Of a DNA stretch of 64,000 nt, positions 1 through 64,000 are shown piece by piece. The position numbers and the translations under genes are program-made. The notes under the pieces were generated by a model. The model did not search any database, was not told where the DNA came from, and was given only the letters and a program-made list of their open reading frames with translations. Every line of letters begins with the position of its first letter. Position 1 is the stretch's first letter. This DNA is from Thiomicrospira aerophila AL3 (GTDB lineage Bacteria; Pseudomonadota; Gammaproteobacteria; Thiomicrospirales; Thiomicrospiraceae): assembly GCF_000227665.2 (NCBI RefSeq), contig NZ_CP007030.1, positions 1,488,001-1,552,000 of the forward strand, written 5' to 3'.

Positions 1-896
1 AACACATAGCCACGTCCTTCATTTGAAGGCAAAACACCATCGGCAATAATGAACGCACAAGATCGAATATGGTCGGCGATGACACGCAACGAGCTCAATG
101 AAGTATCGGATTGACCGGTTAATTGGGCGGCAGCGTTAACTAGGGTTTTGAACAGATCAATATCATAATTGTTATGAACACCCTGCAAGACCGCTGCTAA
201 ACGCTCCAAGCCCATACCGGTATCGACTGAAGGCTTAGGCAGTGGTGTTAGCGTACCATCGGCTGAACGATCAAACTGCATGAACACTAGGTTCCAAATT
301 TCAATATAGCGATCGCCATCTTCATCTGGCGTACCAGGTGGGCCACCCGGAATACTCGGGCCATGATCGTAGAATATTTCACTACAAGGACCACAAGGAC
401 CGGTATCACCCATTGACCAGAAATTGTCTTTTGCGCCACAACGAGAAAAACGCGCTGAACTGACCCCTAATTCCTTAAGCCAAATATCTGCCGCTTCGTC
501 GTCTTCCTCAAACACCGTTACCCAAAGTTTTTCGGCGGGCAGACCCAAACGCTCAGTTAAAAATGTCCAAGCAAATTGAATGGCTTCAGGTTTAAAGTAA
601 TCACCAAAACTAAAGTTACCCAGCATTTCAAAAAAGGTATGGTGACGCGCCGTGTAGCCCACATTTTCTAGATCGTTATGCTTACCACCAGCACGAATAC
701 AACGCTGAACACTGACTGCCCTGGCATAATCTCGCACCTCTTGCCCCAAGAAAGTTTCTTTAAACTGCACCATGCCCGCATTCGTAAACAACAAGGTTGG
801 ATCATTACCCGGAATAACTGGGCTTGAGTGCACCGGATGATGGCCTTGTTCGGCAAAGTAATCAATAAACGCTTGTCTAATTTCTGCACTGGTCAT
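1..896 (-). CDS. alaS: alanyl-tRNA synthetase, N-terminal part (cut by window edge)
   Basis: Charges tRNA-Ala with alanine in the cytoplasm. The minus strand is open from the start codon at 894-896 to the window edge, giving about 298 codons. The protein begins [14 protein letters not shown] and shows the class II aminoacylation core: [51 protein letters not shown] and [11 protein letters not shown]. The editing and C-terminal domains lie outside the window. It follows recX by about 40 bases, the usual gammaproteobacterial order recA-recX-alaS, so it is probably in the same transcription unit. Identification is firm; only completeness is unknown. Confidence 0.95.
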
Positions 897-935
897 GTTT
901 AAAAAAACCTAATTGTTTCAAAATAAAAATACAGG

Positions 936-1439
936 TTATTCGGCATCAAACGCCTGATAACACTGGGACACCGAGAAGCCTCGGCTTTGTAAAAATCGTA
1001 ACCGCCGCGCAAACTCTTTGCGCTCGGCAGGTCGGCGCGTATCACCGAACTTTTTTGCTAAGGCTTGTTTTGCCAACGACTGCGATTGCACCGCATAATC
1101 GCGCAATGCCTCATCAATCAAATCGATCCGACCACAAGATTGCAAAAGGGCCTGACGACATTTTAATTCGCCCTGCCCTTTTGCTTGCGCCATGCGTAAA
1201 TAACTTTCTACATAACGCTGATCAGATAACCAGTTTTGGGATTCGCAATAGTCTAATGCTTGTGACAGCAAAGTTTCAAGCTGTGCACAGTGAGAAAATT
1301 TTTGTTGCAACTTTTGCGCTAGCTCTTTGCGAGCGTGCTCGCGTCTGGCCAGCAAGCCCTGAGCACGCGCCACAATCTGCTGCAGCCGACAATCGGTTCC
1401 CTGCGCCGGTTGACTAGGTTGCTTAATCGGCCACCTCAT
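936..1439 (-). CDS. recX: regulatory protein RecX
   Basis: RecX binds RecA filaments and limits their activity. The 167-residue protein has the family's helical-repeat character and typical pieces such as [16 protein letters not shown] near residue 30, [12 protein letters not shown] near 96 and RFLQSRGFS near the C terminus. Length is usual for the family. The start overlaps the end of recA by 17 bases, which implies translational coupling; alaS follows. An overlapping ORF on the opposite strand (1055-1417) is a shadow with no recognisable features. Confidence 0.9.
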
Positions 1440-2466
1440 CTAAAGAAAACTCGGCTACGGGACGCGCTGAGGCCGGTTTAGCCAACAAGCGCGCCTTCAG
1501 CTCAGTTTGCAAGCCTTCTGACACGGCCGGATTATCTTTTAAATACTGACGAACATTGTCTTTGCCTTGGCCAATTTTTTCGCCATTATAGCTATACCAT
1601 GAACCGGCTTTATCAATAAGACCCTCTTTAACGCCAAGGTCAATAATTTCGCCTTCACGTGAAATACCTTCACCGTACAAAATATCAAATTCAACTTGCT
1701 TGAATGGCGGGGCGACTTTGTTTTTAACAACCTTAACACGGGTTTCGTTACCGAGAATTTCCTCCCCCTTTTTGATCGCGCCAATACGGCGAATATCCAA
1801 ACGAACCGAGGCATAAAACTTAAGTGCGTTACCACCCGTTGTGGTTTCAGGACTGCCAAACATCACGCCGATTTTCATCCGAATCTGGTTGATAAAAATC
1901 ACCAGCGTATTGGTGCGTTTTATGTTCGCGGTCAATTTACGCAAAGCCTGTGACATTAAACGCGCTTGCAGACCCATATGGGAATCACCCATATCGCCTT
2001 CAATTTCAGCTTTAGGCGTTAATGCCGCTACCGAGTCGATGACCACGATATCTACCCCACCGGAGCGCACCAACATGTCGGCAATTTCTAACGCTTGTTC
2101 ACCGGTATCCGGCTGCGACACCAATAGATTATCTACATCGACCCCTAGCTTTTCAGCATAGCTTGGATCAAGCGCATGCTCGGCATCCACAAACGCGGCA
2201 ACACCGCCTTTTTTCTGCGCTTCGGCAATTGCATGTAAGGTCAGCGTGGTTTTACCCGATGATTCCGGACCGTAAATTTCAATGACACGGCCTTTTGGCA
2301 GACCACCTATTCCCAGAGCGATGTCTAAGCCCAACGAGCCGGTTGAAATTGCTTCAATATCACGCGAGGCGGTCGAGTCGCCCATGCGCATAATCGAACC
2401 TTTACCAAATTGTTTTTCAATTTGACCTAATGCCGCTGCGAGGGCTTTTTGCTTGTTTTCATCCAT
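1423..2466 (-). CDS. recA: RecA recombinase
   Basis: ATP-dependent strand exchange protein of homologous recombination and co-protease for LexA. At 347 residues it is full length. Visible motifs are the Walker A box GPESSGKTT near residue 66, the MAW-like [13 protein letters not shown], Walker [12 protein letters not shown] near 140, loop L2 region around [14 protein letters not shown] and [10 protein letters not shown] near 250. The C terminus is short and acidic (SLDEVAD). The 148 bases upstream hold no clear LexA box of the CTG-N10-CAG type that I could find. First gene of a recA-recX-alaS run. Confidence 0.98.
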
Positions 2467-2614
2467 CTTCTATTCCTTGTTTGGCGGGGCATCGTTTTAA
2501 TGCAGTCAATTGTTCATTTGATGCGCGAAATGGCACAGATTATCCCACAGTATTGCAACCATTTAAAAGGATTTTAACAAAACCCAGCCTTTAAAATAAG
2601 TATTTTTACTTATT

Positions 2615-3127
2615 TTAATTGAGCAGCTTCAACAATCCTTGCAGGCCTGCTAAGGTTGTTTGCTGACGAATTGCGTGGCGGTCACCATCAAAACAAAATC
2701 GCTGACTGATACAACTGACACCTAGCTCTGCTCGATAAGCCCACGCCATCCAAACCGTACCAACAGGTTTGTCCGGCGTGCCGCCGCCTGGTCCCGCGAT
2801 GCCACTGCAAGCAATCACAAAATCGGCCTTGGAATGACTGATCGCACCACGCGCCATCTGCTCAACACAGTCTTCACTGACCGCACCTAACTCCGCCAGC
2901 AAGGTTGTTGAAACATCTAATAATTGCTGCTTGGCATCGTTACTGTAGGTCACAAATCCCCGATCGAACCACCCAGAACTGCCAGGTAAATCCGTCACGA
3001 CTTGCGCGATCATTCCTCCGGTACAGGATTCAGCCGTGGCCAACCAGGCCTGCTTAGCCAACATCCGTTCAGCCAAAACCATGACACTGGCCGCAATTTC
3101 TTTATCCATGTTTATATCAATGTTCAT
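2615..3127 (-). CDS. pncC: nicotinamide-nucleotide amidohydrolase (CinA C-terminal family)
   Basis: PncC deamidates nicotinamide mononucleotide to nicotinate mononucleotide in NAD recycling. The protein is the CinA C-terminal domain alone, about 170 residues, with the family signatures ATAESCTGGMIA near residue 30, GSSGWFDRGFVTYSN near 50 and CSGIAGPGGGTPDKPVGTVW near 110. The ATG at 3125-3127 overlaps the end of the CheB-CheR gene by 11 bases; an ATG at 3107-3109 just after that stop is the alternative, and neither has a clear ribosome site. Two CAGGCCTG octamers lie in the gene. Adjacency to recA is common in proteobacteria. Confidence 0.88.
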   Translation of the reverse strand: MNIDINMDKEIAASVMVLAERMLAKQAWLATAESCTGGMIAQVVTDLPGSSGWFDRGFVTYSNDAKQQLLDVSTTLLAELGAVSEDCVEQMARGAISHSKADFVIACSGIAGPGGGTPDKPVGTVWMAWAYRAELGVSCISQRFCFDGDRHAIRQQTTLAGLQGLLKLLN

Positions 3128-6059
3128 CAATATATTGCTCTAAATTTTTCCCCAAATAACTTTGGGTGATAATGAGCGCATACTCTTCACTGCCGCTGAC
3201 CTGCGCGATATGCAGCAAATAATGCTCTATATGTTTGTCTGCTATCACCTTTTTAATCGGAATAGCGATAAAGGGCTGGCGTCCATCCAACACTTTTTTT
3301 ACTTCACTTAATACCCGTTGATAAAAGTCATCACTATCATCAGGATAAAGAGCCAAGCGCGCCTGCATATACTCCTGATTTATTAATCCATCATCAAACC
3401 CCATGCGTTTAGCCAACTTCTCCCAAGCCATGTTGGTTAATGCAATAGTGCCATCTAGTCTCAACACAACCAGTTCTTCTGGCAAGGCATTAATAATTTC
3501 TTGTAATCGATTTTTATCGTGAATCACAGTGACATCAACAAAGGTTGCAAGCGCTCCCCTATTAGGTAAGGAGGGGATTGAATAAGGCAGAATACGCATT
3601 AAAAAAACACGTCCATCAACCGATCTTACTTCCTGCTCCCAGCGTTCAGCAGAGTTGAGCGTAAGCCTGAAAATTGCTTCAATATCAATATCCACTAGCT
3701 GATGGTGAATATCAGTTAATGGACGACCAATATCCGATTCGCGAAACTTAAATAAACTTAGCGCATCCGGGGTAAAGCGCGTTACATTAAGGTCATAATC
3801 AACAAACACAGTCGCCACGCCTACCGCTTTTGCCATAGAATCAAGATCAGCATTTACTTGGTTAAGTCGCACCATTTTCTCTTGAAATTCTGCATTGACG
3901 GTGTTGAGCTCTTCATTAACCGACTGCAACTCTTCGTTTGAGCTTTGCAGCTCCTCATTCGCTGCCATCAACTCTTCATTTGTAGCTTGCAACTCCTCAT
4001 TAGCGGTTTCAAGTTCTTCGATCGTAGCCTGCAAGTTCTCTCGTGACGCAGTTAACTCTTTCTGTAACAGCTCAATACGGTTCTGAGTGACTTCATCAAG
4101 ATTAAATTGTTCAACTTGAGAGGCATAACTGTCTTGCGATGGTGCTTCAAAAACTAACAGTGCGCAACGCTCAGTGACCCTTTCAGTAAAGGGGCGCACA
4201 ATCATTCTGACCAATGACTGCTCACCTGTAACGGCTTTAAAGCCAATAAAATCAGAGTGTAAATCCGTATTATCTTTGATCGCTTTAAAAATCAATGCAC
4301 TTGCCACAGGTACAACTTCTTCGGGCAATAAACGCGATAAATTCATACTCGCCATACCTTGCCGAATCCGAATATAGGGCTGCACATTCCCGTACAGGTG
4401 CAAAACGTCCATCTGCTCATTAATAAGCAACGCTGGCGGGACATATTCATCAAGAATCAGCTGAAATGCCTCTTCTAATATATATTGCTCTGCTGAGTTT
4501 GTTGCAACTCGCGGCTCTAATGCAATGGGTCTAGTCACCCTTGGCTCCATCGCCATAGGCTGACGCGCTTCAAACTTTGGGATAGGAGGGGCATCTAACA
4601 AGTAAAGCGCCGCTTTTGAGACCCGCTGAAATAATTTAAATTTAGTATGAATCACTTCAAAACTTTTCGAGCTGTAACCCAACGACTCGCTCGAACCCAG
4701 AAACAAGTGACCATCGTGTTTCACAGCATATTGCAGGCGGTCTAAGGCTTTTTTTTGTGCATCAGCTTTGAAGTAAATCAAGGTGTTTCGACAAGAAACA
4801 AGATCCATACGCGTAAAAGGTGGATCCACCAACAAATTATGACGTGCAAAGACAATCATTTGACGAACATCGGCGTTGATGCGATAACCCTGGTCTATTT
4901 GAGTGAAATAGGTCTTGAGCCGCACCTCATCGACTTCGGCAGCAATCGAATCAGAGAATACGCCTGCCGAAGCACGTTCAACCATTTGCGGATTGACATC
5001 CGTCGCAAAAAACTTAATTTGACAATATTTTTCTAATTCTTCAAACACCTCAAGGAACAAAATCGCAAGACTATAAACTTCTTCACCTGATGAGCAACCC
5101 GCACACCAAACTCGCAACATTTGATTGGGTTGAGCTTTTTCAACCAGCGGACGAATAACGTTACATTTTAAAAATTCAAACGCTTCAGTATCCCTAAAAA
5201 AACGCGTTACAGGAATAAGTAACTCACGAAATAAACTGACCTGCTCAGTGCTGTCTTTTTCTAAAAAGTCAATGTAGCTGCTAAGTGTGGGATACTGCTT
5301 AACCTGCATACGTCTTTCTATTCGACGAGATACCGTTGCCATTTTATAGGCTTCAAAATCAATGTTACTTTGTCGTTTAAGTAGCTGAAATAACCGATCA
5401 ATGGGTAGCGGACTATCCTGTTGGCTGGCTGCCGTTTTTTTAAGTAATTCTTTTTCTAACTTAACCTCTTGGGGATTAAGAAGATAATCTGTAACACGTG
5501 GCGGCATTTCTGCAACATCAATAACCTCATCGACAACACCCGTTGCAATAACGCTTCGTGGCATGCCATCAAACTTGGCGGTTGAGGGCGTTTGTGCTAT
5601 GACAAACCCGCCCTCTTCGTACACCGCTAACGCACCCCGCGCACCATCTGAGCCTGTACCGGAAAGTACAATTGCAATCGCATTTTTGTGAAAAAACTTC
5701 GCCATTGATGTAAAGAAAATATCGATTGGCAAACTTAATATATGGGGTTGTTTATCACGAAGTTCAAAACGATCGCCGTTAAGGCGCATAGTGACACCAG
5801 GAGGAATCAAAAACACTTTTCCAGCAGTAAGTGCCATGCCTTGTTGAACCGTTACGATAGGGAGTTTGGTATGTCTAGCAAGCAAGTCAGCCATCATACT
5901 TTTGTAATCTGGCGACAAATGTTGTATCACAACATAGGCTACATCAAGGTCGACAGGACAATGTTTAAAATACTCTTCTAGAGCTTCTAGTCCACCTGCA
6001 GATGCACCCAGCGCGACAATATGCTGTGGCCTGAGATCCTGTTCAATTTTGTTTGACAC
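3117..6059 (-). CDS. CheB-CheR-PAS fusion signalling protein
   Basis: A 980-residue fusion. Residues about 10-190 form a CheB methylesterase domain without a receiver; the catalytic triad appears as S20 in GASAGG, H47 in VIQHLSP and D138 in GTGSDGARG. Residues about 215-485 form a CheR methyltransferase with PVTRFFRD and the S-adenosylmethionine-binding [10 protein letters not shown] near 318. Residues about 525-640 are a sensor-like region, 655-735 a coiled coil of NEEL heptads, and about 745-850 and 855-970 two PAS-like domains. There is no kinase domain at the end, unlike many long relatives. No receptor, CheW or CheY is nearby, so the substrate is unclear. The neighbouring 445-residue protein resembles residues 525-980. 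Confidence 0.9.
3900..4019 (-). repeat. NEEL heptad repeats in the CheB-CheR-PAS coiled coil
   Basis: Residues 681-720 consist of consecutive heptads of the form x-EEL-xxx, five of them NEEL. At DNA level this gives a run of similar 21-base units. It encodes a parallel coiled coil joining the CheR half to the PAS half, as in S-helix type linkers. A shorter run of the same heptads is found in the PAS protein at 9599-10936. Confidence 0.75.
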
Positions 6060-6184
6060 TATAACCTCGTGCTGTAAAAACTTTGTTATTCAATTTAATC
6101 TTATCTAAAGCCAATTAAGCAACTTGCCTAGCTTTTTTATCGTATAATTTCATAAAAACTAATGACGTCCTTAAGGTTAAAGAC

Positions 6185-6538
6185 ATGATATACGGCAACC
6201 CATCCTTCCCAATTTTGTCTAAAGATATCATGGATAGCTTGTTTGAGGAAATTGGTGATGAAACATTTTATGAAGCACTCGACGCATTTATGGCCGAAAT
6301 CGGTGAATTTTCTGCACAGGCACTCCACGGCCTATCTCTAGAGGATCTAAGAGTTCAAGCACACAGTTTAAAAAGCAGTGCCAGAATGTTTGGCACCATA
6401 GCACTGGCAGAAAGCGCATTTGAACTCGAAAAAGCATCCAAAAGCCAGAATCAGGCTCTAGTGAATGAACTTCTTGCGCAAATATTAGTTGAGTGCCAAA
6501 GCACTCTCGAAACCCTTAAAGAAACCTGTTCAGTTTAG
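6185..6538 (+). CDS. single-domain HPt phosphotransfer protein
   Basis: A 117-residue protein made of one histidine phosphotransfer domain. The phosphorylatable histidine is H60 in the motif AHSLKSSARMFG, followed by the helix ALAESAFELEKASK typical of HPt proteins. Such proteins carry phosphate between hybrid kinases and response regulators. It is the only plus-strand gene of the cluster; its TAG overlaps the TAA of the hybrid kinase, which converges on it, so the two are natural candidates for partners although the kinase also carries its own HPt-like domain. The start has an AAGG stretch a few bases upstream. Confidence 0.85.
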   Translation: MIYGNPSFPILSKDIMDSLFEEIGDETFYEALDAFMAEIGEFSAQALHGLSLEDLRVQAHSLKSSARMFGTIALAESAFELEKASKSQNQALVNELLAQILVECQSTLETLKETCSV

Positions 6539-9500
6539 CCAAAGTAAGCATTTAAGATTTGAGCCAGTTTTTTGTTATCAAGGGGTTTTAATAAAAAACC
6601 ATTCATACCGACCTGCCAACAAGCCTGTTTATCCTCATTTTGCTCGGCACCGGTTAATGCAATAATAATCGGCTGTTGAATATGCGCCTGTTGGCGAATC
6701 CAGCGAGTTGCTTCAATTCCGCCCATTTCAGGCATAATCAGATCCATGAAAATAAGATCATAGGCTGATGCATTTTTTTCTAACAGTGCCACAGCCTCTA
6801 AACCATTATTCGCGATTGTAGGACTAATACCTAATAACTTTAATTGTTTTTTAACGACGATTTGATTAACTTTATTGTCCTCAACTAACAATACCTTTAA
6901 ATGACCAAGATCTTCAGTTTCTGTCATCGCTGTCTTATTAGTTAATGGACCAGTTTGACTCTCATCGCTGGATATTTCACCTAGTGTGACTTCTCTATCC
7001 TTCATCGCACTCGCCCACTTGGGCACCAACGAACGAACAGCATCACGAGTAGAGAGGTAACAGCTTACCAAGGCTTGGGTTAATTGACCACAGGACTCCC
7101 TACCTTGACAGTCACCCTTAAAACAGCTCAATGTGAATTGATTAATTTCTTTAACCAAGGCTTCTAAAGACAGATTGGAGGCTACACCAAACAGGGTATG
7201 TAATAAAGACTTGAGCTGGTTTTGCCCTTGCTCATCTGCAAATATTGATTCATCTGCAGCCAAACTTTCTAATGCTTTAAACTCTTGATCACACTGGCTT
7301 AAAAACTGCTCTAACAGATTGAAATAAAGCGCATAATCTTGATTAACGCGATGCAAACCAGCTCGAACATTAATCCATGGAACATAGTCTTCAGACAACT
7401 CATAATACTGATTAATCAATGCTGGCGAAAAATCTAAACTGGTATCGGCAATAATGGGTTCGGCCTCTTCATTCTGTGGTAGAAACCTAGCTAACTGCTT
7501 GTATAAATCACGTGTTACCAGTGGCTTACTTAAGTGATCATTCATGCCCACTTCAAGCGCTTTATTTTTGTCTTCAATCATAGCTGCGGCTGTAAGCGCA
7601 ATAATTGGAATGTCTTTATGGGTTTGTCGAATATGTCTAGTTGCTTCATACCCGCCCATTACGGGCATTTGAACATCCATCAAAATCAAGTCAAATTTTT
7701 GCTCAGCGACTCGCTGAATAGCTTGCTGACCATGCTCTGCTATGGACACCGTTAAACCAAAGGATAAAAGCTTTTTTTGCGCAACCTCTTGGTTAATTTG
7801 ATTATCCTCAACCAATAACACATGCCCCATAAGAGGATGAAAAGACGATTGTAGAATTTGCTGATCAATTGATCGCTCTCGTTCTATATCAGCGATTTGC
7901 TCATCAGTGCAGTACAAAAGCGGAACTACAAAGCTAAACTCCGAGCCTTGCGTTTTTTTACTTGTTACTTCGATGCGACTTCCATTCATCGCATAAACAA
8001 GATTTTGACTAATGACTAAACCTAGCCCGGTGCCACCAAATTCACGCGTAATAGAATTATCCACTTGTGAAAAAGATTGAAACAGTTGGGCCAGATCCGT
8101 CTTGGACATACCTATGCCCGTATCACAGACGATAAACCTGATATGGTCAGCGCCTTCAGCAACGGACTCAAGCAAAACATGAAGCTTGACATGCCCTTGC
8201 TTAGTGAATTTGATTGCATTACCTATGATATTAATGAGCACCTGATTAATACGCAGCTCATCACCCAGGTAGTATTGCTTAATTTTATTATCAACATACA
8301 AATCAAAATCGAGTTGCTTTTCTGATGCCGCTGCTGAAAATATGTCCCGAAGATGTGTAATGACATCTGGAAAATGAAAAGGCTTGGCGACAATTTCTAG
8401 CTTTCCGGCTTCAATCTTTGAAAAATCTAGAATGTCATTTAGGATACCTAGTAATAAGCGTCCAGATAGGCTGATTTTTTTAAGGTAGGTTTTCAAGTCA
8501 TATGGGGAGCTTTCCTGCAACCCCAATTCACTCAAGCCAATAATACCATTGAGTGGTGTACGAATTTCATGGCTCATATTCGCTAAAAACATTGACTTAG
8601 CTGCATTAGCCTGTTGAGCCAATTCAATTTGCTCCATAAGCTGTCGATGAATATTTTCCGACTCAGTAATATCGATCAACGACACAATAACCCGGTCGGT
8701 TTTAACCGACTTGACCGCTGTCGCACTAAAGATAGTAATACGTCCTTGATAGTTCAGCTTAATTTTATGCACCCTATTAGGATAACGAAGCAAGACCTCA
8801 AACCACTTTAAATCTTGATTTACTTTAAAATAACCTGGATCATCAACAAATAATTCTTCGATAGAGCGATAATCTTGATTAAATGAGCCTATGGAAGTGT
8901 GACTACGAAAATATTTAAAAAAACCACCACTAACTTCAACAATTTGGTTGGTATCCAACACCAAGATAATATGGTTTTGTGACTCTAGAATATCCCGCAC
9001 CATATTGTTTTCCAACTCTAGACGCTTTTGCTCATCGGATATATCTACCAGAGTTAAAATATTTTGCGATAGACCAGACTCCTTGAAGTGTCGCGTCATC
9101 AACATACCGGCAACATATTTTTCAACATCGAAAGTTTTTAAGGTTAAGCGGCTGTCAAACACGGCTTCCTTATCAGCCATTAATACCGAAGCAATCCAGG
9201 CTGCACTATTGGCATCAAAAAAACGATAGATCGAGTGCTTTAATGCCAAATGATTATTTTGAATACCAAATAAAGCCAAACCTTCATTATTAATCAGTTG
9301 AATCACCCCACGTTCATCGAGTAACACCACTGCTACGGGCATTTGTTCAAAAACTTGCTGTAATTTACGCTGAGAATGGGACAGTTTTTCATGCAAAGCA
9401 ATCAATTCATTATTCTGAATTTCAAGTTCAGCCTCATAAATACGCATTTGTTCAATCACGTTTTGCAAGGATAAATGCGCCTGATCCGAACTATCATTTA

Positions 9501-9591
9501 ACACGAGATCCTGATGCTCGTTTAATAACGCAACCGCGTGCTTGCGTAGATCATCGAGCTTTTTGGGCTTAATAGGTTTAAATGCATCCAT
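6535..9591 (-). CDS. hybrid sensor histidine kinase (PAS-PAS-HisKA-HATPase-REC-HPt-REC)
   Basis: A soluble multi-domain kinase of 1018 residues with no membrane segment. Domain order: N-terminal coil 45-80, PAS about 80-190, PAS about 200-315, HisKA with H341 in NMSHEIRTPLNG, HATPase with the N box INIIGNAIKFT near 455 and G boxes CDTGIG and GGTGLGL, receiver 1 about 589-705 with D639 in LMDVQMP, an HPt-like domain with H798 in LLHTLFGVASNL, and receiver 2 about 898-1018 with D950 in FMDLIMPEMGG. The usual Lys after the HPt histidine region is Phe here. It starts 7 bases after the PAS protein upstream, so the two are co-transcribed. Lack of a membrane anchor suggests an intracellular signal. 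Confidence 0.92.
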   Translation of the reverse strand: MDAFKPIKPKKLDDLRKHAVALLNEHQDLVLNDSSDQAHLSLQNVIEQMRIYEAELEIQNNELIALHEKLSHSQRKLQQVFEQMPVAVVLLDERGVIQLINNEGLALFGIQNNHLALKHSIYRFFDANSAAWIASVLMADKEAVFDSRLTLKTFDVEKYVAGMLMTRHFKESGLSQNILTLVDISDEQKRLELENNMVRDILESQNHIILVLDTNQIVEVSGGFFKYFRSHTSIGSFNQDYRSIEELFVDDPGYFKVNQDLKWFEVLLRYPNRVHKIKLNYQGRITIFSATAVKSVKTDRVIVSLIDITESENIHRQLMEQIELAQQANAAKSMFLANMSHEIRTPLNGIIGLSELGLQESSPYDLKTYLKKISLSGRLLLGILNDILDFSKIEAGKLEIVAKPFHFPDVITHLRDIFSAAASEKQLDFDLYVDNKIKQYYLGDELRINQVLINIIGNAIKFTKQGHVKLHVLLESVAEGADHIRFIVCDTGIGMSKTDLAQLFQSFSQVDNSITREFGGTGLGLVISQNLVYAMNGSRIEVTSKKTQGSEFSFVVPLLYCTDEQIADIERERSIDQQILQSSFHPLMGHVLLVEDNQINQEVAQKKLLSFGLTVSIAEHGQQAIQRVAEQKFDLILMDVQMPVMGGYEATRHIRQTHKDIPIIALTAAAMIEDKNKALEVGMNDHLSKPLVTRDLYKQLARFLPQNEEAEPIIADTSLDFSPALINQYYELSEDYVPWINVRAGLHRVNQDYALYFNLLEQFLSQCDQEFKALESLAADESIFADEQGQNQLKSLLHTLFGVASNLSLEALVKEINQFTLSCFKGDCQGRESCGQLTQALVSCYLSTRDAVRSLVPKWASAMKDREVTLGEISSDESQTGPLTNKTAMTETEDLGHLKVLLVEDNKVNQIVVKKQLKLLGISPTIANNGLEAVALLEKNASAYDLIFMDLIMPEMGGIEATRWIRQQAHIQQPIIIALTGAEQNEDKQACWQVGMNGFLLKPLDNKKLAQILNAYFG

Positions 9592-9598
9592 AGTTAAA

Positions 9599-10936
9599 TT
9601 ATTCTCTGAGCTCAGTTAATGAGGCGCTTAAATTGTGGTGCGAAACAATTGCTTTTATTTTACTCAAACCTGATACACGAATGACCTGAAGATTAAACCA
9701 GCGGTGTTCGAATGGGGAGTGGCAGGGATAAATCAAAGAAAAATTATCTAACTTATCATTGAGCAAAGATTTTAATTGCCAGTAACATCGCCTAGCACTT
9801 GGGTCAGGGTAATCATCTGATACTCGACATGCATGCAGATAATCATCCCCCACCCCAGTGTAACTCAAATCTTTAATACCATTTGCAAGCGCAAACCGTC
9901 TCCAAGCGCGATTAGTATATAGAATTGTGCCTTTATTGGACAAGATAGCAATATGCTGTGGCAAAGCATCTAACAAACCTTGTAAAGTACGTTTTTGCTC
10001 TAGGTGGGTGGTTTCCACAAAGGTTAAAATCCAGCCGGGTTGAATATTATTTTTATTGAGTGTGACTAACCAAGAATGCTGTTTTTTATCCACTAACTCT
10101 ACAATAGACTGCCCATCAATTGTTGACTGTTTAACTAACTCAACAAAATTCGCTACCTCAAGATAACAGTTGATATCCGCCAAAGGACGCCCTATGTCGT
10201 TTTCTTCTAGTGCAAATAAACTTTTTACCGCTGTGGTAAAACGATTAATGTTTAAAGACTCATCCAAAATAAGAATAGGCATGTCGTATGCGGCTAAGGC
10301 TTGATGATAATACTGGTGAACTGAAACCAGCTCTTCAAACTTTTTTGCATGTAAATTATTTAGCCTAACCAGCTCTTCATTCATAACGTGAAGCTCTTCA
10401 TTCGATGCGACCAACTCTTCATTCGATGCCATTAACTCCTCACTGGTTGTACGCAATTCCTCTTGGAGTGCTTCTAGCGTATGAATGCTGCGTGTAAGAT
10501 CAAGCTGCACAGAAGTAATTTTGCCTTCCAGACCCTGCTGCTTGGCCAGCAAATCACTGTTATTAAGGGTTGCTGTTTGTTGCAAAGATCTTAAATGATG
10601 ATGGTTTAATTTAAAAACTAATAAACTTGCTGACTTGGAGGCGAGGCGGCGCAAAATAAAACTGATCACGCCATGCCCAATTGCAACATCACCATCAAGT
10701 TGAAGCTTAGTTGGTTCAGTGATTAGCCTTTGCCATAACGGCAGCAAAGTTTGCTTAAAAGGCTCATTAAATCCATTTTGCCAGTTTTCTAGACTAGTGA
10801 GGCTATCAGCATTTTGAACCTCTAAGATACTCGTTAAATCATATTCTGCTAAGTTAGATGCAAGTACTTGACCCTTGTCAGCAATCAACATGTAAGGATA
10901 AGCCAAATACTGCGCAAAAAATGGATTACTATTCAT
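9599..10936 (-). CDS. PAS/coiled-coil sensory protein, paralogue of the CheB-CheR C-terminal half
   Basis: A 445-residue protein with no enzymatic domain that I can see. Residues 1-120 resemble a divergent sensor segment, 135-200 are a coiled coil with four EEL heptads, about 205-315 a PAS domain and about 318-440 a second PAS domain. It matches residues 525-980 of the CheB-CheR fusion in the same order: both have LN(V/I)xRFT followed by DIGRPL in PAS 1 and an LP..xxL..G-TI..TN.AW motif in PAS 2. First gene of a two-gene operon with the hybrid kinase (7-base gap), so it probably modulates that kinase. The role is inferred; the paralogy is visible. Confidence 0.75.
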   Translation of the reverse strand: MNSNPFFAQYLAYPYMLIADKGQVLASNLAEYDLTSILEVQNADSLTSLENWQNGFNEPFKQTLLPLWQRLITEPTKLQLDGDVAIGHGVISFILRRLASKSASLLVFKLNHHHLRSLQQTATLNNSDLLAKQQGLEGKITSVQLDLTRSIHTLEALQEELRTTSEELMASNEELVASNEELHVMNEELVRLNNLHAKKFEELVSVHQYYHQALAAYDMPILILDESLNINRFTTAVKSLFALEENDIGRPLADINCYLEVANFVELVKQSTIDGQSIVELVDKKQHSWLVTLNKNNIQPGWILTFVETTHLEQKRTLQGLLDALPQHIAILSNKGTILYTNRAWRRFALANGIKDLSYTGVGDDYLHACRVSDDYPDPSARRCYWQLKSLLNDKLDNFSLIYPCHSPFEHRWFNLQVIRVSGLSKIKAIVSHHNLSASLTELRE

Positions 10937-11050
10937 TCAAAATCAACGTCAAGGTTAAATCTACCATGTCTATTCTACGCAAAATTTAATGGGTCTGCTC
11001 AATTTCACACCAGATTGAATCTTGCTCAGTTACTTGAGCCTAACGACTTT

Positions 11051-11059
11051 TGCTAAAAT
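11051..11059 (+). promoter_or_regulatory. possible extended -10 promoter of mutS
   Basis: TGCTAAAAT gives an extended -10 element (TG-n-TAAAAT) ending 26 bases before the mutS ATG. I see no good -35 at 16-18 bases, which extended -10 promoters tolerate. Confidence 0.4.
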
Positions 11060-11085
11060 GGCCTATTTAAAATTTGTTGTTAATT

Positions 11086-13713
11086 ATGAACGCACCGAAA
11101 ATAGAACATCTGGCTCATCACACCCCAATGATGCAACAATATTTGACCATCAAAGCGGAACACCCGGACCAACTGGTGTTTTATCGCATGGGCGATTTTT
11201 ATGAGTTGTTTTATGACGATGCAATGAAAGCCGCCCGCCTGCTAGACATTACCCTTACCCAGCGCGGTCAATCCGCTGGCAAACCTATCCCGATGGCAGG
11301 AATTCCCCACCATAGTGCTGAAGGCTATTTAGCCAAGTTAATTAAGCTGGGGGAATCAGTCGCTATTTGTGAACAAGTGGGCGATGTGAATACCAAGGGA
11401 CCGGTAGAACGCAAAGTAGTCAGAGTTTTAACACCCGGCACGCTGACTGAAGATAGCCTGCTTGAAGCCCGCCAAGATAACTTATTAGTGGCTTGGACAC
11501 AAAGCGCGCAAAAAATTGGTATTAGCTGGTTAGATGTGGCCAGCGGGCGCTTTGAAGTAACTGAATTTGACCAGCTGGATGCGGCACTCAATGAATTACA
11601 TCGGCTCAATCCGGCTGAACTCATTTTGGCCGAATCCTGCGATCATCCCGATCCCACGAGTAAAGTCCGCACTCAGCGCTTACCGGACTGGCTAAGTCAA
11701 GACACTGCCGCCAAACGGGTGTTACTCGACCATTTCAAAACCCGTGATTTAAGTCCTTTTGGCTGCGAACAGGCGCCTGTCAAAACCACTGCCGCCGCCG
11801 CACTGCTTTACTATGCTCAAGCGATGCTGCAACAACCGCTGCATCAAGTCACGAGTCTGCAAAGCTATCATACCGATGACTATCTGATCCTTGATGCGAT
11901 TACCCGCCGCAACCTTGAATTAGATACGCATCAGCAAGGCTTTCAGCATCACACCTTATTTCACTTACTTGATCACTGCCAAACCCCGATGGGTAGCCGA
12001 TTGTTGCGCCGTTGGTTACGCCAACCTTTACGCCGTCGTGAACAGATTTTGCAACGTTTAAGTGTGGTCGATTGTCTGGTGATGAATCAGCAACATAGTC
12101 AGCTGCAAGCGCACCTTAAACCCATTGGCGATTTAGAACGGATTTTAAGCCGCGTCGCATTGAGTAGCGCAAGACCCAGAGATTTAAGCCAATTAGGACG
12201 TAGCCTGACAGCATTACCAGGCCTGCTAGACTGGGCGACTCAGTGGGAGGAAGTCCACTGGTTAAGCTCACAAATCAATTCATTTGAGACCTTAGCCGAT
12301 GAACTGGCTCGGGCGATTGTTGAGCAACCACCCCTGTTGTTGCGAGAAGGAGGCGTATTCAAAACCGGCTATGACCCAGAACTCGATCAATTATTAGCGC
12401 TCAAAACCCAAGCCGGCGATTATTTAACCGACTTAGAAAAACGCGAACGCGAACGAACAGGGTTAGCAAGCTTAAAAATCGGCTTTAATCGTGTACAGGG
12501 TTATTATATTGAATTGAGCAAGCAATACAGTGATCAAGTACCACTCGATTATACGCGCCGCCAAACGCTCAAAAATGCAGAACGCTACATTACCGCCGAA
12601 CTGAAAAACTTTGAAACTCAAATTTTGAGTGCCGACGATAAGGCACAAGCACGGGAACAAGCGCTCTATGAACAATTGCTGACTAAAATTCAAGCACAGC
12701 TCATCCCTTTGCAACAAACCGTTCATGCGCTGGCCGCGCTCGATGTGTTGGCCAATTTTGCAACACAAGCCTTAGCACGTAACTATGCTCGTCCAACCTT
12801 TCAAGATCAACCAGGCCTGCTCATTGAGCAAGGTCGCCACCCAACAGTTGAAGCCTTATCGCACGATCCTTTTATTTCCAATGATGCCGAGTTTGACGAC
12901 CGCCGCCGCTTACATATCATTACCGGCCCTAACATGGGCGGTAAATCGACCTATATGCGCCAAACCGCTATTATTACGATTATGGCGCACATGGGCTGTT
13001 TTGTACCGGCTAAGCAGGCCTGCTTTGGCCCAATAGATCGCATTTTTACCCGCATTGGCGCATCAGATGACCTGACCTCAGGACGCTCTACCTTTATGGT
13101 AGAGATGACCGAAACAGCACATATTTTGCGCCATGCGAGTGCCGAATCGTTAATTTTGATGGATGAAGTCGGTCGTGGCACCTCAACCTTCGATGGCTTG
13201 GCGCTGGCCTGGGCCATTGGGGACTATTTAGCGACCCAAGTAAAAGGCTTTTGTTTATTTGCTACCCATTACTTTGAGCTCACGAACCTTGCCGAACAGT
13301 TTGATAATACGGTCAATATGCACCTGACGGCCATCGAGCACCAAGATAGCATTGTATTTTTACACCAAGTCAAACCTGGTCCAGCATCACAAAGCTATGG
13401 CTTACAAGTGGCGGCCTTAGCTGGAGTGCCCTCCGCCGTCATCACCCAAGCTAAAATGAGGCTAAATGAACTAGAGCAACGCGATATGAGCGCCCTAAAA
13501 CCGAGCGCTAACCTAGCGCCAACTACATCAGCTCAACCTCAAGCAGGCCTGGTAGCACAAACCAACGAGCAACAGGTTCAATTTGACCTCTTTAATAACC
13601 CCGAACCTGACCCCATAATACAGGCTATAACAGATTTAGATCCTGACCAACTAACACCGAAACAAGCACTTGAGTTGCTGTATCAATGGCAATCTCAATT
13701 AAACAAACACTAG
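11086..13713 (+). CDS. mutS: DNA mismatch repair protein MutS
   Basis: Recognises mispairs and starts methyl-directed or strand-directed repair. About 875 residues, normal for MutS1. The mismatch-binding motif is seen as [10 protein letters not shown] near residue 37 (the Phe-x-Glu of MutS), the Walker A as [14 protein letters not shown] near 615, followed by [31 protein letters not shown] and ATHYFEL. I chose the ATG at 11086 ([14 protein letters not shown]); a TTG four codons upstream is less likely. Four CAGGCCTG octamers fall in this gene, the highest local density. Confidence 0.97.
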
Positions 13714-13769
13714 TTAATTAAGCGCTAATAACCCTGCGCTAACCCAACATCAAGAGGATAAAAATTAAG

Positions 13770-14633
13770 ATGGCAAACCCACTGATTGCAGACGTTAATG
13801 AACAGAATTTTCAACAAGTCGTGCTAGACAATTCGCATCATCTGCCGGTGCTGGTCGATTTTTGGGCGCCCTGGTGCGGTCCCTGTAAAGCCGTCATGCC
13901 TATTTTGGAACAATTGGCCAAAGATTATGCCGGACTCTTTTTGCTTGCGAAGGTCAACATTGATGACAATCAAAATCTAGCCAATCAATTTGGGGTGCGT
14001 TCAGTGCCTACTTTTAAACTGGTCAAGGCCGGACAAATTGTTGCTGAACTGACTGGCGGACAGCCCGCATCCGCTTTCAAAGCCCTACTTGACCAACATA
14101 TTAGCCGCCCATCAGACGCCTTAAGAGAGCAAGCACAACACGCCCAGCAAGCTGGCCAAACCGAGCAAGCCATTGCCTTATTACAACAAGCGGCTGAGCT
14201 GGACCCCAATAATCACACTATTCACCTTGATCTAGTCAATATATTACTTAGCACGCGCCAATTTGAACAGGCGACCACCCTGTTTAATGCCCTACCCAGC
14301 ACAGCACAAGAGAGCGCTGAAGGTAAGGCCGTAACAGGCCTGCTCCATTTTGCTAGCCTAGCTGCAGCAGCTGACGATATTCAAACCATTCAGCAGACAC
14401 TGCGCGATAATGCCAACGATCCCGCCGCGCTGCTGGGCTTTGCAAGTATCTTGATGCTTCACCACGAATACGAAAAGGCCATGCAAGCCCTACTCAAACT
14501 GGTGATGGTGGCCAACGACTATCAAGATGGGGTCGCTAAAAAAAGTTTATTGATCATTTTTGATGCCCTAAAAGCCAGTCATCCCGATTTGGTGAAAACC
14601 TATCGGCGTAAATTGCAAAGCTTCCTTTTTTAA
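13770..14633 (+). CDS. thioredoxin-like co-chaperone (YbbN/CnoX family)
   Basis: Residues 1-110 are a thioredoxin fold with an intact WCGPC active site in FWAPWCGPCKAVMP near residue 32 and the cis-proline segment VRSVPTFKL near 75. Residues 120-287 are helical with TPR-like repeats (QAGQTEQAIALLQQAAELDPNN). This architecture is that of YbbN/CnoX, a holdase that protects clients under oxidative stress and hands them to GroEL or DnaK; unlike E. coli, a CxxC is present. An AGAGGA stretch precedes the ATG. Stand-alone gene between mutS and an exported protein. Confidence 0.88.
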   Translation: MANPLIADVNEQNFQQVVLDNSHHLPVLVDFWAPWCGPCKAVMPILEQLAKDYAGLFLLAKVNIDDNQNLANQFGVRSVPTFKLVKAGQIVAELTGGQPASAFKALLDQHISRPSDALREQAQHAQQAGQTEQAIALLQQAAELDPNNHTIHLDLVNILLSTRQFEQATTLFNALPSTAQESAEGKAVTGLLHFASLAAAADDIQTIQQTLRDNANDPAALLGFASILMLHHEYEKAMQALLKLVMVANDYQDGVAKKSLLIIFDALKASHPDLVKTYRRKLQSFLF

Positions 14634-14685
14634 ACGCATCATTTTTTGTTAATATGCCTTCGGTTAAAAAAATAGGATTTTCGCT

Positions 14686-15207
14686 ATGCAACTGAAAAAA
14701 TCATGGTTAGCACTGACAGGTCTGGTCGCAACAGGTGCGTTGGCCTTTTCATTAGCCACACCCGTTATGGCCAATGAGGCCGTTAAAACCGAGACCAAAG
14801 CTGAAATTTTTAAGGCGCCTGAAGACTTATCTACAGTACGCCCTGTGTTACTTTGCCGCTATTACCATCAACAAACCCCTGAAGAACAACAACGTTTTTA
14901 TAATCGCGTTGATTCTTTGGGCTTATTAAGTCACCGTGATTACGACATGATGTCTGAGGGCAAGGTGGTAGTCGGTTCGTCACTCTGTGGCATGTATATG
15001 ACCAAAGGTGAACCTTTATTCGAAGATGGCATTCAAATTCGCCCACTGGTATTTAAGGTTGTGCATGTCTATGAAGACGAGTACATTGTGACTCAAAGTG
15101 GCATGGTAATGGAAATTCACGAACGAGTAGAAGGTGAAATGCCGCCCTCTCTTGATAGAACTGTGCCAGAGGTTGCACCGCCACCTGTCGCACCTAGAAC
15201 GCGCTAA
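14686..15207 (+). CDS. exported protein of unknown function
   Basis: I do not recognise the 173-residue protein. It starts with a clear signal peptide (MQLKKSWLALTGLVATGALA, then a likely cleavage after MANA-like VMANEA near residue 29). The mature part has two cysteines, in LLCRYYHQ near 57 and SSLCGMYM near 105, which could form a disulfide, and a Pro-rich C terminus (PEVAPPPVAPRTR). An AGGA ribosome site lies before the ATG. It probably works in the periplasm. It faces the aspartoacylase-like gene, whose 3' end is 8 bases away. Confidence 0.6.
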   Translation: MQLKKSWLALTGLVATGALAFSLATPVMANEAVKTETKAEIFKAPEDLSTVRPVLLCRYYHQQTPEEQQRFYNRVDSLGLLSHRDYDMMSEGKVVVGSSLCGMYMTKGEPLFEDGIQIRPLVFKVVHVYEDEYIVTQSGMVMEIHERVEGEMPPSLDRTVPEVAPPPVAPRTR

Positions 15208-15215
15208 TCGCTTCA

Positions 15216-16268
15216 CTAGCCTTGATCGCTGATCAAGGCATTCATTTGTTCCGTAAATTGTTCAATATCCGCCACTGCCTGATCTGTCTCGCTGAAACTA
15301 GCAATATGACAAAGTGCTTCCCCTTCATGCACCAAAGGTAATTGCAATAAACCTATCACCACGCCACTGACCGGCGCATAGATAGCTATCGGCTGCTCAC
15401 CTAACGGGTCGGCAACGTCGCCAATCAAGGTTTGATTTGCTTCGATTTTCTGGCCTAACCTAACTAGGCTGCGAAAAATACCGCCCTGTGGCGCACGCAC
15501 CCAACTTGAACCGCGCGCGATAACAGGCTCAAGTTGCGATTTTGATTGCTTAACGGTGCGACTGCGCACCATGCCTAATTGTCGCATCACCCGCAAAATA
15601 CCCTGTACCCCCGCACGAATAGCGACCTCATCGAAACGCAACGCCTCACCCGCCTCATAGAGAATGGTGGGGACACCCAACTTGACCGCAGCTTCACGGA
15701 GCGAGCCATCACGAAGGTTTGAGTTTAAAATGACCGGTGCGCCAAAGGCTTTGGCTAGCTCTAACACCTGATCTTGAGCAAGATCAACACGAACCTGAGC
15801 TAAATTGGTACGATGTCTTGCGCCGGTATGTAAATCTATTGCATGGGTAGCCAATGCCAAAATATCTTGAATAAATAAATAAGCCAAGCGGCCAGCTAAA
15901 GAACCACGCTCTGAACCTGGAAAACTGCGGTTTAAATCCCGGCCATCTGGCAAATAGCGACTTTGGTTAATAAATCCGTGGACATTGACAATCGGCACCG
16001 CGATTAACGTGCCTTTTAGATGCTTTAACTGCCGATGCTTCAATAGGCGTCTAACAATCTCGACCCCATTAAGTTCATCACCATGTATCGCCGCACTGAC
16101 CAACAGAATCGGGCCATCTTGATAGCCACGATGAACCTGAATCGGCATGGTCATGGGCGTTTGGGTATATAACTGACCCAGTTGAATATCAATGCGCTTG
16201 ACTTCACCGGGGGCAATCGTCACCCCTTGAATCACTAGGGTTTGTGGCGTTTTACTCAAGCGCGTCAT
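15216..16268 (-). CDS. succinylglutamate desuccinylase/aspartoacylase family zinc hydrolase
   Basis: A 350-residue M14-like metallohydrolase. Zinc ligands are visible in AAIHGDELNGVEIV (His and Glu) near residue 60 and DLHTG near 142, with the substrate-binding GRDLNRSFPG near 110. The C-terminal part, about 245-330, contains a beta-rich segment (IYAPVSGVVIG) like those of lipoyl-type extensions in this family. It ends a three-gene run with rimK (5-base gap) and the retropepsin-like gene. The succinylarginine pathway is absent nearby, so a role in processing a RimK product is more likely than arginine breakdown; that is inference from context. Confidence 0.82.
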   Translation of the reverse strand: MTRLSKTPQTLVIQGVTIAPGEVKRIDIQLGQLYTQTPMTMPIQVHRGYQDGPILLVSAAIHGDELNGVEIVRRLLKHRQLKHLKGTLIAVPIVNVHGFINQSRYLPDGRDLNRSFPGSERGSLAGRLAYLFIQDILALATHAIDLHTGARHRTNLAQVRVDLAQDQVLELAKAFGAPVILNSNLRDGSLREAAVKLGVPTILYEAGEALRFDEVAIRAGVQGILRVMRQLGMVRSRTVKQSKSQLEPVIARGSSWVRAPQGGIFRSLVRLGQKIEANQTLIGDVADPLGEQPIAIYAPVSGVVIGLLQLPLVHEGEALCHIASFSETDQAVADIEQFTEQMNALISDQG

Positions 16269-16273
16269 TAACC

Positions 16274-17179
16274 CTAACCCTTACCCTTGGTTTTAGTACG
16301 ATTAGGTTTGGCATTTTTTTCGATAAATTCAATAATCATGCTCGCAATGTCTTTTTGCGATGCCGTTTCAATACCCTCCAGACCCGGCGAAGAATTGACT
16401 TCCATCACCACCGGACCGTGGTTAGAGCGCAAAATATCTACACCACACACATTTAAACCCAAAATACGCGCCGCTCTCAGCGCAGTGGCGCGCTCTTCGG
16501 GTGAAATCCGAATAAGGCTTGCTTTGCCACCACGATGCAAATTAGAGCGAAACTCACCTTCTTGTCCTTGGCGCTTCATTGCCGCGACCACTTTACCGCC
16601 CACTACAAAACAGCGAATATCTGAACCACCGGCTTCCTTAATAAACTCCTGCACCAGAATATGCTCTTTTAAACCCATAAAAGCTTGAATAACACTTTGC
16701 GCGGCCTGCTTGGTTTCAGCGAGCACCACCCCAATACCCTGGGTGCCCTCTAATACTTTAATCACCGCCGGCGCCCCGCCAACAATATTTAACAAATCAT
16801 CAATATCATCAGGCGAATGGGCAAAACTGGTTACCGGTAGCCCCACGCCATGTTTGGACAAAAGTTGTAAGCTGCGTAACTTATCCCGCGAGCGGGTAAT
16901 GGCAACCGATTCATTTAATGGATAAACACCCATCATTTCAAATTGGCGTAACACCGCCGTGCCATAGAAAGTAATGGATGCCCCTATGCGCGGAATAACG
17001 GCATCAAATCCCGTCAAAATATCCCCTTTATAGTGAATTTCAGGGTTGTGCGAGGTGATATTCATATAGCAGCGCAGCGCGTCAATCACATGCACTTCAT
17101 GACCGCGGGACTCGGCAGCCTCCACAAGACGTTGCGTTGAATAAAGCTGTTTATTACGCGATAAAATCGCAATTTTCAT
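16274..17179 (-). CDS. rimK: RimK-type ATP-grasp glutamate ligase
   Basis: RimK adds glutamates to the C terminus of ribosomal protein S6. The 301-residue protein matches RimK throughout: [20 protein letters not shown] at the start, [21 protein letters not shown] near 65, the ATP-grasp [13 protein letters not shown] near 140, [14 protein letters not shown] near 190 and [12 protein letters not shown] near 270. It ends in a basic tail. Middle gene of the protease-rimK-hydrolase trio, close to the ribosomal rpsP-rplS operon. Confidence 0.93.
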
Positions 17180-17211
17180 GATGATAAATCCTAATCATAA
17201 CGGATGATTGA

Positions 17212-17697
17212 TTATGCATGACCGAGATAAAAACTCCCGGCCACATTAACGATAAATCGGTTTTTTAGGGCTGTTCTGCCAAGCAACATCGGGTATTTCA
17301 TCAACTTTCGACATGTCAGCGTTACCTCTATATCAAAGCGTTCACACCCCATAATAACCGTCAACTCGACAACCGAGCGATGTTGCTGCTGACCGGCGGA
17401 ATTTTTGATGGTACGTTGATCTTTAAGCGGTAAGCAAAACTGACGCGCTGACGAGGCTAGTTCAGGTTGATGCGGGTAAAACTCGACCGGGAGTACAAAC
17501 TTGACCCAATGCAGACCTGCCTCATCCACAGCATAATCGAGCTGCTCCACATGCAAAGCGGATGACCTTGCTCCCGTGTCCGTTTTAGCAATAAGTTTAG
17601 CGTCGTTGAGCTGAGGGAAACACACCCACTCACGCCACCCAATCGTGGCTAGCGACAGCGGCTCAGTTGACTGCGAATTCGTTGATAATTTGGTCAT
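17212..17697 (-). CDS. retropepsin-like protease (ATP-dependent zinc protease family, RimB-like)
   Basis: A 161-residue protein of the family annotated as ATP-dependent zinc protease and related to RimB. The aspartic-protease-like motif KTDTGARSSALH is at about residues 39-50, and a second conserved block LLGRTALKNRFIVN is at about 140. A GGGTGAG stretch precedes the ATG. It overlaps the end of the Bax-like gene by 35 bases and is 32 bases upstream of rimK. In Pseudomonas the related RimB acts with RimK to control S6 tails; here the same pairing plus a hydrolase is seen. Confidence 0.8.
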   Translation of the reverse strand: MTKLSTNSQSTEPLSLATIGWREWVCFPQLNDAKLIAKTDTGARSSALHVEQLDYAVDEAGLHWVKFVLPVEFYPHQPELASSARQFCLPLKDQRTIKNSAGQQQHRSVVELTVIMGCERFDIEVTLTCRKLMKYPMLLGRTALKNRFIVNVAGSFYLGHA

Positions 17698-18472
17698 AGC
17701 TCACCCATTGATTAAAGCGAATTATACCCTGTAAATCAGCAATATAAGCATCCCCTCGAATAGAATAAGCAACCAAACCTTGTGCCAATTCATAACCACT
17801 TAAATAACTAGCCGCACCAAGCTGAGTTTGCTGTTTAAGCTGGCGTATTTGCGCTCGATGTTGACGAAAATCCTGATAGAAAGGTGCGCTGTTAAGATTA
17901 TGCATATAAGCGGCGACCGCTGCCTGTGGCGACTCAAAGACCCGGACTTCATGATGTTGACCAGCAGGCCTGGCTGCCGGCACCAAACCACATCCTTGAC
18001 TAAAGCACCATTGACCGAATAGGTTATTGCCTTCTTGCGCAAAACGAGACATGCCCCAACCTGACTCCTTGGCGGCTTGACTCAACGCCAAGGATGGCGG
18101 AATAACATCCACTTTAATCAGCATCGCCTGCCGCCACTGCACAAGATCAGCATGCCTCTCAAACGGCTCTTGATAATCATTGCCTATATTAGCCCAATAC
18201 GCACGCTGTTTAGGCGTTAACTGGTTTAATTCAAGATCAATCAATGCTTGGCGTAACTGGGTCAATTCCGCATTCTGAGTAGTAATCAACGGCAACATAA
18301 AATCAACAAAAGCGAGTTTACGTGCCTCAATATCAGTAATGACTGCAAAATCCGGCAAAGTCTGTGCGGAAGATTGCGTAATTTTAATGGATTCTTGTGA
18401 ACGGCTTGATGGATAAAGTTCCATCACCAGGCCTGCTAATAACAAGAGAATAAGGATAGGATAGATAGGCAC
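17663..18472 (-). CDS. Bax-like N-acetylglucosaminidase, membrane-anchored
   Basis: About 269 residues. The GTG at 18470-18472 is the best start: AGGAG lies 11 bases upstream and the protein then begins with a membrane segment (PILILLLLAGLVM). An in-frame extension upstream would run into the terminator and rplS and is rejected. The catalytic domain, about residues 130-260, has the glucosaminidase pattern SQAAKESGWGMSRFAQEGNN, LFGQWCFSQGCG and FESPQAAVAAYMHNLN, with the glutamate of AKESGWG as likely catalytic acid. It probably cuts peptidoglycan glycan strands in the periplasm. Confidence 0.85.
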   Translation of the reverse strand: MPIYPILILLLLAGLVMELYPSSRSQESIKITQSSAQTLPDFAVITDIEARKLAFVDFMLPLITTQNAELTQLRQALIDLELNQLTPKQRAYWANIGNDYQEPFERHADLVQWRQAMLIKVDVIPPSLALSQAAKESGWGMSRFAQEGNNLFGQWCFSQGCGLVPAARPAGQHHEVRVFESPQAAVAAYMHNLNSAPFYQDFRQHRAQIRQLKQQTQLGAASYLSGYELAQGLVAYSIRGDAYIADLQGIIRFNQWVSYDQIINEFAVN

Positions 18473-18520
18473 CTTAAGCGACACTCCTGTTAAAGCCTGA
18501 ATATAAAAAATGAATATAAA

Positions 18521-18546
18521 AAAACCGCCGATTGGCGGTTTTTTTA
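18521..18546 (-). terminator. rho-independent terminator after rplS
   Basis: AACCGCC and GGCGGTT pair around a 4-base loop, with A and T runs on both sides, so it can work in both directions. It sits 18 bases past the rplS stop and before the Bax-like gene. Confidence 0.88.
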
Positions 18547-18563
18547 GCCTAATCGCAACGCGA

Positions 18564-18908
18564 TTATAACTTTTCTTTGATACGCGCAGCTTTACCTGAC
18601 AAGTTACGTAGGTAGTAAAGTTTAGCACGACGTACATCACCACGACGCTTCACTTCAATACTATCAACTAACGGGCTGTAAGTTTGGAAAGTACGCTCAA
18701 CACCCACACCATGTGAAATTTTACGCACAGTGAACGCAGAGTTCAATCCACGGTTACGTTTTGCGATTACAACACCTTCATAAGCCTGTAAACGCTCGTT
18801 GGTACCTTCTTTAACCTTAACTTGAACAACGACAGTGTCACCCGGTGCAAATGCGGGGATTTCTTTGGTCATTTGTTCTGCTTCAATACGCTTGATGATA
18901 TCGCTCAT
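18564..18908 (-). CDS. rplS: 50S ribosomal protein L19
   Basis: L19 sits at the interface of the ribosomal subunits. About 114 residues, with [32 protein letters not shown] and [20 protein letters not shown]. The ATG at 18906-18908 ([12 protein letters not shown]) is preceded by GGAG at a good distance; an upstream in-frame ATG eight codons earlier covers that ribosome site and is rejected. Last gene of the rpsP-rimM-trmD-rplS operon. The gap to the annotated trmD stop is 121 bases, unusual for this operon and explained by the trmD frameshift. Confidence 0.97.
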
Positions 18909-19025
18909 CTTAATTTTCTCCGAGGGAATCATGACTCTTCATAAGTCATGGTTACTTTATCGCAACATAATGCTGTCATGCTGATTAGTGACGCTAATTC
19001 AGCAACATCAGAGGTTGCGTCCAAA

Positions 19026-19041
19026 TTGTTTAATTGTTTAA
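19026..19041 (-). repeat. exact 8-bp tandem duplication at the 3' end of trmD
   Basis: On the coding strand the 8-mer TTAAACAA occurs twice in immediate succession. The second copy brings in an early TAA stop. Deleting one copy joins the reading frame to an open tail of 31 codons ending at 18929. Confidence 0.85.
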
Positions 19042-19716
19042 CAAATCTGGGCGACGCGCTTGCGTACGTTGCCGCTGCTGTTCATAGCGCCATTTGGCAA
19101 TATGGGCATGGTTACCACTCATTAAAACCGGTGGCACCGCTTTACCATCTACAACTTCAGGTCGCGTATAGTGTGGGCAATCTAATAACCCGTCACTAAA
19201 TGAATCCTGTCGGGCAGAGTCTTGATGACCTAACGCACCCGGCTGTAAACGAATCACCGCATCCATTAGCATCATGGCTGGCAGTTCGCCGCCGCTGACC
19301 ACAAAATCACCTATGGCAATTTCTTCATCAACAAAATTCTCAATAACCCGCTCATCCACGCCTTCATAACGACCACACAATAAAGTAATCCGTGGTAAAG
19401 TCGCTAATTCAGCTACCCGTTGTTGCGTTAAAGGTTGCCCCTGTGGCGACAAGTAAATCGTGTGATTAGGTTGTTCAGGCTGCTGTTGGTTAATGGCTTT
19501 AAATGTATCTCGCAAAGGCTCATACATCATTAGCATGCCAGGCCCGCCCCCATAGGGACGATCATCAATCGTTCGATGCCTGTCATGGGTAAAATCACGC
19601 GGATTCCACACAGCTAATTCATACAAGCCCTTGTCTAGGGCTTTGGCACTGATGCCCTGCGCGGTAATCGCACTGAACATTTCACCAAAGATACTGATGA
19701 CATCAAATCTCAGCAC
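19030..19716 (-). CDS. trmD: tRNA (guanine-N1-)-methyltransferase, C-terminally truncated
   Basis: TrmD methylates G37 of tRNAs with a G at position 36 and prevents frameshifting. The SPOUT knot is intact: [20 protein letters not shown] near residue 40, [12 protein letters not shown] near 110, [14 protein letters not shown] near 132 and [11 protein letters not shown] near 180. At 228 residues it stops right after RRPDLLNN, where E. coli TrmD (255) goes on with a helical tail. An 8-bp tandem duplication at 19026-19041 causes the stop; without it the protein would have 259 residues, end at 18929 and leave 20 bases to rplS. Catalytic residues are all before the stop, so it may still work. It starts 8 bases after rimM. 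Confidence 0.92.
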
Positions 19717-19724
19717 AACTTACC

Positions 19725-20234
19725 CTAGTCTTGCTCTAGCGGCCAATCGACCAGAATCATCTTCTGCTCAAAATCGACCGATAAGACATATACATCCATC
19801 ACAAACGGAATCAAATAGGTTTGCTCTCCACTGACTCGCATGACATCATGCGCACCGGTTTCAACAAGTTCCTTAATTTGACCTAAACAATGCCCATCGC
19901 GATTTTCAACCGTCATCCCTACCAAATCGTGCCAATAAAAACCGGTTTGATCATCAGGCAGTTGATCACGGAAAATTGCGATATCCGCACCCATTAAATC
20001 GCGTGCTTGCTCACGGGTATTAATACCTTCAAGGTGAACAGTAATCGCTTTACCACCTTGCGGTGCTTGCGACTCACACACTTTCATGGCTTGCCACCCT
20101 TGCGCCGTTTTAACTTGCCAGGGCTGGTAACTCACAATATTGCCAATTGGGTCGGTAAATGAAAATACTTTTACCCAACCCTTGACGCCAAAGACGCCAT
20201 TAATACGGCCAACGATTAACGGCTTGTTTTCCAT
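19725..20234 (-). CDS. rimM: ribosome maturation factor RimM
   Basis: RimM binds S19 and helps 30S assembly. About 169 residues with the N-terminal RimM domain (VGRINGVFGVKGWVKVFSFTD) and the C-terminal PRC-barrel segment (FYWHDLVGMTVENRDG, LIPFVMDVYV). The ATG at 20232-20234 is chosen over a TTG two codons upstream; GGATAA lies before it. Second gene of the rpsP operon. Confidence 0.93.
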   Translation of the reverse strand: MENKPLIVGRINGVFGVKGWVKVFSFTDPIGNIVSYQPWQVKTAQGWQAMKVCESQAPQGGKAITVHLEGINTREQARDLMGADIAIFRDQLPDDQTGFYWHDLVGMTVENRDGHCLGQIKELVETGAHDVMRVSGEQTYLIPFVMDVYVLSVDFEQKMILVDWPLEQD

Positions 20235-20250
20235 CGTCAACCGTTATCCG

Positions 20251-20487
20251 TTAAGCGCTTTTAACTAAAGACTTAACACGATCACTCATTTGCGCACCTT
20301 GTGCTACCCAGTGATCAATTCTCGCCTGATCAACACGAAGACGCTCTTCGTTACCACGCGCAGTTGGGTTAAAGAAACCCACTTGTTCAATGAAGCGTCC
20401 AGTTGGACTATTGCTGCCATTTGCTACAACCATTTTGTAGAAAGGGCGTTTTTTAGAGCCACCACGGGCTAAACGAATTACGACCAT
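20251..20487 (-). CDS. rpsP: 30S ribosomal protein S16
   Basis: A 78-residue protein beginning [20 protein letters not shown] with [10 protein letters not shown] near residue 33 and [11 protein letters not shown] near 55; length and motifs are those of S16. An AAGGAGA ribosome site precedes the ATG. First gene of rpsP-rimM-trmD-rplS. Confidence 0.97.
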
Positions 20488-20514
20488 CTATTTCTCCTTA
20501 GATTAATCAGGCGA

Positions 20515-20532
20515 TGGTAGGAAATCCTACCA
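20515..20532 (-). promoter_or_regulatory. perfect hairpin in the rpsP leader
   Basis: TGGTAGGA and TCCTACCA pair perfectly across a 2-base centre, 28 bases before the rpsP start. A second hairpin (GGCTTC and GAAGCC arms) lies at 20597-20614. They may regulate or stabilise the operon mRNA; function is unknown. Confidence 0.45.
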
Positions 20533-20618
20533 ACAAATTCTTCTGTCTAACGGGTCTAACGATTAGCTAAACCTTTTCTCAATTGCTTCACCAAAAGGCT
20601 TCAGCATCGAAGCCGCGG

Positions 20619-20624
20619 ATTATA
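20619..20624 (-). promoter_or_regulatory. probable -10 element of the rpsP operon
   Basis: A perfect TATAAT on the minus strand about 130 bases before rpsP. No good -35 is seen at 16-18 bases, so it is a tentative promoter. It would give a leader of about 125 bases holding both hairpins. Confidence 0.4.
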
Positions 20625-20683
20625 CCCGAAAATATTAATATAACCTAATGATTTATTGGGTAATTTATTAATGCGTTTTGCAG

Positions 20684-22066
20684 CTAGAGTTTAGGCATAC
20701 CGCCTAGGCCCTTACCCAGGCCTGGCGGCAACTTTCCAGCCATGCCACGCATCATGTTTTTCATGCCACCCTTAGACATTTTTTTCATCATTTTTTGCAT
20801 TTGTTCGAACTGTTTTAGCAGTTTATTGACATCTTGTACTTGCATACCCGAACCAGCCGCAATGCGTTTTTTTCGCGAGCCTTTCAATAAGGCAGGATGG
20901 GCGCGCTCCTGAGGCGTCATCGAGTTGATAATCGCTTCTAGGCGTTTAAATTCTTTTTCAGCCACACCGTCTTGCAACTGATTTTTGACTTGCCCCATGC
21001 CGGGTAATTTGCCCATTAAGCCGCCAATCCCACCCATATTCTGGATTTGTTGGAGCTGCTGACGAAAATCCTCCAAATCAAATTGACCGGTTTTTTGCAG
21101 CTTGCTGGCAAAGGCTTGTGCCTGCTTTTGATCAATTTTGCTTTCCGCTTCCTCAATTAGGCTTAACACATCACCCATGCCTAAAATACGACCGGCCATA
21201 CGATCGGGATGGAAGGGTTCCAAGCCATCGACCTTTTCACCCATACCAATAAACTTAATAGGCTTACCAGTAATTTCACGGATCGATAAGGCCGCACCAC
21301 CACGCGCATCACCGTCGGCCTTGGTTAATACGACACCTGTCAGCGGCAGGGCATCATGGAAGGCTTTAGCCGTATTAGCCGCATCTTGACCCGTCATGGC
21401 ATCGACAACGAACAGCGTCTCAATCGGTTTAACCGCTTGATGCAAGGCTTTAATCTCAGCCATCATGGCGTCATCTACATGCATCCGTCCGGCGGTATCC
21501 ACAATCAGCACATCTGCAAACTGCTTGCGCGCTTCCATACGTGCACGTTCAACAATGGCCACCGGATCTTCATTCGCATTTGAAGGCGAAAACTTAACAT
21601 TAATCTGGTTTGCCAAGGTTTCTAATTGCTTAATCGCCGCGGGACGATAAATGTCCGCTGACACCAGCATCACTTTTTTCTTTTCTCGTTCCGTTAACCA
21701 TTTGGCTAGCTTGGCCGCTGTCGTGGTTTTACCCGCACCCTGCAAACCCGCCATCATAATGACTGCAGGTGGCTCCACTTTAAAACTAAGCGGCTCCACT
21801 TGCTGGCCCATGGTTTCCGTTAACTGTTCACGAACAATCTTAATAAAGGCTTGCCCAGGATTAAGGGCCATTGATACTTCTTGACCGAGCGCACGATCTT
21901 GCACACGCGTAATAAAAGACTTAATCACAGGTAAAGCGACATCGGCCTCTAGCAAGGCGCGCCTCACATCGCGTAACGCATCTTTAATGTTGGATTCGGT
22001 TAGACGGCCCTGACCCTTCATGGCCTTAAATGTTTTGGCTAAACGATCCGATAAATTATCAAACAT
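20684..22066 (-). CDS. ffh: signal recognition particle protein Ffh
   Basis: The protein part of the signal recognition particle, a GTPase that brings nascent membrane proteins to FtsY. At 460 residues it is full length. The NG domain has GLQGAGKTTTAAKLA near residue 105, DTAGRMHVDD near 190 and TKADGDARGG near 248. The M domain from about 297 starts GMGDVLSLIEEAESK and is rich in Met near its end (EQMQKMMKKMSKGGMKNMM). Divergent from the ypjD-like gene, as in E. coli. Confidence 0.97.
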   Translation of the reverse strand: MFDNLSDRLAKTFKAMKGQGRLTESNIKDALRDVRRALLEADVALPVIKSFITRVQDRALGQEVSMALNPGQAFIKIVREQLTETMGQQVEPLSFKVEPPAVIMMAGLQGAGKTTTAAKLAKWLTEREKKKVMLVSADIYRPAAIKQLETLANQINVKFSPSNANEDPVAIVERARMEARKQFADVLIVDTAGRMHVDDAMMAEIKALHQAVKPIETLFVVDAMTGQDAANTAKAFHDALPLTGVVLTKADGDARGGAALSIREITGKPIKFIGMGEKVDGLEPFHPDRMAGRILGMGDVLSLIEEAESKIDQKQAQAFASKLQKTGQFDLEDFRQQLQQIQNMGGIGGLMGKLPGMGQVKNQLQDGVAEKEFKRLEAIINSMTPQERAHPALLKGSRKKRIAAGSGMQVQDVNKLLKQFEQMQKMMKKMSKGGMKNMMRGMAGKLPPGLGKGLGGMPKL

Positions 22067-22196
22067 AACACCCCACTCATCATCCTAACGTAAAATAATG
22101 CAATTATTTAATGCGCTAATTCGGTAATTTCTGTAAATTTAGTTATTATAGTGTATTAACCCTGCTATAAATAGATTAAAGGATTGAGCGACCATT

Positions 22197-22991
22197 ATGA
22201 TTAGCATTATGACCGCCATTATGGCCAGTGCGATGTATTTGCTAAGCAGCTATTATTTAAGCCGTTGTATTCGCGGTGACATTCCTGCCGGCACATCATT
22301 ACGCGTACCCATCCTGGTTGCGGCTTCAATGGGTCTGGTTCTCCATACCATGAGCCTAACGCTTAATCTATTTACCCAAGAGGCCATGTTGTTTAGCTTT
22401 GGCAATGCGCTATCTCTGATTGGCTGGATTGGCGTGTTTTCTCTCCTACTGATCAGTTTAAATAAACCCACCGAAACCCTTGGTGTATTTATTTTTCCGC
22501 TGGGCGCAATTGTGACCTTTATGCCATATTTATTTGATACAACCAGTACCATTAGTTACGCACTGGGCTCACACATTGTAATTTCTGTATTTGCTTACAG
22601 CCTGTTAGGGCTCGCAGCAGCACAAGCCATTTTATTTTCTATTCAAGAAAAACGCTTCCAGCAACGTAAACTATCGCAACTGATCCACGCCCTACCACCC
22701 CTACAAATGATGGAAAAAACCCTCGTGCAATTAGTGGTCATTGGTTTTATTGTACTCAGTTTTGGTATTGCCAGTGGCGCCTACTTTATTGAGGATTTCT
22801 TTGCTCAAAAACTGGCTCATAAAACTTTTTTCTCGTTACTAGCTTGGTTTACCTATGCCTATTTCTTAATCGGTCATTATCGATTTGGATGGCGAGGGCA
22901 AACTGCCGCTAAATTCACTTTGGGCGCATATGTTTTCTTACTCATGAGTTTTATCGGCACGCAGTTGATACTGATGGGTATTCAACACTAG
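22197..22991 (+). CDS. cytochrome c assembly/CcsA-like inner membrane protein (YpjD family)
   Basis: A 264-residue protein with about eight membrane segments of the CcsA/HemX-like superfamily. Conserved pieces include SHIVISVFAYSLLGLAAAQA near residue 125 and a C-terminal THxxF-like segment HKTFFSLLAWFTYAYFLIGHYRFGWRG. In E. coli ypjD likewise lies between ffh and the corB homologue. A role in haem handling is suggested by the family but unproven. Spaced 55 bases from the next gene, likely co-transcribed. Confidence 0.83.
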   Translation: MISIMTAIMASAMYLLSSYYLSRCIRGDIPAGTSLRVPILVAASMGLVLHTMSLTLNLFTQEAMLFSFGNALSLIGWIGVFSLLLISLNKPTETLGVFIFPLGAIVTFMPYLFDTTSTISYALGSHIVISVFAYSLLGLAAAQAILFSIQEKRFQQRKLSQLIHALPPLQMMEKTLVQLVVIGFIVLSFGIASGAYFIEDFFAQKLAHKTFFSLLAWFTYAYFLIGHYRFGWRGQTAAKFTLGAYVFLLMSFIGTQLILMGIQH

Positions 22992-23046
22992 CAACTGAAC
23001 AAAAAGCCGCTATAATGAAATTTCTTTTTTAAGGTTAGGCACCGTC

Positions 23047-24333
23047 TTGAACGATATATCGCTCATCGCACTCTTTATCATCCTCATTATTCTTATTATT
23101 CTATCAGCACTATTTTCCAGTTCTGAGACCAGTATGATGGCACTCAATCGCTATCGTCTCAAACATCAAGTTAATAATGGCCATAAAGGAGCTATGCGGG
23201 TCGAAAAACTACTCGCGCAACCCGATCGGCTGCTTGGCGTCATTTTACTCGGTAATAATTTTGTCAATATTTTTGCCTCGTCTATCGCTACCATTATTGC
23301 ACTGCGCCTAATGGGTGAACCGGGCATCGCAATTGCAGCAGGCCTGCTGACACTGATTATTTTAATTTTTGCTGAAGTAGCACCCAAAACCCTGGCTGCG
23401 CTCTATCCTGAAAAAATAGCCTATCCGGCCGCGTTTTTATTACTGCCATTACTCAAGCTACTCTGGCCTATCGTATGGTTTGTAAATCTTGTCGCCAACG
23501 GCTTTTTAAAGCTATTTAAAGTTGAAGTTCGCAAAACTAAACAGGACCACTCTCTCAGCCAAGAAGAACTGCAAACCCTGATTGATGAAGCAACCGGACA
23601 ATTGCCACAGCATTATCGTGACATGTTAGGCAGTATTTTGCGTTTAGAAAGCGTCACCGTTGAAGATGTCATGATTCCCAAACAGGAAATTTATGGTGTC
23701 GACACCGAACAGCCCTTTGAAGATTTCTTGAAAGACCTGCAAAAGTCCTCCTACACCCGTATTCCGCTTTATCGCGGCTCTATGGATGATGACTTGGTGG
23801 GTATTTTAAATCTAAGACGCGCCCTGCCGACGCTAATGCGTGATGATATTAGCTTAAAGGATATTATTAAACTGACCCGACCGGCTTATTTTGTACCCGA
23901 AACCACGAGTCTTAACACGCAACTGGCCAACTTTAATAAAAACAAACGCCGCATGGCCTTAATCGTTGATGAATATGGTGAGCTGCAAGGCTTACTCACG
24001 GTTGAAGATTTGCTTGAAGAGATTGTTGGCAAACTCTCAACCGATGCCCGTGCTAAAGAAGCCGAAAATATTGCGATCCATGCCGATGGCTCCATGACAG
24101 TCGATGCGGCGGAATTTATTCGTGATCTTAACAAAACCTACTTCTTGAATTTACCCACAGATGGCCCGAAAACCCTGAACGGTTTAATTCAAGAACAGTT
24201 AGAAACCCTCCCTAATAACGGCACCTGCATTCGGGTAGGCAACTATTGCCTAGAGGTTCTAGAAGTCTCTCAAAACGCGATTGAATCGATTAAATTATCT
24301 ATCATCGACCCTAAACTTGAACGTAACGAGTAA
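23047..24333 (+). CDS. CorB/CNNM-type transporter with CBS domains (YfjD family)
   Basis: A 428-residue membrane protein: DUF21/CNNM domain with about four membrane segments in residues 1-180 (including SALFSSSETSMMALNRYRLK and LLGVILLGNNFVNI), a pair of CBS domains about 205-330 (TVEDVMIPKQEI, ALIVDEYGELQGLLTVEDLLEEI) and a CorC/HlyC domain about 345-425. Members have been linked to magnesium and cobalt efflux. The start is a TTG with an AAGG stretch upstream. It follows the ypjD-like gene as in E. coli. Confidence 0.88.
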   Translation: MNDISLIALFIILIILIILSALFSSSETSMMALNRYRLKHQVNNGHKGAMRVEKLLAQPDRLLGVILLGNNFVNIFASSIATIIALRLMGEPGIAIAAGLLTLIILIFAEVAPKTLAALYPEKIAYPAAFLLLPLLKLLWPIVWFVNLVANGFLKLFKVEVRKTKQDHSLSQEELQTLIDEATGQLPQHYRDMLGSILRLESVTVEDVMIPKQEIYGVDTEQPFEDFLKDLQKSSYTRIPLYRGSMDDDLVGILNLRRALPTLMRDDISLKDIIKLTRPAYFVPETTSLNTQLANFNKNKRRMALIVDEYGELQGLLTVEDLLEEIVGKLSTDARAKEAENIAIHADGSMTVDAAEFIRDLNKTYFLNLPTDGPKTLNGLIQEQLETLPNNGTCIRVGNYCLEVLEVSQNAIESIKLSIIDPKLERNE

Positions 24334-24337
24334 ATAC

Positions 24338-25150
24338 ATGCCTATCCACCCTTTTACAGATAACCAGGCCTGGTTAGCATTACAACAGCAAATTCGCCTC
24401 CTTGGCCAGCAAGAAATTCAACAACGCTTTCAGCAAGTCAGTGCCAGTCACAAGCAAGACGGTAGTCTGTTAACTGAAGCAGATACCGCAACGCAGGCTG
24501 CGGTGAAAGCTTATTTAGCTACCAACTGGCCTCAATTCGCTTTTCTAGGTGAGGAATCCGACCTGACTAGTCAACAAGCAGCTTTAGAGTCATCGCAGGG
24601 ATGCTGGGTACTCGATCCGGTCGATGGTACCACCAATTTTGCCCATGGCATTGATGTCTATGCACTGTCTTTGGCGCTGGTCATTGAAGGACAAGTCGTA
24701 GCAGGCCTGGTATATGACCCCGCCCGTGATGAGCTTTTCCATGCACGTTTGGGTCAAGGGGCCTTTTGCAATGATCGCCCTTTAAACCAAGCTAGCTGCA
24801 CGATTAAGCAGTTGCATAAAGCTGTCGGTATTGTGGATTTTAAACGCTTAGATACAACCATGGCATCTGCCCTCGCGACTGAACCGCCCTATGCATCGCA
24901 ACGTAGCTTCGGCTCGGTAGCACTCGACTGGTGCTGGATTGCCGCAGGACGAGGTGAGCTCTACCTTCATGGTAGCCAAAGTCTATGGGATTATGCTGCA
25001 GGCTGGCTAATTTTAAGTGAAGCGGGCGGTCAAAGTGCCACACTGGCAGGTGAACAGGTTTTTATACCTAGTTTAACAAAACGCTCTGCTATTGCTGCCA
25101 CCACTCCAGAGTTATTTAAACAGTGGCAAACACACCTGTGCCAAATTTAG
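24338..25150 (+). CDS. inositol monophosphatase family phosphatase
   Basis: About 270 residues. Metal-binding motifs of the family are clear: GEES near residue 72, WVLDPVDGTTNFAHG near 92 and SLWDYAAGWLILSEAGG near 220. Substrate cannot be told from sequence; SuhB, CysQ and HisN are all possible, and the presence of a his cluster makes histidinol-phosphate worth testing. The ATG at 24338 starts 4 bases after the corB-like stop; a longer in-frame reading overlaps that gene and is rejected. Its stop overlaps the radA stop on the other strand by 4 bases. Confidence 0.85.
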   Translation: MPIHPFTDNQAWLALQQQIRLLGQQEIQQRFQQVSASHKQDGSLLTEADTATQAAVKAYLATNWPQFAFLGEESDLTSQQAALESSQGCWVLDPVDGTTNFAHGIDVYALSLALVIEGQVVAGLVYDPARDELFHARLGQGAFCNDRPLNQASCTIKQLHKAVGIVDFKRLDTTMASALATEPPYASQRSFGSVALDWCWIAAGRGELYLHGSQSLWDYAAGWLILSEAGGQSATLAGEQVFIPSLTKRSAIAATTPELFKQWQTHLCQI

Positions 25151-26511
25151 CTGATAGCCGCCAACGCCTCAGCTAAACTGTCCACACCAATAACCTCAAT
25201 ATTTTGTGGCAAGGGTTTGGGTAGATTAGCTTTAGGCACGATGGCACGCTTAAATCCGTGTTTAGCCGCTTCCATAATACGTTCCTGACCACTGGGCACC
25301 GGGCGAATTTCACCTGACAAACCCACCTCCCCAAAGACTAGCCATGAGCCATCAAATACGCGATTACGTAGGCTAGATAAAATAGCTAATAGCAAGGCTA
25401 AATCGCTACTCGTTTCAGACACTTTGATACCACCCACGACATTAATATACACATCTTGATCCGCTGCTTGAATGCCACCATGTCGCTGCAATACCGCCAA
25501 TAACATCGCGATACGATTGCCATCAATACCCACACTAACGCGCCGCGGCTGTCCAAAAGGCGATTCTGCGACCAATGCTTGCAGCTCTATAAGCAAGGGT
25601 CTCGACCCTTCCCAAATAACCGTCACCACTGAACCTGGCGCCGGAGTTGAGCGCCGCGATAAGAAAATCGCTGACGGGTTTTTAATTTGCTTTAAACCTA
25701 ACTCAGTCATCGCAAATACACCCAGCTCATTCACAGCCCCAAAACGATTCTTTATCGCGCGCAACGTTCTGAATCGACTATCGGACTCACCCTCTAAAAA
25801 CAATACTGAATCAACAATATGCTCTAATACTCGCGGGCCGGCCACCTCACCGGTTTTAGTTACGTGCCCCACAAGAAAAATGGCAATATTATTTTGTTTA
25901 GCAAAACGGGTTAAATAAGCAGCAGATTCCCGAACCTGACTTACCCCACCGGCTGCTGCACCTAACTCGGCAATCTGCATCGTTTGAATAGAATCGATAA
26001 CCATAACTTGCGGACGTTCAGTTAACGCCAATTCAGTAATACGCTCTACTTCTGTTTCAGCTAAAAATCGCATACTATCAAGCGGCAATTGCATGCGCTG
26101 ACCTCGCATTACAATTTGAGAAAGTGATTCTTCACCTGACACGTAGAGCACAGTATGTTGCATTGAAATCTGCGCTAACACCTGAATCAGCAGTGAAGAC
26201 TTACCCACCCCAGGATCGCCGCCAAGCAAAATAACCGAGCCCGATACAATCCCCCCACCTAACACCCTGTCCAATTCAGACATCGTTGAACTTAAGCGGG
26301 GTATTGCCGCTAAATCAACCTCATTTGCAGTCACAATCATTGAGGCTTGCGTGCCACTGTAACCTTTAGCCACCGGTTTTTTGCCGGTTTTTGCAGTCAC
26401 AACCTGCTCAACCAAGCTATTCCATGCACCACAATCCGGACACTGACCCTGCCATTTAGCTTGAACCGAGCCGCATTCGGTACATGCATATTCCAATTTT
26501 GTTTTAGCCAT
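25147..26511 (-). CDS. radA: DNA repair protein RadA
   Basis: RadA promotes branch migration during recombination. About 454 residues: a C4 zinc finger at the start (CTECGS and CPDCGAWN), a RecA-like ATPase with Walker A GGDPGVGKSSLL near residue 90 and the RadA-specific KNRFGAVNELGVF near 250, and a Lon-like C-terminal domain (FGEVGLSGEIRPV near 375). The ATG at 26509-26511 (MAKTKLEYA) is the standard start; the 14-codon extension upstream is rejected. Confidence 0.95.
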   Translation of the reverse strand: MAKTKLEYACTECGSVQAKWQGQCPDCGAWNSLVEQVVTAKTGKKPVAKGYSGTQASMIVTANEVDLAAIPRLSSTMSELDRVLGGGIVSGSVILLGGDPGVGKSSLLIQVLAQISMQHTVLYVSGEESLSQIVMRGQRMQLPLDSMRFLAETEVERITELALTERPQVMVIDSIQTMQIAELGAAAGGVSQVRESAAYLTRFAKQNNIAIFLVGHVTKTGEVAGPRVLEHIVDSVLFLEGESDSRFRTLRAIKNRFGAVNELGVFAMTELGLKQIKNPSAIFLSRRSTPAPGSVVTVIWEGSRPLLIELQALVAESPFGQPRRVSVGIDGNRIAMLLAVLQRHGGIQAADQDVYINVVGGIKVSETSSDLALLLAILSSLRNRVFDGSWLVFGEVGLSGEIRPVPSGQERIMEAAKHGFKRAIVPKANLPKPLPQNIEVIGVDSLAEALAAIS

Positions 26512-26540
26512 CCTATTCGCCCATCCTAGGTCAAAAAATA

Positions 26541-26565
26541 AAAAACCCGCCAAAGCGGGTTTTTT
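26541..26565 (-). terminator. rho-independent terminator of the petABC operon
   Basis: CCCGC and GCGGG pair around CAAA, flanked by five A and five or six T residues, 18 bases past the petC stop. It lies between petC and radA, both minus, so it separates the two units. Confidence 0.88.
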
Positions 26566-26582
26566 GTCAACAGCCTATCGAT

Positions 26583-27251
26583 TTACTTTACATCACGCCA
26601 ATATTCGCGCTTGAGTAAATAAGTTAGGATTAACAATACAAACAGGAAAGCGATTACTTTCCAACCTAAATCCCAACGTTGAACCTTTGAGGGCTCACCG
26701 ACATAGTCCATAAAGTTAACCAAATCGGTGGTGAACTGGTCAAACTCAGCTTCAGTGGCATGGCGTCTAACACCCTCTAGAACATTAGGCATAGAGGTAC
26801 CTTCAAGCACCTTATTGTTCCAACTGCCATCTTCTTGCTGATAATAGCCACGAATAAAGGTATAGATATAATCATTACCCTTAGCACGCGTCATCACCGA
26901 CAGATCGGGAGCCTTAATCCCAAATAAAGCCTCTGAAACACCGTCCTCCATCCAGGTAGTCATGTAATCGACGGGTAGACGCTGATCATAAGACAACAGA
27001 CTAACGACTTCCTCTTCAGTCCAACCCAAGTCACGCGCTACACGGTTATAGCGCATAAGTCCAGCTGAGTGACAAGCCATACAGTAGTTTACAAAATGAA
27101 CAGCACCTCTTTGCAGCGACTCAGTGTCACGGACATTATTGTGCACCTTCTCAAGTTCAATGTTATAGCCGCCTGCTGCTTGAACATTCAAGCTAAAACC
27201 AGCCATCACCGTAAGGCTCACTAATGCCCAATTTTTAATTGTTTTTATCAT
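26583..27251 (-). CDS. petC: cytochrome c1 of the bc1 complex
   Basis: Haem c subunit that passes electrons from the Rieske protein to soluble cytochrome c. 222 residues: a signal peptide ending near VQAAG, the haem motif CMACH near residue 57, the axial-ligand region around TMPNVLEG (Met) near 150 and a C-terminal membrane anchor (VIAFLFVLLILTYLLKREYW). Overlaps petB by 4 bases. Last gene of petABC. Confidence 0.95.
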   Translation of the reverse strand: MIKTIKNWALVSLTVMAGFSLNVQAAGGYNIELEKVHNNVRDTESLQRGAVHFVNYCMACHSAGLMRYNRVARDLGWTEEEVVSLLSYDQRLPVDYMTTWMEDGVSEALFGIKAPDLSVMTRAKGNDYIYTFIRGYYQQEDGSWNNKVLEGTSMPNVLEGVRRHATEAEFDQFTTDLVNFMDYVGEPSKVQRWDLGWKVIAFLFVLLILTYLLKREYWRDVK

Positions 27252-28492
27252 GCTGTAACCCTCTCTGGTACTGGCTTGGTTTTTTCATGCGCCGAGGTAA
27301 ATGGCAACAGAATAAAGAAAGCAAAATACAAGATAGTAAATACCTGCGCTAGCTTGGTATAAAGCGGTGTAGCGGGCAAACCACCTAACACGCCCAACAC
27401 AATAAAGCTTATGAACAACATGGTTAACAGGATTTTATACGAGTTACCACGATAACGAATCGAACGTACTTTACAACGATCTAACCACGGCATCGCAAAC
27501 AACACTGCAATCGAAAGGCCCATAGCTAATACCCCAAGGAATGGCTCAGGTACCGCACGCAAAATAGCATAGAACGGGGTGAAATACCAAACGGGAACAA
27601 TGTTTTCTGGTGTCTTTAATGGGTCTGCTGGTTCAAAGTTTGGCGCTTCGATGAAGTGACCACCGCCCTCTGGCGCATAAAACACAATAAGGGCAAACGC
27701 AATTAAAAACAGCGTCGCGCCAAACGAATCTTTCACCGTATAGTAAGGATGGAAGGCTACGCCATCTAAAGGAATTCCGTTTTCATCTTTGTGCTTTTTA
27801 ATATCAATCCCATCTGGGTTGTTCGATCCCACCTTGTGCAAAGCTACAATATGCATAAACACTAGGATCACTAACACCAAGGGTAGGGCAATCACATGTA
27901 AAGCAAAGAAGCGGTTCAGCGTTGCATCAGAAATAATGAAGTCACCACGAATCCAGGTGGCTAAATCAGGACCAATAAATGGAATGGTTGAGAACAAGCC
28001 GATGATAACCTGGGCACCCCAATAGGACATCTGCCCCCAAGGTAACATGTAACCAAAGAACGCCTCTGCCATCAATACCACAAAGATTAACATCCCAATC
28101 AACCACACTAGTTCACGTGGTTCTTTATAAGAACCATAGAGTAGCGCTCGTGTCATATGCAGGTAGATTACAATAAAAAAAGCTGATGCACCCGTGGTAT
28201 GGATATAACGGATCAACCATCCCCACTCCACATCACGCATAATGTATTCGACCGAATTAAACGCATAGGCTGCATCAGGTTTATAACTCATTGTTAACCA
28301 TATGCCCGATACGATCATAATCACCAGCGTTAATAACGCAAATGAACCAAAAAAATACCAAAAGTTAAAGTTCTTAGGTGCATAGTACTCAGCTACATGT
28401 TTGTTCCATGTATCTATAAGTGGATAGCGGTCGTCTACCCACTTTAACAAACCACCTGGTTCGTTAGTCTTTGATGTCTGTAATTCTGACAT
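27248..28492 (-). CDS. petB: cytochrome b of the bc1 complex
   Basis: Membrane core of the quinol-cytochrome c reductase. 414 residues with eight membrane segments. Haem-ligand helices show GWLIRYIHTTGASAFF and YLHMTRALLYGSY (helix B) and RFFALHVIALPLVLV (helix D); the Qo-site PEWY-type motif appears as VPVWYFTPFYAILRAVP. Overlaps petA by 1 base and petC by 4 bases, so the three are translationally coupled. Confidence 0.97.
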   Translation of the reverse strand: MSELQTSKTNEPGGLLKWVDDRYPLIDTWNKHVAEYYAPKNFNFWYFFGSFALLTLVIMIVSGIWLTMSYKPDAAYAFNSVEYIMRDVEWGWLIRYIHTTGASAFFIVIYLHMTRALLYGSYKEPRELVWLIGMLIFVVLMAEAFFGYMLPWGQMSYWGAQVIIGLFSTIPFIGPDLATWIRGDFIISDATLNRFFALHVIALPLVLVILVFMHIVALHKVGSNNPDGIDIKKHKDENGIPLDGVAFHPYYTVKDSFGATLFLIAFALIVFYAPEGGGHFIEAPNFEPADPLKTPENIVPVWYFTPFYAILRAVPEPFLGVLAMGLSIAVLFAMPWLDRCKVRSIRYRGNSYKILLTMLFISFIVLGVLGGLPATPLYTKLAQVFTILYFAFFILLPFTSAHEKTKPVPERVTA

Positions 28493-29106
28493 TACGCGAG
28501 TCCTCCTTCTTCGACTTCTTCACCGATTCTGACGACGGTTTCAGATAAGTAGCCATGCATTGGAATTTCAAGGTTGGTCGGTGCAGGTACGGCTCTAAAC
28601 ACGCGTCCCGCTAAGTCAAAGCTTGAACCGTGACAAGGGCAAAAGAAGCCACCTCGCCATCCAGCAGCCATATCAGGTGAGTTGGGCGCTGGACGATACA
28701 AAGGTGAACAGCCAAGGTGGGTACAAATACCCACCACAACTAGATATTCCGGCTTGATTGAGCGAGTAGGATTTTTAGCATAGGCCGGTTGTTCAGAGTT
28801 ATCTGACATAGGATCACGAACTACATCATCCAATGCGGCCAATTGTTCTAACATGGCGGGGGTTCTTCTTACCACCCATACTGGCTTCCCGCGCCAGTTC
28901 ACTGTCAGCATTTGCCCCGGTTGCATTTGACTAATATCCGCATTAACCGGCGCACCCGCCGCTTTGGCCCGCTCACTTGGCTGCCAAGAACCCACAAATG
29001 GCACAGCTACAAAAGCTGCACCGACCGCGCCAACAACGCCTGTTGCACCCGCCAGAATCTGACGACGCTTTAAATTTGGTGTTTCAATTACTTTCGTTTC
29101 AGACAT
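28492..29106 (-). CDS. petA: Rieske iron-sulfur subunit of the bc1 complex
   Basis: Carries the 2Fe-2S cluster of the bc1 complex. About 204 residues. The N terminus has a Tat-like segment (LKRRQILAGATGVVGAVGAAF) serving as membrane anchor. Cluster ligands are in CTHLGCSPLY and CPCHGSSFDLAGRVF. I chose the ATG at 29104-29106 because AGGAAG lies 8 bases before it; two ATGs upstream are too close to or before that site. First gene of petABC. Confidence 0.95.
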   Translation of the reverse strand: MSETKVIETPNLKRRQILAGATGVVGAVGAAFVAVPFVGSWQPSERAKAAGAPVNADISQMQPGQMLTVNWRGKPVWVVRRTPAMLEQLAALDDVVRDPMSDNSEQPAYAKNPTRSIKPEYLVVVGICTHLGCSPLYRPAPNSPDMAAGWRGGFFCPCHGSSFDLAGRVFRAVPAPTNLEIPMHGYLSETVVRIGEEVEEGGLA

Positions 29107-29245
29107 AGTCATGACTTCCTCATGGCTCAAAATTGAACAGCTATTCTACCTAAGCGATTGAAATAGTTGTATATATAAATCTTTATAGTGCAATTAAAAT
29201 AATCTATCCTGATAAATTAATAAAGCTAAGCTATTGTTTTACAAG

Positions 29246-29989
29246 CTAAACCGGGTTTACCAGATTCACAAATTCACAATCAATTGTGAATTTTTCCTTG
29301 ATATGCTCTGCCAAGGTCGCCACGCCCCAGGTTTCGGTTGCATGATGTCCTGCCGCAAGGTAGTGAATCTTACCCTCTATTGCACTATGAAAAGTTTGCT
29401 CAGATACCTCACCACTGATATATACATCCGCTCCCCATAAGATGGCTTGGTCAATCATATTTTGCGCACCGCCCGTGCACCAGGCAACAGAGCTAACCTG
29501 CTCTGGCCCCCCGGGCAAATGAAGTGGTTCGCGTAATAATAATTGCTCAACGCGCTGCTTAAATGAGTCAATGGATTCAGGCATGGCTAGACGCCCTAAT
29601 CTTAGCAGGCCTGGTTGCGGTGTTACGTCAACCAAATTGAGCTTTTGACCCAAAACCGCATTGTTACCCAACTCTGGGTGTGCATCGAGCGGAAGATGAT
29701 AAGCGATTAAGTTTATATCGTGTGCCAACAGCTTTTTGAGCCTTTGGCGTTTCATGCCACATATTTCTGGTGCCTCATTGCGCCAAAAATAGCCGTGATG
29801 AACAATGATTGCATCTGCTTGATGAGCAATGGCATAATCAATGAGCGCTTCTGACGCTGTCACACCGGTAATTATTTTTCGTAATTGACCGGTACCTTCA
29901 ACCTGCAGCCCATTCGGGGCATAATCTTTAAATTGATCTATCGCTAAGTAATCAGCTAAATAATCTATCAGAGTTTGTCTTGCCAACAT
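29246..29989 (-). CDS. Nif3-like dinuclear metal centre protein (YbgI/DUF34 family)
   Basis: A 247-residue member of the Nif3/YbgI family, which forms hexameric rings with two metal ions per subunit. Metal ligands are in IIVHHGYFWRN near residue 63 and, toward the end, AAGHHATETWG near 215; YHLPLDAHPELGNN near 97 is also typical. A GTP cyclohydrolase or repair role has been proposed for relatives but function is unsettled. It follows hisC by 15 bases and may share its transcript. Confidence 0.88.
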   Translation of the reverse strand: MLARQTLIDYLADYLAIDQFKDYAPNGLQVEGTGQLRKIITGVTASEALIDYAIAHQADAIIVHHGYFWRNEAPEICGMKRQRLKKLLAHDINLIAYHLPLDAHPELGNNAVLGQKLNLVDVTPQPGLLRLGRLAMPESIDSFKQRVEQLLLREPLHLPGGPEQVSSVAWCTGGAQNMIDQAILWGADVYISGEVSEQTFHSAIEGKIHYLAAGHHATETWGVATLAEHIKEKFTIDCEFVNLVNPV

Positions 29990-30004
29990 CGTTATTCACT
30001 CCCT

Positions 30005-31114
30005 TTATACGGGCTTAAGCAATAACCTTAATGCCTCTATAAGCTGGTTATTCTCTGTTGGCGAGCCTATGGTAATGCGCAAACAATTTGTCAACACACC
30101 ACCTTGTGGGCTCAAGTTTTTAATTAAAATACCTGCGGCCTTTAAACCCTCAAAAACCTGAGGGGCACTTGGACCGGCTTCGTTTAACCGAACTACAATA
30201 AAATTAGCGGCAGTAGCATAGACTTTAATACCAGGTAATGCAGCCAAGGCTTGACTCAACTGAATGCGATCATCACAAATCTGTTGCGCCTGCTCAGCTA
30301 AGATAGACCAATGCGAAAGCGCAACTAACGCGCTAGCTTGCGTCATGGTATTGATGTTGTAGGGCAAACGTAGCTTATCCACCTGCTCAATCCAGGCCTT
30401 CGGCCCTACAAGATAGCCTAAGCGCAGCCCCGCTAGCCCTACTTTAGAAAAGGTGCGCATCACCAAAAGGTGTGGATACTGCACGGTATCGAGAATAAAA
30501 CTATCTTCTGCAAAGGCGTGGTAGGCTTCATCCACCACAACCAGGCCTGGTGCGGCTTCAATAATGCGAATTAAATCCTGTCGAGATAGTGCATTACCGG
30601 TTGGGTTATTGGGGTAGGCAATAAACACCAAAGCCGGTTGCTGTTGCGCCATGGCCTCAACAAAGGCATCGACATCTAATTCGAAATCGTCATTCAATGC
30701 CACCGAACAATAATCTGCCCCCAAAAACCGGGCGATCATGTCATACATGACAAATGTCGGTGCGATTGACATCACCTTTGCACCGGGGCGATTAACTGCC
30801 ATAATTAGCAACTGAATCAACTCATCTGAGCCATTGCCAAACAATAATCCTGTTTCAGCGGCTAAACCCAAATGCTGGTGGAGAGCGTTATGTAGCTCAG
30901 TCGCACCCGGATCAGGGTAACGGTTCAGACTCAACTCTGCCAACTTATCCAACCAGGCCTGGCGCAACAACGGAGGCCAGTCATAGGGATTTTCCATGGC
31001 ATCAAGTTTCACCATTTTAGCGCTAGGCGGAACATGATAGGCATGCAACGCCTGAATTTCTGGGCGTACTAACTGTGCAACCGCCTGATCGACAGAGCTA
31101 AACTGTGCGGTCAT
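30005..31114 (-). CDS. hisC: histidinol-phosphate aminotransferase
   Basis: PLP-dependent transaminase of histidine synthesis. About 369 residues with NRYPDPGATELHNALHQ near residue 70, NPTGNALSR near 160, VVDEAYHAF near 190 and the PLP lysine in RTFSKVGLAGLRLGY near 220. The ATG at 31112-31114 starts 1 base before the hisD stop region; a longer in-frame reading into hisD is rejected. Third of hisG-hisD-hisC. Confidence 0.93.
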   Translation of the reverse strand: MTAQFSSVDQAVAQLVRPEIQALHAYHVPPSAKMVKLDAMENPYDWPPLLRQAWLDKLAELSLNRYPDPGATELHNALHQHLGLAAETGLLFGNGSDELIQLLIMAVNRPGAKVMSIAPTFVMYDMIARFLGADYCSVALNDDFELDVDAFVEAMAQQQPALVFIAYPNNPTGNALSRQDLIRIIEAAPGLVVVDEAYHAFAEDSFILDTVQYPHLLVMRTFSKVGLAGLRLGYLVGPKAWIEQVDKLRLPYNINTMTQASALVALSHWSILAEQAQQICDDRIQLSQALAALPGIKVYATAANFIVVRLNEAGPSAPQVFEGLKAAGILIKNLSPQGGVLTNCLRITIGSPTENNQLIEALRLLLKPV

Positions 31115-31115
31115 A

Positions 31116-32423
31116 TTATTTACGCAACCGATAACGGGCAGACGCAGCATGGGCTTGCAAGCCTTCACCATCCGCCATAATTGCGGCGGTACGCCCTAAG
31201 GTGTCCGCCCCGTCTGGTGAACACATAATCAAACTTGAACGCTTCTGAAAATCATACACGCCTAAGGGTGAAGAAAAACGCGCGGTACGAGAAGTCGGTA
31301 ATACGTGATTAGGTCCGGCACAATAATCACCCAGCGCTTCAGCGGTGTAACGACCCATAAAAATGGCACCTGCATGACGTATTTTGGGCAGCATTGCTTT
31401 AGGGTCTGCAACAGATAATTCTAAATGCTCAGGCGCAATCAAATTAATCATCTCGATCGCCTGCTCCATATCCTTAACCGTAATGACCGCGCCACGGTTT
31501 TCTAATGCGGTGCGTATAATAGCTTTTCGCGGCATGGTCTCTAGCAAGCGCGTCATACTTGCAACCACCTTATCGGCAAAGGCCGCATCCGGGGTGACTA
31601 GAATTGATTGGGCATCCTCATCATGCTCTGCCTGAGAAAATAAATCCATTGCAATCCAATCAGGATCGGTTTCACCATCACAAACCACCAGAATTTCTGA
31701 GGGGCCAGCAATCATGTCAATACCGACCGTACCAAACACCATTCGCTTCGCTGTCGCGACATAAATATTACCTGGTCCCACAATTTTATCTACTGCCGGA
31801 ATGGTTTCAGTACCATAGGCTAGTGCCGCAACTGCTTGCGCGCCGCCAACGCAGAACACGCGATCAACACCACATATCGCCGCTGCGGCTAGGACTAATT
31901 CATTCACCTCACCCCGAGGCGTAGGCACCACCATAATCAGTTCTTTTACGCCTGCGACTTTTGCCGGTACCGCATTCATCACCACCGACGAAGGATAAGC
32001 AGCTTTTCCGCCGGGTACATACAAGCCAACACGATCTAAGGGTGTCACCTGCTGACCTAGCATCGTGCCATCGGCTTCTTCATAACTCCAAGAATCCGAT
32101 TTTTGACGCAAGTGATAAGCTTCAACACGTTTTGCAGACAATTCGAGCGCTTCACGTTGTTCAGCAGGTAAATCTGCCAGGGCTTGCTGTAAACGTGCTT
32201 GCGGGATTTCTAACTGCGCCTGATCTGTTAGGGTCAATTGATCAAATTTTGCAGTGTAATCCATTAAGGCTTGGTTGCCGCGCTGACGAACATCCATCAC
32301 CACCTCTTTAACAACCTGGTTTACACGATCATCGGACACACTTTCCCATGATAGGATCTGGTCCATTTTGGTATTAAAATCTGCTTCGTTCGCATCAAAA
32401 CGTCGGATGGCTAGCGTGCTCAT
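31116..32423 (-). CDS. hisD: histidinol dehydrogenase
   Basis: Zinc- and NAD-dependent enzyme that makes histidine from histidinol. 435 residues with [20 protein letters not shown] near residue 130, [12 protein letters not shown] near 215, [12 protein letters not shown] near 240, [11 protein letters not shown] (zinc and catalytic residues) near 260 and GPNHVLPT near 370. Starts 2 bases after hisG. Confidence 0.97.
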
Positions 32424-32425
32424 GA

Positions 32426-33058
32426 TTACTTACCTATTACTGTATTGAATTTTTCGATTATTTGCTGAATCTGCTGATATTTGGTTTTATAAGCATGTTG
32501 ATTCACAATTAGACGTGAACTGATGTCAGCAATGTGCTCCAAAGGTTTGAGGTGATTTGCTTTAAGGGTATTGCCGGTGTCAACTAAATCAACAATACGA
32601 TCTGCCAAACCAATTAAAGGCGCCAATTCCATAGAACCGTAAAGCTTAATTAGATCAACTTGCTGGCCCTGTGCGGCATAATACGCCCGAGCTGAGTTGA
32701 CATATTTCGTGGCTATTTTCAAACGATGACCATGCGGACGCTCTTCAACAGGACCGGCCACCATTAAACGACACTTGGCAATCTGTAAATCTAGCAATTC
32801 ATATAAATTATCACTAGGCGCTTCCATTAACACGTCTTTACCCGCCACACCCAAATCTGCAGCACCGTATGAAACATAGGTGGGCGCATCGGTAGTCCGC
32901 ACGACTAGCAAACGAACGTTGGGTTGGGTCGTTTCCAAAATTAATTTGCGGCTTGTATCTGGATCGTCTAAAGGCTCAATACCGGCTGCCTTTAACAATG
33001 GCAAGGTGTCTTTAAAAATGCGCCCTTTTGACAAGGCAATCGTAAGTTGGTTTGACAT
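32426..33058 (-). CDS. hisG: ATP phosphoribosyltransferase, short form
   Basis: First enzyme of histidine synthesis. At 210 residues it is the short form (HisGS), which lacks the regulatory domain and needs HisZ elsewhere in the genome. Motifs: [18 protein letters not shown] at the start, [12 protein letters not shown] near 70 and [21 protein letters not shown] near 150. It lies 15 bases after murA. Confidence 0.94.
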
Positions 33059-33073
33059 AGCTTTCTCAGTAAA

Positions 33074-34333
33074 TTATTGGCTCAGGCGTTGAATATCTGC
33101 GCCTAAGCGATGAAATTTTTCTTCAATCAATTCATAACCGCGGTCAATATGATAGATCTGCTCGACGTGGGTTTGTCCTTCTGCTACCAAAGCAGCCAAA
33201 ATAAGACAGGCCGATGCACGCAGATCCGTGGCATGAACACTACTGCCTTTAAAGGTATCCTGCCCAGACGTTCGCGCCAGATTACCTTCGATCGTAATAT
33301 GCGCACCCATTTTTTCGAGTTCAGTAACATGCATAAAACGATTTTCAAAAATTGTTTCACGAATCGCACCCGCACCGGATGCCAAGGCATTCATCACTAA
33401 AAACTGCGCTTGCATATCGGTAGGAAAACCGGGATAGGGTTGTGTTTCGACATCAACCGGTTTTAGAATTCGACCACGACAATCAATATGAATCTTGCGA
33501 TCCTCAATCTGGACATCACAACCCGCTTCAGTAAATTTTGCCAGCACCGATTTAAGATGACTCGGCTCAACATTAGCGACGGTAATTGCCGACCCAGTCA
33601 CCGCTGCTGCAGCGAGATAAGTTCCTGCTTCAATACGGTCTGGAATCACACGGTAATCGACACCATTAAGCTCATCGACCCCTTCAATGACAAGGTGATC
33701 CGTACCAATGCCGGTAATTTTAGCGCCCATTTTGGTTAAGAAAATGGCTAAATCTGTTACTTCGGGCTCGCAAGCTGCATTTCGTAAGTGCGTCACACCT
33801 TCTGCCAAAACCGCGCCCATCAGCAAATTTTCTGTACCGGTCACGGTCACTTTGTCCATGTAAATATCCGCGCCTTTTAAGCGTTTGGCTTGGGCGTGAA
33901 TAAAACCCTCTTCGATTTTAATCTCCGCACCCATGGCCTCAAAACCTTTGATATGAATATCAACCGGTCTAGAACCTATCGCACAGCCACCCGGTAAAGC
34001 CACATGGGCTTGACCAAAGCGCGCCAATAATGGCCCCATCACTAAAATAGACGCACGCATACTTTTCACCAACGCATAGGGTGCGGTAAAGTCACGCAAA
34101 TGACTACAGTCCACCGTGATATTCATACGTTCATCAATCATGATTTCGCCACCTAGGGTGGCCAGAAGCTGCAAACTGGTCGTCACATCTTTTAAATGCG
34201 GAATATTAGAGAGGGTAACCGGTGTCTGGGCGAGTACACACCCCATTAAAATAGGCAATGCAGCATTTTTAGAGCCGGATATGTCTACTTCACCGTGAAG
34301 TTTAGCGCCCCCTTTAATCAGCAGTTTTTCCAT
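33074..34333 (-). CDS. murA: UDP-N-acetylglucosamine 1-carboxyvinyltransferase
   Basis: Catalyses the first committed step of peptidoglycan synthesis. 419 residues, full length. The N terminus MEKLLIKGGAKLHGEVDISG, SGSKNAALPILMG near residue 20, the catalytic cysteine in LPGGCAIGSRPVDIH near 116 and PYPGFPTDMQAQFLV near 303 are all typical. Starts directly after ibaG. The order ibaG-murA-hisG-hisD is widespread in proteobacteria. Confidence 0.97.
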   Translation of the reverse strand: MEKLLIKGGAKLHGEVDISGSKNAALPILMGCVLAQTPVTLSNIPHLKDVTTSLQLLATLGGEIMIDERMNITVDCSHLRDFTAPYALVKSMRASILVMGPLLARFGQAHVALPGGCAIGSRPVDIHIKGFEAMGAEIKIEEGFIHAQAKRLKGADIYMDKVTVTGTENLLMGAVLAEGVTHLRNAACEPEVTDLAIFLTKMGAKITGIGTDHLVIEGVDELNGVDYRVIPDRIEAGTYLAAAAVTGSAITVANVEPSHLKSVLAKFTEAGCDVQIEDRKIHIDCRGRILKPVDVETQPYPGFPTDMQAQFLVMNALASGAGAIRETIFENRFMHVTELEKMGAHITIEGNLARTSGQDTFKGSSVHATDLRASACLILAALVAEGQTHVEQIYHIDRGYELIEEKFHRLGADIQRLSQ

Positions 34334-34561
34334 TTAATTGCTCTCTAGCACACTGGTTTTAATCGATAGCGCATGCAACTCACCCGATTCAAACTGCTGT
34401 TTAAAAATATCATTAACGGCACGATGACGTTGCAATGGCGTCATACCTTTAAATTGCGGCGCTTTCACTTCAACTGAAAAATTACAATCAGCACCCGACA
34501 TGGTGACCTGACAACCTGGCAATACCTCGTGAATCATTTGCTGGATTTTTTCTGGCGACAT
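34334..34561 (-). CDS. ibaG: BolA-family protein IbaG
   Basis: A 75-residue BolA-like protein, which partners monothiol glutaredoxins in iron-sulfur handling. The BolA fold is seen in VTMSGADCNFSVEVKAPQF and GMTPLQRHRAVNDIF. The ATG at 34559-34561 has AAGGAA upstream; a GTG one codon earlier is possible. Sits between the exporter genes and murA, as in the E. coli mla-ibaG-murA cluster. Confidence 0.92.
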   Translation of the reverse strand: MSPEKIQQMIHEVLPGCQVTMSGADCNFSVEVKAPQFKGMTPLQRHRAVNDIFKQQFESGELHALSIKTSVLESN

Positions 34562-34576
34562 CACGTTTTCCTTTTT

Positions 34577-35338
34577 TTAGTGGCGTATTTTAACGCCTTT
34601 ATGCAACAAAACTAAATTTATTGCGCTCACAAGCACTAAAAACAGCAAGGTTACCGCTAAGCTTAACCAAACAGAAATATCAGAAACGGCATAAAATCCG
34701 TAGCGAAAACCGTCCACCATATAAAAAAATGGGTTAAACATTGACAAAAACTGCCAAAAACTAGGCAAGGAATGAATGGAATAAAATACGCCGCTTAGAA
34801 AGGTCAGCGGCATAATAATAAAATTTTGAAAAGCCGCTAAATGATCATACTTTTCAGCCACTATGCCCGCAATTAAACCCAACCCACCCACAACAGCCGC
34901 GCTTAATACGGCAAACAATAAAATCCAACTCGCATAATGTATCTGCAAGTCATAGCCAATCCAACCTACCAGCAACACCCCGACGCCAACGGCTAATCCG
35001 CGCACAACCGCTGCGGCTACAAATGCCACATATAAATCTAAAGCAGTAAGTGGACTGAGTAAAACAAAACTTAAATTGCCATAGATTTTTGATTGAATGA
35101 TACTTGAAGAGGAATTGGAAAAGGCATTCTGCAAGATAGCCATCATGACCAGGCCTGGTATTAAAAACTGGCTATAGCTGATATTGCCAAATTCTAGAAT
35201 TTTGGTCTCGATCACTGTGCCAAAGATCAGTAAAAACAATAAGGTCGATACAATCGGGGCAAAAATGGTTTGCACGGCTACCGAATAAAAGCGGCGAACC
35301 TCTTTGACAAAGAATGTCCATGAGCCATAATAATTCAA
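34577..35338 (-). CDS. ABC-2 type exporter permease (YadH-like)
   Basis: About 253 residues with six membrane segments of the ABC-2 family (SVAVQTIFAPIVSTLLFLLIFG, LIPGLVMMAILQNAFSNSSSS, LTFLSGVFYSIHSLP). Start is a TTG at 35336-35338, which shares its bases with the TGA of the ATPase gene and has GGAG 8 bases upstream; the longer in-frame reading inside the ATPase gene is rejected. Partner of the adjacent ATPase. Cargo is not known. Confidence 0.87.
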   Translation of the reverse strand: MNYYGSWTFFVKEVRRFYSVAVQTIFAPIVSTLLFLLIFGTVIETKILEFGNISYSQFLIPGLVMMAILQNAFSNSSSSIIQSKIYGNLSFVLLSPLTALDLYVAFVAAAVVRGLAVGVGVLLVGWIGYDLQIHYASWILLFAVLSAAVVGGLGLIAGIVAEKYDHLAAFQNFIIMPLTFLSGVFYSIHSLPSFWQFLSMFNPFFYMVDGFRYGFYAVSDISVWLSLAVTLLFLVLVSAINLVLLHKGVKIRH

Positions 35339-36267
35339 GACGTTGACTCCGTGATATTTAAAAATACATCTTCTAATTTTGCATCTTGCAAGCGTATATC
35401 CGCCAAAGCCACACCCTGCTGCTGTGCCCAAGCCAACAATTGTGCGGTGGTAATCGATTTTGACAACTTGATTTTAAACTTGACCGGTGACAAGCCCTGA
35501 ACCTCAAATACATCTGCAGCAAAATCGGCTTGTTGTAGCAGGCCTGCTAACTCAGCCGGCTGTTCAAGCTCTAGCTGAAGATGTCGATAAGGGTGTCGTG
35601 CAATTAGATCCTGGGTTTTTTCCAGCGCGATTAATTGGCCTTTTTGCATGATGCCTACGCTATCACACAGGCTCTCCGCCTCTTCCAAATAATGGGTTGT
35701 TAAAATAATAGTATGGCCTTGTTGATGTAATTCTTTAGCAAACTGCCACAGTGTTCGACGCAAATCGACATCCACTCCGGCTGTAGGCTCGTCCAGCACT
35801 ATCACCTGTGGACGATGCACCAATGCCATCGCAATAAGTACTCGTCGTTTCATGCCACCAGATAACTGCTGGGTATCCACCCCCGCCTTATCGGTTAAGG
35901 ATAATCTCGCCAATAACTCATCAATCCAGGCCTGCTGCTTGGCACCACGCAAGCCAAAATAACCTGACTGCAAGGTTAACAACTGACGGATATTAAAAAA
36001 GGGGTCGGCGATTAATTCTTGCGGCACGAGGCCGAGCGCTCGGCGTGCGGCCGTCGCATCCGCGACCACATCATACCCCATTACCTTGACGTGCCCAGCG
36101 GTTGCTTTCACCAGTCCTGCCATGGTGTTGATCAGGGTTGATTTGCCCGCGCCATTAGGGCCCAGCAGACCAAAAAACTGCCCCTGCTCAACATTAAAGC
36201 TCACATCATCAAGCGCTTTCAGCTCACCATAGTGTTTACTCAGGTTAATAAACTCGACCGCGTTCAT
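35335..36267 (-). CDS. ABC exporter ATP-binding protein (YadG-like)
   Basis: A 310-residue ATPase close to YadG. Walker A GPNGAGKST near residue 35, the Q loop LVPQELIADPF near 78, signature LSGGMKRRV near 140 and Walker B VIVLDEPTAGVD near 155. Overlaps mlaB and the permease gene by 4 bases each, so it is embedded in the mla operon. Its C-terminal 80 residues form a regulatory extension. Confidence 0.9.
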   Translation of the reverse strand: MNAVEFINLSKHYGELKALDDVSFNVEQGQFFGLLGPNGAGKSTLINTMAGLVKATAGHVKVMGYDVVADATAARRALGLVPQELIADPFFNIRQLLTLQSGYFGLRGAKQQAWIDELLARLSLTDKAGVDTQQLSGGMKRRVLIAMALVHRPQVIVLDEPTAGVDVDLRRTLWQFAKELHQQGHTIILTTHYLEEAESLCDSVGIMQKGQLIALEKTQDLIARHPYRHLQLELEQPAELAGLLQQADFAADVFEVQGLSPVKFKIKLSKSITTAQLLAWAQQQGVALADIRLQDAKLEDVFLNITESTS

Positions 36268-36554
36268 GTGGCTGCCCGATTAAGTGAATCTTGCAAATTG
36301 TACAACTGCGCCAACTCCAAGCCTGCTGCCGGTAAATCACGAATTTGAACCCCAGCAGACTGATCTAAACAACAGGTTAACCAAGCCAGTCCAGCGCTAT
36401 CTATCTGAGTGACGCCAGCAAGATCAATCACCTGAAAGGGGAGCGACGTTTGCTTTAACCAGGCCTGCAACTTGGGTTGTTGATGCAAGGCTGCCAAGGT
36501 TAGCAGTCCTTTTAGCTGTAAAGATTGATCAGTCAGCTGCCATGTTAGTGACAC
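36264..36554 (-). CDS. mlaB: MlaB, STAS-domain subunit of the Mla lipid transporter
   Basis: A 96-residue STAS-domain protein; the conserved loop is IDLAGVTQIDSAGLAWL near residue 43. MlaB binds MlaF and is needed for activity of the inner-membrane MlaFEDB complex. Placed directly after mlaC with no gap. Confidence 0.85.
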   Translation of the reverse strand: MSLTWQLTDQSLQLKGLLTLAALHQQPKLQAWLKQTSLPFQVIDLAGVTQIDSAGLAWLTCCLDQSAGVQIRDLPAAGLELAQLYNLQDSLNRAAT

Positions 36555-37169
36555 TTAATTAAACCCCACGTTTCGGTCTTTCATGCTATCAATCACGGCT
36601 TGTAAACCGCGGCGTTCAATATCTGCACTATAGGTCTGACGCAGACTGAGTAATAGACTGATATTTTCCGCCAATACGTCATAAATCATCCAATTACCGC
36701 TACCGGCTTCTTTATGAACGCGATACGCAATATCAAAGTTATTGCCATTCGATTGTTTAACGCGGGTTTGGACAATAACACGGTCTTGACCATCTGGAAT
36801 AGCTGAGCCAATTTCAACACTCTCCACATTAAAGCGCATCAAGCTATTGGAATATTGCTGAATAACCGACAAGGTAAATTGATCTACAAAATCTTGCTGC
36901 TGCTGCGGTGTAGCCGTACGCCAATCTCGCCCCACTACAAAGCGTGCCATCCGCATCGTATCAACATAAGGCAATAGTTTTTCATCTGCAAAGGCTTTCA
37001 GTGCTTTAGGGTCTTGCGCCAACTCTTCGGCACGCTGTTTTAATTCATTTAACACTAAACCCGACATGCCTTGAATCATGGCTTGCGGATCTGACTGGTC
37101 CACATTAGCTGCTTTAGCCATACCCACGCTCAATAGCATGGCGATGGTTAGACTTGTAATCCACTTCAT
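36555..37169 (-). CDS. mlaC: MlaC, periplasmic phospholipid carrier
   Basis: A 204-residue periplasmic protein with a signal peptide (MKWITSLTIAMLLSVGMAKA). The mature part has RMARFVVGRDWRTATPQQQQ and WMIYDVLAENISLLLSLRQ typical of the Ttg2/MlaC family. It ferries phospholipid between the outer-membrane MlaA complex and MlaD. Overlaps mlaD by 4 bases. Confidence 0.92.
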   Translation of the reverse strand: MKWITSLTIAMLLSVGMAKAANVDQSDPQAMIQGMSGLVLNELKQRAEELAQDPKALKAFADEKLLPYVDTMRMARFVVGRDWRTATPQQQQDFVDQFTLSVIQQYSNSLMRFNVESVEIGSAIPDGQDRVIVQTRVKQSNGNNFDIAYRVHKEAGSGNWMIYDVLAENISLLLSLRQTYSADIERRGLQAVIDSMKDRNVGFN

Positions 37170-37636
37170 TCACGACCTCCTTCGGTCAAACTTACCATTA
37201 GTCGTCCAATTAAATTTTCTAGCACCAGTGCGGATTGGGTAAAGTGAATCCGATCACCTGCTTGCAAGACGATATCATCACCCCCTACCTCTAAACCGAT
37301 ATATTGACTACCCAATAAACCCGAAGTCAGAATCGATACCGATGAATCGGCTGGGATATCATCAAATTCACGAAAGATATCCATCACCACACGGGCTCGA
37401 TAGGATACTGGATCAAGCTCTATCCGGTTGACCCGCCCTACAACGACACCTGATACCTTAACAGGCGCGCGAGCGGTTAAACCGCCAATGTTTGAAAACA
37501 GCGCATCGACCTGGTAGGTTGGACGGTCTTGCAAGCCACTAAAATTGCTGACCTTAAGCGCAATAAAAACCGTTGATATCAAAGTAATCAGCACGAGTAA
37601 CCCGACGCCTATTTCAAATTTAAGTTGTTTTGACAT
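37166..37636 (-). CDS. mlaD: MlaD, MCE-domain subunit
   Basis: About 156 residues: one N-terminal membrane helix (IGVGLLVLITLISTVFIAL) and a single MCE domain (VDALFSNIGGLTARAPVKVSGVVVG). Hexameric MlaD links the MlaFE transporter with MlaC. The second ATG, 37634-37636, is preferred since AAGGA sits 6 bases before it. Shorter than E. coli MlaD by about 27 residues at the C terminus. Confidence 0.92.
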   Translation of the reverse strand: MSKQLKFEIGVGLLVLITLISTVFIALKVSNFSGLQDRPTYQVDALFSNIGGLTARAPVKVSGVVVGRVNRIELDPVSYRARVVMDIFREFDDIPADSSVSILTSGLLGSQYIGLEVGGDDIVLQAGDRIHFTQSALVLENLIGRLMVSLTEGGRE

Positions 37637-37649
37637 GCTCATTCCTTTC

Positions 37650-38426
37650 TCAGGTAAACATAATTGAAGTTAATATAAAGTCTAAACCTAGCACACCCAA
37701 AGAAGCATGCACAACGGTTCGGGTCGTGGCTCGGCTCACCCCTTCTGACGTAGGAATAGCATAACAACCTTGATACAGGGCCACCAACGCAATTAAAACG
37801 GCGAATACGACGGCTTTAATAAAACCATTAACCACATCCGCATGCCAATCGACGTTCTGATTCATCTGTGCCCAAAACGCACCCGAGTCGACACCCAACC
37901 AACCCACGGTAACGACATAGCCGCCAAAAATCCCCAGTGCAATAAAAATCATCGCCAACATCGGTAGTGCAATAATACAAGCCAAAACACGTGGAATCAC
38001 TACGTATCGCATAGGATCAACCGCCATCATTTCCAACGCAGAAAACTGCTCAGTTGAACGCATCAATCCCACTTCTGCCGTCAATGCCGAGCCAGCGCGA
38101 CCGGCAAAGAGTAACGCCGCAACAACGGGGCCTAACTCCCTAATCAATGACAAGGCGGTCATCGTCCCCACCGCTTCTTCTGAGTTAAAAGTTTTTAGAA
38201 TATGATGACCTTGCAGCCCCAAAACCATGCCAACAAATAGGCCGGCTGTAACAATAATCGGCAGTGACAATACTCCCGCCATATAAACCTGCTTTAACAG
38301 CAGTCTAATCCGCCACAAACCGCTAGGAATAAGAGGGAGTAACTGCCAGACAAATAAGGCCATTTGCCCAATACCCGCGAGCAGCATTAAACTGGAACGT
38401 CCAAGACTTGCGATGGCTCTAATCAT
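37650..38426 (-). CDS. mlaE: MlaE, permease of the Mla lipid transporter
   Basis: A 258-residue membrane protein of the MlaE family with LPIIVTAGLFVGMVLGLQGHH near residue 55, LIRELGPVVAALLFAGRAGSA near 92 and GVSRATTRTVVHAS near 227. Overlaps mlaF by 4 bases. Confidence 0.93.
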   Translation of the reverse strand: MIRAIASLGRSSLMLLAGIGQMALFVWQLLPLIPSGLWRIRLLLKQVYMAGVLSLPIIVTAGLFVGMVLGLQGHHILKTFNSEEAVGTMTALSLIRELGPVVAALLFAGRAGSALTAEVGLMRSTEQFSALEMMAVDPMRYVVIPRVLACIIALPMLAMIFIALGIFGGYVVTVGWLGVDSGAFWAQMNQNVDWHADVVNGFIKAVVFAVLIALVALYQGCYAIPTSEGVSRATTRTVVHASLGVLGLDFILTSIMFT

Positions 38427-39214
38427 TTTTGGGCACCCCAGGGTTCAACAGGGTAGTGAAATGGCACTGGACCATCGGCAGTGCCTTGCAAAAACTGTTG
38501 CACGTAAGCTGACTCTGATGCCATCAATTCAGCCGGCGTGCCTTCGGCGATTATCCGCCCTTCTGATAACACGCAAGCATGATCAGCAATCGATAAGACT
38601 TCAGTCACATCATGCGATACCAGCACACTGGTGAGGTGCAGTTGATCATTTAATGACTTAATCAACTTAATTAGCACTCCCATCGTAATCGGATCTTGAC
38701 CGACAAAAGGCTCGTCATAAAAAATAACCTCTGGGTCAAGAATAATCGCGCGAGCCAAAGCGACGCGCCGCGCCATTCCACCAGACAGCTCGGCTGGCAT
38801 CAGCCCCATAGCACCTCGCAAGCCCACTGCTTCTAGCTTCATGGCGACCAGCTTTTCAATGAGCTGCGGTGCGAGATGTTTAAAATGTTCACGCAATGGA
38901 AATGCAATATTTTCAAACACCGTCAAATCGGTCAGTAACGCACCACTCTGAAACAACATACCCATTTGCTGGCGTAACCGATAAAGTTGAGTGCGCGAGA
39001 GCGTTTGGATATCTTGGCCATAAAATAATACTTGGCCACTATCAGGCTTTAATTGCCCCACCATCAACTTTAACAGGGTCGTTTTCCCCGTTCCACTTGG
39101 CCCCATAATGGCGGTGATTTTGCCCGGGTAGACGCGAAAACTTAACTGATCAAAAATCTTTCGCCTTCCGCGACTAAAACTTAGATCAACAACTTCAATA
39201 ATGGGACTGGCCAA
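38423..39214 (-). CDS. mlaF: MlaF, ATPase of the Mla lipid transporter
   Basis: A 263-residue ABC ATPase: Walker A GPSGTGKTTLLK near residue 38, ELSGGMARRVALARAI near 143, Walker B EVIFYDEPFVGQDP near 162. Together with MlaE, MlaD and MlaB it keeps the outer leaflet of the outer membrane free of phospholipid. First gene of a long minus-strand run down to hisC. Confidence 0.93.
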   Translation of the reverse strand: MASPIIEVVDLSFSRGRRKIFDQLSFRVYPGKITAIMGPSGTGKTTLLKLMVGQLKPDSGQVLFYGQDIQTLSRTQLYRLRQQMGMLFQSGALLTDLTVFENIAFPLREHFKHLAPQLIEKLVAMKLEAVGLRGAMGLMPAELSGGMARRVALARAIILDPEVIFYDEPFVGQDPITMGVLIKLIKSLNDQLHLTSVLVSHDVTEVLSIADHACVLSEGRIIAEGTPAELMASESAYVQQFLQGTADGPVPFHYPVEPWGAQK

Positions 39215-39246
39215 GGTAAAAACTCACTATAGTTGGGTAGGTTTGA

Positions 39247-39876
39247 CTAATAACCGAGTAGCTCAATCATACTAGAAAGATCAGTTAGTTGCTTTGTGGT
39301 CACCTGCTGCGGATTGACAAAAACGGGTACCGCCGTTGAGCCTGGCAAGCTATTTTTAAATGACTCAATCTCGGCCCGCTGTTCTTTAATATGTGCAGGC
39401 AACGAATCAAAATAGGCTAAAGGTGCGCCGGAAAACCGATCATTATTATAGCGCCATTGCCACCCTGATAACACCCATTCATCTTCACTAGGCGTCATCA
39501 GTGTGACGGCTAAATCCTCTAAATCAGCTTGGTGTAACGCGAGATCGTCTGCGCACCAGCCCTCTGTAATTAAAATGCCAGCCAGTTTTGCACCCAAGCC
39601 ACCGCGTAAAAACCTAAATTGTGTAATAGATTCAGGCGTGCATTCAGACCATTTTAGGTAAAACAGGTTTTCAGCTAACATGGCTTCATTAAGCATACTG
39701 AGCATCTCTTGATCCCATTGCATCCAATCGGACTGAGATGTCATCGCTACTCGAAAGTAGTTAAAATAATAATCTGCACGCCAATCGAAGGGCAAATCAT
39801 CAGGATAAAAATGCGACAGTAACGGTTCGGCTTGCCACTCACCAAAGCCAACTGACATACTTTTTAAACAAGTCAT
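39247..39876 (-). CDS. protein of unknown function (weakly DUF72-like N terminus)
   Basis: I do not recognise the 209-residue protein. The N-terminal pattern (GFGEW, then FYPDDLPFDWRADYYFNYF) recalls the opening of DUF72/YecE proteins, but the rest does not match what I know of that family and it is shorter. It is acidic and rich in Trp and Tyr, with no signal peptide or membrane segment. It lies between mlaF and the divergent yrbG, 32 bases upstream of mlaF, so it may lead the mla operon. Confidence 0.6.
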   Translation of the reverse strand: MTCLKSMSVGFGEWQAEPLLSHFYPDDLPFDWRADYYFNYFRVAMTSQSDWMQWDQEMLSMLNEAMLAENLFYLKWSECTPESITQFRFLRGGLGAKLAGILITEGWCADDLALHQADLEDLAVTLMTPSEDEWVLSGWQWRYNNDRFSGAPLAYFDSLPAHIKEQRAEIESFKNSLPGSTAVPVFVNPQQVTTKQLTDLSSMIELLGY

Positions 39877-39929
39877 CTATCTACACCTAAATAAACTCTA
39901 TTAAAAACCCACACTCATTGCCATAAAAT

Positions 39930-39961
39930 TTATTTATACTTGAGCCATAAATAAGTATAAT
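39930..39961 (+). promoter_or_regulatory. promoter of yrbG-kdsC-lptCAB with overlapping inverted repeats
   Basis: TTTATA at 39933-39938 and TATAAT at 39956-39961 are 17 bases apart, a good sigma-70 promoter. The same stretch holds two interlaced inverted repeats: TTATACTT with AAGTATAA (39934-39941 and 39953-39960) and TTATTTAT with ATAAATAA (39930-39937 and 39947-39954). The repeats could be an operator. Confidence 0.55.
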
Positions 39962-40019
39962 GATAGGCCAAAATAGGCTCTTGCCCCAACAAAATTTGGA
40001 TTGAGGATTATACCGCCAA

Positions 40020-41009
40020 ATGATTGCTTCGCTCATGCTTCCATCATTGTTACTCGTTTTAGGCCTCGCCCTGCTTGTCATTAGTTCAAATTACTTCATT
40101 GAAGGCACCGCGAATGTGGCGCTACGTTATAAAGTATCACCGCTTATCATTGGTATCGTTATCATTGGCTTTGGCACCTCCAGCCCTGAAATCATTGTTG
40201 CGATCATCGCTTCATTAGAGGGTAATCCAGGACTGGCCATTGGTAACGCAGTGGGCTCAAACATTACCAACATTGGTTTAGTTCTTGGCATCACAGCCTT
40301 GCTCGCACCCCTAGTTGTCAAATCCTCTGTGCTAAGACGTGAGTTTCCTATACTTTTGATTGTTACTGGTCTAGGGCTTGCGCTCATCTTGGACCATAGG
40401 TTAGGCGTGCTAGACGGTATTCTCATGCTTACCACCTTGTTTGCCATTTTAGGCTGGATGATCTATAGCAATCGCAACATCAGTTCCAACGACCCACTCT
40501 CTGAGGATATCAATAAAGAACTTGAAGAATTGCCTAAGCTAAGTAAGGCAAAATCCTTTATTTACCTAGGTCTTGGCTTGGTTTTTTTAATTATCAGTGC
40601 GCGCATGATGGTATGGGGTGCCGTTGAGATTGCTGAATATTTTGAAGTACCTGATTTAATTATTGGCCTGACCATCATTGCTATTGGGACGAGTTTACCC
40701 GAGTTAGCGGCGGCCATTACGGCAGCCCTTAAAAATGAAGTCGATCTCATGATTGGTAACATTCTAGGCTCTAACTTGTTTAACATCCTAGCCGTATTGG
40801 CGGTACCTGCCATTCTTGCGCCCTCGCTTATTGATATTGAAGTCCTAAAACGTGACTACCCCATAATGTTGCTCTTTACCGTCGCGATGTTGCTGGTGGC
40901 CTTACCCCGCAAAGGTAATGCCACTATTTCCAGGGTTGAAGGTGGATTACTGCTAACCCTATTCGTTGGTTATCTCGGTCTGTTATACTACATGACAGTA
41001 CATATTTAA
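40020..41009 (+). CDS. calcium/sodium antiporter (YrbG family)
   Basis: A 329-residue antiporter with ten membrane segments in two inverted halves. The alpha repeats are GFGTSSPEIIVAI...GNAVGSNITNIGLVLG near residue 52 and IAIGTSLPELAAAI...GNILGSNLFNILAV near 220, with the acidic ligands of the CaCA family. It heads the Lpt cluster as in E. coli, but kdsD is missing between it and kdsC. Confidence 0.93.
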   Translation: MIASLMLPSLLLVLGLALLVISSNYFIEGTANVALRYKVSPLIIGIVIIGFGTSSPEIIVAIIASLEGNPGLAIGNAVGSNITNIGLVLGITALLAPLVVKSSVLRREFPILLIVTGLGLALILDHRLGVLDGILMLTTLFAILGWMIYSNRNISSNDPLSEDINKELEELPKLSKAKSFIYLGLGLVFLIISARMMVWGAVEIAEYFEVPDLIIGLTIIAIGTSLPELAAAITAALKNEVDLMIGNILGSNLFNILAVLAVPAILAPSLIDIEVLKRDYPIMLLFTVAMLLVALPRKGNATISRVEGGLLLTLFVGYLGLLYYMTVHI

Positions 41010-41025
41010 CCCGCGAGAGACGATT

Positions 41026-41547
41026 ATGGATTTAGCCACACGCGCAGCGAAAATTAAACTCCTCATTTTAGACGTAGATGGTGTGTTAACCGACAACCGC
41101 CTCTTCTACGGAGATAACGGCGTTGAATACAAAAGCTTTTATACGCGTGACGGCCATGCCATGGTACTTTGGCGCAAAAGTGGTCTAGACTTAGGTGTCA
41201 TTACCGGACGTAAATCTCAATTGGTCACCCAACGAATGAATGACCTTAAAGTCAAATACCTTTTCCAAGGGGTGCCTGACAAATTGCCGGTATTTGAACA
41301 GCTGCTTCAAAATGAAGGATTACACGCCGATGAAATAGCCTACATGGGTGATGACATTCTTGATCTGCCCATCCTAACGCGCGTGGGCCTAGCCAGCTGT
41401 CCTAAAGATGCTGATCCGGAAGTGATCACACGTGTTCACTTTGTTAGTGAAAAAGTGGGCGGTCAAGGGGCTGTTCGTGAACTGATCGAAATGATCTTAA
41501 AAACCCAAGGGCATTGGCAGGCACACATGGATTTCTACCTGCGTTAA
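41026..41547 (+). CDS. kdsC: 3-deoxy-D-manno-octulosonate 8-phosphate phosphatase
   Basis: HAD-family enzyme that frees Kdo from Kdo-8-phosphate for LPS synthesis. 173 residues with the nucleophile motif LLILDVDGVLTDNRL near residue 13, SFYTRDGHAMVLWRKSG near 37, ITGRKSQLV near 60 and YMGDDILDLPIL near 105. It is 4 bases upstream of lptC. Confidence 0.95.
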   Translation: MDLATRAAKIKLLILDVDGVLTDNRLFYGDNGVEYKSFYTRDGHAMVLWRKSGLDLGVITGRKSQLVTQRMNDLKVKYLFQGVPDKLPVFEQLLQNEGLHADEIAYMGDDILDLPILTRVGLASCPKDADPEVITRVHFVSEKVGGQGAVRELIEMILKTQGHWQAHMDFYLR

Positions 41548-41550
41548 ACC

Positions 41551-42147
41551 ATGACACTGCGTCCAAGCCGATTAACCAAGGGATTTTTATCAGCGGTATT
41601 GATTCTTGTATTAGCAGGCCTGCTGATTTTTGTTATCAACCCACAACTATCTCATCCACCGGTTCCTAGCCTTGCGGTTACACTTAGTGACCAACAAGAG
41701 TGGCGAATGCAGTCCAGCCAAACCTGGTCCTTGGAAAAAGATCAGCCCCAAATTAGCCAACAACTGATCAGCACGCTAAGCTACCAAACTAACGACATCA
41801 TTTATTTGGAAGCGCCTATTTTTATACGCTTTAGCCATCAACAAGCACGTGATGAAACCTACATAGGTTGGGCCAATTTTGGTGCTGTCATCAATAACAA
41901 TCTCCGCCTTACAGGCGATGTCAACCTGGTCAATACACCATCAAACCAAGATGAGCCTTGGCAGCTTCAGACCGAAGAACTCTATTACGATACCGAACAT
42001 GAACGCATTTACGGTGATGGCGCCATAGCATTTGATCGCGCAACACTTCGCCAAACCGGTCGCGGTTATGTTTATAATCTATCTCTTGATCACCTGACCA
42101 TCAAAAACGAAGTGAACACCTATTATGAATCCGCTCAGACACCCTAA
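41551..42147 (+). CDS. lptC: LPS export protein LptC
   Basis: Bitopic inner-membrane protein that takes LPS from LptB2FG and hands it to LptA. 198 residues with one N-terminal helix (FLSAVLILVLAGLLIFVI) and a beta-jellyroll body ending in ERIYGDGAIAFDRATLRQTG. Identified mainly by position and this C-terminal pattern. Overlaps lptA by 23 bases. Confidence 0.85.
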   Translation: MTLRPSRLTKGFLSAVLILVLAGLLIFVINPQLSHPPVPSLAVTLSDQQEWRMQSSQTWSLEKDQPQISQQLISTLSYQTNDIIYLEAPIFIRFSHQQARDETYIGWANFGAVINNNLRLTGDVNLVNTPSNQDEPWQLQTEELYYDTEHERIYGDGAIAFDRATLRQTGRGYVYNLSLDHLTIKNEVNTYYESAQTP

Positions 42148-42688
42148 TCAGCTGCTATTACTTGGGCGCTACTCAACCCTATTGCTAATTAGTGTGATGG
42201 GGATTTTAAGTATTTTTAGCATGGCTTCAGTAAATGCACAAACGAACAGCCAGCAACCTATCACGATTCAAGCTAATCAATTAGATACTTATGATCAACA
42301 AGGTGAAAGTCACTACCAGGGAGAAGTGGTTGCTCGACAAGGCCATTTACTCTTAAAAGGCGATACGCTTGTGGTCTATCATCCACAACGCCTTATTGAT
42401 CGTATTGTGACAGATGGACAACCAGCCTATTTTGAGATGAATGACCCAGAACAAGGCCCCGTAAAAGGTCATGCCGACCGGATTGTTTACTATGCTAATC
42501 AAGAAATAGCCCATCTAATAGGGAATGCATTTGTAGATCGTGGCCAAACCCAATCTATCCAAGCAGGGCTTATCATTGTTGATTTAACCACCATGACCTT
42601 ACAAGCGACAGGATCTTCCAACACCGAATCAGCTGACACATCACCCGGACGAGTCGAAATGATTTTTACGCCAGGAACGCAAGACTAA
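42125..42688 (+). CDS. lptA: periplasmic LPS-bridge protein LptA
   Basis: A 187-residue periplasmic protein with an N-terminal hydrophobic signal ending near VNAQT. The OstA/LptA-like body begins [24 protein letters not shown] and contains [13 protein letters not shown]. LptA forms the bridge that carries LPS across the periplasm. Overlaps lptC by 23 bases and shares one base with the lptB start. Confidence 0.92.
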
Positions 42689-43413
42689 TGGCCCACTTTT
42701 ATGCTCGTAACCTTGCTAAAAGCTATAAAAAATATCGCGTCGTTGAATCAGTGGATCTCGATGTTCACAGTGGCCAAGTGGTGGGCTTACTGGGCCCCAA
42801 TGGGGCAGGAAAAACCACCACTTTCTACATGATGACAGGCCTGGTGCCACACAATGCTGGCCAGATCTTCCTTGATGAACAAGATATTAGTAACCTAGCA
42901 ATTGACCAGCGCGCTAAACTCGGCATTGGTTACTTACCGCAAGAGGCGTCTATTTTTCGCAAACTATCGGTCTATGACAATATTATGGCCATTCTAGAAA
43001 TGCGCCCTGACCTCAGCCAGCAGGCACGTGAAGCAAAATTGGCAGAATTACTCACCGACCTCAACATCCACCATATTGTTAAACAATTAGGCCAGGCCCT
43101 ATCGGGGGGTGAAAGACGGCGTGTAGAAATTGCTCGAGCACTTGCCATGGAACCAAAATTCATTTTGTTAGATGAACCCTTTGCGGGCGTTGACCCTATT
43201 TCCGTGAAAGATATACAAGCGATTATTAATCACTTAAAAAACAAGCAAATAGGTATTCTTATTACCGATCACAACGTGCGCGAAACGCTTGGGGTGTGTG
43301 ACTATGCCTATATACTTCATGCTGGCCATATTCTAGCAGCAGGTGAACCTAGTGAAATCTTAGCCGATCCCAAGGTACGTCAGGTCTATTTAGGCGACGA
43401 TTTTTCACTCTAG
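42688..43413 (+). CDS. lptB: LPS export ATPase LptB
   Basis: A 241-residue ABC ATPase with [18 protein letters not shown] near residue 38, [17 protein letters not shown] near 85, [16 protein letters not shown] near 138 and Walker [15 protein letters not shown] near 160; all match LptB. Drives LPS extraction with LptFG. In many gammaproteobacteria rpoN follows; here only 99 bases separate lptB from hpf. Confidence 0.97.
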
Positions 43414-43456
43414 TAATGGAAAAGCACAAACATAAAATTCGCGCAAAATAGCCATG

Positions 43457-43465
43457 TGCTATAAT
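43457..43465 (+). promoter_or_regulatory. extended -10 promoter of hpf
   Basis: TGCTATAAT, a TG-n-TATAAT extended -10, ends 47 bases before the hpf ATG. The -35 region is weak, which extended -10 promoters tolerate. It allows hpf to be expressed apart from lptB. Confidence 0.5.
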
Positions 43466-43512
43466 CAAACTGGGCCATAAAGAAAAAATAACTTTGCATA
43501 AGGAGACTATCA

Positions 43513-43842
43513 ATGCAAATCAATATCACAGGTCACCATGTAGAACTAACCGATGCGTTACGCGACTATGTTAATGAAAAACTAGCTAAGCTTGAGCGTC
43601 ACTTTGATCATGTTACCAATGTTCATGTGATCTTAACGGTTGAAAAACAAAATCAAAAAGCTGAAGCAACCGTTCATGTTTCTGGTCAAGATTTATTTGC
43701 ACAAAATGAAACACAAGATATGTATGCGTCAATTGATGGGTTGATTGACAAATTAGATCGTCAAATCATCAAACATAAAGAAAAAATTAGCGACCACAAC
43801 CAAAAATCGGGTGGTGTTAAAAACATGGCGGTAGAAGTTTAA
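43513..43842 (+). CDS. hpf: ribosome hibernation promoting factor (short HPF)
   Basis: A 109-residue short-type HPF that binds 30S subunits and promotes inactive 100S dimers in resting cells. Starts MQINITGHHVELTDALRDYV and includes KLDRQIIKHKEK near residue 80. AAGGAG lies before the ATG. It has its own promoter-like site and a very strong terminator. rpoN and ptsN, usual neighbours, are absent here. Confidence 0.93.
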   Translation: MQINITGHHVELTDALRDYVNEKLAKLERHFDHVTNVHVILTVEKQNQKAEATVHVSGQDLFAQNETQDMYASIDGLIDKLDRQIIKHKEKISDHNQKSGGVKNMAVEV

Positions 43843-43867
43843 ACTTCAAGCCTGTATAGATACATTT

Positions 43868-43912
43868 AAACCCCCATTTTCAATCTAGTTGAAAATGGGG
43901 GTTTTTGTTTTT
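43868..43912 (+). terminator. strong rho-independent terminator after hpf
   Basis: A perfect 16-bp stem (43868-43883 with 43889-43904) around a 5-base loop, followed by a T-rich tract. It lies between convergent hpf and the phosphatase gene and may serve both. Confidence 0.93.
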
Positions 43913-43963
43913 AGCGTTCGTTGGTGCTTTATTAACCAACAATCATTCAGCCGCGCAGAAGTC

Positions 43964-44455
43964 TTACCAGCCCTGCTGCTGCCGAATATGCGCGAGTAAA
44001 TTAGCACAGGCAATCTCAACCATATCAAAGACCTGTTCAAATCCTTGCGGTCCGCCATAATAGGGATCGGGCACATCTTTACGCCCTACTTCCGGTGCAA
44101 AATCTAATAAATAACTAACCCGATGCAGCTCTTCTCGCGGCCCCAGTTCAGTCACTAGCTGATGATTATGATCATCCATCACTAATAAATAATCAAACTC
44201 ATAAAAATCACTAAACTCAACTTTGCGTGCACGTAAATCTGCCATGAGAATATCACGATTAGCTGCCGTTTCTATCGACCTTGAGTCAGGGGGATTACCA
44301 ATGTGATAGGCATGTGTACCGGCAGAATCAATGTTAATTTTGTCTACCAAGCCTGCTTCTTTGACTTGTTTTCTAAATACCGCATGCGCCGTGGGAGATC
44401 TGCATATATTGCCCATGCAGATAAATAACACCCCAACTTGTTTAGCCTGTTCCAT
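43964..44455 (-). CDS. low-molecular-weight protein tyrosine phosphatase
   Basis: A 163-residue phosphatase with the P-loop LFICMGNICRSPTAHAVF at residues 10-27 (Cys and Arg of C-x5-R) and the catalytic aspartate in DVPDPYYGGPQGF near 132. Family members dephosphorylate protein or small-molecule tyrosine phosphates; the substrate here is unknown and no capsule genes are nearby. Stand-alone gene. Confidence 0.92.
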   Translation of the reverse strand: MEQAKQVGVLFICMGNICRSPTAHAVFRKQVKEAGLVDKINIDSAGTHAYHIGNPPDSRSIETAANRDILMADLRARKVEFSDFYEFDYLLVMDDHNHQLVTELGPREELHRVSYLLDFAPEVGRKDVPDPYYGGPQGFEQVFDMVEIACANLLAHIRQQQGW

Positions 44456-44615
44456 TTGAATTCCTATAGATCATAAGTTAGATTCAAATTGTAGCCCATC
44501 AACTCTCTTAATTAAACGCATTCAGCAGGCCTGCTAAAGCTTAAATCACCACAACAAAGCTGCTTAACCTTACAACAAGGGTTAGAATAGCCTTTTTAAT
44601 TATCTACACAAACAC

Positions 44616-45260
44616 ATGTCTAGCCCTAATCACTTTAGCCAATGGATTATCTACGAAGACGATTGTCTGCTCGCTATCAATAAGCCGAGTGGCATTTTAT
44701 CTGTGCCTGGCAAACCCCCTAATCCAACCCCTTGCGTGCAGGATTATTTTCCAAGCCAGCATGCCGGCCTGCTTACGATTCATCGTTTAGATATGGACAC
44801 CTCGGGAATCCTGTTGCTCGCAAAAACGAAAGCGTCCCACCGTTTTATGAGTATGGCGTTTCAGAACCGTCAAACGAGCAAAGTCTATCAGGCGGTATGC
44901 GCAGGCAGACTTGAACAACCAGCCGGCACGATCCAACTACCAATGCGCTGTGACTGGGCTAATCGTCCACGTCAATGCATTGATTTTGTTCAGGGGCGTT
45001 ATGCTCAAACACGCTGGCAGGTTATTGCACAAAAAGAAGCGCAATTTAGTGTCGCACTTTTTCCGATCACTGGACGCTCTCATCAACTTCGATTACACAT
45101 GAAAATGCTGGGCCACCCTATTCTAGGCGATACACTCTATGCTGACCAACCAGCCCAACAGGCCGTATCAAGATTATTACTCCATGCCAGTGAGCTTCAT
45201 TTTGAACATCCTGCCAATAATCAAACGGTTCATTTAATTAATACCGCGAGCTTTCTATGA
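44616..45260 (+). CDS. rluA: RluA-family pseudouridine synthase
   Basis: A 214-residue enzyme with the catalytic HRLDMDTSGILLLAKT motif near residue 52 and the RluA-type start ALNKPSG-like AINKPSGILSVPGKP near 20. The short length without an S4 domain fits RluA, which modifies 23S rRNA U746 and tRNA U32. Assignment to RluA rather than RluC/D rests on length and that start. Confidence 0.85.
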   Translation: MSSPNHFSQWIIYEDDCLLAINKPSGILSVPGKPPNPTPCVQDYFPSQHAGLLTIHRLDMDTSGILLLAKTKASHRFMSMAFQNRQTSKVYQAVCAGRLEQPAGTIQLPMRCDWANRPRQCIDFVQGRYAQTRWQVIAQKEAQFSVALFPITGRSHQLRLHMKMLGHPILGDTLYADQPAQQAVSRLLLHASELHFEHPANNQTVHLINTASFL

Positions 45261-45324
45261 CAAAACTGGGTTAAATGTGCTTTAATTAAGCCAAAATAAC
45301 GATACTTAAGGTTCAAATTAATAG

Positions 45325-45660
45325 ATGGTCGATCAAGATTACCTAAAACTTTTCGATTCCGCTGATGAGCAAGCCGCTGTGGAAGCAGTCGCCGATGAAC
45401 TCAGTGACGATTTTTTTAATCTAGAAGATGTATTGCTCGATGACATAAATTCAATTGAACAAAATTTGGATACTGAACACATCGTTGAAGATTTTGAAAA
45501 GCTCAATAAAGCCCAGCACCCTAGCAGCGATGAAAACGACATGATTAATGAACTCGCAGAAACACTTGCCGCACTCAAACATCAGCAAGACATTCATCAA
45601 CACTACTTTGCCAAGTTGCGTAAACAAGCCGCACCAAACTGGCATCCGACATCAAAATAA
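45325..45660 (+). CDS. small acidic protein of unknown function
   Basis: I do not recognise it. 111 residues, strongly acidic in its first 60 (ADELSDDFFNLEDVLLDD), helical, without signal or membrane segment, with His and Lys in the last third. It is 12 bases upstream of a membrane coiled-coil protein gene and likely forms an operon with it. AAGG lies about 15 bases before the ATG. Confidence 0.6.
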   Translation: MVDQDYLKLFDSADEQAAVEAVADELSDDFFNLEDVLLDDINSIEQNLDTEHIVEDFEKLNKAQHPSSDENDMINELAETLAALKHQQDIHQHYFAKLRKQAAPNWHPTSK

Positions 45661-45672
45661 CCAGCTCAAGGT

Positions 45673-46563
45673 ATGACCACTATGATGCGAAACGCTGATC
45701 TAGATCAAATCTATAATGAAACGACACAATTGCTGCAGGATGGTATCAAAACCACACAGCAAACGACGGAGTTCTCATTACATCTGGCCCAACAACAATC
45801 AGAACAACTGCAAGAGTTTAAAAATCAACTTCACCAGCAGCGCCAACAGCAGCGTCAACTTGAAACGAACATCACGCAATCAAATCGGATGGTCACTGGG
45901 TTGTTTATTATTGGCCTTGCCACTCTTATGATAGGCTTGGGTGCTTTTGGTTGGTTAACCTACCAGATACACCAGCAACATCAACAATACAATTTTTTGA
46001 CTAGCAACCTTAACCAACAACTTGCAGAGGTTCAACAATCTTTATCGACCCAACAAACGCAGATTGCTACGTCTAACTTGACCAGTCCGGCACCCATAGA
46101 TTTAAGTTCTGTATCATTAAGTCGCATGGATGACTTAACCGCACTTGTCTTTGAAAACCGCAACCAACTCGAAACATCGTTCAGAGAAGTCATAACACAA
46201 CTAAACCAACAAGATCTTCAGCACCAAAAGCTCAAAGATGACTTAAATCAAATCAAAAAACTGCTTGAAAGACCTGCACCCGCGCAACCCACTGCTGCGG
46301 CTAAACCTGTCGAACTCGACCTGACGCCTATCACTCGGCAACAACAAAGCCACCAAGACAGATTACAGCGACTCAATGACGCTGTTGCGCAAATTAATAA
46401 ACAGATTGTCGATTTAAACCAAAAAGATAACGAACAACACCGCCAGCTTTCCCTACGTTTGCAACAAATAGAAAAAAAACTCGATGAGTTAACTCAAGCA
46501 TTAACTGAATCACCCATTAGGCGCGATTATTTTTATCGAAATCCACAACAATTTAATCCATAA
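45673..46563 (+). CDS. membrane-anchored coiled-coil protein of unknown function
   Basis: A 296-residue protein that I cannot assign. A cytoplasmic-looking Gln-rich coiled coil (about 10-68) is followed by one membrane helix (MVTGLFIIGLATLMIGLGAF) near residues 75-95 and then a long Gln-rich coiled coil to about 285, broken by a Pro/Ala-rich linker near 200. Several start codons lie close together, so the first residues are uncertain. 12 bases on either side separate it from its neighbours, suggesting one operon with the acidic protein and the isomerase. Confidence 0.6.
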   Translation: MTTMMRNADLDQIYNETTQLLQDGIKTTQQTTEFSLHLAQQQSEQLQEFKNQLHQQRQQQRQLETNITQSNRMVTGLFIIGLATLMIGLGAFGWLTYQIHQQHQQYNFLTSNLNQQLAEVQQSLSTQQTQIATSNLTSPAPIDLSSVSLSRMDDLTALVFENRNQLETSFREVITQLNQQDLQHQKLKDDLNQIKKLLERPAPAQPTAAAKPVELDLTPITRQQQSHQDRLQRLNDAVAQINKQIVDLNQKDNEQHRQLSLRLQQIEKKLDELTQALTESPIRRDYFYRNPQQFNP

Positions 46564-46575
46564 GGAATAACAAGC

Positions 46576-47280
46576 ATGCGTTTTAAACAAAAGCTTATTG
46601 GGAGTTGTATTATCGGCCTGAGTTTGGCCACATCCCATCACGCTATCCAAGCCAGTCCGCTCAGCTCAACGCTTGAACAAGCGAGTTATGCTGTCGGTGT
46701 TGATTTAGCTAATAACCTTCAGATGCAAGGCATTAACCTTGATACGGATGCTTTTTTGCTCGGTTTGCGCGACAGCCTTACTGCACAAAACCTTAAATTG
46801 AGCCCAGAACAAATGCAGTCTGCTTTAACCCGTTTTCAAGAAGAATTAGAACTCAGCCGCAATGCAGAACTCCAGGCACTAGCCGAACAGAATCTAGCCA
46901 AAGGTCAAGCTTTTTTAGCTGAGAATGTGCAACAAGAAGGCATAGTAACCTTGCCTAGCGGCTTACAATATCGCGTTATTGAAGAAGGTGAAGGCGCAAA
47001 CCCAACCACAGATGATGTCATTATTGCGCATTATCGAGGTGAATTAATTGATGGTACCGAGTTTGACAGCTCTTACAACCGAGGCATCCCGATTCAGTTT
47101 GCGCTTGCTAATGTTATTCCTGGCTGGCAAGAGGTGATTCAATTGATGCAGCCCGGTGCCAAATGGCAAGTTTTTATCCCCAGTGATCTTGCTTACGGCT
47201 TGCAGGGTGCTGGTAGCATGATTGGCCCAAACGAAACTTTAATATTCGAAATCCATTTCATTACAACAGCGGCAAACTAG
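46576..47280 (+). CDS. FKBP-type peptidyl-prolyl isomerase, exported (FklB/Mip type)
   Basis: A 234-residue isomerase with a signal peptide ending near AIQAS, a helical dimerisation domain (about 30-125, LEQASYAVGVDLANNLQMQG) and a C-terminal FKBP domain with GLQYRVIEEGEG, GTEFDSSYNRGIP and PSDLAYGLQGAG. The layout is that of Mip/FkpA/FklB, periplasmic folding helpers. AAGGAATAA precedes the ATG. Confidence 0.9.
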   Translation: MRFKQKLIGSCIIGLSLATSHHAIQASPLSSTLEQASYAVGVDLANNLQMQGINLDTDAFLLGLRDSLTAQNLKLSPEQMQSALTRFQEELELSRNAELQALAEQNLAKGQAFLAENVQQEGIVTLPSGLQYRVIEEGEGANPTTDDVIIAHYRGELIDGTEFDSSYNRGIPIQFALANVIPGWQEVIQLMQPGAKWQVFIPSDLAYGLQGAGSMIGPNETLIFEIHFITTAAN

Positions 47281-47288
47281 TTGCGAGC

Positions 47289-47320
47289 AAAAAAAACCCA
47301 AGTCGGTCAACTTGGGTTTT
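47289..47320. terminator. bidirectional terminator between the FKBP gene and htpG
   Basis: An 11-bp stem (47293-47303 with 47310-47320) with an A run on the left and a short T run on the right. The stronger U tract would be on minus-strand transcripts coming from htpG; it also closes the plus-strand operon. Confidence 0.75.
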
Positions 47321-47476
47321 GCCATAAAGACAATTAAAGCTCTTTAAGAGGAGTTGTTGTAAACAACGGTTTTAATACTACTCAAAAAAAACTTTAATAT
47401 CAACCTTTACTTATATTAACAACCGTTAATTCTTTTTTGCACCACATTTATGGCGCAATCCTACCAATATACCTAT

Positions 47477-49393
47477 TTACACACTGGCCAGTAACTGATT
47501 AACACGCTTAATAAATGCAGCGGGCTCGGCTAGGTTATCACCATCAGCAAGTTGTGCCTGCTCTAACAAAAACAATGCCCAGGGTTCAATAGCCGCTTGT
47601 TCATCCAAGATCGCCACCTTTTGTAATAACGGGTGATTTGGATTAATTTCTAGCACAGGTAGTGACTTTGGCAGTGTCTGCCCCATTTGTTCCATTAAAC
47701 GCATCATATGCGGCGTCATCGCACCCTCTTGCGCTACCACACAGGCAGGCGAATCAGTTAAGCGGTGGGTAACTTTAACCTCAGCCACCTTGTCACCTAA
47801 TGCTTGTTGGAGCTTTTCTACCAGACTCGTCCGCGCCTGTTGCTCTTCTTCGGTCACTTCAGGAGCCTCGTCTGCCAACTCGGCAATGTCCCCTTGATTA
47901 ATGGACTTTAATGACTTGCCTTCAAATTCAGTAAGATGCGCAACCAACCATTCATCAATACGATCGGACAATAACAAGACTTCAATACCTTTTTTACGCA
48001 AGCCTTCGAGATGAGGACTACCTAATGCCGCGGCATGACTGTCAGCAATCAAATAATAAATGGCTTGCTGACCTTCCTTCATACGACCCACATAATCGGC
48101 TAAGCTCACTGTTTGTTTCGCATCTTGATTGTGGGTTGAACTAAATCGCATTAAACCAGCGAGTTTGTCACGATTAGCATAATCTTCAATAATACCCTCT
48201 TTCATTACTTGACCAAAGGTATTCCAAAAACCTTGGTAAACTGATGCATCCTCATCCTTAGCCAGTTTTACCAGATGATCAAGAATACGCTTAACCGAGG
48301 CCGAACGAATCTTATCGACGACATGATTACTTTGCAGAATTTCACGCGATACGTTCAAAGGCAGATCATTCGAGTCAATGACCCCGCGAACAAAACGCAA
48401 ATAATTAGGCATTAAATGTTCGGCGTCATCCATTATAAACACACGCTTCACATAGAGCTTTAAACCATAGCGACGGTCCCGGTCATAAAGATCAAAGGGG
48501 GCTTTGGTTGGAATGTATAACAACGAGGTGTATTCTAAAGTTCCTTCTACTTTGTTATGCAAGGTCGCCAATGGCTTTTCAAAATCATGAGAGAGGGTTT
48601 GATAAAAGTTGGCGTAATCTTCATCACTGATCTCAGACTTGGGTTGTGTCCATAGGGCCGTCGCTTTGTTTATTTGCTTCCAGACGAGCTCCATTTTAGA
48701 TTTATCAGAATCCTTATTTTCGCCATCCTGCTCCACTGCATCTTGTTTAACAGCCTGTTCTTCTAGCATTTCAATTGGAAAGCTAATATGGTCAGAATAG
48801 GTAGTAATTATATTTTTTAGTCTGTAAGCCGATAAAAACTCATCCATGCCTTCTTTAAGATGCAGAATAATCTCTGTACCTTTAGTGGGTTTAGCGATCG
48901 TTTCCAGCGTAAACTCGCCATCACCAGACGATTGCCACTCCACACCCTGATCAGCTGCCAGGCCTGCTTTGCGTGTTCTTAAGGTCACCTGGTCAGCGAC
49001 AATAAACGCAGAATAAAAACCCACCCCAAACTGCCCAATCAGACGACTGTCTTTAGCTTGATCGCCAGTGAGTTTTTCAAGAAATTTTTTCGTGCCTGAA
49101 TTAGCGATGGTACCAATATTTTCGATCACCTCGTCGCGGGTCATGCCAATACCATTATCTCGCAAGGTGATGGTTTTCGCCTGCTCATCAAATTCAAGTT
49201 GAATTTTAAGCGCAGACTCCCCTTCACTTAATTGATCATTTGACACCATTTCAAAGCGCAATTTATCCAGCGCATCAGATGCATTCGATACTAACTCGCG
49301 CAGAAAAATTTCTTTATTACTATAAAGTGCATGGATCATTAGCTGCAGTAATTGTTTGACTTCAGTTTGAAAAACATGAGTTTCTTTTTGCAT
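47477..49393 (-). CDS. htpG: chaperone HtpG (Hsp90)
   Basis: A 638-residue Hsp90. ATP-binding motifs: [19 protein letters not shown] near residue 28, LRDNGIGMT near 80 and [12 protein letters not shown] near 120. The middle domain holds [20 protein letters not shown] and [10 protein letters not shown]. The C-terminal dimerisation domain is complete. The ATG at 49391-49393 is preferred over a GTG one codon upstream. No sigma-32 type promoter was evident in the 70 bases upstream. Confidence 0.97.
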
Positions 49394-49465
49394 CACTTGT
49401 ACCCTTAATGAATGAATCGTGCCTGTGTTATGGGGCTTACCAAAGATTTTTCAATAGTAAAAACA

Positions 49466-49490
49466 AAAAAAGCCGCAATGCGGCTTTTTC
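49466..49490 (-). terminator. terminator of the cheDAZ-like operon
   Basis: AGCCGC and GCGGCT pair around AAT, with flanking A and T runs extending the stem to about ten pairs. It lies 23 bases past the last gene of the operon and upstream of htpG. Confidence 0.88.
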
Positions 49491-49512
49491 AAATAATGAC
49501 GGACATCAAAAT

Positions 49513-50103
49513 TTAAAATAACTCAATATCATCCTCAGGCGTTTGTTCTTGTTTGGTTGCAAGACGTTGTGCCATACGCTGACGCATAATGGCTATGGCA
49601 TCATGGGTAGATTTTTGCTGATCAAAAATTAGCTCGAACAGCTCTTCCTCTTCTCGCATAGAGGTACCCTTGCGCACGGCTTGCTTAAATGCGTGCCATT
49701 CCGCTTCATCCTTAACTCGCATTTCATGTGAAACAATTTCAGCCAGCCCAGACAATCCGCCTGATACATGCTGAAGCCGCTGAGATAACTTGTCATAAAA
49801 CTGGAAAGCAATAATAGCCTGCTGCATTTTATCAGCCAATTCAACTGCTTGAGCTTTTAGCAATGAATAGTGGCTAGCAAACTCATCATGCTCTTCTAAA
49901 ACTGGCTTTAGCATATTAGACACAGATTGAATTTCTTCAATGTGCTGAGTCATAAAGCGGAAGGTGTCAATTAACGCATTAACCGAATGATCTCCTTCGG
50001 TTATTGACAGCTCAATTTGAGCAATCGATAAATTTAACACTAATATTGTTTCTTGTACCTCTTTCGCACCCAGTGCATAAGGGTAGGTTGCTGCATTATT
50101 CAT
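49513..50103 (-). CDS. CheZ-like chemotaxis phosphatase (inferred)
   Basis: A 196-residue, mostly helical protein third in an operon with cheD and cheA. Its segment FYDKLSQRL (residues 102-110) has the D-x3-Q spacing (D104, Q108) of the CheZ catalytic FQDLTGQ motif, on a long helix as in CheZ. The C terminus is a charged linker followed by EDDIELF, comparable to the CheY-binding tail of E. coli CheZ (DDLLDSLGF). I infer a phosphatase for a CheY-like receiver. CheD ends in almost the same tail. No CheY gene is in the window. Confidence 0.6.
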   Translation of the reverse strand: MNNAATYPYALGAKEVQETILVLNLSIAQIELSITEGDHSVNALIDTFRFMTQHIEEIQSVSNMLKPVLEEHDEFASHYSLLKAQAVELADKMQQAIIAFQFYDKLSQRLQHVSGGLSGLAEIVSHEMRVKDEAEWHAFKQAVRKGTSMREEEELFELIFDQQKSTHDAIAIMRQRMAQRLATKQEQTPEDDIELF

Positions 50104-50115
50104 AGTTTTCCTAAA

Positions 50116-52242
50116 TTAAGCTACGCGTTTATTGGCTGAGATCGTTTTGTCTTTTGATGGTGTTTTATGTGAAGAAACCACACCAGCCACGTCAATAATA
50201 AGCGCAACTTTACCGTCACCAAGAATAGTGGCGCCGGCAACACCAAATATTTTCATGAAGTTATTTTCTAGGCTTTTAATAACAACTTGTTGCTGCCCCA
50301 TCAAATCGTCCACAAACAAGCCCGCTCGCTTGCCACCCTCTTCAACAACGACCAATAGGCCTTTACTTAAGTCACTTTGAGCATTGTCAACACCAAATAA
50401 TGAATGGAGACGTATAACAGGAATATATTGATCTCTAAGCTTATAGAGTTCTGTTTGGCCCGCAATGCCTTTCACTAGGCTAGAATCAACCTGAATAGAC
50501 TCCACAATTGAGACCAATGGGAATACATAAGTCTGAGCCCCGACAGATGCTAACTGGCCATCCAGAATAGCTAGGGTTAAGGGTAGGCGAATCGTAAAGA
50601 TACTGCCGCGACCAGACTCTGAATGCACTTCAACTGAACCACCTAATCCGCGAATATTTCGTCTGACAACGTCCATTCCAACACCGCGGCCAGAGACATC
50701 ACTCACAACTTCTGCGGTCGAAAAACCAGGATGGAAAATTAAATCCACTATTTCATCATGTGACAAATTCGCATCCGCTTCTATGACGCCCTTCTCGATT
50801 GCTTTTTGGTGGACGCGATCTGTATTAATACCGGCACCATCATCGGTTATTTGAATAACAATATTACCCCCTTGATGGAAAGCAGCCATTTTAACCGTGC
50901 CTTTTTCTGGCTTGCCAGCAGCAAGACGCTTCTCTGGCGACTCAATGCCATGATCAATGGAGTTGCGAACAATATGAACCAACGGATCAGTTAACTGTTC
51001 TAGCATGGTTTTATCCAGCTCAGTATTTTCACCCTCCATCACCAACTCAATTGTTTTACCGAGTTTTTGGCTCACATCATGAACGATTCGAGGCATACGA
51101 TTAAAAGCAAAGCTCACCGGTAACATCCGTATATTCATCACGCTTTCTTGAAGTTCGCGAGTATGACGTTCCAAATGAGATAAGCCTTCTTTTAGCTTAT
51201 CAACCCACTCAGTTGAGTCAGGGTTTTGTTCGGCCTGCTCACCAAACTGGCTCAGCATGGATTGAGTGATGACTAGCTCACCCACTAAATTCACCATTTG
51301 ATCAATCTTGTTGAGGTTAACGCGAATTGACCCATCCGCCTGAGCGGATTTCTTTTGCAAATCTGCACTCGCTTTGGTATCGACTTTCTTTTCAACACTA
51401 GCCGTCTTTGCCACTGAAGCAGGTGCAGAAACCGAGTCCGCAGGTTGAATTTCCATCGTTTTAGCTGCCACAGTATTTTCTGCTGGGGCATCATTTTTAC
51501 CCGCTGCTTTTATAGGCATAACCTGAATGTGTGCACCATCACCATCAATCCATTCAAACACTTCATTAATGGCATCTTCAGAAATCTCACCTGACAACAT
51601 TAGATTCCACTTAAGGTAAACTTCTTCAGGATTATAGTCCTCCCAGGCAACCAACTCTTCAGTATCAACTGATACATCAAGATTCCCCAGCGTCTGGAGC
51701 TCTCTAAAAATACGTAATGGCTCGTTTCCCGTTTGCAATAAATGTCGTTCAGGATGCATAACGATATGCCACAACCTGACACTGTCCGTATCTTGGTTGA
51801 CTAAACTGGGCTCAGATGAGGAACTAATTGATGAAGGCGTTGGATTCGCTGCTTGCTCGCCAGCGAGTAATGCTTCCATTTGGGCTTGGACATGGTCAGA
51901 TCGTTCTTGATCAATTGGCTCATGGTGCTGAAGCTTGGTCAACATGTCTCTCAAAATATCGACAGCATCAAGCATTATCCTAACGGCTTGCTGAGTTACA
52001 TCCCGCTTATAATCGCGCATTTCGTCTAACAAGGTTTCGAGCACGTGGGTGAAGCCCGCAATTTCAGAGAAACCAAACGTGCCACTACCACCTTTTATAG
52101 AATGCGCTGCACGAAAAATCTCGTTTATTTTTTCGGCATCAGGTCGACCTTCAGGCAACTCAAGCAGGCCTGTTTCCATGACCTGCAAACCTTCAAAACT
52201 CTCTTCTAAGTAGGTTTGACGAAAAACTTCCATCATATCCAT
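50116..52242 (-). CDS. cheA: chemotaxis histidine kinase CheA
   Basis: A 708-residue CheA. P1 phosphotransfer domain with H47 in FRAAHSIKGGSGTFGF; a P2-like region about 155-250; dimerisation helices near 310 (LNKIDQMVNLVGELVITQS); ATPase with VRNSIDHGIESPEKR near 440, DDGAGI near 480 and GRGVGMDVVRRNI near 528; and a C-terminal CheW-like domain about 570-695. Transfers phosphate to CheY and CheB. 12 bases upstream of the CheZ-like gene. Confidence 0.95.
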   Translation of the reverse strand: MDMMEVFRQTYLEESFEGLQVMETGLLELPEGRPDAEKINEIFRAAHSIKGGSGTFGFSEIAGFTHVLETLLDEMRDYKRDVTQQAVRIMLDAVDILRDMLTKLQHHEPIDQERSDHVQAQMEALLAGEQAANPTPSSISSSSEPSLVNQDTDSVRLWHIVMHPERHLLQTGNEPLRIFRELQTLGNLDVSVDTEELVAWEDYNPEEVYLKWNLMLSGEISEDAINEVFEWIDGDGAHIQVMPIKAAGKNDAPAENTVAAKTMEIQPADSVSAPASVAKTASVEKKVDTKASADLQKKSAQADGSIRVNLNKIDQMVNLVGELVITQSMLSQFGEQAEQNPDSTEWVDKLKEGLSHLERHTRELQESVMNIRMLPVSFAFNRMPRIVHDVSQKLGKTIELVMEGENTELDKTMLEQLTDPLVHIVRNSIDHGIESPEKRLAAGKPEKGTVKMAAFHQGGNIVIQITDDGAGINTDRVHQKAIEKGVIEADANLSHDEIVDLIFHPGFSTAEVVSDVSGRGVGMDVVRRNIRGLGGSVEVHSESGRGSIFTIRLPLTLAILDGQLASVGAQTYVFPLVSIVESIQVDSSLVKGIAGQTELYKLRDQYIPVIRLHSLFGVDNAQSDLSKGLLVVVEEGGKRAGLFVDDLMGQQQVVIKSLENNFMKIFGVAGATILGDGKVALIIDVAGVVSSHKTPSKDKTISANKRVA

Positions 52243-52301
52243 GGTATGTTTCCTATATAGTTATCGACACAATGCTAACAAACAATCTGTAAAATGCGAA
52301 G

Positions 52302-52880
52302 TTAAAATAACTCCACGTCACCCTCAACTGGCTTTTTATCAATTGTTTTAACATATTGATTTTCCTGCTCAAACAACGACTCATTGTGCATTGGATTTAA
52401 TCTACGCACTCGAACCCGACCATCAGCAGGGTAAAATATGACTTTGCGCGGGAACACATCACCAATGTCCTGCGAAATCACCTTAAAGCCTTCAGTGTAA
52501 ATATAATCAAAAACGAACCCAATGTTATACCAACCGATATTGGTCATCGAACTCATAATACGGCCACCACCAAACACTTTGAACTCTAAACGTTCACGTT
52601 TAGCACCACTACGCAACAGGGTGTTAACCATATTCTCCATGGCATAGTTGCCGTACCGATTAGCATCAGATAATTCAAAGTTCCGGTTCGCGGAAGATTT
52701 ATCCATTGGCAACATGAAATGATTCATACCACCAATTTTGGCCACAGGATCATGGACACATGCTGCAATACAGGACCCTAGAACGGTTTCTATTCTCTCT
52801 TGCTGTTGAGTGACATAAAACTCGCCAGGTAAAATTTTAATTGTCGCAATACCTTCTGCTGGATCAATACTTTTCTGCAT
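52302..52880 (-). CDS. cheD: chemoreceptor glutamine deamidase CheD
   Basis: A 192-residue CheD with the catalytic cysteine in ETVLGSCIAACVHDP near residue 30, the histidine in GGMNHFMLPM near 52 and FKVFGGGRIMSSM near 100. CheD deamidates glutamines of chemoreceptors. It ends EGDVELF, nearly the same tail as the CheZ-like protein two genes on. First gene of cheD-cheA-cheZ-like, 59 bases before cheA. Confidence 0.93.
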   Translation of the reverse strand: MQKSIDPAEGIATIKILPGEFYVTQQQERIETVLGSCIAACVHDPVAKIGGMNHFMLPMDKSSANRNFELSDANRYGNYAMENMVNTLLRSGAKRERLEFKVFGGGRIMSSMTNIGWYNIGFVFDYIYTEGFKVISQDIGDVFPRKVIFYPADGRVRVRRLNPMHNESLFEQENQYVKTIDKKPVEGDVELF

Positions 52881-52972
52881 AATTTATTTTTTCATCTTAT
52901 ATTAGCCAATCTAAGCATATAGGCAAATTAGTGTTACTTATAATTCTAGTATATTTATTGACTGAAGAAACA

Positions 52973-53506
52973 TTATTTTAATTTCTTGAGCGCACGACGT
53001 TGCTTAAAAAAATTGGATAGCAGAGCGGAAGCCTGCTCTGCGCAAACACCATTGACCACTTGATATTGATGATTAAGAAAATCACTTGCGGCTAGATTAA
53101 TTCGAGAGCCGACTGCACCCGATTTAGGATCCGTTGCGCCATAAACCAAGCGGGCGATTCTGGCATGAACCAATGCGGTAGCACACATAGCACAAGGTTC
53201 AAGCGTGACATAAAAAGTAACACCAGGCAATCGATAGTTTTGGAAGGTTATCCCTGCGTGACGCAACGCCACAATTTCGGCATGCGCGGTGGGATCATGA
53301 GTCAAAATAGACTGATTAAAACCCAGGCCCACACACTGCTGATCCAGCACAGCCAACGCACCAACAGGCACTTCGCCCTGTTGTTGAGCATAATCGGCCA
53401 GTGCCAGGGCTTGCTGCATCCAAAACACATCCTGCTCTGCCTGAACCAGGCCTGGTGGGCAGGCAAGCCCCACCAAGTCCTGCGGATTGTGAAGCCCTAC
53501 TCCCAT
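52973..53506 (-). CDS. tadA: tRNA-specific adenosine deaminase
   Basis: Converts A34 to inosine in tRNA-Arg. 177 residues with the zinc/catalytic [11 protein letters not shown] near residue 76 and [14 protein letters not shown] near 107. The ATG at 53504-53506 overlaps the end of guaA by 10 bases; it has no good ribosome site, so translation may depend on guaA. The first 25 residues before [13 protein letters not shown] are longer than in E. coli TadA. Confidence 0.92.
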
Positions 53507-55077
53507 TCAATCGTAGCAGGCGGCTTACTCGAAATATCATAGGTCACCCGCGAGATACGCGGGATTTCATTAATAATCCGATTCGACACTTTTTCAAGAA
53601 ATTCATAGGGCAAGTGTGCCCAACGTGCGGTCATAAAGTCAATGGTTTCAACTGCACGCAAACTGACTACATAATCATAACGACGCGCATCACCAACGAC
53701 TCCCACCGACTTGACCGGCAAAAACACGGTAAAGGCTTGCGAGGTTTTGTCGTACAAATCGGCTTTACGCAGTTCTTCGATAAAAATATGGTCGGCCAGA
53801 CGCAAAATATCGGCATATTCTTTTTTCACTTCACCCAAAATACGCACCCCCAGGCCTGGTCCTGGGAAAGGATGACGATAAACCATATCGGCAGGCAAGC
53901 CTAATTCCACACCCAGCTTACGCACCTCATCCTTAAACAACTCTCGCAAGGGTTCCAGCAGCTTAAGCTCCATATCTTCGGGTAAACCACCGACATTGTG
54001 GTGCGACTTAATGACCTTCGCCTTGCCGGTTTTAGAACCCGCCGACTCAATCACATCAGGATAAATTGTGCCTTGCGCCAACCATTTAACGTTGGTTAAC
54101 TTTGACGACTCCTCATCAAACACTTCAATAAAAGTATGACCAATAATTTTGCGTTTCTTTTCCGGGTCGGCCTCACCGGCCAGTTTATCCATAAAGCGTT
54201 TTTCGGCATCAACTCGGATGACTTTCACCCCCATGTTTTGCGCAAACATCGCCATCACCTGATCACCTTCTTGGTGACGCAATAAACCATGGTCAACAAA
54301 TACACAGGTGAGCTGATCACCAATCGCCTTGTGTAACAAAGCCGCCACCACTGAAGAATCAACCCCGCCTGACAAACCAAGCAACACGTCATCACTGCCG
54401 ACCTGCTCACGAATACGCCCAATCGAATCTTCGACAATATTGGCCGTGGTCCAAAGCTTTTCACACCCACAAATCTGCGACACAAAGCGGTCTAGAATCC
54501 GCAAGCCTTGCTTGGTGTGGGTCACTTCAGGATGAAACTGAATGCCATAAAAACGTCTTGCTTCATCGGCCATACCAGCGACAGGACAGCTCTCAGTGCT
54601 AGCCATTAATTTAAAACCATCCGGCATTTGGTCAACACGATCACCATGCGACATCCAAACGTCCAACAAACCATGACCTTGGGCATTGACATGGTCTTCG
54701 ATATCACGAAACAGTTCGGTGTGACCATGGGCACGAACTTGAGCATAACCATATTCATGCTCATCAGCATGAATCACCTGACCACCGAGCTGCTGCGCCA
54801 TGGTCTGCATGCCATAACAAATACCCAATAAAGGCACATCTAATTCAAATACCAGGCCTGGTGCTTTAGGCGCATCATCACCAATAACGGTTTCGGGGCC
54901 ACCCGATAAAATAATCCCCTTAGCACCAAAATCCTGAATAAACTGCGGATCGACATCCCAGGGTTCAATCTCACAATAAACCCCAATTTCACGAATACGT
55001 CGTGCAATCAACTGGGTATATTGCGAACCAAAATCAAGAATAAGAATACGGTGGTCGTGAATAGAGTGCTGCGTCAT
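53497..55077 (-). CDS. guaA: GMP synthase (glutamine-hydrolysing)
   Basis: Converts XMP to GMP. 526 residues: class I amidotransferase domain with [15 protein letters not shown] near residue 85 (catalytic Cys) and [11 protein letters not shown] near 173; ATP pyrophosphatase domain with [17 protein letters not shown] near 232; and the C-terminal dimerisation domain ending PPATIEWE. Two CAGGCCTG octamers lie within it. 67 bases after guaB. Confidence 0.98.
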
Positions 55078-55144
55078 AGGTCTTCCAAATATAAAAAGTA
55101 ACGCCGAACTGATAGAACATCAGATCGGCTAATAAAGAGTGAGA

Positions 55145-56926
<1,782 letters not shown>

Positions 56927-57247
56927 ATGAAAAAATTATTAGTTGGTGCAACGGTCCTTGCTACCCTAACCTTAGCTGCCTGTAATCACAATCAAGCTAT
57001 GCCAACGGATGAGTACGCAGCCCTTGTTGCTGAAGCTCAAGAAAAACAAGCTAAATCACGTGAACTTGGTAACGTTTGGCAACAACGTAACATGAAGTTA
57101 CCTTATGTTGATCATTACCTAGCTGAAGCAGAAAAAGCACGCCAAGAATCTGTTCGCTTAGCTCGCGAAGCCGTTAAATCTGCTAACGCGCAAATTGAAC
57201 AATCAAAATATGGCGCTGAGTTACGTCCAGGCTGGCATAGAGATTAA
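56927..57247 (+). CDS. small outer-membrane-type lipoprotein
   Basis: A 106-residue lipoprotein with lipobox LAAC near residue 18 in ATLTLAACNHN. The mature part is a charged helix (AEAQEKQAKSRELG, AEAEKARQESVRLAREAVKSANAQIEQ) resembling alanine-zipper lipoproteins. The ATG at 56927 has a near-perfect GGAGGAG site; an ATG four codons upstream is rejected because it precedes that site. A strong ribosome site and its own terminator suggest high expression. Function unknown, perhaps structural in the envelope. Confidence 0.75.
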   Translation: MKKLLVGATVLATLTLAACNHNQAMPTDEYAALVAEAQEKQAKSRELGNVWQQRNMKLPYVDHYLAEAEKARQESVRLAREAVKSANAQIEQSKYGAELRPGWHRD

Positions 57248-57270
57248 TTATATAGTTTCACGTCATCCTC

Positions 57271-57297
57271 AAAAGCCAGCTTCCGCTGGCTTTTTTG
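57271..57297 (+). terminator. rho-independent terminator of the lipoprotein gene
   Basis: AAAAGCCAGC and GCTGGCTTTT form a ten-pair stem around TTCC with six T residues. It lies between convergent genes and may also end the CbiM-like gene. Confidence 0.9.
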
Positions 57298-57312
57298 TAA
57301 CCACACTACTAC

Positions 57313-57981
57313 TCACTTACCCTTTAGATAATCTACATCACTAAATGTAGCCACCCACTCAGGCTTCATCACCACTAACGCGGCAATAATAAAGCCATTC
57401 AGAAACGCTTCTGGTGCGGCCACTAACGGAATAAACGGGAAAAAGTTATAAGCTAAATAATCCGCTGTATAAGCCCCACCGTATAGCATAACCAGGCCTG
57501 CTAACACTAATGCCACAAGCGCCCCAAAGCCTGCTGCAAAAAATCCATTTAAAAACACATACACAAAAAAGTTGCGGTCTAAAAAACGATACGCTAACTT
57601 GTAAAACCACCAAGTCAGCATGATTGGAATCCAGCCCATAAGCAACGCGTTTAAGCCAAACATCGTCCAACCGGCATCACCATTGAAGGTGACTAACAAT
57701 AATGCCAAAGACATCGCAAGAATCGCAAACTGCGGGCCAAACATAAGTGTAAAGACCGTCATTAACAGAAAATGAAAACTGATACCTGGGTTAATGCTTG
57801 CACTTAGCTGCCATAACACGACGATGACTAACACCGCTCCTAAAAACACACTTTGTGCCGCAATATCACCCCTTACCTTTGCCCAAGGTGCCGTCAGCAA
57901 GGCCCAGCCTAGCATAGCAAGGTAAGCCAGTCCGCCAAAAATAGCCCAACCCATACCGAGTAACCCATCTGGTAAATTCAT
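57313..57981 (-). CDS. orphan CbiM-like energy-coupling-factor transporter permease
   Basis: A 222-residue protein with about six membrane segments that matches the CbiM/ECF substrate-binding family by its start (MNLPDGLLGMG) and by a segment near FVYVFLNGFFAAGFGALVAL. CbiM proteins begin MHI.DG and use the His at position 2 for nickel or cobalt; here it is Asn. No cbiN, cbiQ or cbiO gene is adjacent. The substrate is therefore uncertain. It is divergent from the RDD protein with a 64-base gap, too short for a riboswitch. Confidence 0.72.
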   Translation of the reverse strand: MNLPDGLLGMGWAIFGGLAYLAMLGWALLTAPWAKVRGDIAAQSVFLGAVLVIVVLWQLSASINPGISFHFLLMTVFTLMFGPQFAILAMSLALLLVTFNGDAGWTMFGLNALLMGWIPIMLTWWFYKLAYRFLDRNFFVYVFLNGFFAAGFGALVALVLAGLVMLYGGAYTADYLAYNFFPFIPLVAAPEAFLNGFIIAALVVMKPEWVATFSDVDYLKGK

Positions 57982-58045
57982 TGCCCGTCCTTTATATAAT
58001 TATTCTTATCCGTATAATAACGCTTTTATAAACCGGCTTGGTAAG

Positions 58046-58465
58046 ATGCATAAAACAAAAATTATTTTTGCGCTTTTATATGACCTTCTCTTGCTCCTCG
58101 CTGTTTGGTTTTTTGTGGCCATTCCATTTGTGCTTTGGCAGGGTGATAACATTCAAAACAGTCCAGCTACATTGTTCGCCTTTCAGGTGTACCTGCTTGG
58201 AACAACCTATATCTACCTAAGTTATTTTTGGTTACAAACAGGTCAAACACCCGGCCTCAGAACTTGGCGTCTGCAACTTATTCGCACGGATGGTTATATC
58301 TTGACGCGCCGCGACTCTTACGTCAGATTTTTGTTTAGCCTTATTTCAGTAGCGACTCTAGGACTAGGTTGGCTATGGTTATTTTTCAATAACCGCCATC
58401 AAACTTTCCACGACATGATGGCTAACACCCAAATTATTGCTGTTAAAGCCAGCGAACAGGATTAA
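58046..58465 (+). CDS. RDD-domain membrane protein
   Basis: A 139-residue protein with three membrane segments. RDD-family features are LLYDLLLLLAVWFFV near residue 10, GQTPGLRTWRLQLI near 68 and a final NRHQTFHDMMANT near 118, the HD..SGT-like end. Function is unknown for most of the family; some affect ion or osmotic balance. 16 bases upstream of serB. Confidence 0.82.
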   Translation: MHKTKIIFALLYDLLLLLAVWFFVAIPFVLWQGDNIQNSPATLFAFQVYLLGTTYIYLSYFWLQTGQTPGLRTWRLQLIRTDGYILTRRDSYVRFLFSLISVATLGLGWLWLFFNNRHQTFHDMMANTQIIAVKASEQD

Positions 58466-58481
58466 TTTTCTAGGATTATCT

Positions 58482-59318
58482 ATGAACCCACATACGCTCG
58501 TTATTCATCACCACGAACTCACCCAATCTCAACTTAGCTCTCTACGTGAATCTGTTGGCGAACCCATCGCGCATCACAATCACTGGCGAATTGTCAGTGA
58601 GCAAACCCTTAGCCCATCAAAACTGATACAACTTAGAGAAACACTGGCGCTAGACCTCAACTACCTGCCCGCAGACTTTAACCCCGCTGCAGTAAAACTC
58701 GTCATTAGCGATATGGACTCCACGCTGATTAGTATTGAATGCATTGATGAAATTGCCGATATGTTCAATATCAAACCCCATGTAGCCGCTATTACAGAGG
58801 CCGCAATGCGTGGCGAATTAAACTTTGAACAATCGCTAACTCAACGCGTTGCATTATTATCAGGACTTGATGAACAGGCACTCGACCGAGTTTACAATGA
58901 ACGACTGACTCTCAACCCAGGCGCAGAAGCATGGATAACGGGCTTAAAAAACCGTGACATTAAATTTGCGCTGGTATCAGGTGGCTTTGATTTTTTCACC
59001 TCAAGACTGACCCAACGCCTTGGTTTGGACTTCAGCCGCGCCAATAAACTCGCCATTGAACAAGGTGTATTAACCGGCTCAGTAGTCGGTTCAATTGTCG
59101 GTGCCCAGGCTAAAGCCGACTTTTTACATGAACTATGTCAACAACTTGCCATTACCCCAGAACAAGTCATTGCGATTGGTGATGGCGCTAATGACTTATT
59201 AATGATGAAAGCAGCAGGCCTGAGTGTCGCGTTCCGTGCTAAGCCTACTGTACAAGCTCAAGCAAACTGTGTGCTTAACTATAGCGGCTTAGATGCCATG
59301 TTAGATTTATTGGCATAA
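58482..59318 (+). CDS. serB: phosphoserine phosphatase SerB
   Basis: Last step of serine synthesis. 278 residues: an N-terminal ACT-like part and a HAD phosphatase domain with the nucleophile DMDSTLISIECIDEIAD near residue 82, the SGGFDFF segment near 167 and GDGANDLLMMKAAG near 230. The ATG at 58482 follows the RDD gene stop by 16 bases; a longer in-frame reading overlapping that gene is rejected. Confidence 0.95.
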   Translation: MNPHTLVIHHHELTQSQLSSLRESVGEPIAHHNHWRIVSEQTLSPSKLIQLRETLALDLNYLPADFNPAAVKLVISDMDSTLISIECIDEIADMFNIKPHVAAITEAAMRGELNFEQSLTQRVALLSGLDEQALDRVYNERLTLNPGAEAWITGLKNRDIKFALVSGGFDFFTSRLTQRLGLDFSRANKLAIEQGVLTGSVVGSIVGAQAKADFLHELCQQLAITPEQVIAIGDGANDLLMMKAAGLSVAFRAKPTVQAQANCVLNYSGLDAMLDLLA

Positions 59319-59346
59319 CCTAACAATTTGATGGCAATAAGAAAGG

Positions 59347-59374
59347 AAAAAAGCGGGACATGCCCGCTTTTTTT
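59347..59374. terminator. terminator between serB and the metallohydrolase gene
   Basis: GCGGG and CCCGC pair around ACATG with A and T runs on either side, suiting both convergent genes. Confidence 0.88.
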
Positions 59375-60380
59375 AGAAGAGGTTACGTTCAAACTCTTGA
59401 TAGGCCTCGCTCACAAAACGGCCAAAAGTCGTGTCATAGCCCGGCCAGTTTTTAGCCTCATTAACCATAAATGGATGCTCGTCTAGTTTTGGACGAATCT
59501 CAAAGTCCGACAAGCCTTCATCATAGTACTTTTCAACTTCTGAATAGATAACTTCAAAGAATTCGCGCTGTAAACGTGGCAAATCTTTACCTTCATGGTC
59601 ACCATGACCCGGGATAAAGACATCAATATCCATTGCTTCCATTTGTTCCATCGCTTTAATGGTACCTAAGAAAGTGCCATCAGAGATATTGGCTACTCGC
59701 TTCATCGCCATATCGCCAATGAAAAGTGTTTTTTCTTCAACAACCTCAACTGCTAAGTCGGAATCAGTATGCACGTGGCCCATAAAATGGATCTTAATGG
59801 TGGTATCACCCATATTAATGGTTTCACCTCCTTCTAAGGTTTTAGTTGGAGGCGTCACCACAGTACCAGCTGTCGCGTTATTAGTATTGCGGCTCATAAA
59901 GCCCGTCCAGACTACACCGGCACCTGCTTTTACTTGCTCAATCACATTAGGGTGAGAGTAAATTTCAACATCTGGATAAGCTTCGATAAATGCGTGGTTA
60001 CCTAACCAATGATCACCATGAATATGGGTGTTAATAATCTTGGTAACAGGCTTATCGGTGACGGTCTTAATTTGGCGGATCAACATTTCACCGATCTGAA
60101 CTGAACCGCCCGTGTCCACAACCAACACCCCTTCAGATGTCACAACAAAGCCGGGGTTACTAAAAAAACCATAGTTAGCTGGGCTCGGCTCAGGATCCAC
60201 CGCTAAAAAATAGTAGCAACGCTCATTAACCTTGGTGATGGGAATATTGGGTACATCCGGTCCTCGAACTTCCCAATCATCAGCGGCATAAAGCGGCTTT
60301 AAAACTGAAAAACTGGCAAGGCCCGCCCCAATGCCTAACGCTGATTTAAACAAGTCGCGACGCTTCATATTACTCTTCAT
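59373..60380 (-). CDS. Tat-exported metallo-beta-lactamase-fold hydrolase (SoxH-like)
   Basis: A 335-residue protein with a Tat signal (KRRDLFKSALGIGAGLASF, cleavage near LYAADD) and a metallo-beta-lactamase fold: THIHGDHWLGNHAF near residue 117 gives the H-x-H-x-D-H metal site, GHVHTDSDLAV near 200 and PGHGDHEG near 253 the further ligands. Such proteins are found as SoxH or as quinoprotein-associated hydrolases in sulfur and alcohol oxidisers. The first ATG is preferred, with GAGG 8 bases upstream. No sox gene is in the window, so the role is open. Confidence 0.85.
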   Translation of the reverse strand: MKSNMKRRDLFKSALGIGAGLASFSVLKPLYAADDWEVRGPDVPNIPITKVNERCYYFLAVDPEPSPANYGFFSNPGFVVTSEGVLVVDTGGSVQIGEMLIRQIKTVTDKPVTKIINTHIHGDHWLGNHAFIEAYPDVEIYSHPNVIEQVKAGAGVVWTGFMSRNTNNATAGTVVTPPTKTLEGGETINMGDTTIKIHFMGHVHTDSDLAVEVVEEKTLFIGDMAMKRVANISDGTFLGTIKAMEQMEAMDIDVFIPGHGDHEGKDLPRLQREFFEVIYSEVEKYYDEGLSDFEIRPKLDEHPFMVNEAKNWPGYDTTFGRFVSEAYQEFERNLF

Positions 60381-60491
60381 TATTTGTCCTCTTTTTAGTG
60401 TTTTTTATTGCTGTTTAACGGGTTAAGTTTAACCCAGTTAAAGAGAAAAAACCAAGCTACAATTGAACGGTTGTTAAGTAAACTATTTGCC

Positions 60492-60510
60492 AATAATCAT
60501 TTTCATTATC
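60492..60510 (+). promoter_or_regulatory. Fur-box-like operator upstream of exbB-exbD-tonB
   Basis: The 19 bases match the Fur consensus GATAATGATAATCATTATC at 15 positions, including the last eight. It lies 2 bases upstream of a perfect -35 element, where bound Fur would block RNA polymerase. Confidence 0.7.
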
Positions 60511-60511
60511 A

Positions 60512-60540
60512 TTGACAGCACAGTTATTTATCTTCATACT
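60512..60540 (+). promoter_or_regulatory. promoter of exbB-exbD-tonB
   Basis: TTGACA (60512-60517) and CATACT (60535-60540) are 17 bases apart. The start codon of exbB is 33 bases further on. Confidence 0.6.
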
Positions 60541-60572
60541 TGTTCTTATTTATAGCTCACTAAAGTCTTACC

Positions 60573-61028
60573 ATGCAAAACATCCAACTTTACTTAGATT
60601 TAACTTTTTTCACTATCCTCGGTCTAATGATGTTCATTGCACTGTGGATCACATTTGAACGCTTATTTTTGTTTAAGCGGATTGATGTTGAAAGCTACCC
60701 ACATATTGAACTTCTCAACATCGATATCACCAAAAACCTGACCACCCTTTCCACCATTGGCGCTAATGCACCTTATGTCGGCCTATTGGGAACCGTTATT
60801 GGCATCCTTATTACCTTTTATGAAATTGGGATGAATGACAGCCTAGAAACCGCTGTCATTATGACCGGTTTAGCCCTAGCACTTAAATTGACCGCTGCCG
60901 GTATCGCCGTGGCAATTCCCGCTTTGATGTTTTATAACGGCCTACTGCGTAAAGTCGAAGAACTGCAAGCTAAATACCGTGTTTATCAGGACCTATCACC
61001 TAAAGCCCAGACACTAAACAAGGATTAA
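60573..61028 (+). CDS. exbB: ExbB-type proton channel of the TonB system (short form)
   Basis: A 151-residue protein of the short ExbB type with three membrane helices: LTFFTILGLMMFIALWITFER, NAPYVGLLGTVIGILITFYE and LALALKLTAAGIAVAIPALMFYN. The conserved glycine-rich GLLGTV and the TAAGIAVAIPA pore motif are clear. With ExbD it uses the proton gradient to energise TonB. 3 bases before exbD. Confidence 0.93.
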   Translation: MQNIQLYLDLTFFTILGLMMFIALWITFERLFLFKRIDVESYPHIELLNIDITKNLTTLSTIGANAPYVGLLGTVIGILITFYEIGMNDSLETAVIMTGLALALKLTAAGIAVAIPALMFYNGLLRKVEELQAKYRVYQDLSPKAQTLNKD

Positions 61029-61031
61029 GCC

Positions 61032-61415
61032 ATGAAACGCTTTGATTCGATGAATGTCATCCCGCTGATTGATGTGATGTTGGTTTTACTGGCGATTGTG
61101 CTTTTAACGGCTTCGTTTATTGTGCATGACAAAATCGATATTCAACTACCCAAAACTGAAAATACCGCCAGTTTTAATCCTGAAGACCGCGAAAAATTAA
61201 ATCTATCACTTGATAATAGCGGTCAACTTTATTGGGACGGTGAACCGATTCAAACGGATGGATTAAACCAAAAAATGGCGCAATTAGATCGCAATACCCT
61301 TATTCAACTTCGCGTTGACCAGGCTGTTGAGTTTCATTTTTTTGTTACTTTGATGGATATTGTTAAAAAATATCAACATGACAATATCACCATTCTGACG
61401 GAACGCAAAAGCTAA
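61032..61415 (+). CDS. exbD: ExbD, proton-channel partner of ExbB
   Basis: A 127-residue protein with one N-terminal helix holding the essential aspartate ([22 protein letters not shown]14) and a periplasmic domain ([23 protein letters not shown]). Shares one base with the tonB start. Confidence 0.95.
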
Positions 61416-62212
61416 TGCTTCGCTCTGATTCAGGCAAGGGGTTTATCCTTGCTCTCGTTATCTATTTAGCTTTTGCGCTAGCCTTAGCGAGCTGGCTACT
61501 CCAGCGCACGACAGAACCACCGCCCAGCATAGAGCGTGCAGTTCCTGTTACACTCGCAATGTTTGCGCCGCCACCAGAGCCGGCCGTTGAACCTGAACCT
61601 GTTGTTGAACCTGAACCTGTTGTTGAACCTGAACCTGTTGTTGAACCTGAACCTGTTGTTGAACCTGAACCTGTTGTTGAGCCTGAACCTGTTGTTGAGC
61701 CTGAACCTGTTGTTGAGCCTGAACCAGTTATTGAACCTGAGCCAGTCGTTGAACCTGAACCAGTTATTGAACCTGAACCAGTCGTTGAACCTGAACCAGT
61801 TGTTGAACCTGAGCCAGTCGTTGAACCTGAGCCAGTCGTTGAACCTGAGCCAGTTGTTGAACCTGAGCAGGTTGCGCCGAGGCCGCGCTTTAATGAAGCC
61901 GATATTGCGCGTGCTGAACAACAATATCTAAATGCGCTGTCAGAAACCCTGGCTCGACACGCACAAAACACCTACCCGCGTATTGCGCAGCGCCGCGGCT
62001 TACAAGGTGAAGTCTATATCCGCTTTACCATCCTAGCTAACGGTCAAATTATTGACATTGAAATCATCGATTCATCGGGACAACGCTTGCTTGATAACGC
62101 GGCCCTTGAAATTTTCGAAACGCATATGAATAATCAGTTTAGACCTTTTCCAGCACAAATAAACCGTGAGCGCTGGACGCATACGGTACCGATTGAATAC
62201 AAATTGCGCTAA
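61415..62212 (+). CDS. tonB: TonB with a long EPEPVV repeat linker
   Basis: A 265-residue TonB. An N-terminal membrane helix ([19 protein letters not shown]) anchors it to ExbBD; residues 59-154 are a Glu-Pro-Val linker of 15 hexapeptides EPEPV(V/I) plus a degenerate one that spans the periplasm; and the C-terminal domain ([41 protein letters not shown]) contacts TonB boxes of outer-membrane receptors. Likely iron-controlled through the Fur-box-like site. No receptor gene is adjacent in the window. Confidence 0.94.
61589..61876 (+). repeat. 18-bp tandem repeat in tonB (15 full copies and one degenerate)
   Basis: Each unit encodes EPEPVV or EPEPVI. Copies 1-5 are identical at DNA level (GAACCTGAACCTGTTGTT), 6 and 7 differ by one base, and later copies vary in third positions. 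Because 18 is a multiple of three, copy-number change alters linker length without frameshift. Confidence 0.95.
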
Positions 62213-62244
62213 GATACGCCTTTAATTTTTACGCGAGACTGATC

Positions 62245-63249
62245 ATGGCAAAACCCATTTTATTTAGCGGCATCCAACCTTCTGGCGACCTGATGCTAGG
62301 CAACTATATTGGCTCAATAAAAAATTGGGTGAAGCTACAGGATGACTATCAATGTCTGTTTTCACTGGTCAATATGCACGCCATTACTGTCGAGCAAAAT
62401 CCACAAGATCTCATTAAGCGTAGCCTTGACTTTGTAGCACTGTACCTCGCCTCTGGCATCGACCCACAAAAAAGTACCGTATTCATTCAATCACAAGTGC
62501 CAGAACACGCTGAACTTGCCTGGATTCTGAATTGCGCAACCTATATGGGTGAACTCAATCGCATGACGCAATTTAAAGATAAATCACAAAAACACGAACA
62601 CAATATTAATGCGGGTTTATTCAACTATCCGGTGTTAATGGCCGCCGATATTTTGCTCTACCAAACAGAATTAGTGCCCGTTGGGGCTGATCAAAAACAA
62701 CACCTAGAGCTGACGCGTGACCTCGCCCATCGCTTCAATAACCGTTTTGAACGTGAAATCTTCAAAATCCCCGAACCTTTTATTGCGCCAGCCACATCCG
62801 GTGGGCGAATTATGAGCTTGCAAGACCCGACTAGCAAAATGTCAAAATCTGATAGCAATAAAAATAACTTCATCGCGCTACTCGACGACCCAAAAACCAT
62901 TCTCAAAAAATGCAAAAAAGCCGTCACCGACTCGGGTGAGGTTATCGAATATGATCTTGACAATAAGCCCGGTGTGTCGAACCTACTCACAATCTATTCG
63001 GTTATTAGCGGAAAAACGATTGAACAGGTCGTTCAACACTTTGAAGGCAAAATGTACGGCCATTTAAAAGTAGAGCTTGGGGAATTGATTGTCGAGTATC
63101 TTGCACCGATTCAGCAGCGCTTTTACCAAATCCGTGAGGATGAAGCTTATCTTAACGCGGTGCTTAAAACAGGCGCTGAGAATGCCCGCACCCAAGCCCA
63201 AAAAACCCTCCGCGATGTGCAACATACTATTGGGTTTGTATTACCTTAA
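62245..63249 (+). CDS. trpS: tryptophanyl-tRNA synthetase
   Basis: Charges tRNA-Trp. 334 residues, class I. The HIGH-like site is in [17 protein letters not shown] near residue 8, the KMSKS motif in [13 protein letters not shown] near 193 and the specificity region around [20 protein letters not shown] near 130. 32 bases after tonB, possibly read through from it. Confidence 0.96.
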
Positions 63250-63255
63250 GGTTTA

Positions 63256-64000
63256 TCAGGCCTGGTTCATTTCTGCCAGGTGACTAAGCAGGCGTAAAAA
63301 ACCTAAGCAGGACGCAATGGTCGCTGTTTCTTGCATGGTGTGATAACCCGTAGTGGGAATCTGCAGTGTTGTGCCTTGCACAAACCCGTTTGAGGCCAAG
63401 GTGATGCGCCCCATTTCCGTACTACCCAGCGAACGCGCAGCTTGCCCTTGCTGCTGCGCAACCTTGTTTTGCTGCTCAACATACTGATCTTTAAAACTAT
63501 ACCGAATCCCCAATTGATCACACAGCTCAGCCAGGCTCGAGGTAGTCTGTGCATTATAGGAGGCATGGGCATCTTTTTTACGCAACACTAACTCCTGGAC
63601 ATCCGCCGCCTCTCGATTGGGATAAGGACTTGTATCTAATACAATCAAGCGATTGGTAGAGCCGCCAAAACGACGAAACCACTCTAGCAAATAACGCCAA
63701 CTCGAACCTGACTCTTCCTGGGCAGTAAAAAAAGCCGTGCCTTGAAAACCTAAGCTAAACAAATGCACCAATAGCGCCGCCGTTAGCACATTGTCTAATT
63801 GACCACTTAATAACGACTGATCTACTTTTAAGCTATCACGAAAAGCCACCGGTGTGCCGGCTACCAGATGTTCAAGCCCTTCTAGCTCAAAAATTAGGTT
63901 GTTGCGAAACTCACAAATAAAGGTATTTTTGATGACGCCCGAACCACGATAGGCACCGGACCAAGGCTCATAGGCCATTACCGGTGTCGCATCAAAACGC
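63256..64000 (-). CDS. M42-like metallopeptidase, C-terminal part (cut by window edge)
   Basis: The frame is open to the window end; about 248 codons are visible and the ATG at 63976-63978 is probably internal, since codons continue upstream (RFDATPV). Metal-site residues appear in M42 order: Asp in SGQLDNVLTA, the Glu pair in TAQEESG, Asp in VLDTSPYP and His in TTGYHTMQE. The family comprises aminopeptidases and related cocatalytic enzymes; the substrate is unknown. The stop codon overlaps a CAGGCCTG octamer. Confidence 0.72.
   Translation of the reverse strand, partial: RFDATPVMAYEPWSGAYRGSGVIKNTFICEFRNNLIFELEGLEHLVAGTPVAFRDSLKVDQSLLSGQLDNVLTAALLVHLFSLGFQGTAFFTAQEESGSSWRYLLEWFRRFGGSTNRLIVLDTSPYPNREAADVQELVLRKKDAHASYNAQTTSSLAELCDQLGIRYSFKDQYVEQQNKVAQQQGQAARSLGSTEMGRITLASNGFVQGTTLQIPTTGYHTMQETATIASCLGFLRLLSHLAEMNQA

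Follow-up and report, generated by a model that had tools for sequence, protein, structure and literature searches.

Within the window, a stretch of 64,000 nucleotides from the Thiomicrospira aerophila AL3 genome, a gene for CheD and a gene for a CheZ-like protein lie on either side of a CheA gene, and both encode proteins with similar C-terminal tails. The features are as follows (window positions).

52302..52880, minus strand: CheD, receptor glutamine deamidase, 192 aa, with a C-terminal tail (PF03975, NCBIfam NF010013)
52305..52319, minus strand: CheD tail DVELF, the codons immediately 5' of the stop
50116..52242, minus strand: CheA histidine kinase, between both tail genes (Hpt, H-kinase_dim, HATPase_c, CheW)
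49513..50103, minus strand: CheZ-like helical protein, 196 aa, with a C-terminal tail (DxxxQ motif, helical hairpin model)
49780..49794, minus strand: DKLSQ (D104...Q108), the CheZ-type DxxxQ motif of the CheZ-like protein (alignment of 11 sequences)
49516..49530, minus strand: CheZ-like tail DIELF, the codons immediately 5' of the stop

The CheD protein scored 91.3 bits against PF03975 (cut-off 25) and 239.6 bits against NCBIfam NF010013 (cut-off 223), the latter match reaching the last position of the profile, and so belongs to the CheD family. It ends in ...KPVEGDVELF and the CheZ-like protein in ...TPEDDIELF, each running up to its stop codon, just as the original prediction had described (EGDVELF and EDDIELF). 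Its statement that the two proteins are otherwise unrelated also holds, the BLASTP comparison giving E = 55, that is, no similarity. The final 12 bases of the two genes are identical in this genome (GAGTTATTTTAA). When relatives were aligned, D188, E190, L191 and F192 of the CheD tail were invariant (12 sequences), as were I193 and F196 of the CheZ-like tail (11/11 sequences).

The name "CheZ-like" is valid only by the DxxxQ motif (D104/Q108) and by similarity to a region of the McpA-like receptors. A99 F100 Q101 F102 Y103 D104 and Q108 were invariant in 11/11 aligned sequences, and DxxxQ was invariant in both alignments made of relatives. The AF2 model (mean pLDDT 65.5, the tail at low confidence) is a long helical hairpin of helices 13-69 and 73-125; alignment and model together thus place DxxxQ on a long helical hairpin, as in CheZ. 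The Pfam CheZ family PF04344 (threshold 30.7 bits) gave no match to the protein at E ≤ 1 and was absent among the 25 families shown for 10 relatives, and the end DDIELF lacks the canonical DDLLxxLGF CheY-binding helix. The matches listed for the model by Foldseek and VIA-align were general helical hairpins alone, a solved CheZ not being among them. With hhalign, the alignment of the CheZ-like protein with canonical CheZ was not significant, and McpA-like receptors aligned with CheZ DxxxQ on DxxxQ, weakly. The CheZ-like and McpA-like C-terminal regions were related (probability 96%, E 2.4e-9, in one profile comparison that included the tail). The CheZ profile weakly matched the DxxxQ receptor of one locus, L341 (20.5 bits, E 4.3e-4); four McpA-like receptors gave no match to it at E ≤ 0.5.

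In the 2.16 Mb genome, GANNTNGARYTNTTYTRR was found 4 times, at the ends of CheD, the CheZ-like protein and one MCP, and at one further place where none of the locus's three ORFs (at least 100 aa) ends; a control with the reversed pattern gave 2 matches. The proteome search proposed earlier therefore yielded one gene end besides the pair, that of a chemoreceptor behind CheR-CheB. This third tail protein (L003), encoded outside the window at 4604-5911 of L350, ends in EEGDIELF. The genes for CheR, CheB and this candidate McpA-like receptor lie at 743-746 kb and the CheD-CheA-CheZ-like genes inside the window; the order CheR-CheB-receptor recurs in named loci. Seven other receptors of this genome carry aromatic pentapeptides. 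The canonical CheZ, beside CheY, has EADDLLAQLGL at or near its end, and a third DxxxQ protein ends in or near LSQEEIDLLF.

Across the 80 named loci, which were fetched through CheD and are enriched in it for that reason, 95 of 1415 ORF ends matched [DE][IV][DE][LF]F (six-frame ORFs of at least 150 aa, hence not all genes), and internal 5-mers matched at 2 of 463,968 positions. All 95 tail ORFs matched chemotaxis seeds, and the tail stood on 0/867 ORFs without a seed match.

[DE][IV][ED][LF]F is a conserved C-terminal motif of Beta- and Gammaproteobacteria, its residues being kept in relatives while the codons vary synonymously. Every one of the 80 named CheD loci, among them distant members of both classes, has the tail; in 72 it runs right up to the stop, and in 8 one or two more residues follow. 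These are the best 80 by CheD similarity, which favours the tail. In a class sample of 50 loci with 49 CheD (L348 duplicates L218), 30/49 end exactly in [IV][ED]LF, 4/49 have one or two residues beyond, 2/49 a longer extension (YGAIR in L216, GDFNHGRR in L339), 2/49 are near variants (DAELF, DVTLF) and 4/49 have altered ends (L330, L332, L337, L338). The remaining 7/49 (L340, L342-L347) lack the tail, and five of these (L340, L342, L343, L344, L347) stand in the order CheR-CheD-CheB. Absence from orthologues, an outcome that was to speak against the prediction, was therefore largely not found, though it does occur in these seven. A second CheD in L165 also has no tail, and one of ten "CheD-minus" control genomes (G104) does have a CheD, encoded where the sequence is partly masked.

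Besides CheD and CheZ-like proteins, GGDEF proteins and receptors carry the tail, the receptors being the McpA-like ones of F7 systems and some others. In the family set (30 loci and 20 regions, read out of a larger number of tail places), 58 tail ORFs of at least 100 aa comprised 21 CheD, 16 CheZ-like proteins, 1 CheZ-like paralogue, 9 MCP and 11 GGDEF proteins. In the CheD loci L119-L228 and L329-L348 the tail is coupled to DxxxQ: it was present on 28/28 receptors with DxxxQ and on 0/86 without, counting the receptors of L174 (MQVDDIVSQ) and L332 (MQFEDMTNQ) as DxxxQ and that of L148 (GKVDLF) as tailed. Conversely, an aromatic pentapeptide ends 72 of these 86 and none of the 28. Genome-wide, in 21 genomes, 6/24 tail receptors had no DxxxQ, some of them with CZB and hemerythrin domains; the filter behind this listing passed over the L322 receptor. 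The motif thus now links CheD, the CheZ-like protein, DxxxQ McpA-like receptors and GGDEF proteins, and the earlier idea that it brings deamidase and phosphatase together describes a part of a wider set. Nine tail GGDEF proteins had PAS and GGDEF matches in Pfam (PAS below cut-off in L062). Docking in cis on a receiver of the same chain was rejected, as Pfam lists no receiver in these nine or in one CheZ-like paralogue. One long tail ORF, of 304 aa counted from its start and located in L299, fitted no label; the remaining unlabelled tail ends were ORFs shorter than 90 aa, a CheZ-like protein (L304) and receptors.

A tail shared by several kinds of protein, kept through synonymous codon change and seen on none of the 867 ORFs without a chemotaxis seed match, strongly suggests a common docking partner, as originally proposed; which partner it is can be approached by comparison. 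The FliM N-terminal CheY-binding motif is of the EIDALL type, and the LSQEEIDLLF of the third DxxxQ protein resembles it. The tail shares with this motif a composition of acidic residue, I, acidic residue, L and hydrophobic residue, whereas the FliM motif is N-terminal, one residue longer and not homologous. Like the CheY-binding helix of CheZ (VDDLLSSLGF), the tail is an acidic-hydrophobic peptide behind a DxxxQ helical domain and ends in F, but its sequence and spacing differ; canonical CheZ ended in DDLLSSLGF or nearly so in 29/30 loci. The CheR/CheB-binding pentapeptide, x-[HFYW]-x(2)-[HFYW], is also five terminal residues long and acidic, often with E at -2 and F at the end; the tail differs in having I or V instead of an aromatic residue at -3 and L or F at -1, and in standing on CheD and phosphatase-like proteins as well. 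Thus the aromatic or His residues at positions 2 and 5 that define that pentapeptide are not both present in the window tails, which have I or V at 2. A close published case is that of the McpA-like F7 receptors, which likewise have a conserved non-aromatic C-terminus (its second residue is valine in the McpA of P. aeruginosa) and a gene at the F7 cluster; that 2020 paper, in the part available, reports no CheR binding for this C-terminus and leaves its role open (PMC7184735). Its text deals with McpA alone; our sets show the motif on three more kinds of protein (CheD, CheZ-like, GGDEF), and DxxxQ in the receptors. That the two motifs are the same is judged from gene order and the available text of that paper.

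Our tentative preference is that the tail serves F7-type systems as a short docking motif through which several proteins would bind one common partner, most likely the CheY-like receiver of the system itself, which is the best candidate. The CheZ-like proteins and DxxxQ McpA-like receptors, as putative phosphatases, would hold CheY-P by the tail, which would work as the different C-terminal tail of E. coli CheZ does. CheD would sense CheY-P directly, a task that Bacillus CheD performs via CheC, and through the tail the GGDEF proteins would be brought in or controlled as an output, perhaps c-di-GMP; this direction of regulation, like phosphatase activity from DxxxQ, we infer. For this reading count the near restriction of the tail to signalling proteins, its coupling to DxxxQ in receptors of CheD loci and the relation between the CheZ-like and McpA-like C-terminal regions, and also that each DxxxQ protein of the genome has its own acidic-hydrophobic peptide at or near its end. 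According to the accessible parts of two papers, stage 1 and 2 F7 clusters have cheY and no cheZ (PMC7184735), and CheY4 of the V. cholerae F7 cluster does not bind FliM and is not expected to bind CheZ well (PMC3774744), so that an F7 CheY would need a different docking peptide. The CheC-like partner also suggested originally finds no support, since neither the CheC (PF04509) nor the CheX (PF13690) profile matched in the genome. Against CheY docking we count the PF04344 misses on the window protein and the four McpA-like receptors, the 6/24 tail receptors without DxxxQ, the 7/49 tail-less CheD, the failure of the tail to match known CheY-binding peptides in register, and the fact that no F7-type CheY was identified in this genome. 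To our knowledge, PAS-GGDEF proteins have no need for CheY, which counts the same way. McpA-like receptors have also been found in F6 arrays (PMC7534058, PMC9855816, as far as their available text goes), complicating a partner confined to F7. The reading in full, with D[IV]ELF as the address code of an orphan F7 CheY, the McpA-like receptor and a stand-alone CheZ-like protein harbouring the missing F7 phosphatase, CheY-P being read by CheD without CheC, and an F7 output that includes c-di-GMP via tail GGDEF proteins, is doubtful as a whole.

The tail could instead be a pure localisation tag for another array or polar hub, such as CheW, CheA, CheV, STAS, a ParA/ParC type or an unknown protein. 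Tails on soluble enzymes, GGDEF proteins and receptors, including those without DxxxQ, and CheW, ParA and STAS genes in the same clusters suit such a tag, which we regard as possible if not probable; the DxxxQ coupling (28/28, in CheD loci) would be unexpected for it. FimV/HubP, considered from PMC12918733, PMC11236974 and PMC9061725, was set aside as a less likely partner: according to PMC9061725 the FimV domain of Shewanella HubP has a negatively charged docking site, which would hardly suit an acidic tail. It is unlikely that the tail represents a modified receptor pentapeptide, gathering the adaptation enzymes and the phosphatase on the pentapeptide site of CheR (or CheB). Length and register are equal (acidic, with a hydrophobic residue at -3, E at -2 and a terminal F), the position on receptors is the same, and CheR and CheB are frequent operon neighbours. 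Sinorhizobium CheT, too, has DxxxQ, is encoded beside cheD and carries h-E-x-F at its C-terminus, and the S. meliloti protein, a DxxxQ phosphatase, is in complex with CheR in the part of PMC12654446 available. In L355 the gene next to cheD encodes a CheT-like protein with the end DFEAF, but with an aromatic residue at -3 CheT belongs to the pentapeptide class. PMC7184735, in a passage citing another study, has the second-position valine of P. aeruginosa McpA blocking all four CheR homologues. The pentapeptide and the tail exclude each other on receptors (0/28 and 0/86), and L341 combines a receptor pentapeptide EFVRY with the end NIELF on both CheD and the DxxxQ receptor. When a CheR-CheD read-through was modelled with AF2, the last ten residues had pLDDT of about 30 and no secondary structure, a weak point given a pTM of 0.47 and no positive control.

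Some degrons typically have free C-terminal hydrophobic residues, and the tail might be a protease signal or stability element with no signalling partner. We consider this improbable: the tail stands on chemosensory and GGDEF proteins in the sets read, and a C-terminal degron would be disturbed by the residues that follow it in 8/80 named CheD (one or two) and in two class-sample CheD (five in L216, about nine in L339). Chance likeness or a common ancestry of both gene ends, to which the identical last 12 bases might point, is hardly credible, given residues kept despite codon variation, the internal rate of 2/463,968, and a tail that is kept, not lost, in most relatives and reaches distant Beta- and Gammaproteobacteria.

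What F7 systems and McpA-like receptors do is still treated as an open question in the available parts of PMC7184735 and PMC7534058. The tail appears to be an address label for one common partner, perhaps the protein that carries the signal in a chemosensory system of unknown output, and the motif opens peptide-binding and phosphatase tests of who ends F7 signals, how CheD is controlled without CheC and what F7 controls. Two further ends were seen in other genomes: a Vibrio receptor ending in DEWEEF has one DxxxQ-like match, located before its signalling domain, and in G171 a 77-aa ORF has an end like that of an McpA-like receptor.

The original prediction held that CheD and a CheZ-like protein of the window, otherwise unrelated, share a D(I/V)ELF tail that ends at the stop codon. 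Both tails were found exactly there, and further similarity between the two proteins was absent. The genes concerned are as follows:

52302-52880, minus strand: cheD; protein end KPVEGDVELF, at the stop codon
50116-52242, minus strand: cheA
49513-50103, minus strand: gene of the CheZ-like protein; protein end TPEDDIELF, at the stop codon

The closest named relative among the fetched loci is Thiomicrospira sp. ALE5 (CheD identity 94%). A search of the 2.16 Mb genome located the DNA pattern [DE]-h-E-[LF]-F-stop four times: at the ends of cheD and the CheZ-like gene, at the end of a 435-aa chemoreceptor (EEGDIELF) directly behind CheR and CheB, and at a fourth place where no ORF of at least 100 aa was found to end. 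The genome search proposed with the prediction thus yielded one more protein end, that of the chemoreceptor.

The two window tails go beyond chance. In the 80 named loci (the best 80 by CheD similarity), [DE][IV][DE][LF]F ends 95 of the 1415 ORFs with 150 aa or more, a count in which the CheD share is enriched because the loci were retrieved via CheD. All 95 match chemotaxis seeds; the tail was found on 0 of 867 ORFs without such a match, and internal 5-mers fit it at 2 of 463,968 positions. In the class, 21 CheD-bearing genomes gave 72 pattern matches vs 31 in the reversed control, and ten genomes picked as CheD-minus gave 4 vs 11.

Comparison across relatives largely bore out the tail, though not in every CheD. 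Among the named loci, which are from Beta- and Gammaproteobacteria, all 80 CheD carry it, exactly at the stop in 72 and with 1-2 extra residues in 8. In the separate class sample of 49 CheD, 30 have an exact [IV][ED]LF end, 4 have 1-2 more residues, 2 a longer extension, 2 a near variant and 4 an altered end, while 7 have no tail. Since the order CheR-CheD-CheB is also present in five of these seven, the tail is not predictable by gene order alone. Azospirillum CheD ends in EGDVELF, Sinorhizobium CheD in ESPIEFF and Phaeobacter CheD in GAVTLF; in Cupriavidus CheD a longer extension comes after the motif, the tail is absent from an Aeromonas plasmid CheD, and a same-genus genome (G053) has neither CheD nor a tail match. 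Methylomicrobium sp. RS1 (L165) has two CheD (8914-9549 and 15124-15708), one tailed, the tail-less one adjoining CheR. In L136, L143, L145 and L196, the tailed CheD stands directly behind the gene of a 285-290 aa protein, which we take to be HDOD-like by sequence type, where CheR otherwise stands.

Many clusters run CheR-CheD-CheB and then a receptor, and the third tail protein of the genome belongs to these receptors. By gene order and the published description of their C-terminus, they appear to correspond to the McpA-like F7 receptors of PMC7184735. In the loci examined around CheD, the tail is present in 28/28 receptors with a CheZ-type DxxxQ motif and in 0/86 without it, 72 of the latter having an aromatic pentapeptide end such as DEWEEF. 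Vibrio sp. THAF191d has the same arrangement (MCP, DEWEEF; CheD, DDDVELF; McpA-like receptor with LQFTDIIVQ, EGEVELF). The McpA-like C-terminal region is related by profile comparison to the CheZ-like protein (hhalign probability 96%, E 2.4e-9 for a single comparison, with the tail included). Genome-wide in 21 genomes, 6 of 24 tail receptors lack DxxxQ (L282, L285, L291 with a CZB domain, L311 with a hemerythrin domain, L314 and L317); they count against a strict DxxxQ-tail rule and fall outside the phosphatase reading.

The tail is also found on other proteins. The 58 tail-ending ORFs of at least 100 aa read in the family comprise 21 CheD, 16 CheZ-like proteins, one CheZ-like paralogue, 9 receptors and 11 GGDEF proteins (L049, L056, L062, L075, L092, L105, L109, L110, L112, L114, L117). 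Nine of the 11 were scanned and gave PAS and GGDEF matches, PAS being sub-threshold in one. Long tail ORFs in class genomes are again of these kinds, with one more (L299) outside these labels; GGDEF proteins with the tail occur in three distant class genomes (L259, L272, L287). The tail-bearing GGDEF proteins are probably diguanylate cyclases.

Two known C-termini were considered and rejected. The canonical CheZ end is VDDLLSSLGF or close to it in 29/30 loci, and in the same genome a canonical CheZ ending in EADDLLAQLGL adjoins the flagellar CheY. In the CheR pentapeptide, positions 2 and 5 must be aromatic or His, and position 2 of the tail is I or V. PMC7184735, citing other work, reports that the valine at the second position of the P. 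aeruginosa McpA C-terminus blocks its interaction with all four CheR homologues. A 148-aa protein (L349 1824-2270; source genome contig, about 1117.6-1118.1 kb) with DLSGQ, and with LSQEEIDLLF near its C-terminus, matches PF04344 weakly, below the family cut-off (E = 1.6e-5); it is a third phosphatase-like (DxxxQ) protein of the genome. Its LSQEEIDLLF resembles a FliM-type CheY-binding motif.

AF2 models the CheZ-like protein (mean pLDDT 65.5) with helices at residues 13-69 and 73-125, the second containing D104/Q108, and gives residues 185-196 a pLDDT <50; fold searches listed only helical hairpins of a general kind. The favoured reading, at less than even probability, is that the tail is a C-terminal docking motif whose most likely partner is the F7-type CheY, because it is coupled to DxxxQ, comes after a helical domain with DxxxQ like the CheZ tail and is acidic-hydrophobic, because the L349 protein bears the FliM-like LSQEEIDLLF near its end, because stage 1 and 2 F7 clusters have cheY and no cheZ (PMC7184735, available text), and because V. 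cholerae CheY4 does not bind FliM (PMC3774744, available text). CheD would then sense CheY-P without CheC, which has no match in this genome. The tail receptors without DxxxQ and the tailed GGDEF proteins would equally fit docking on a general hub. Docking on CheR/CheB seems unlikely. A model of a CheR-CheD read-through (pTM 0.47) gives the tail a pLDDT of about 30 without secondary structure, which speaks only weakly against CheR.

The available text of PMC7184735 (2020) already noted part of the tail pattern, for McpA only. In the passages of open-access papers covered by the search, we found no report of a tail common to CheD and phosphatase-like proteins, nor of DxxxQ in McpA-like receptors.

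The F7-like system seems to be divided between two sites of the genome, as CheR-CheB-McpA-like (743137-746410 of the source contig, L350) is encoded away from CheD-CheA-CheZ-like; no cognate CheY was identified for it. Genome searches also showed two large ORFs at window 3117-6059 and 6535-9591, inside which lie a CheR domain (4644-5210) and two receiver domains (6553-6894 and 7492-7821). In L332, a DxxxQ receptor (5721-6977) ends in DGEIDFF, the CheD upstream of it in QVFFLSD and the cluster receptors in GFQRY and GFERH; the set of tails is thus altered here, and a CheY gene lies next to it. In Sinorhizobium (L355), CheD (1968-2519) and an adjoining CheT-like protein with DLAVQ (2549-2923) end in SPIEFF and GDFEAF, a related tail pair in an alphaproteobacterium.
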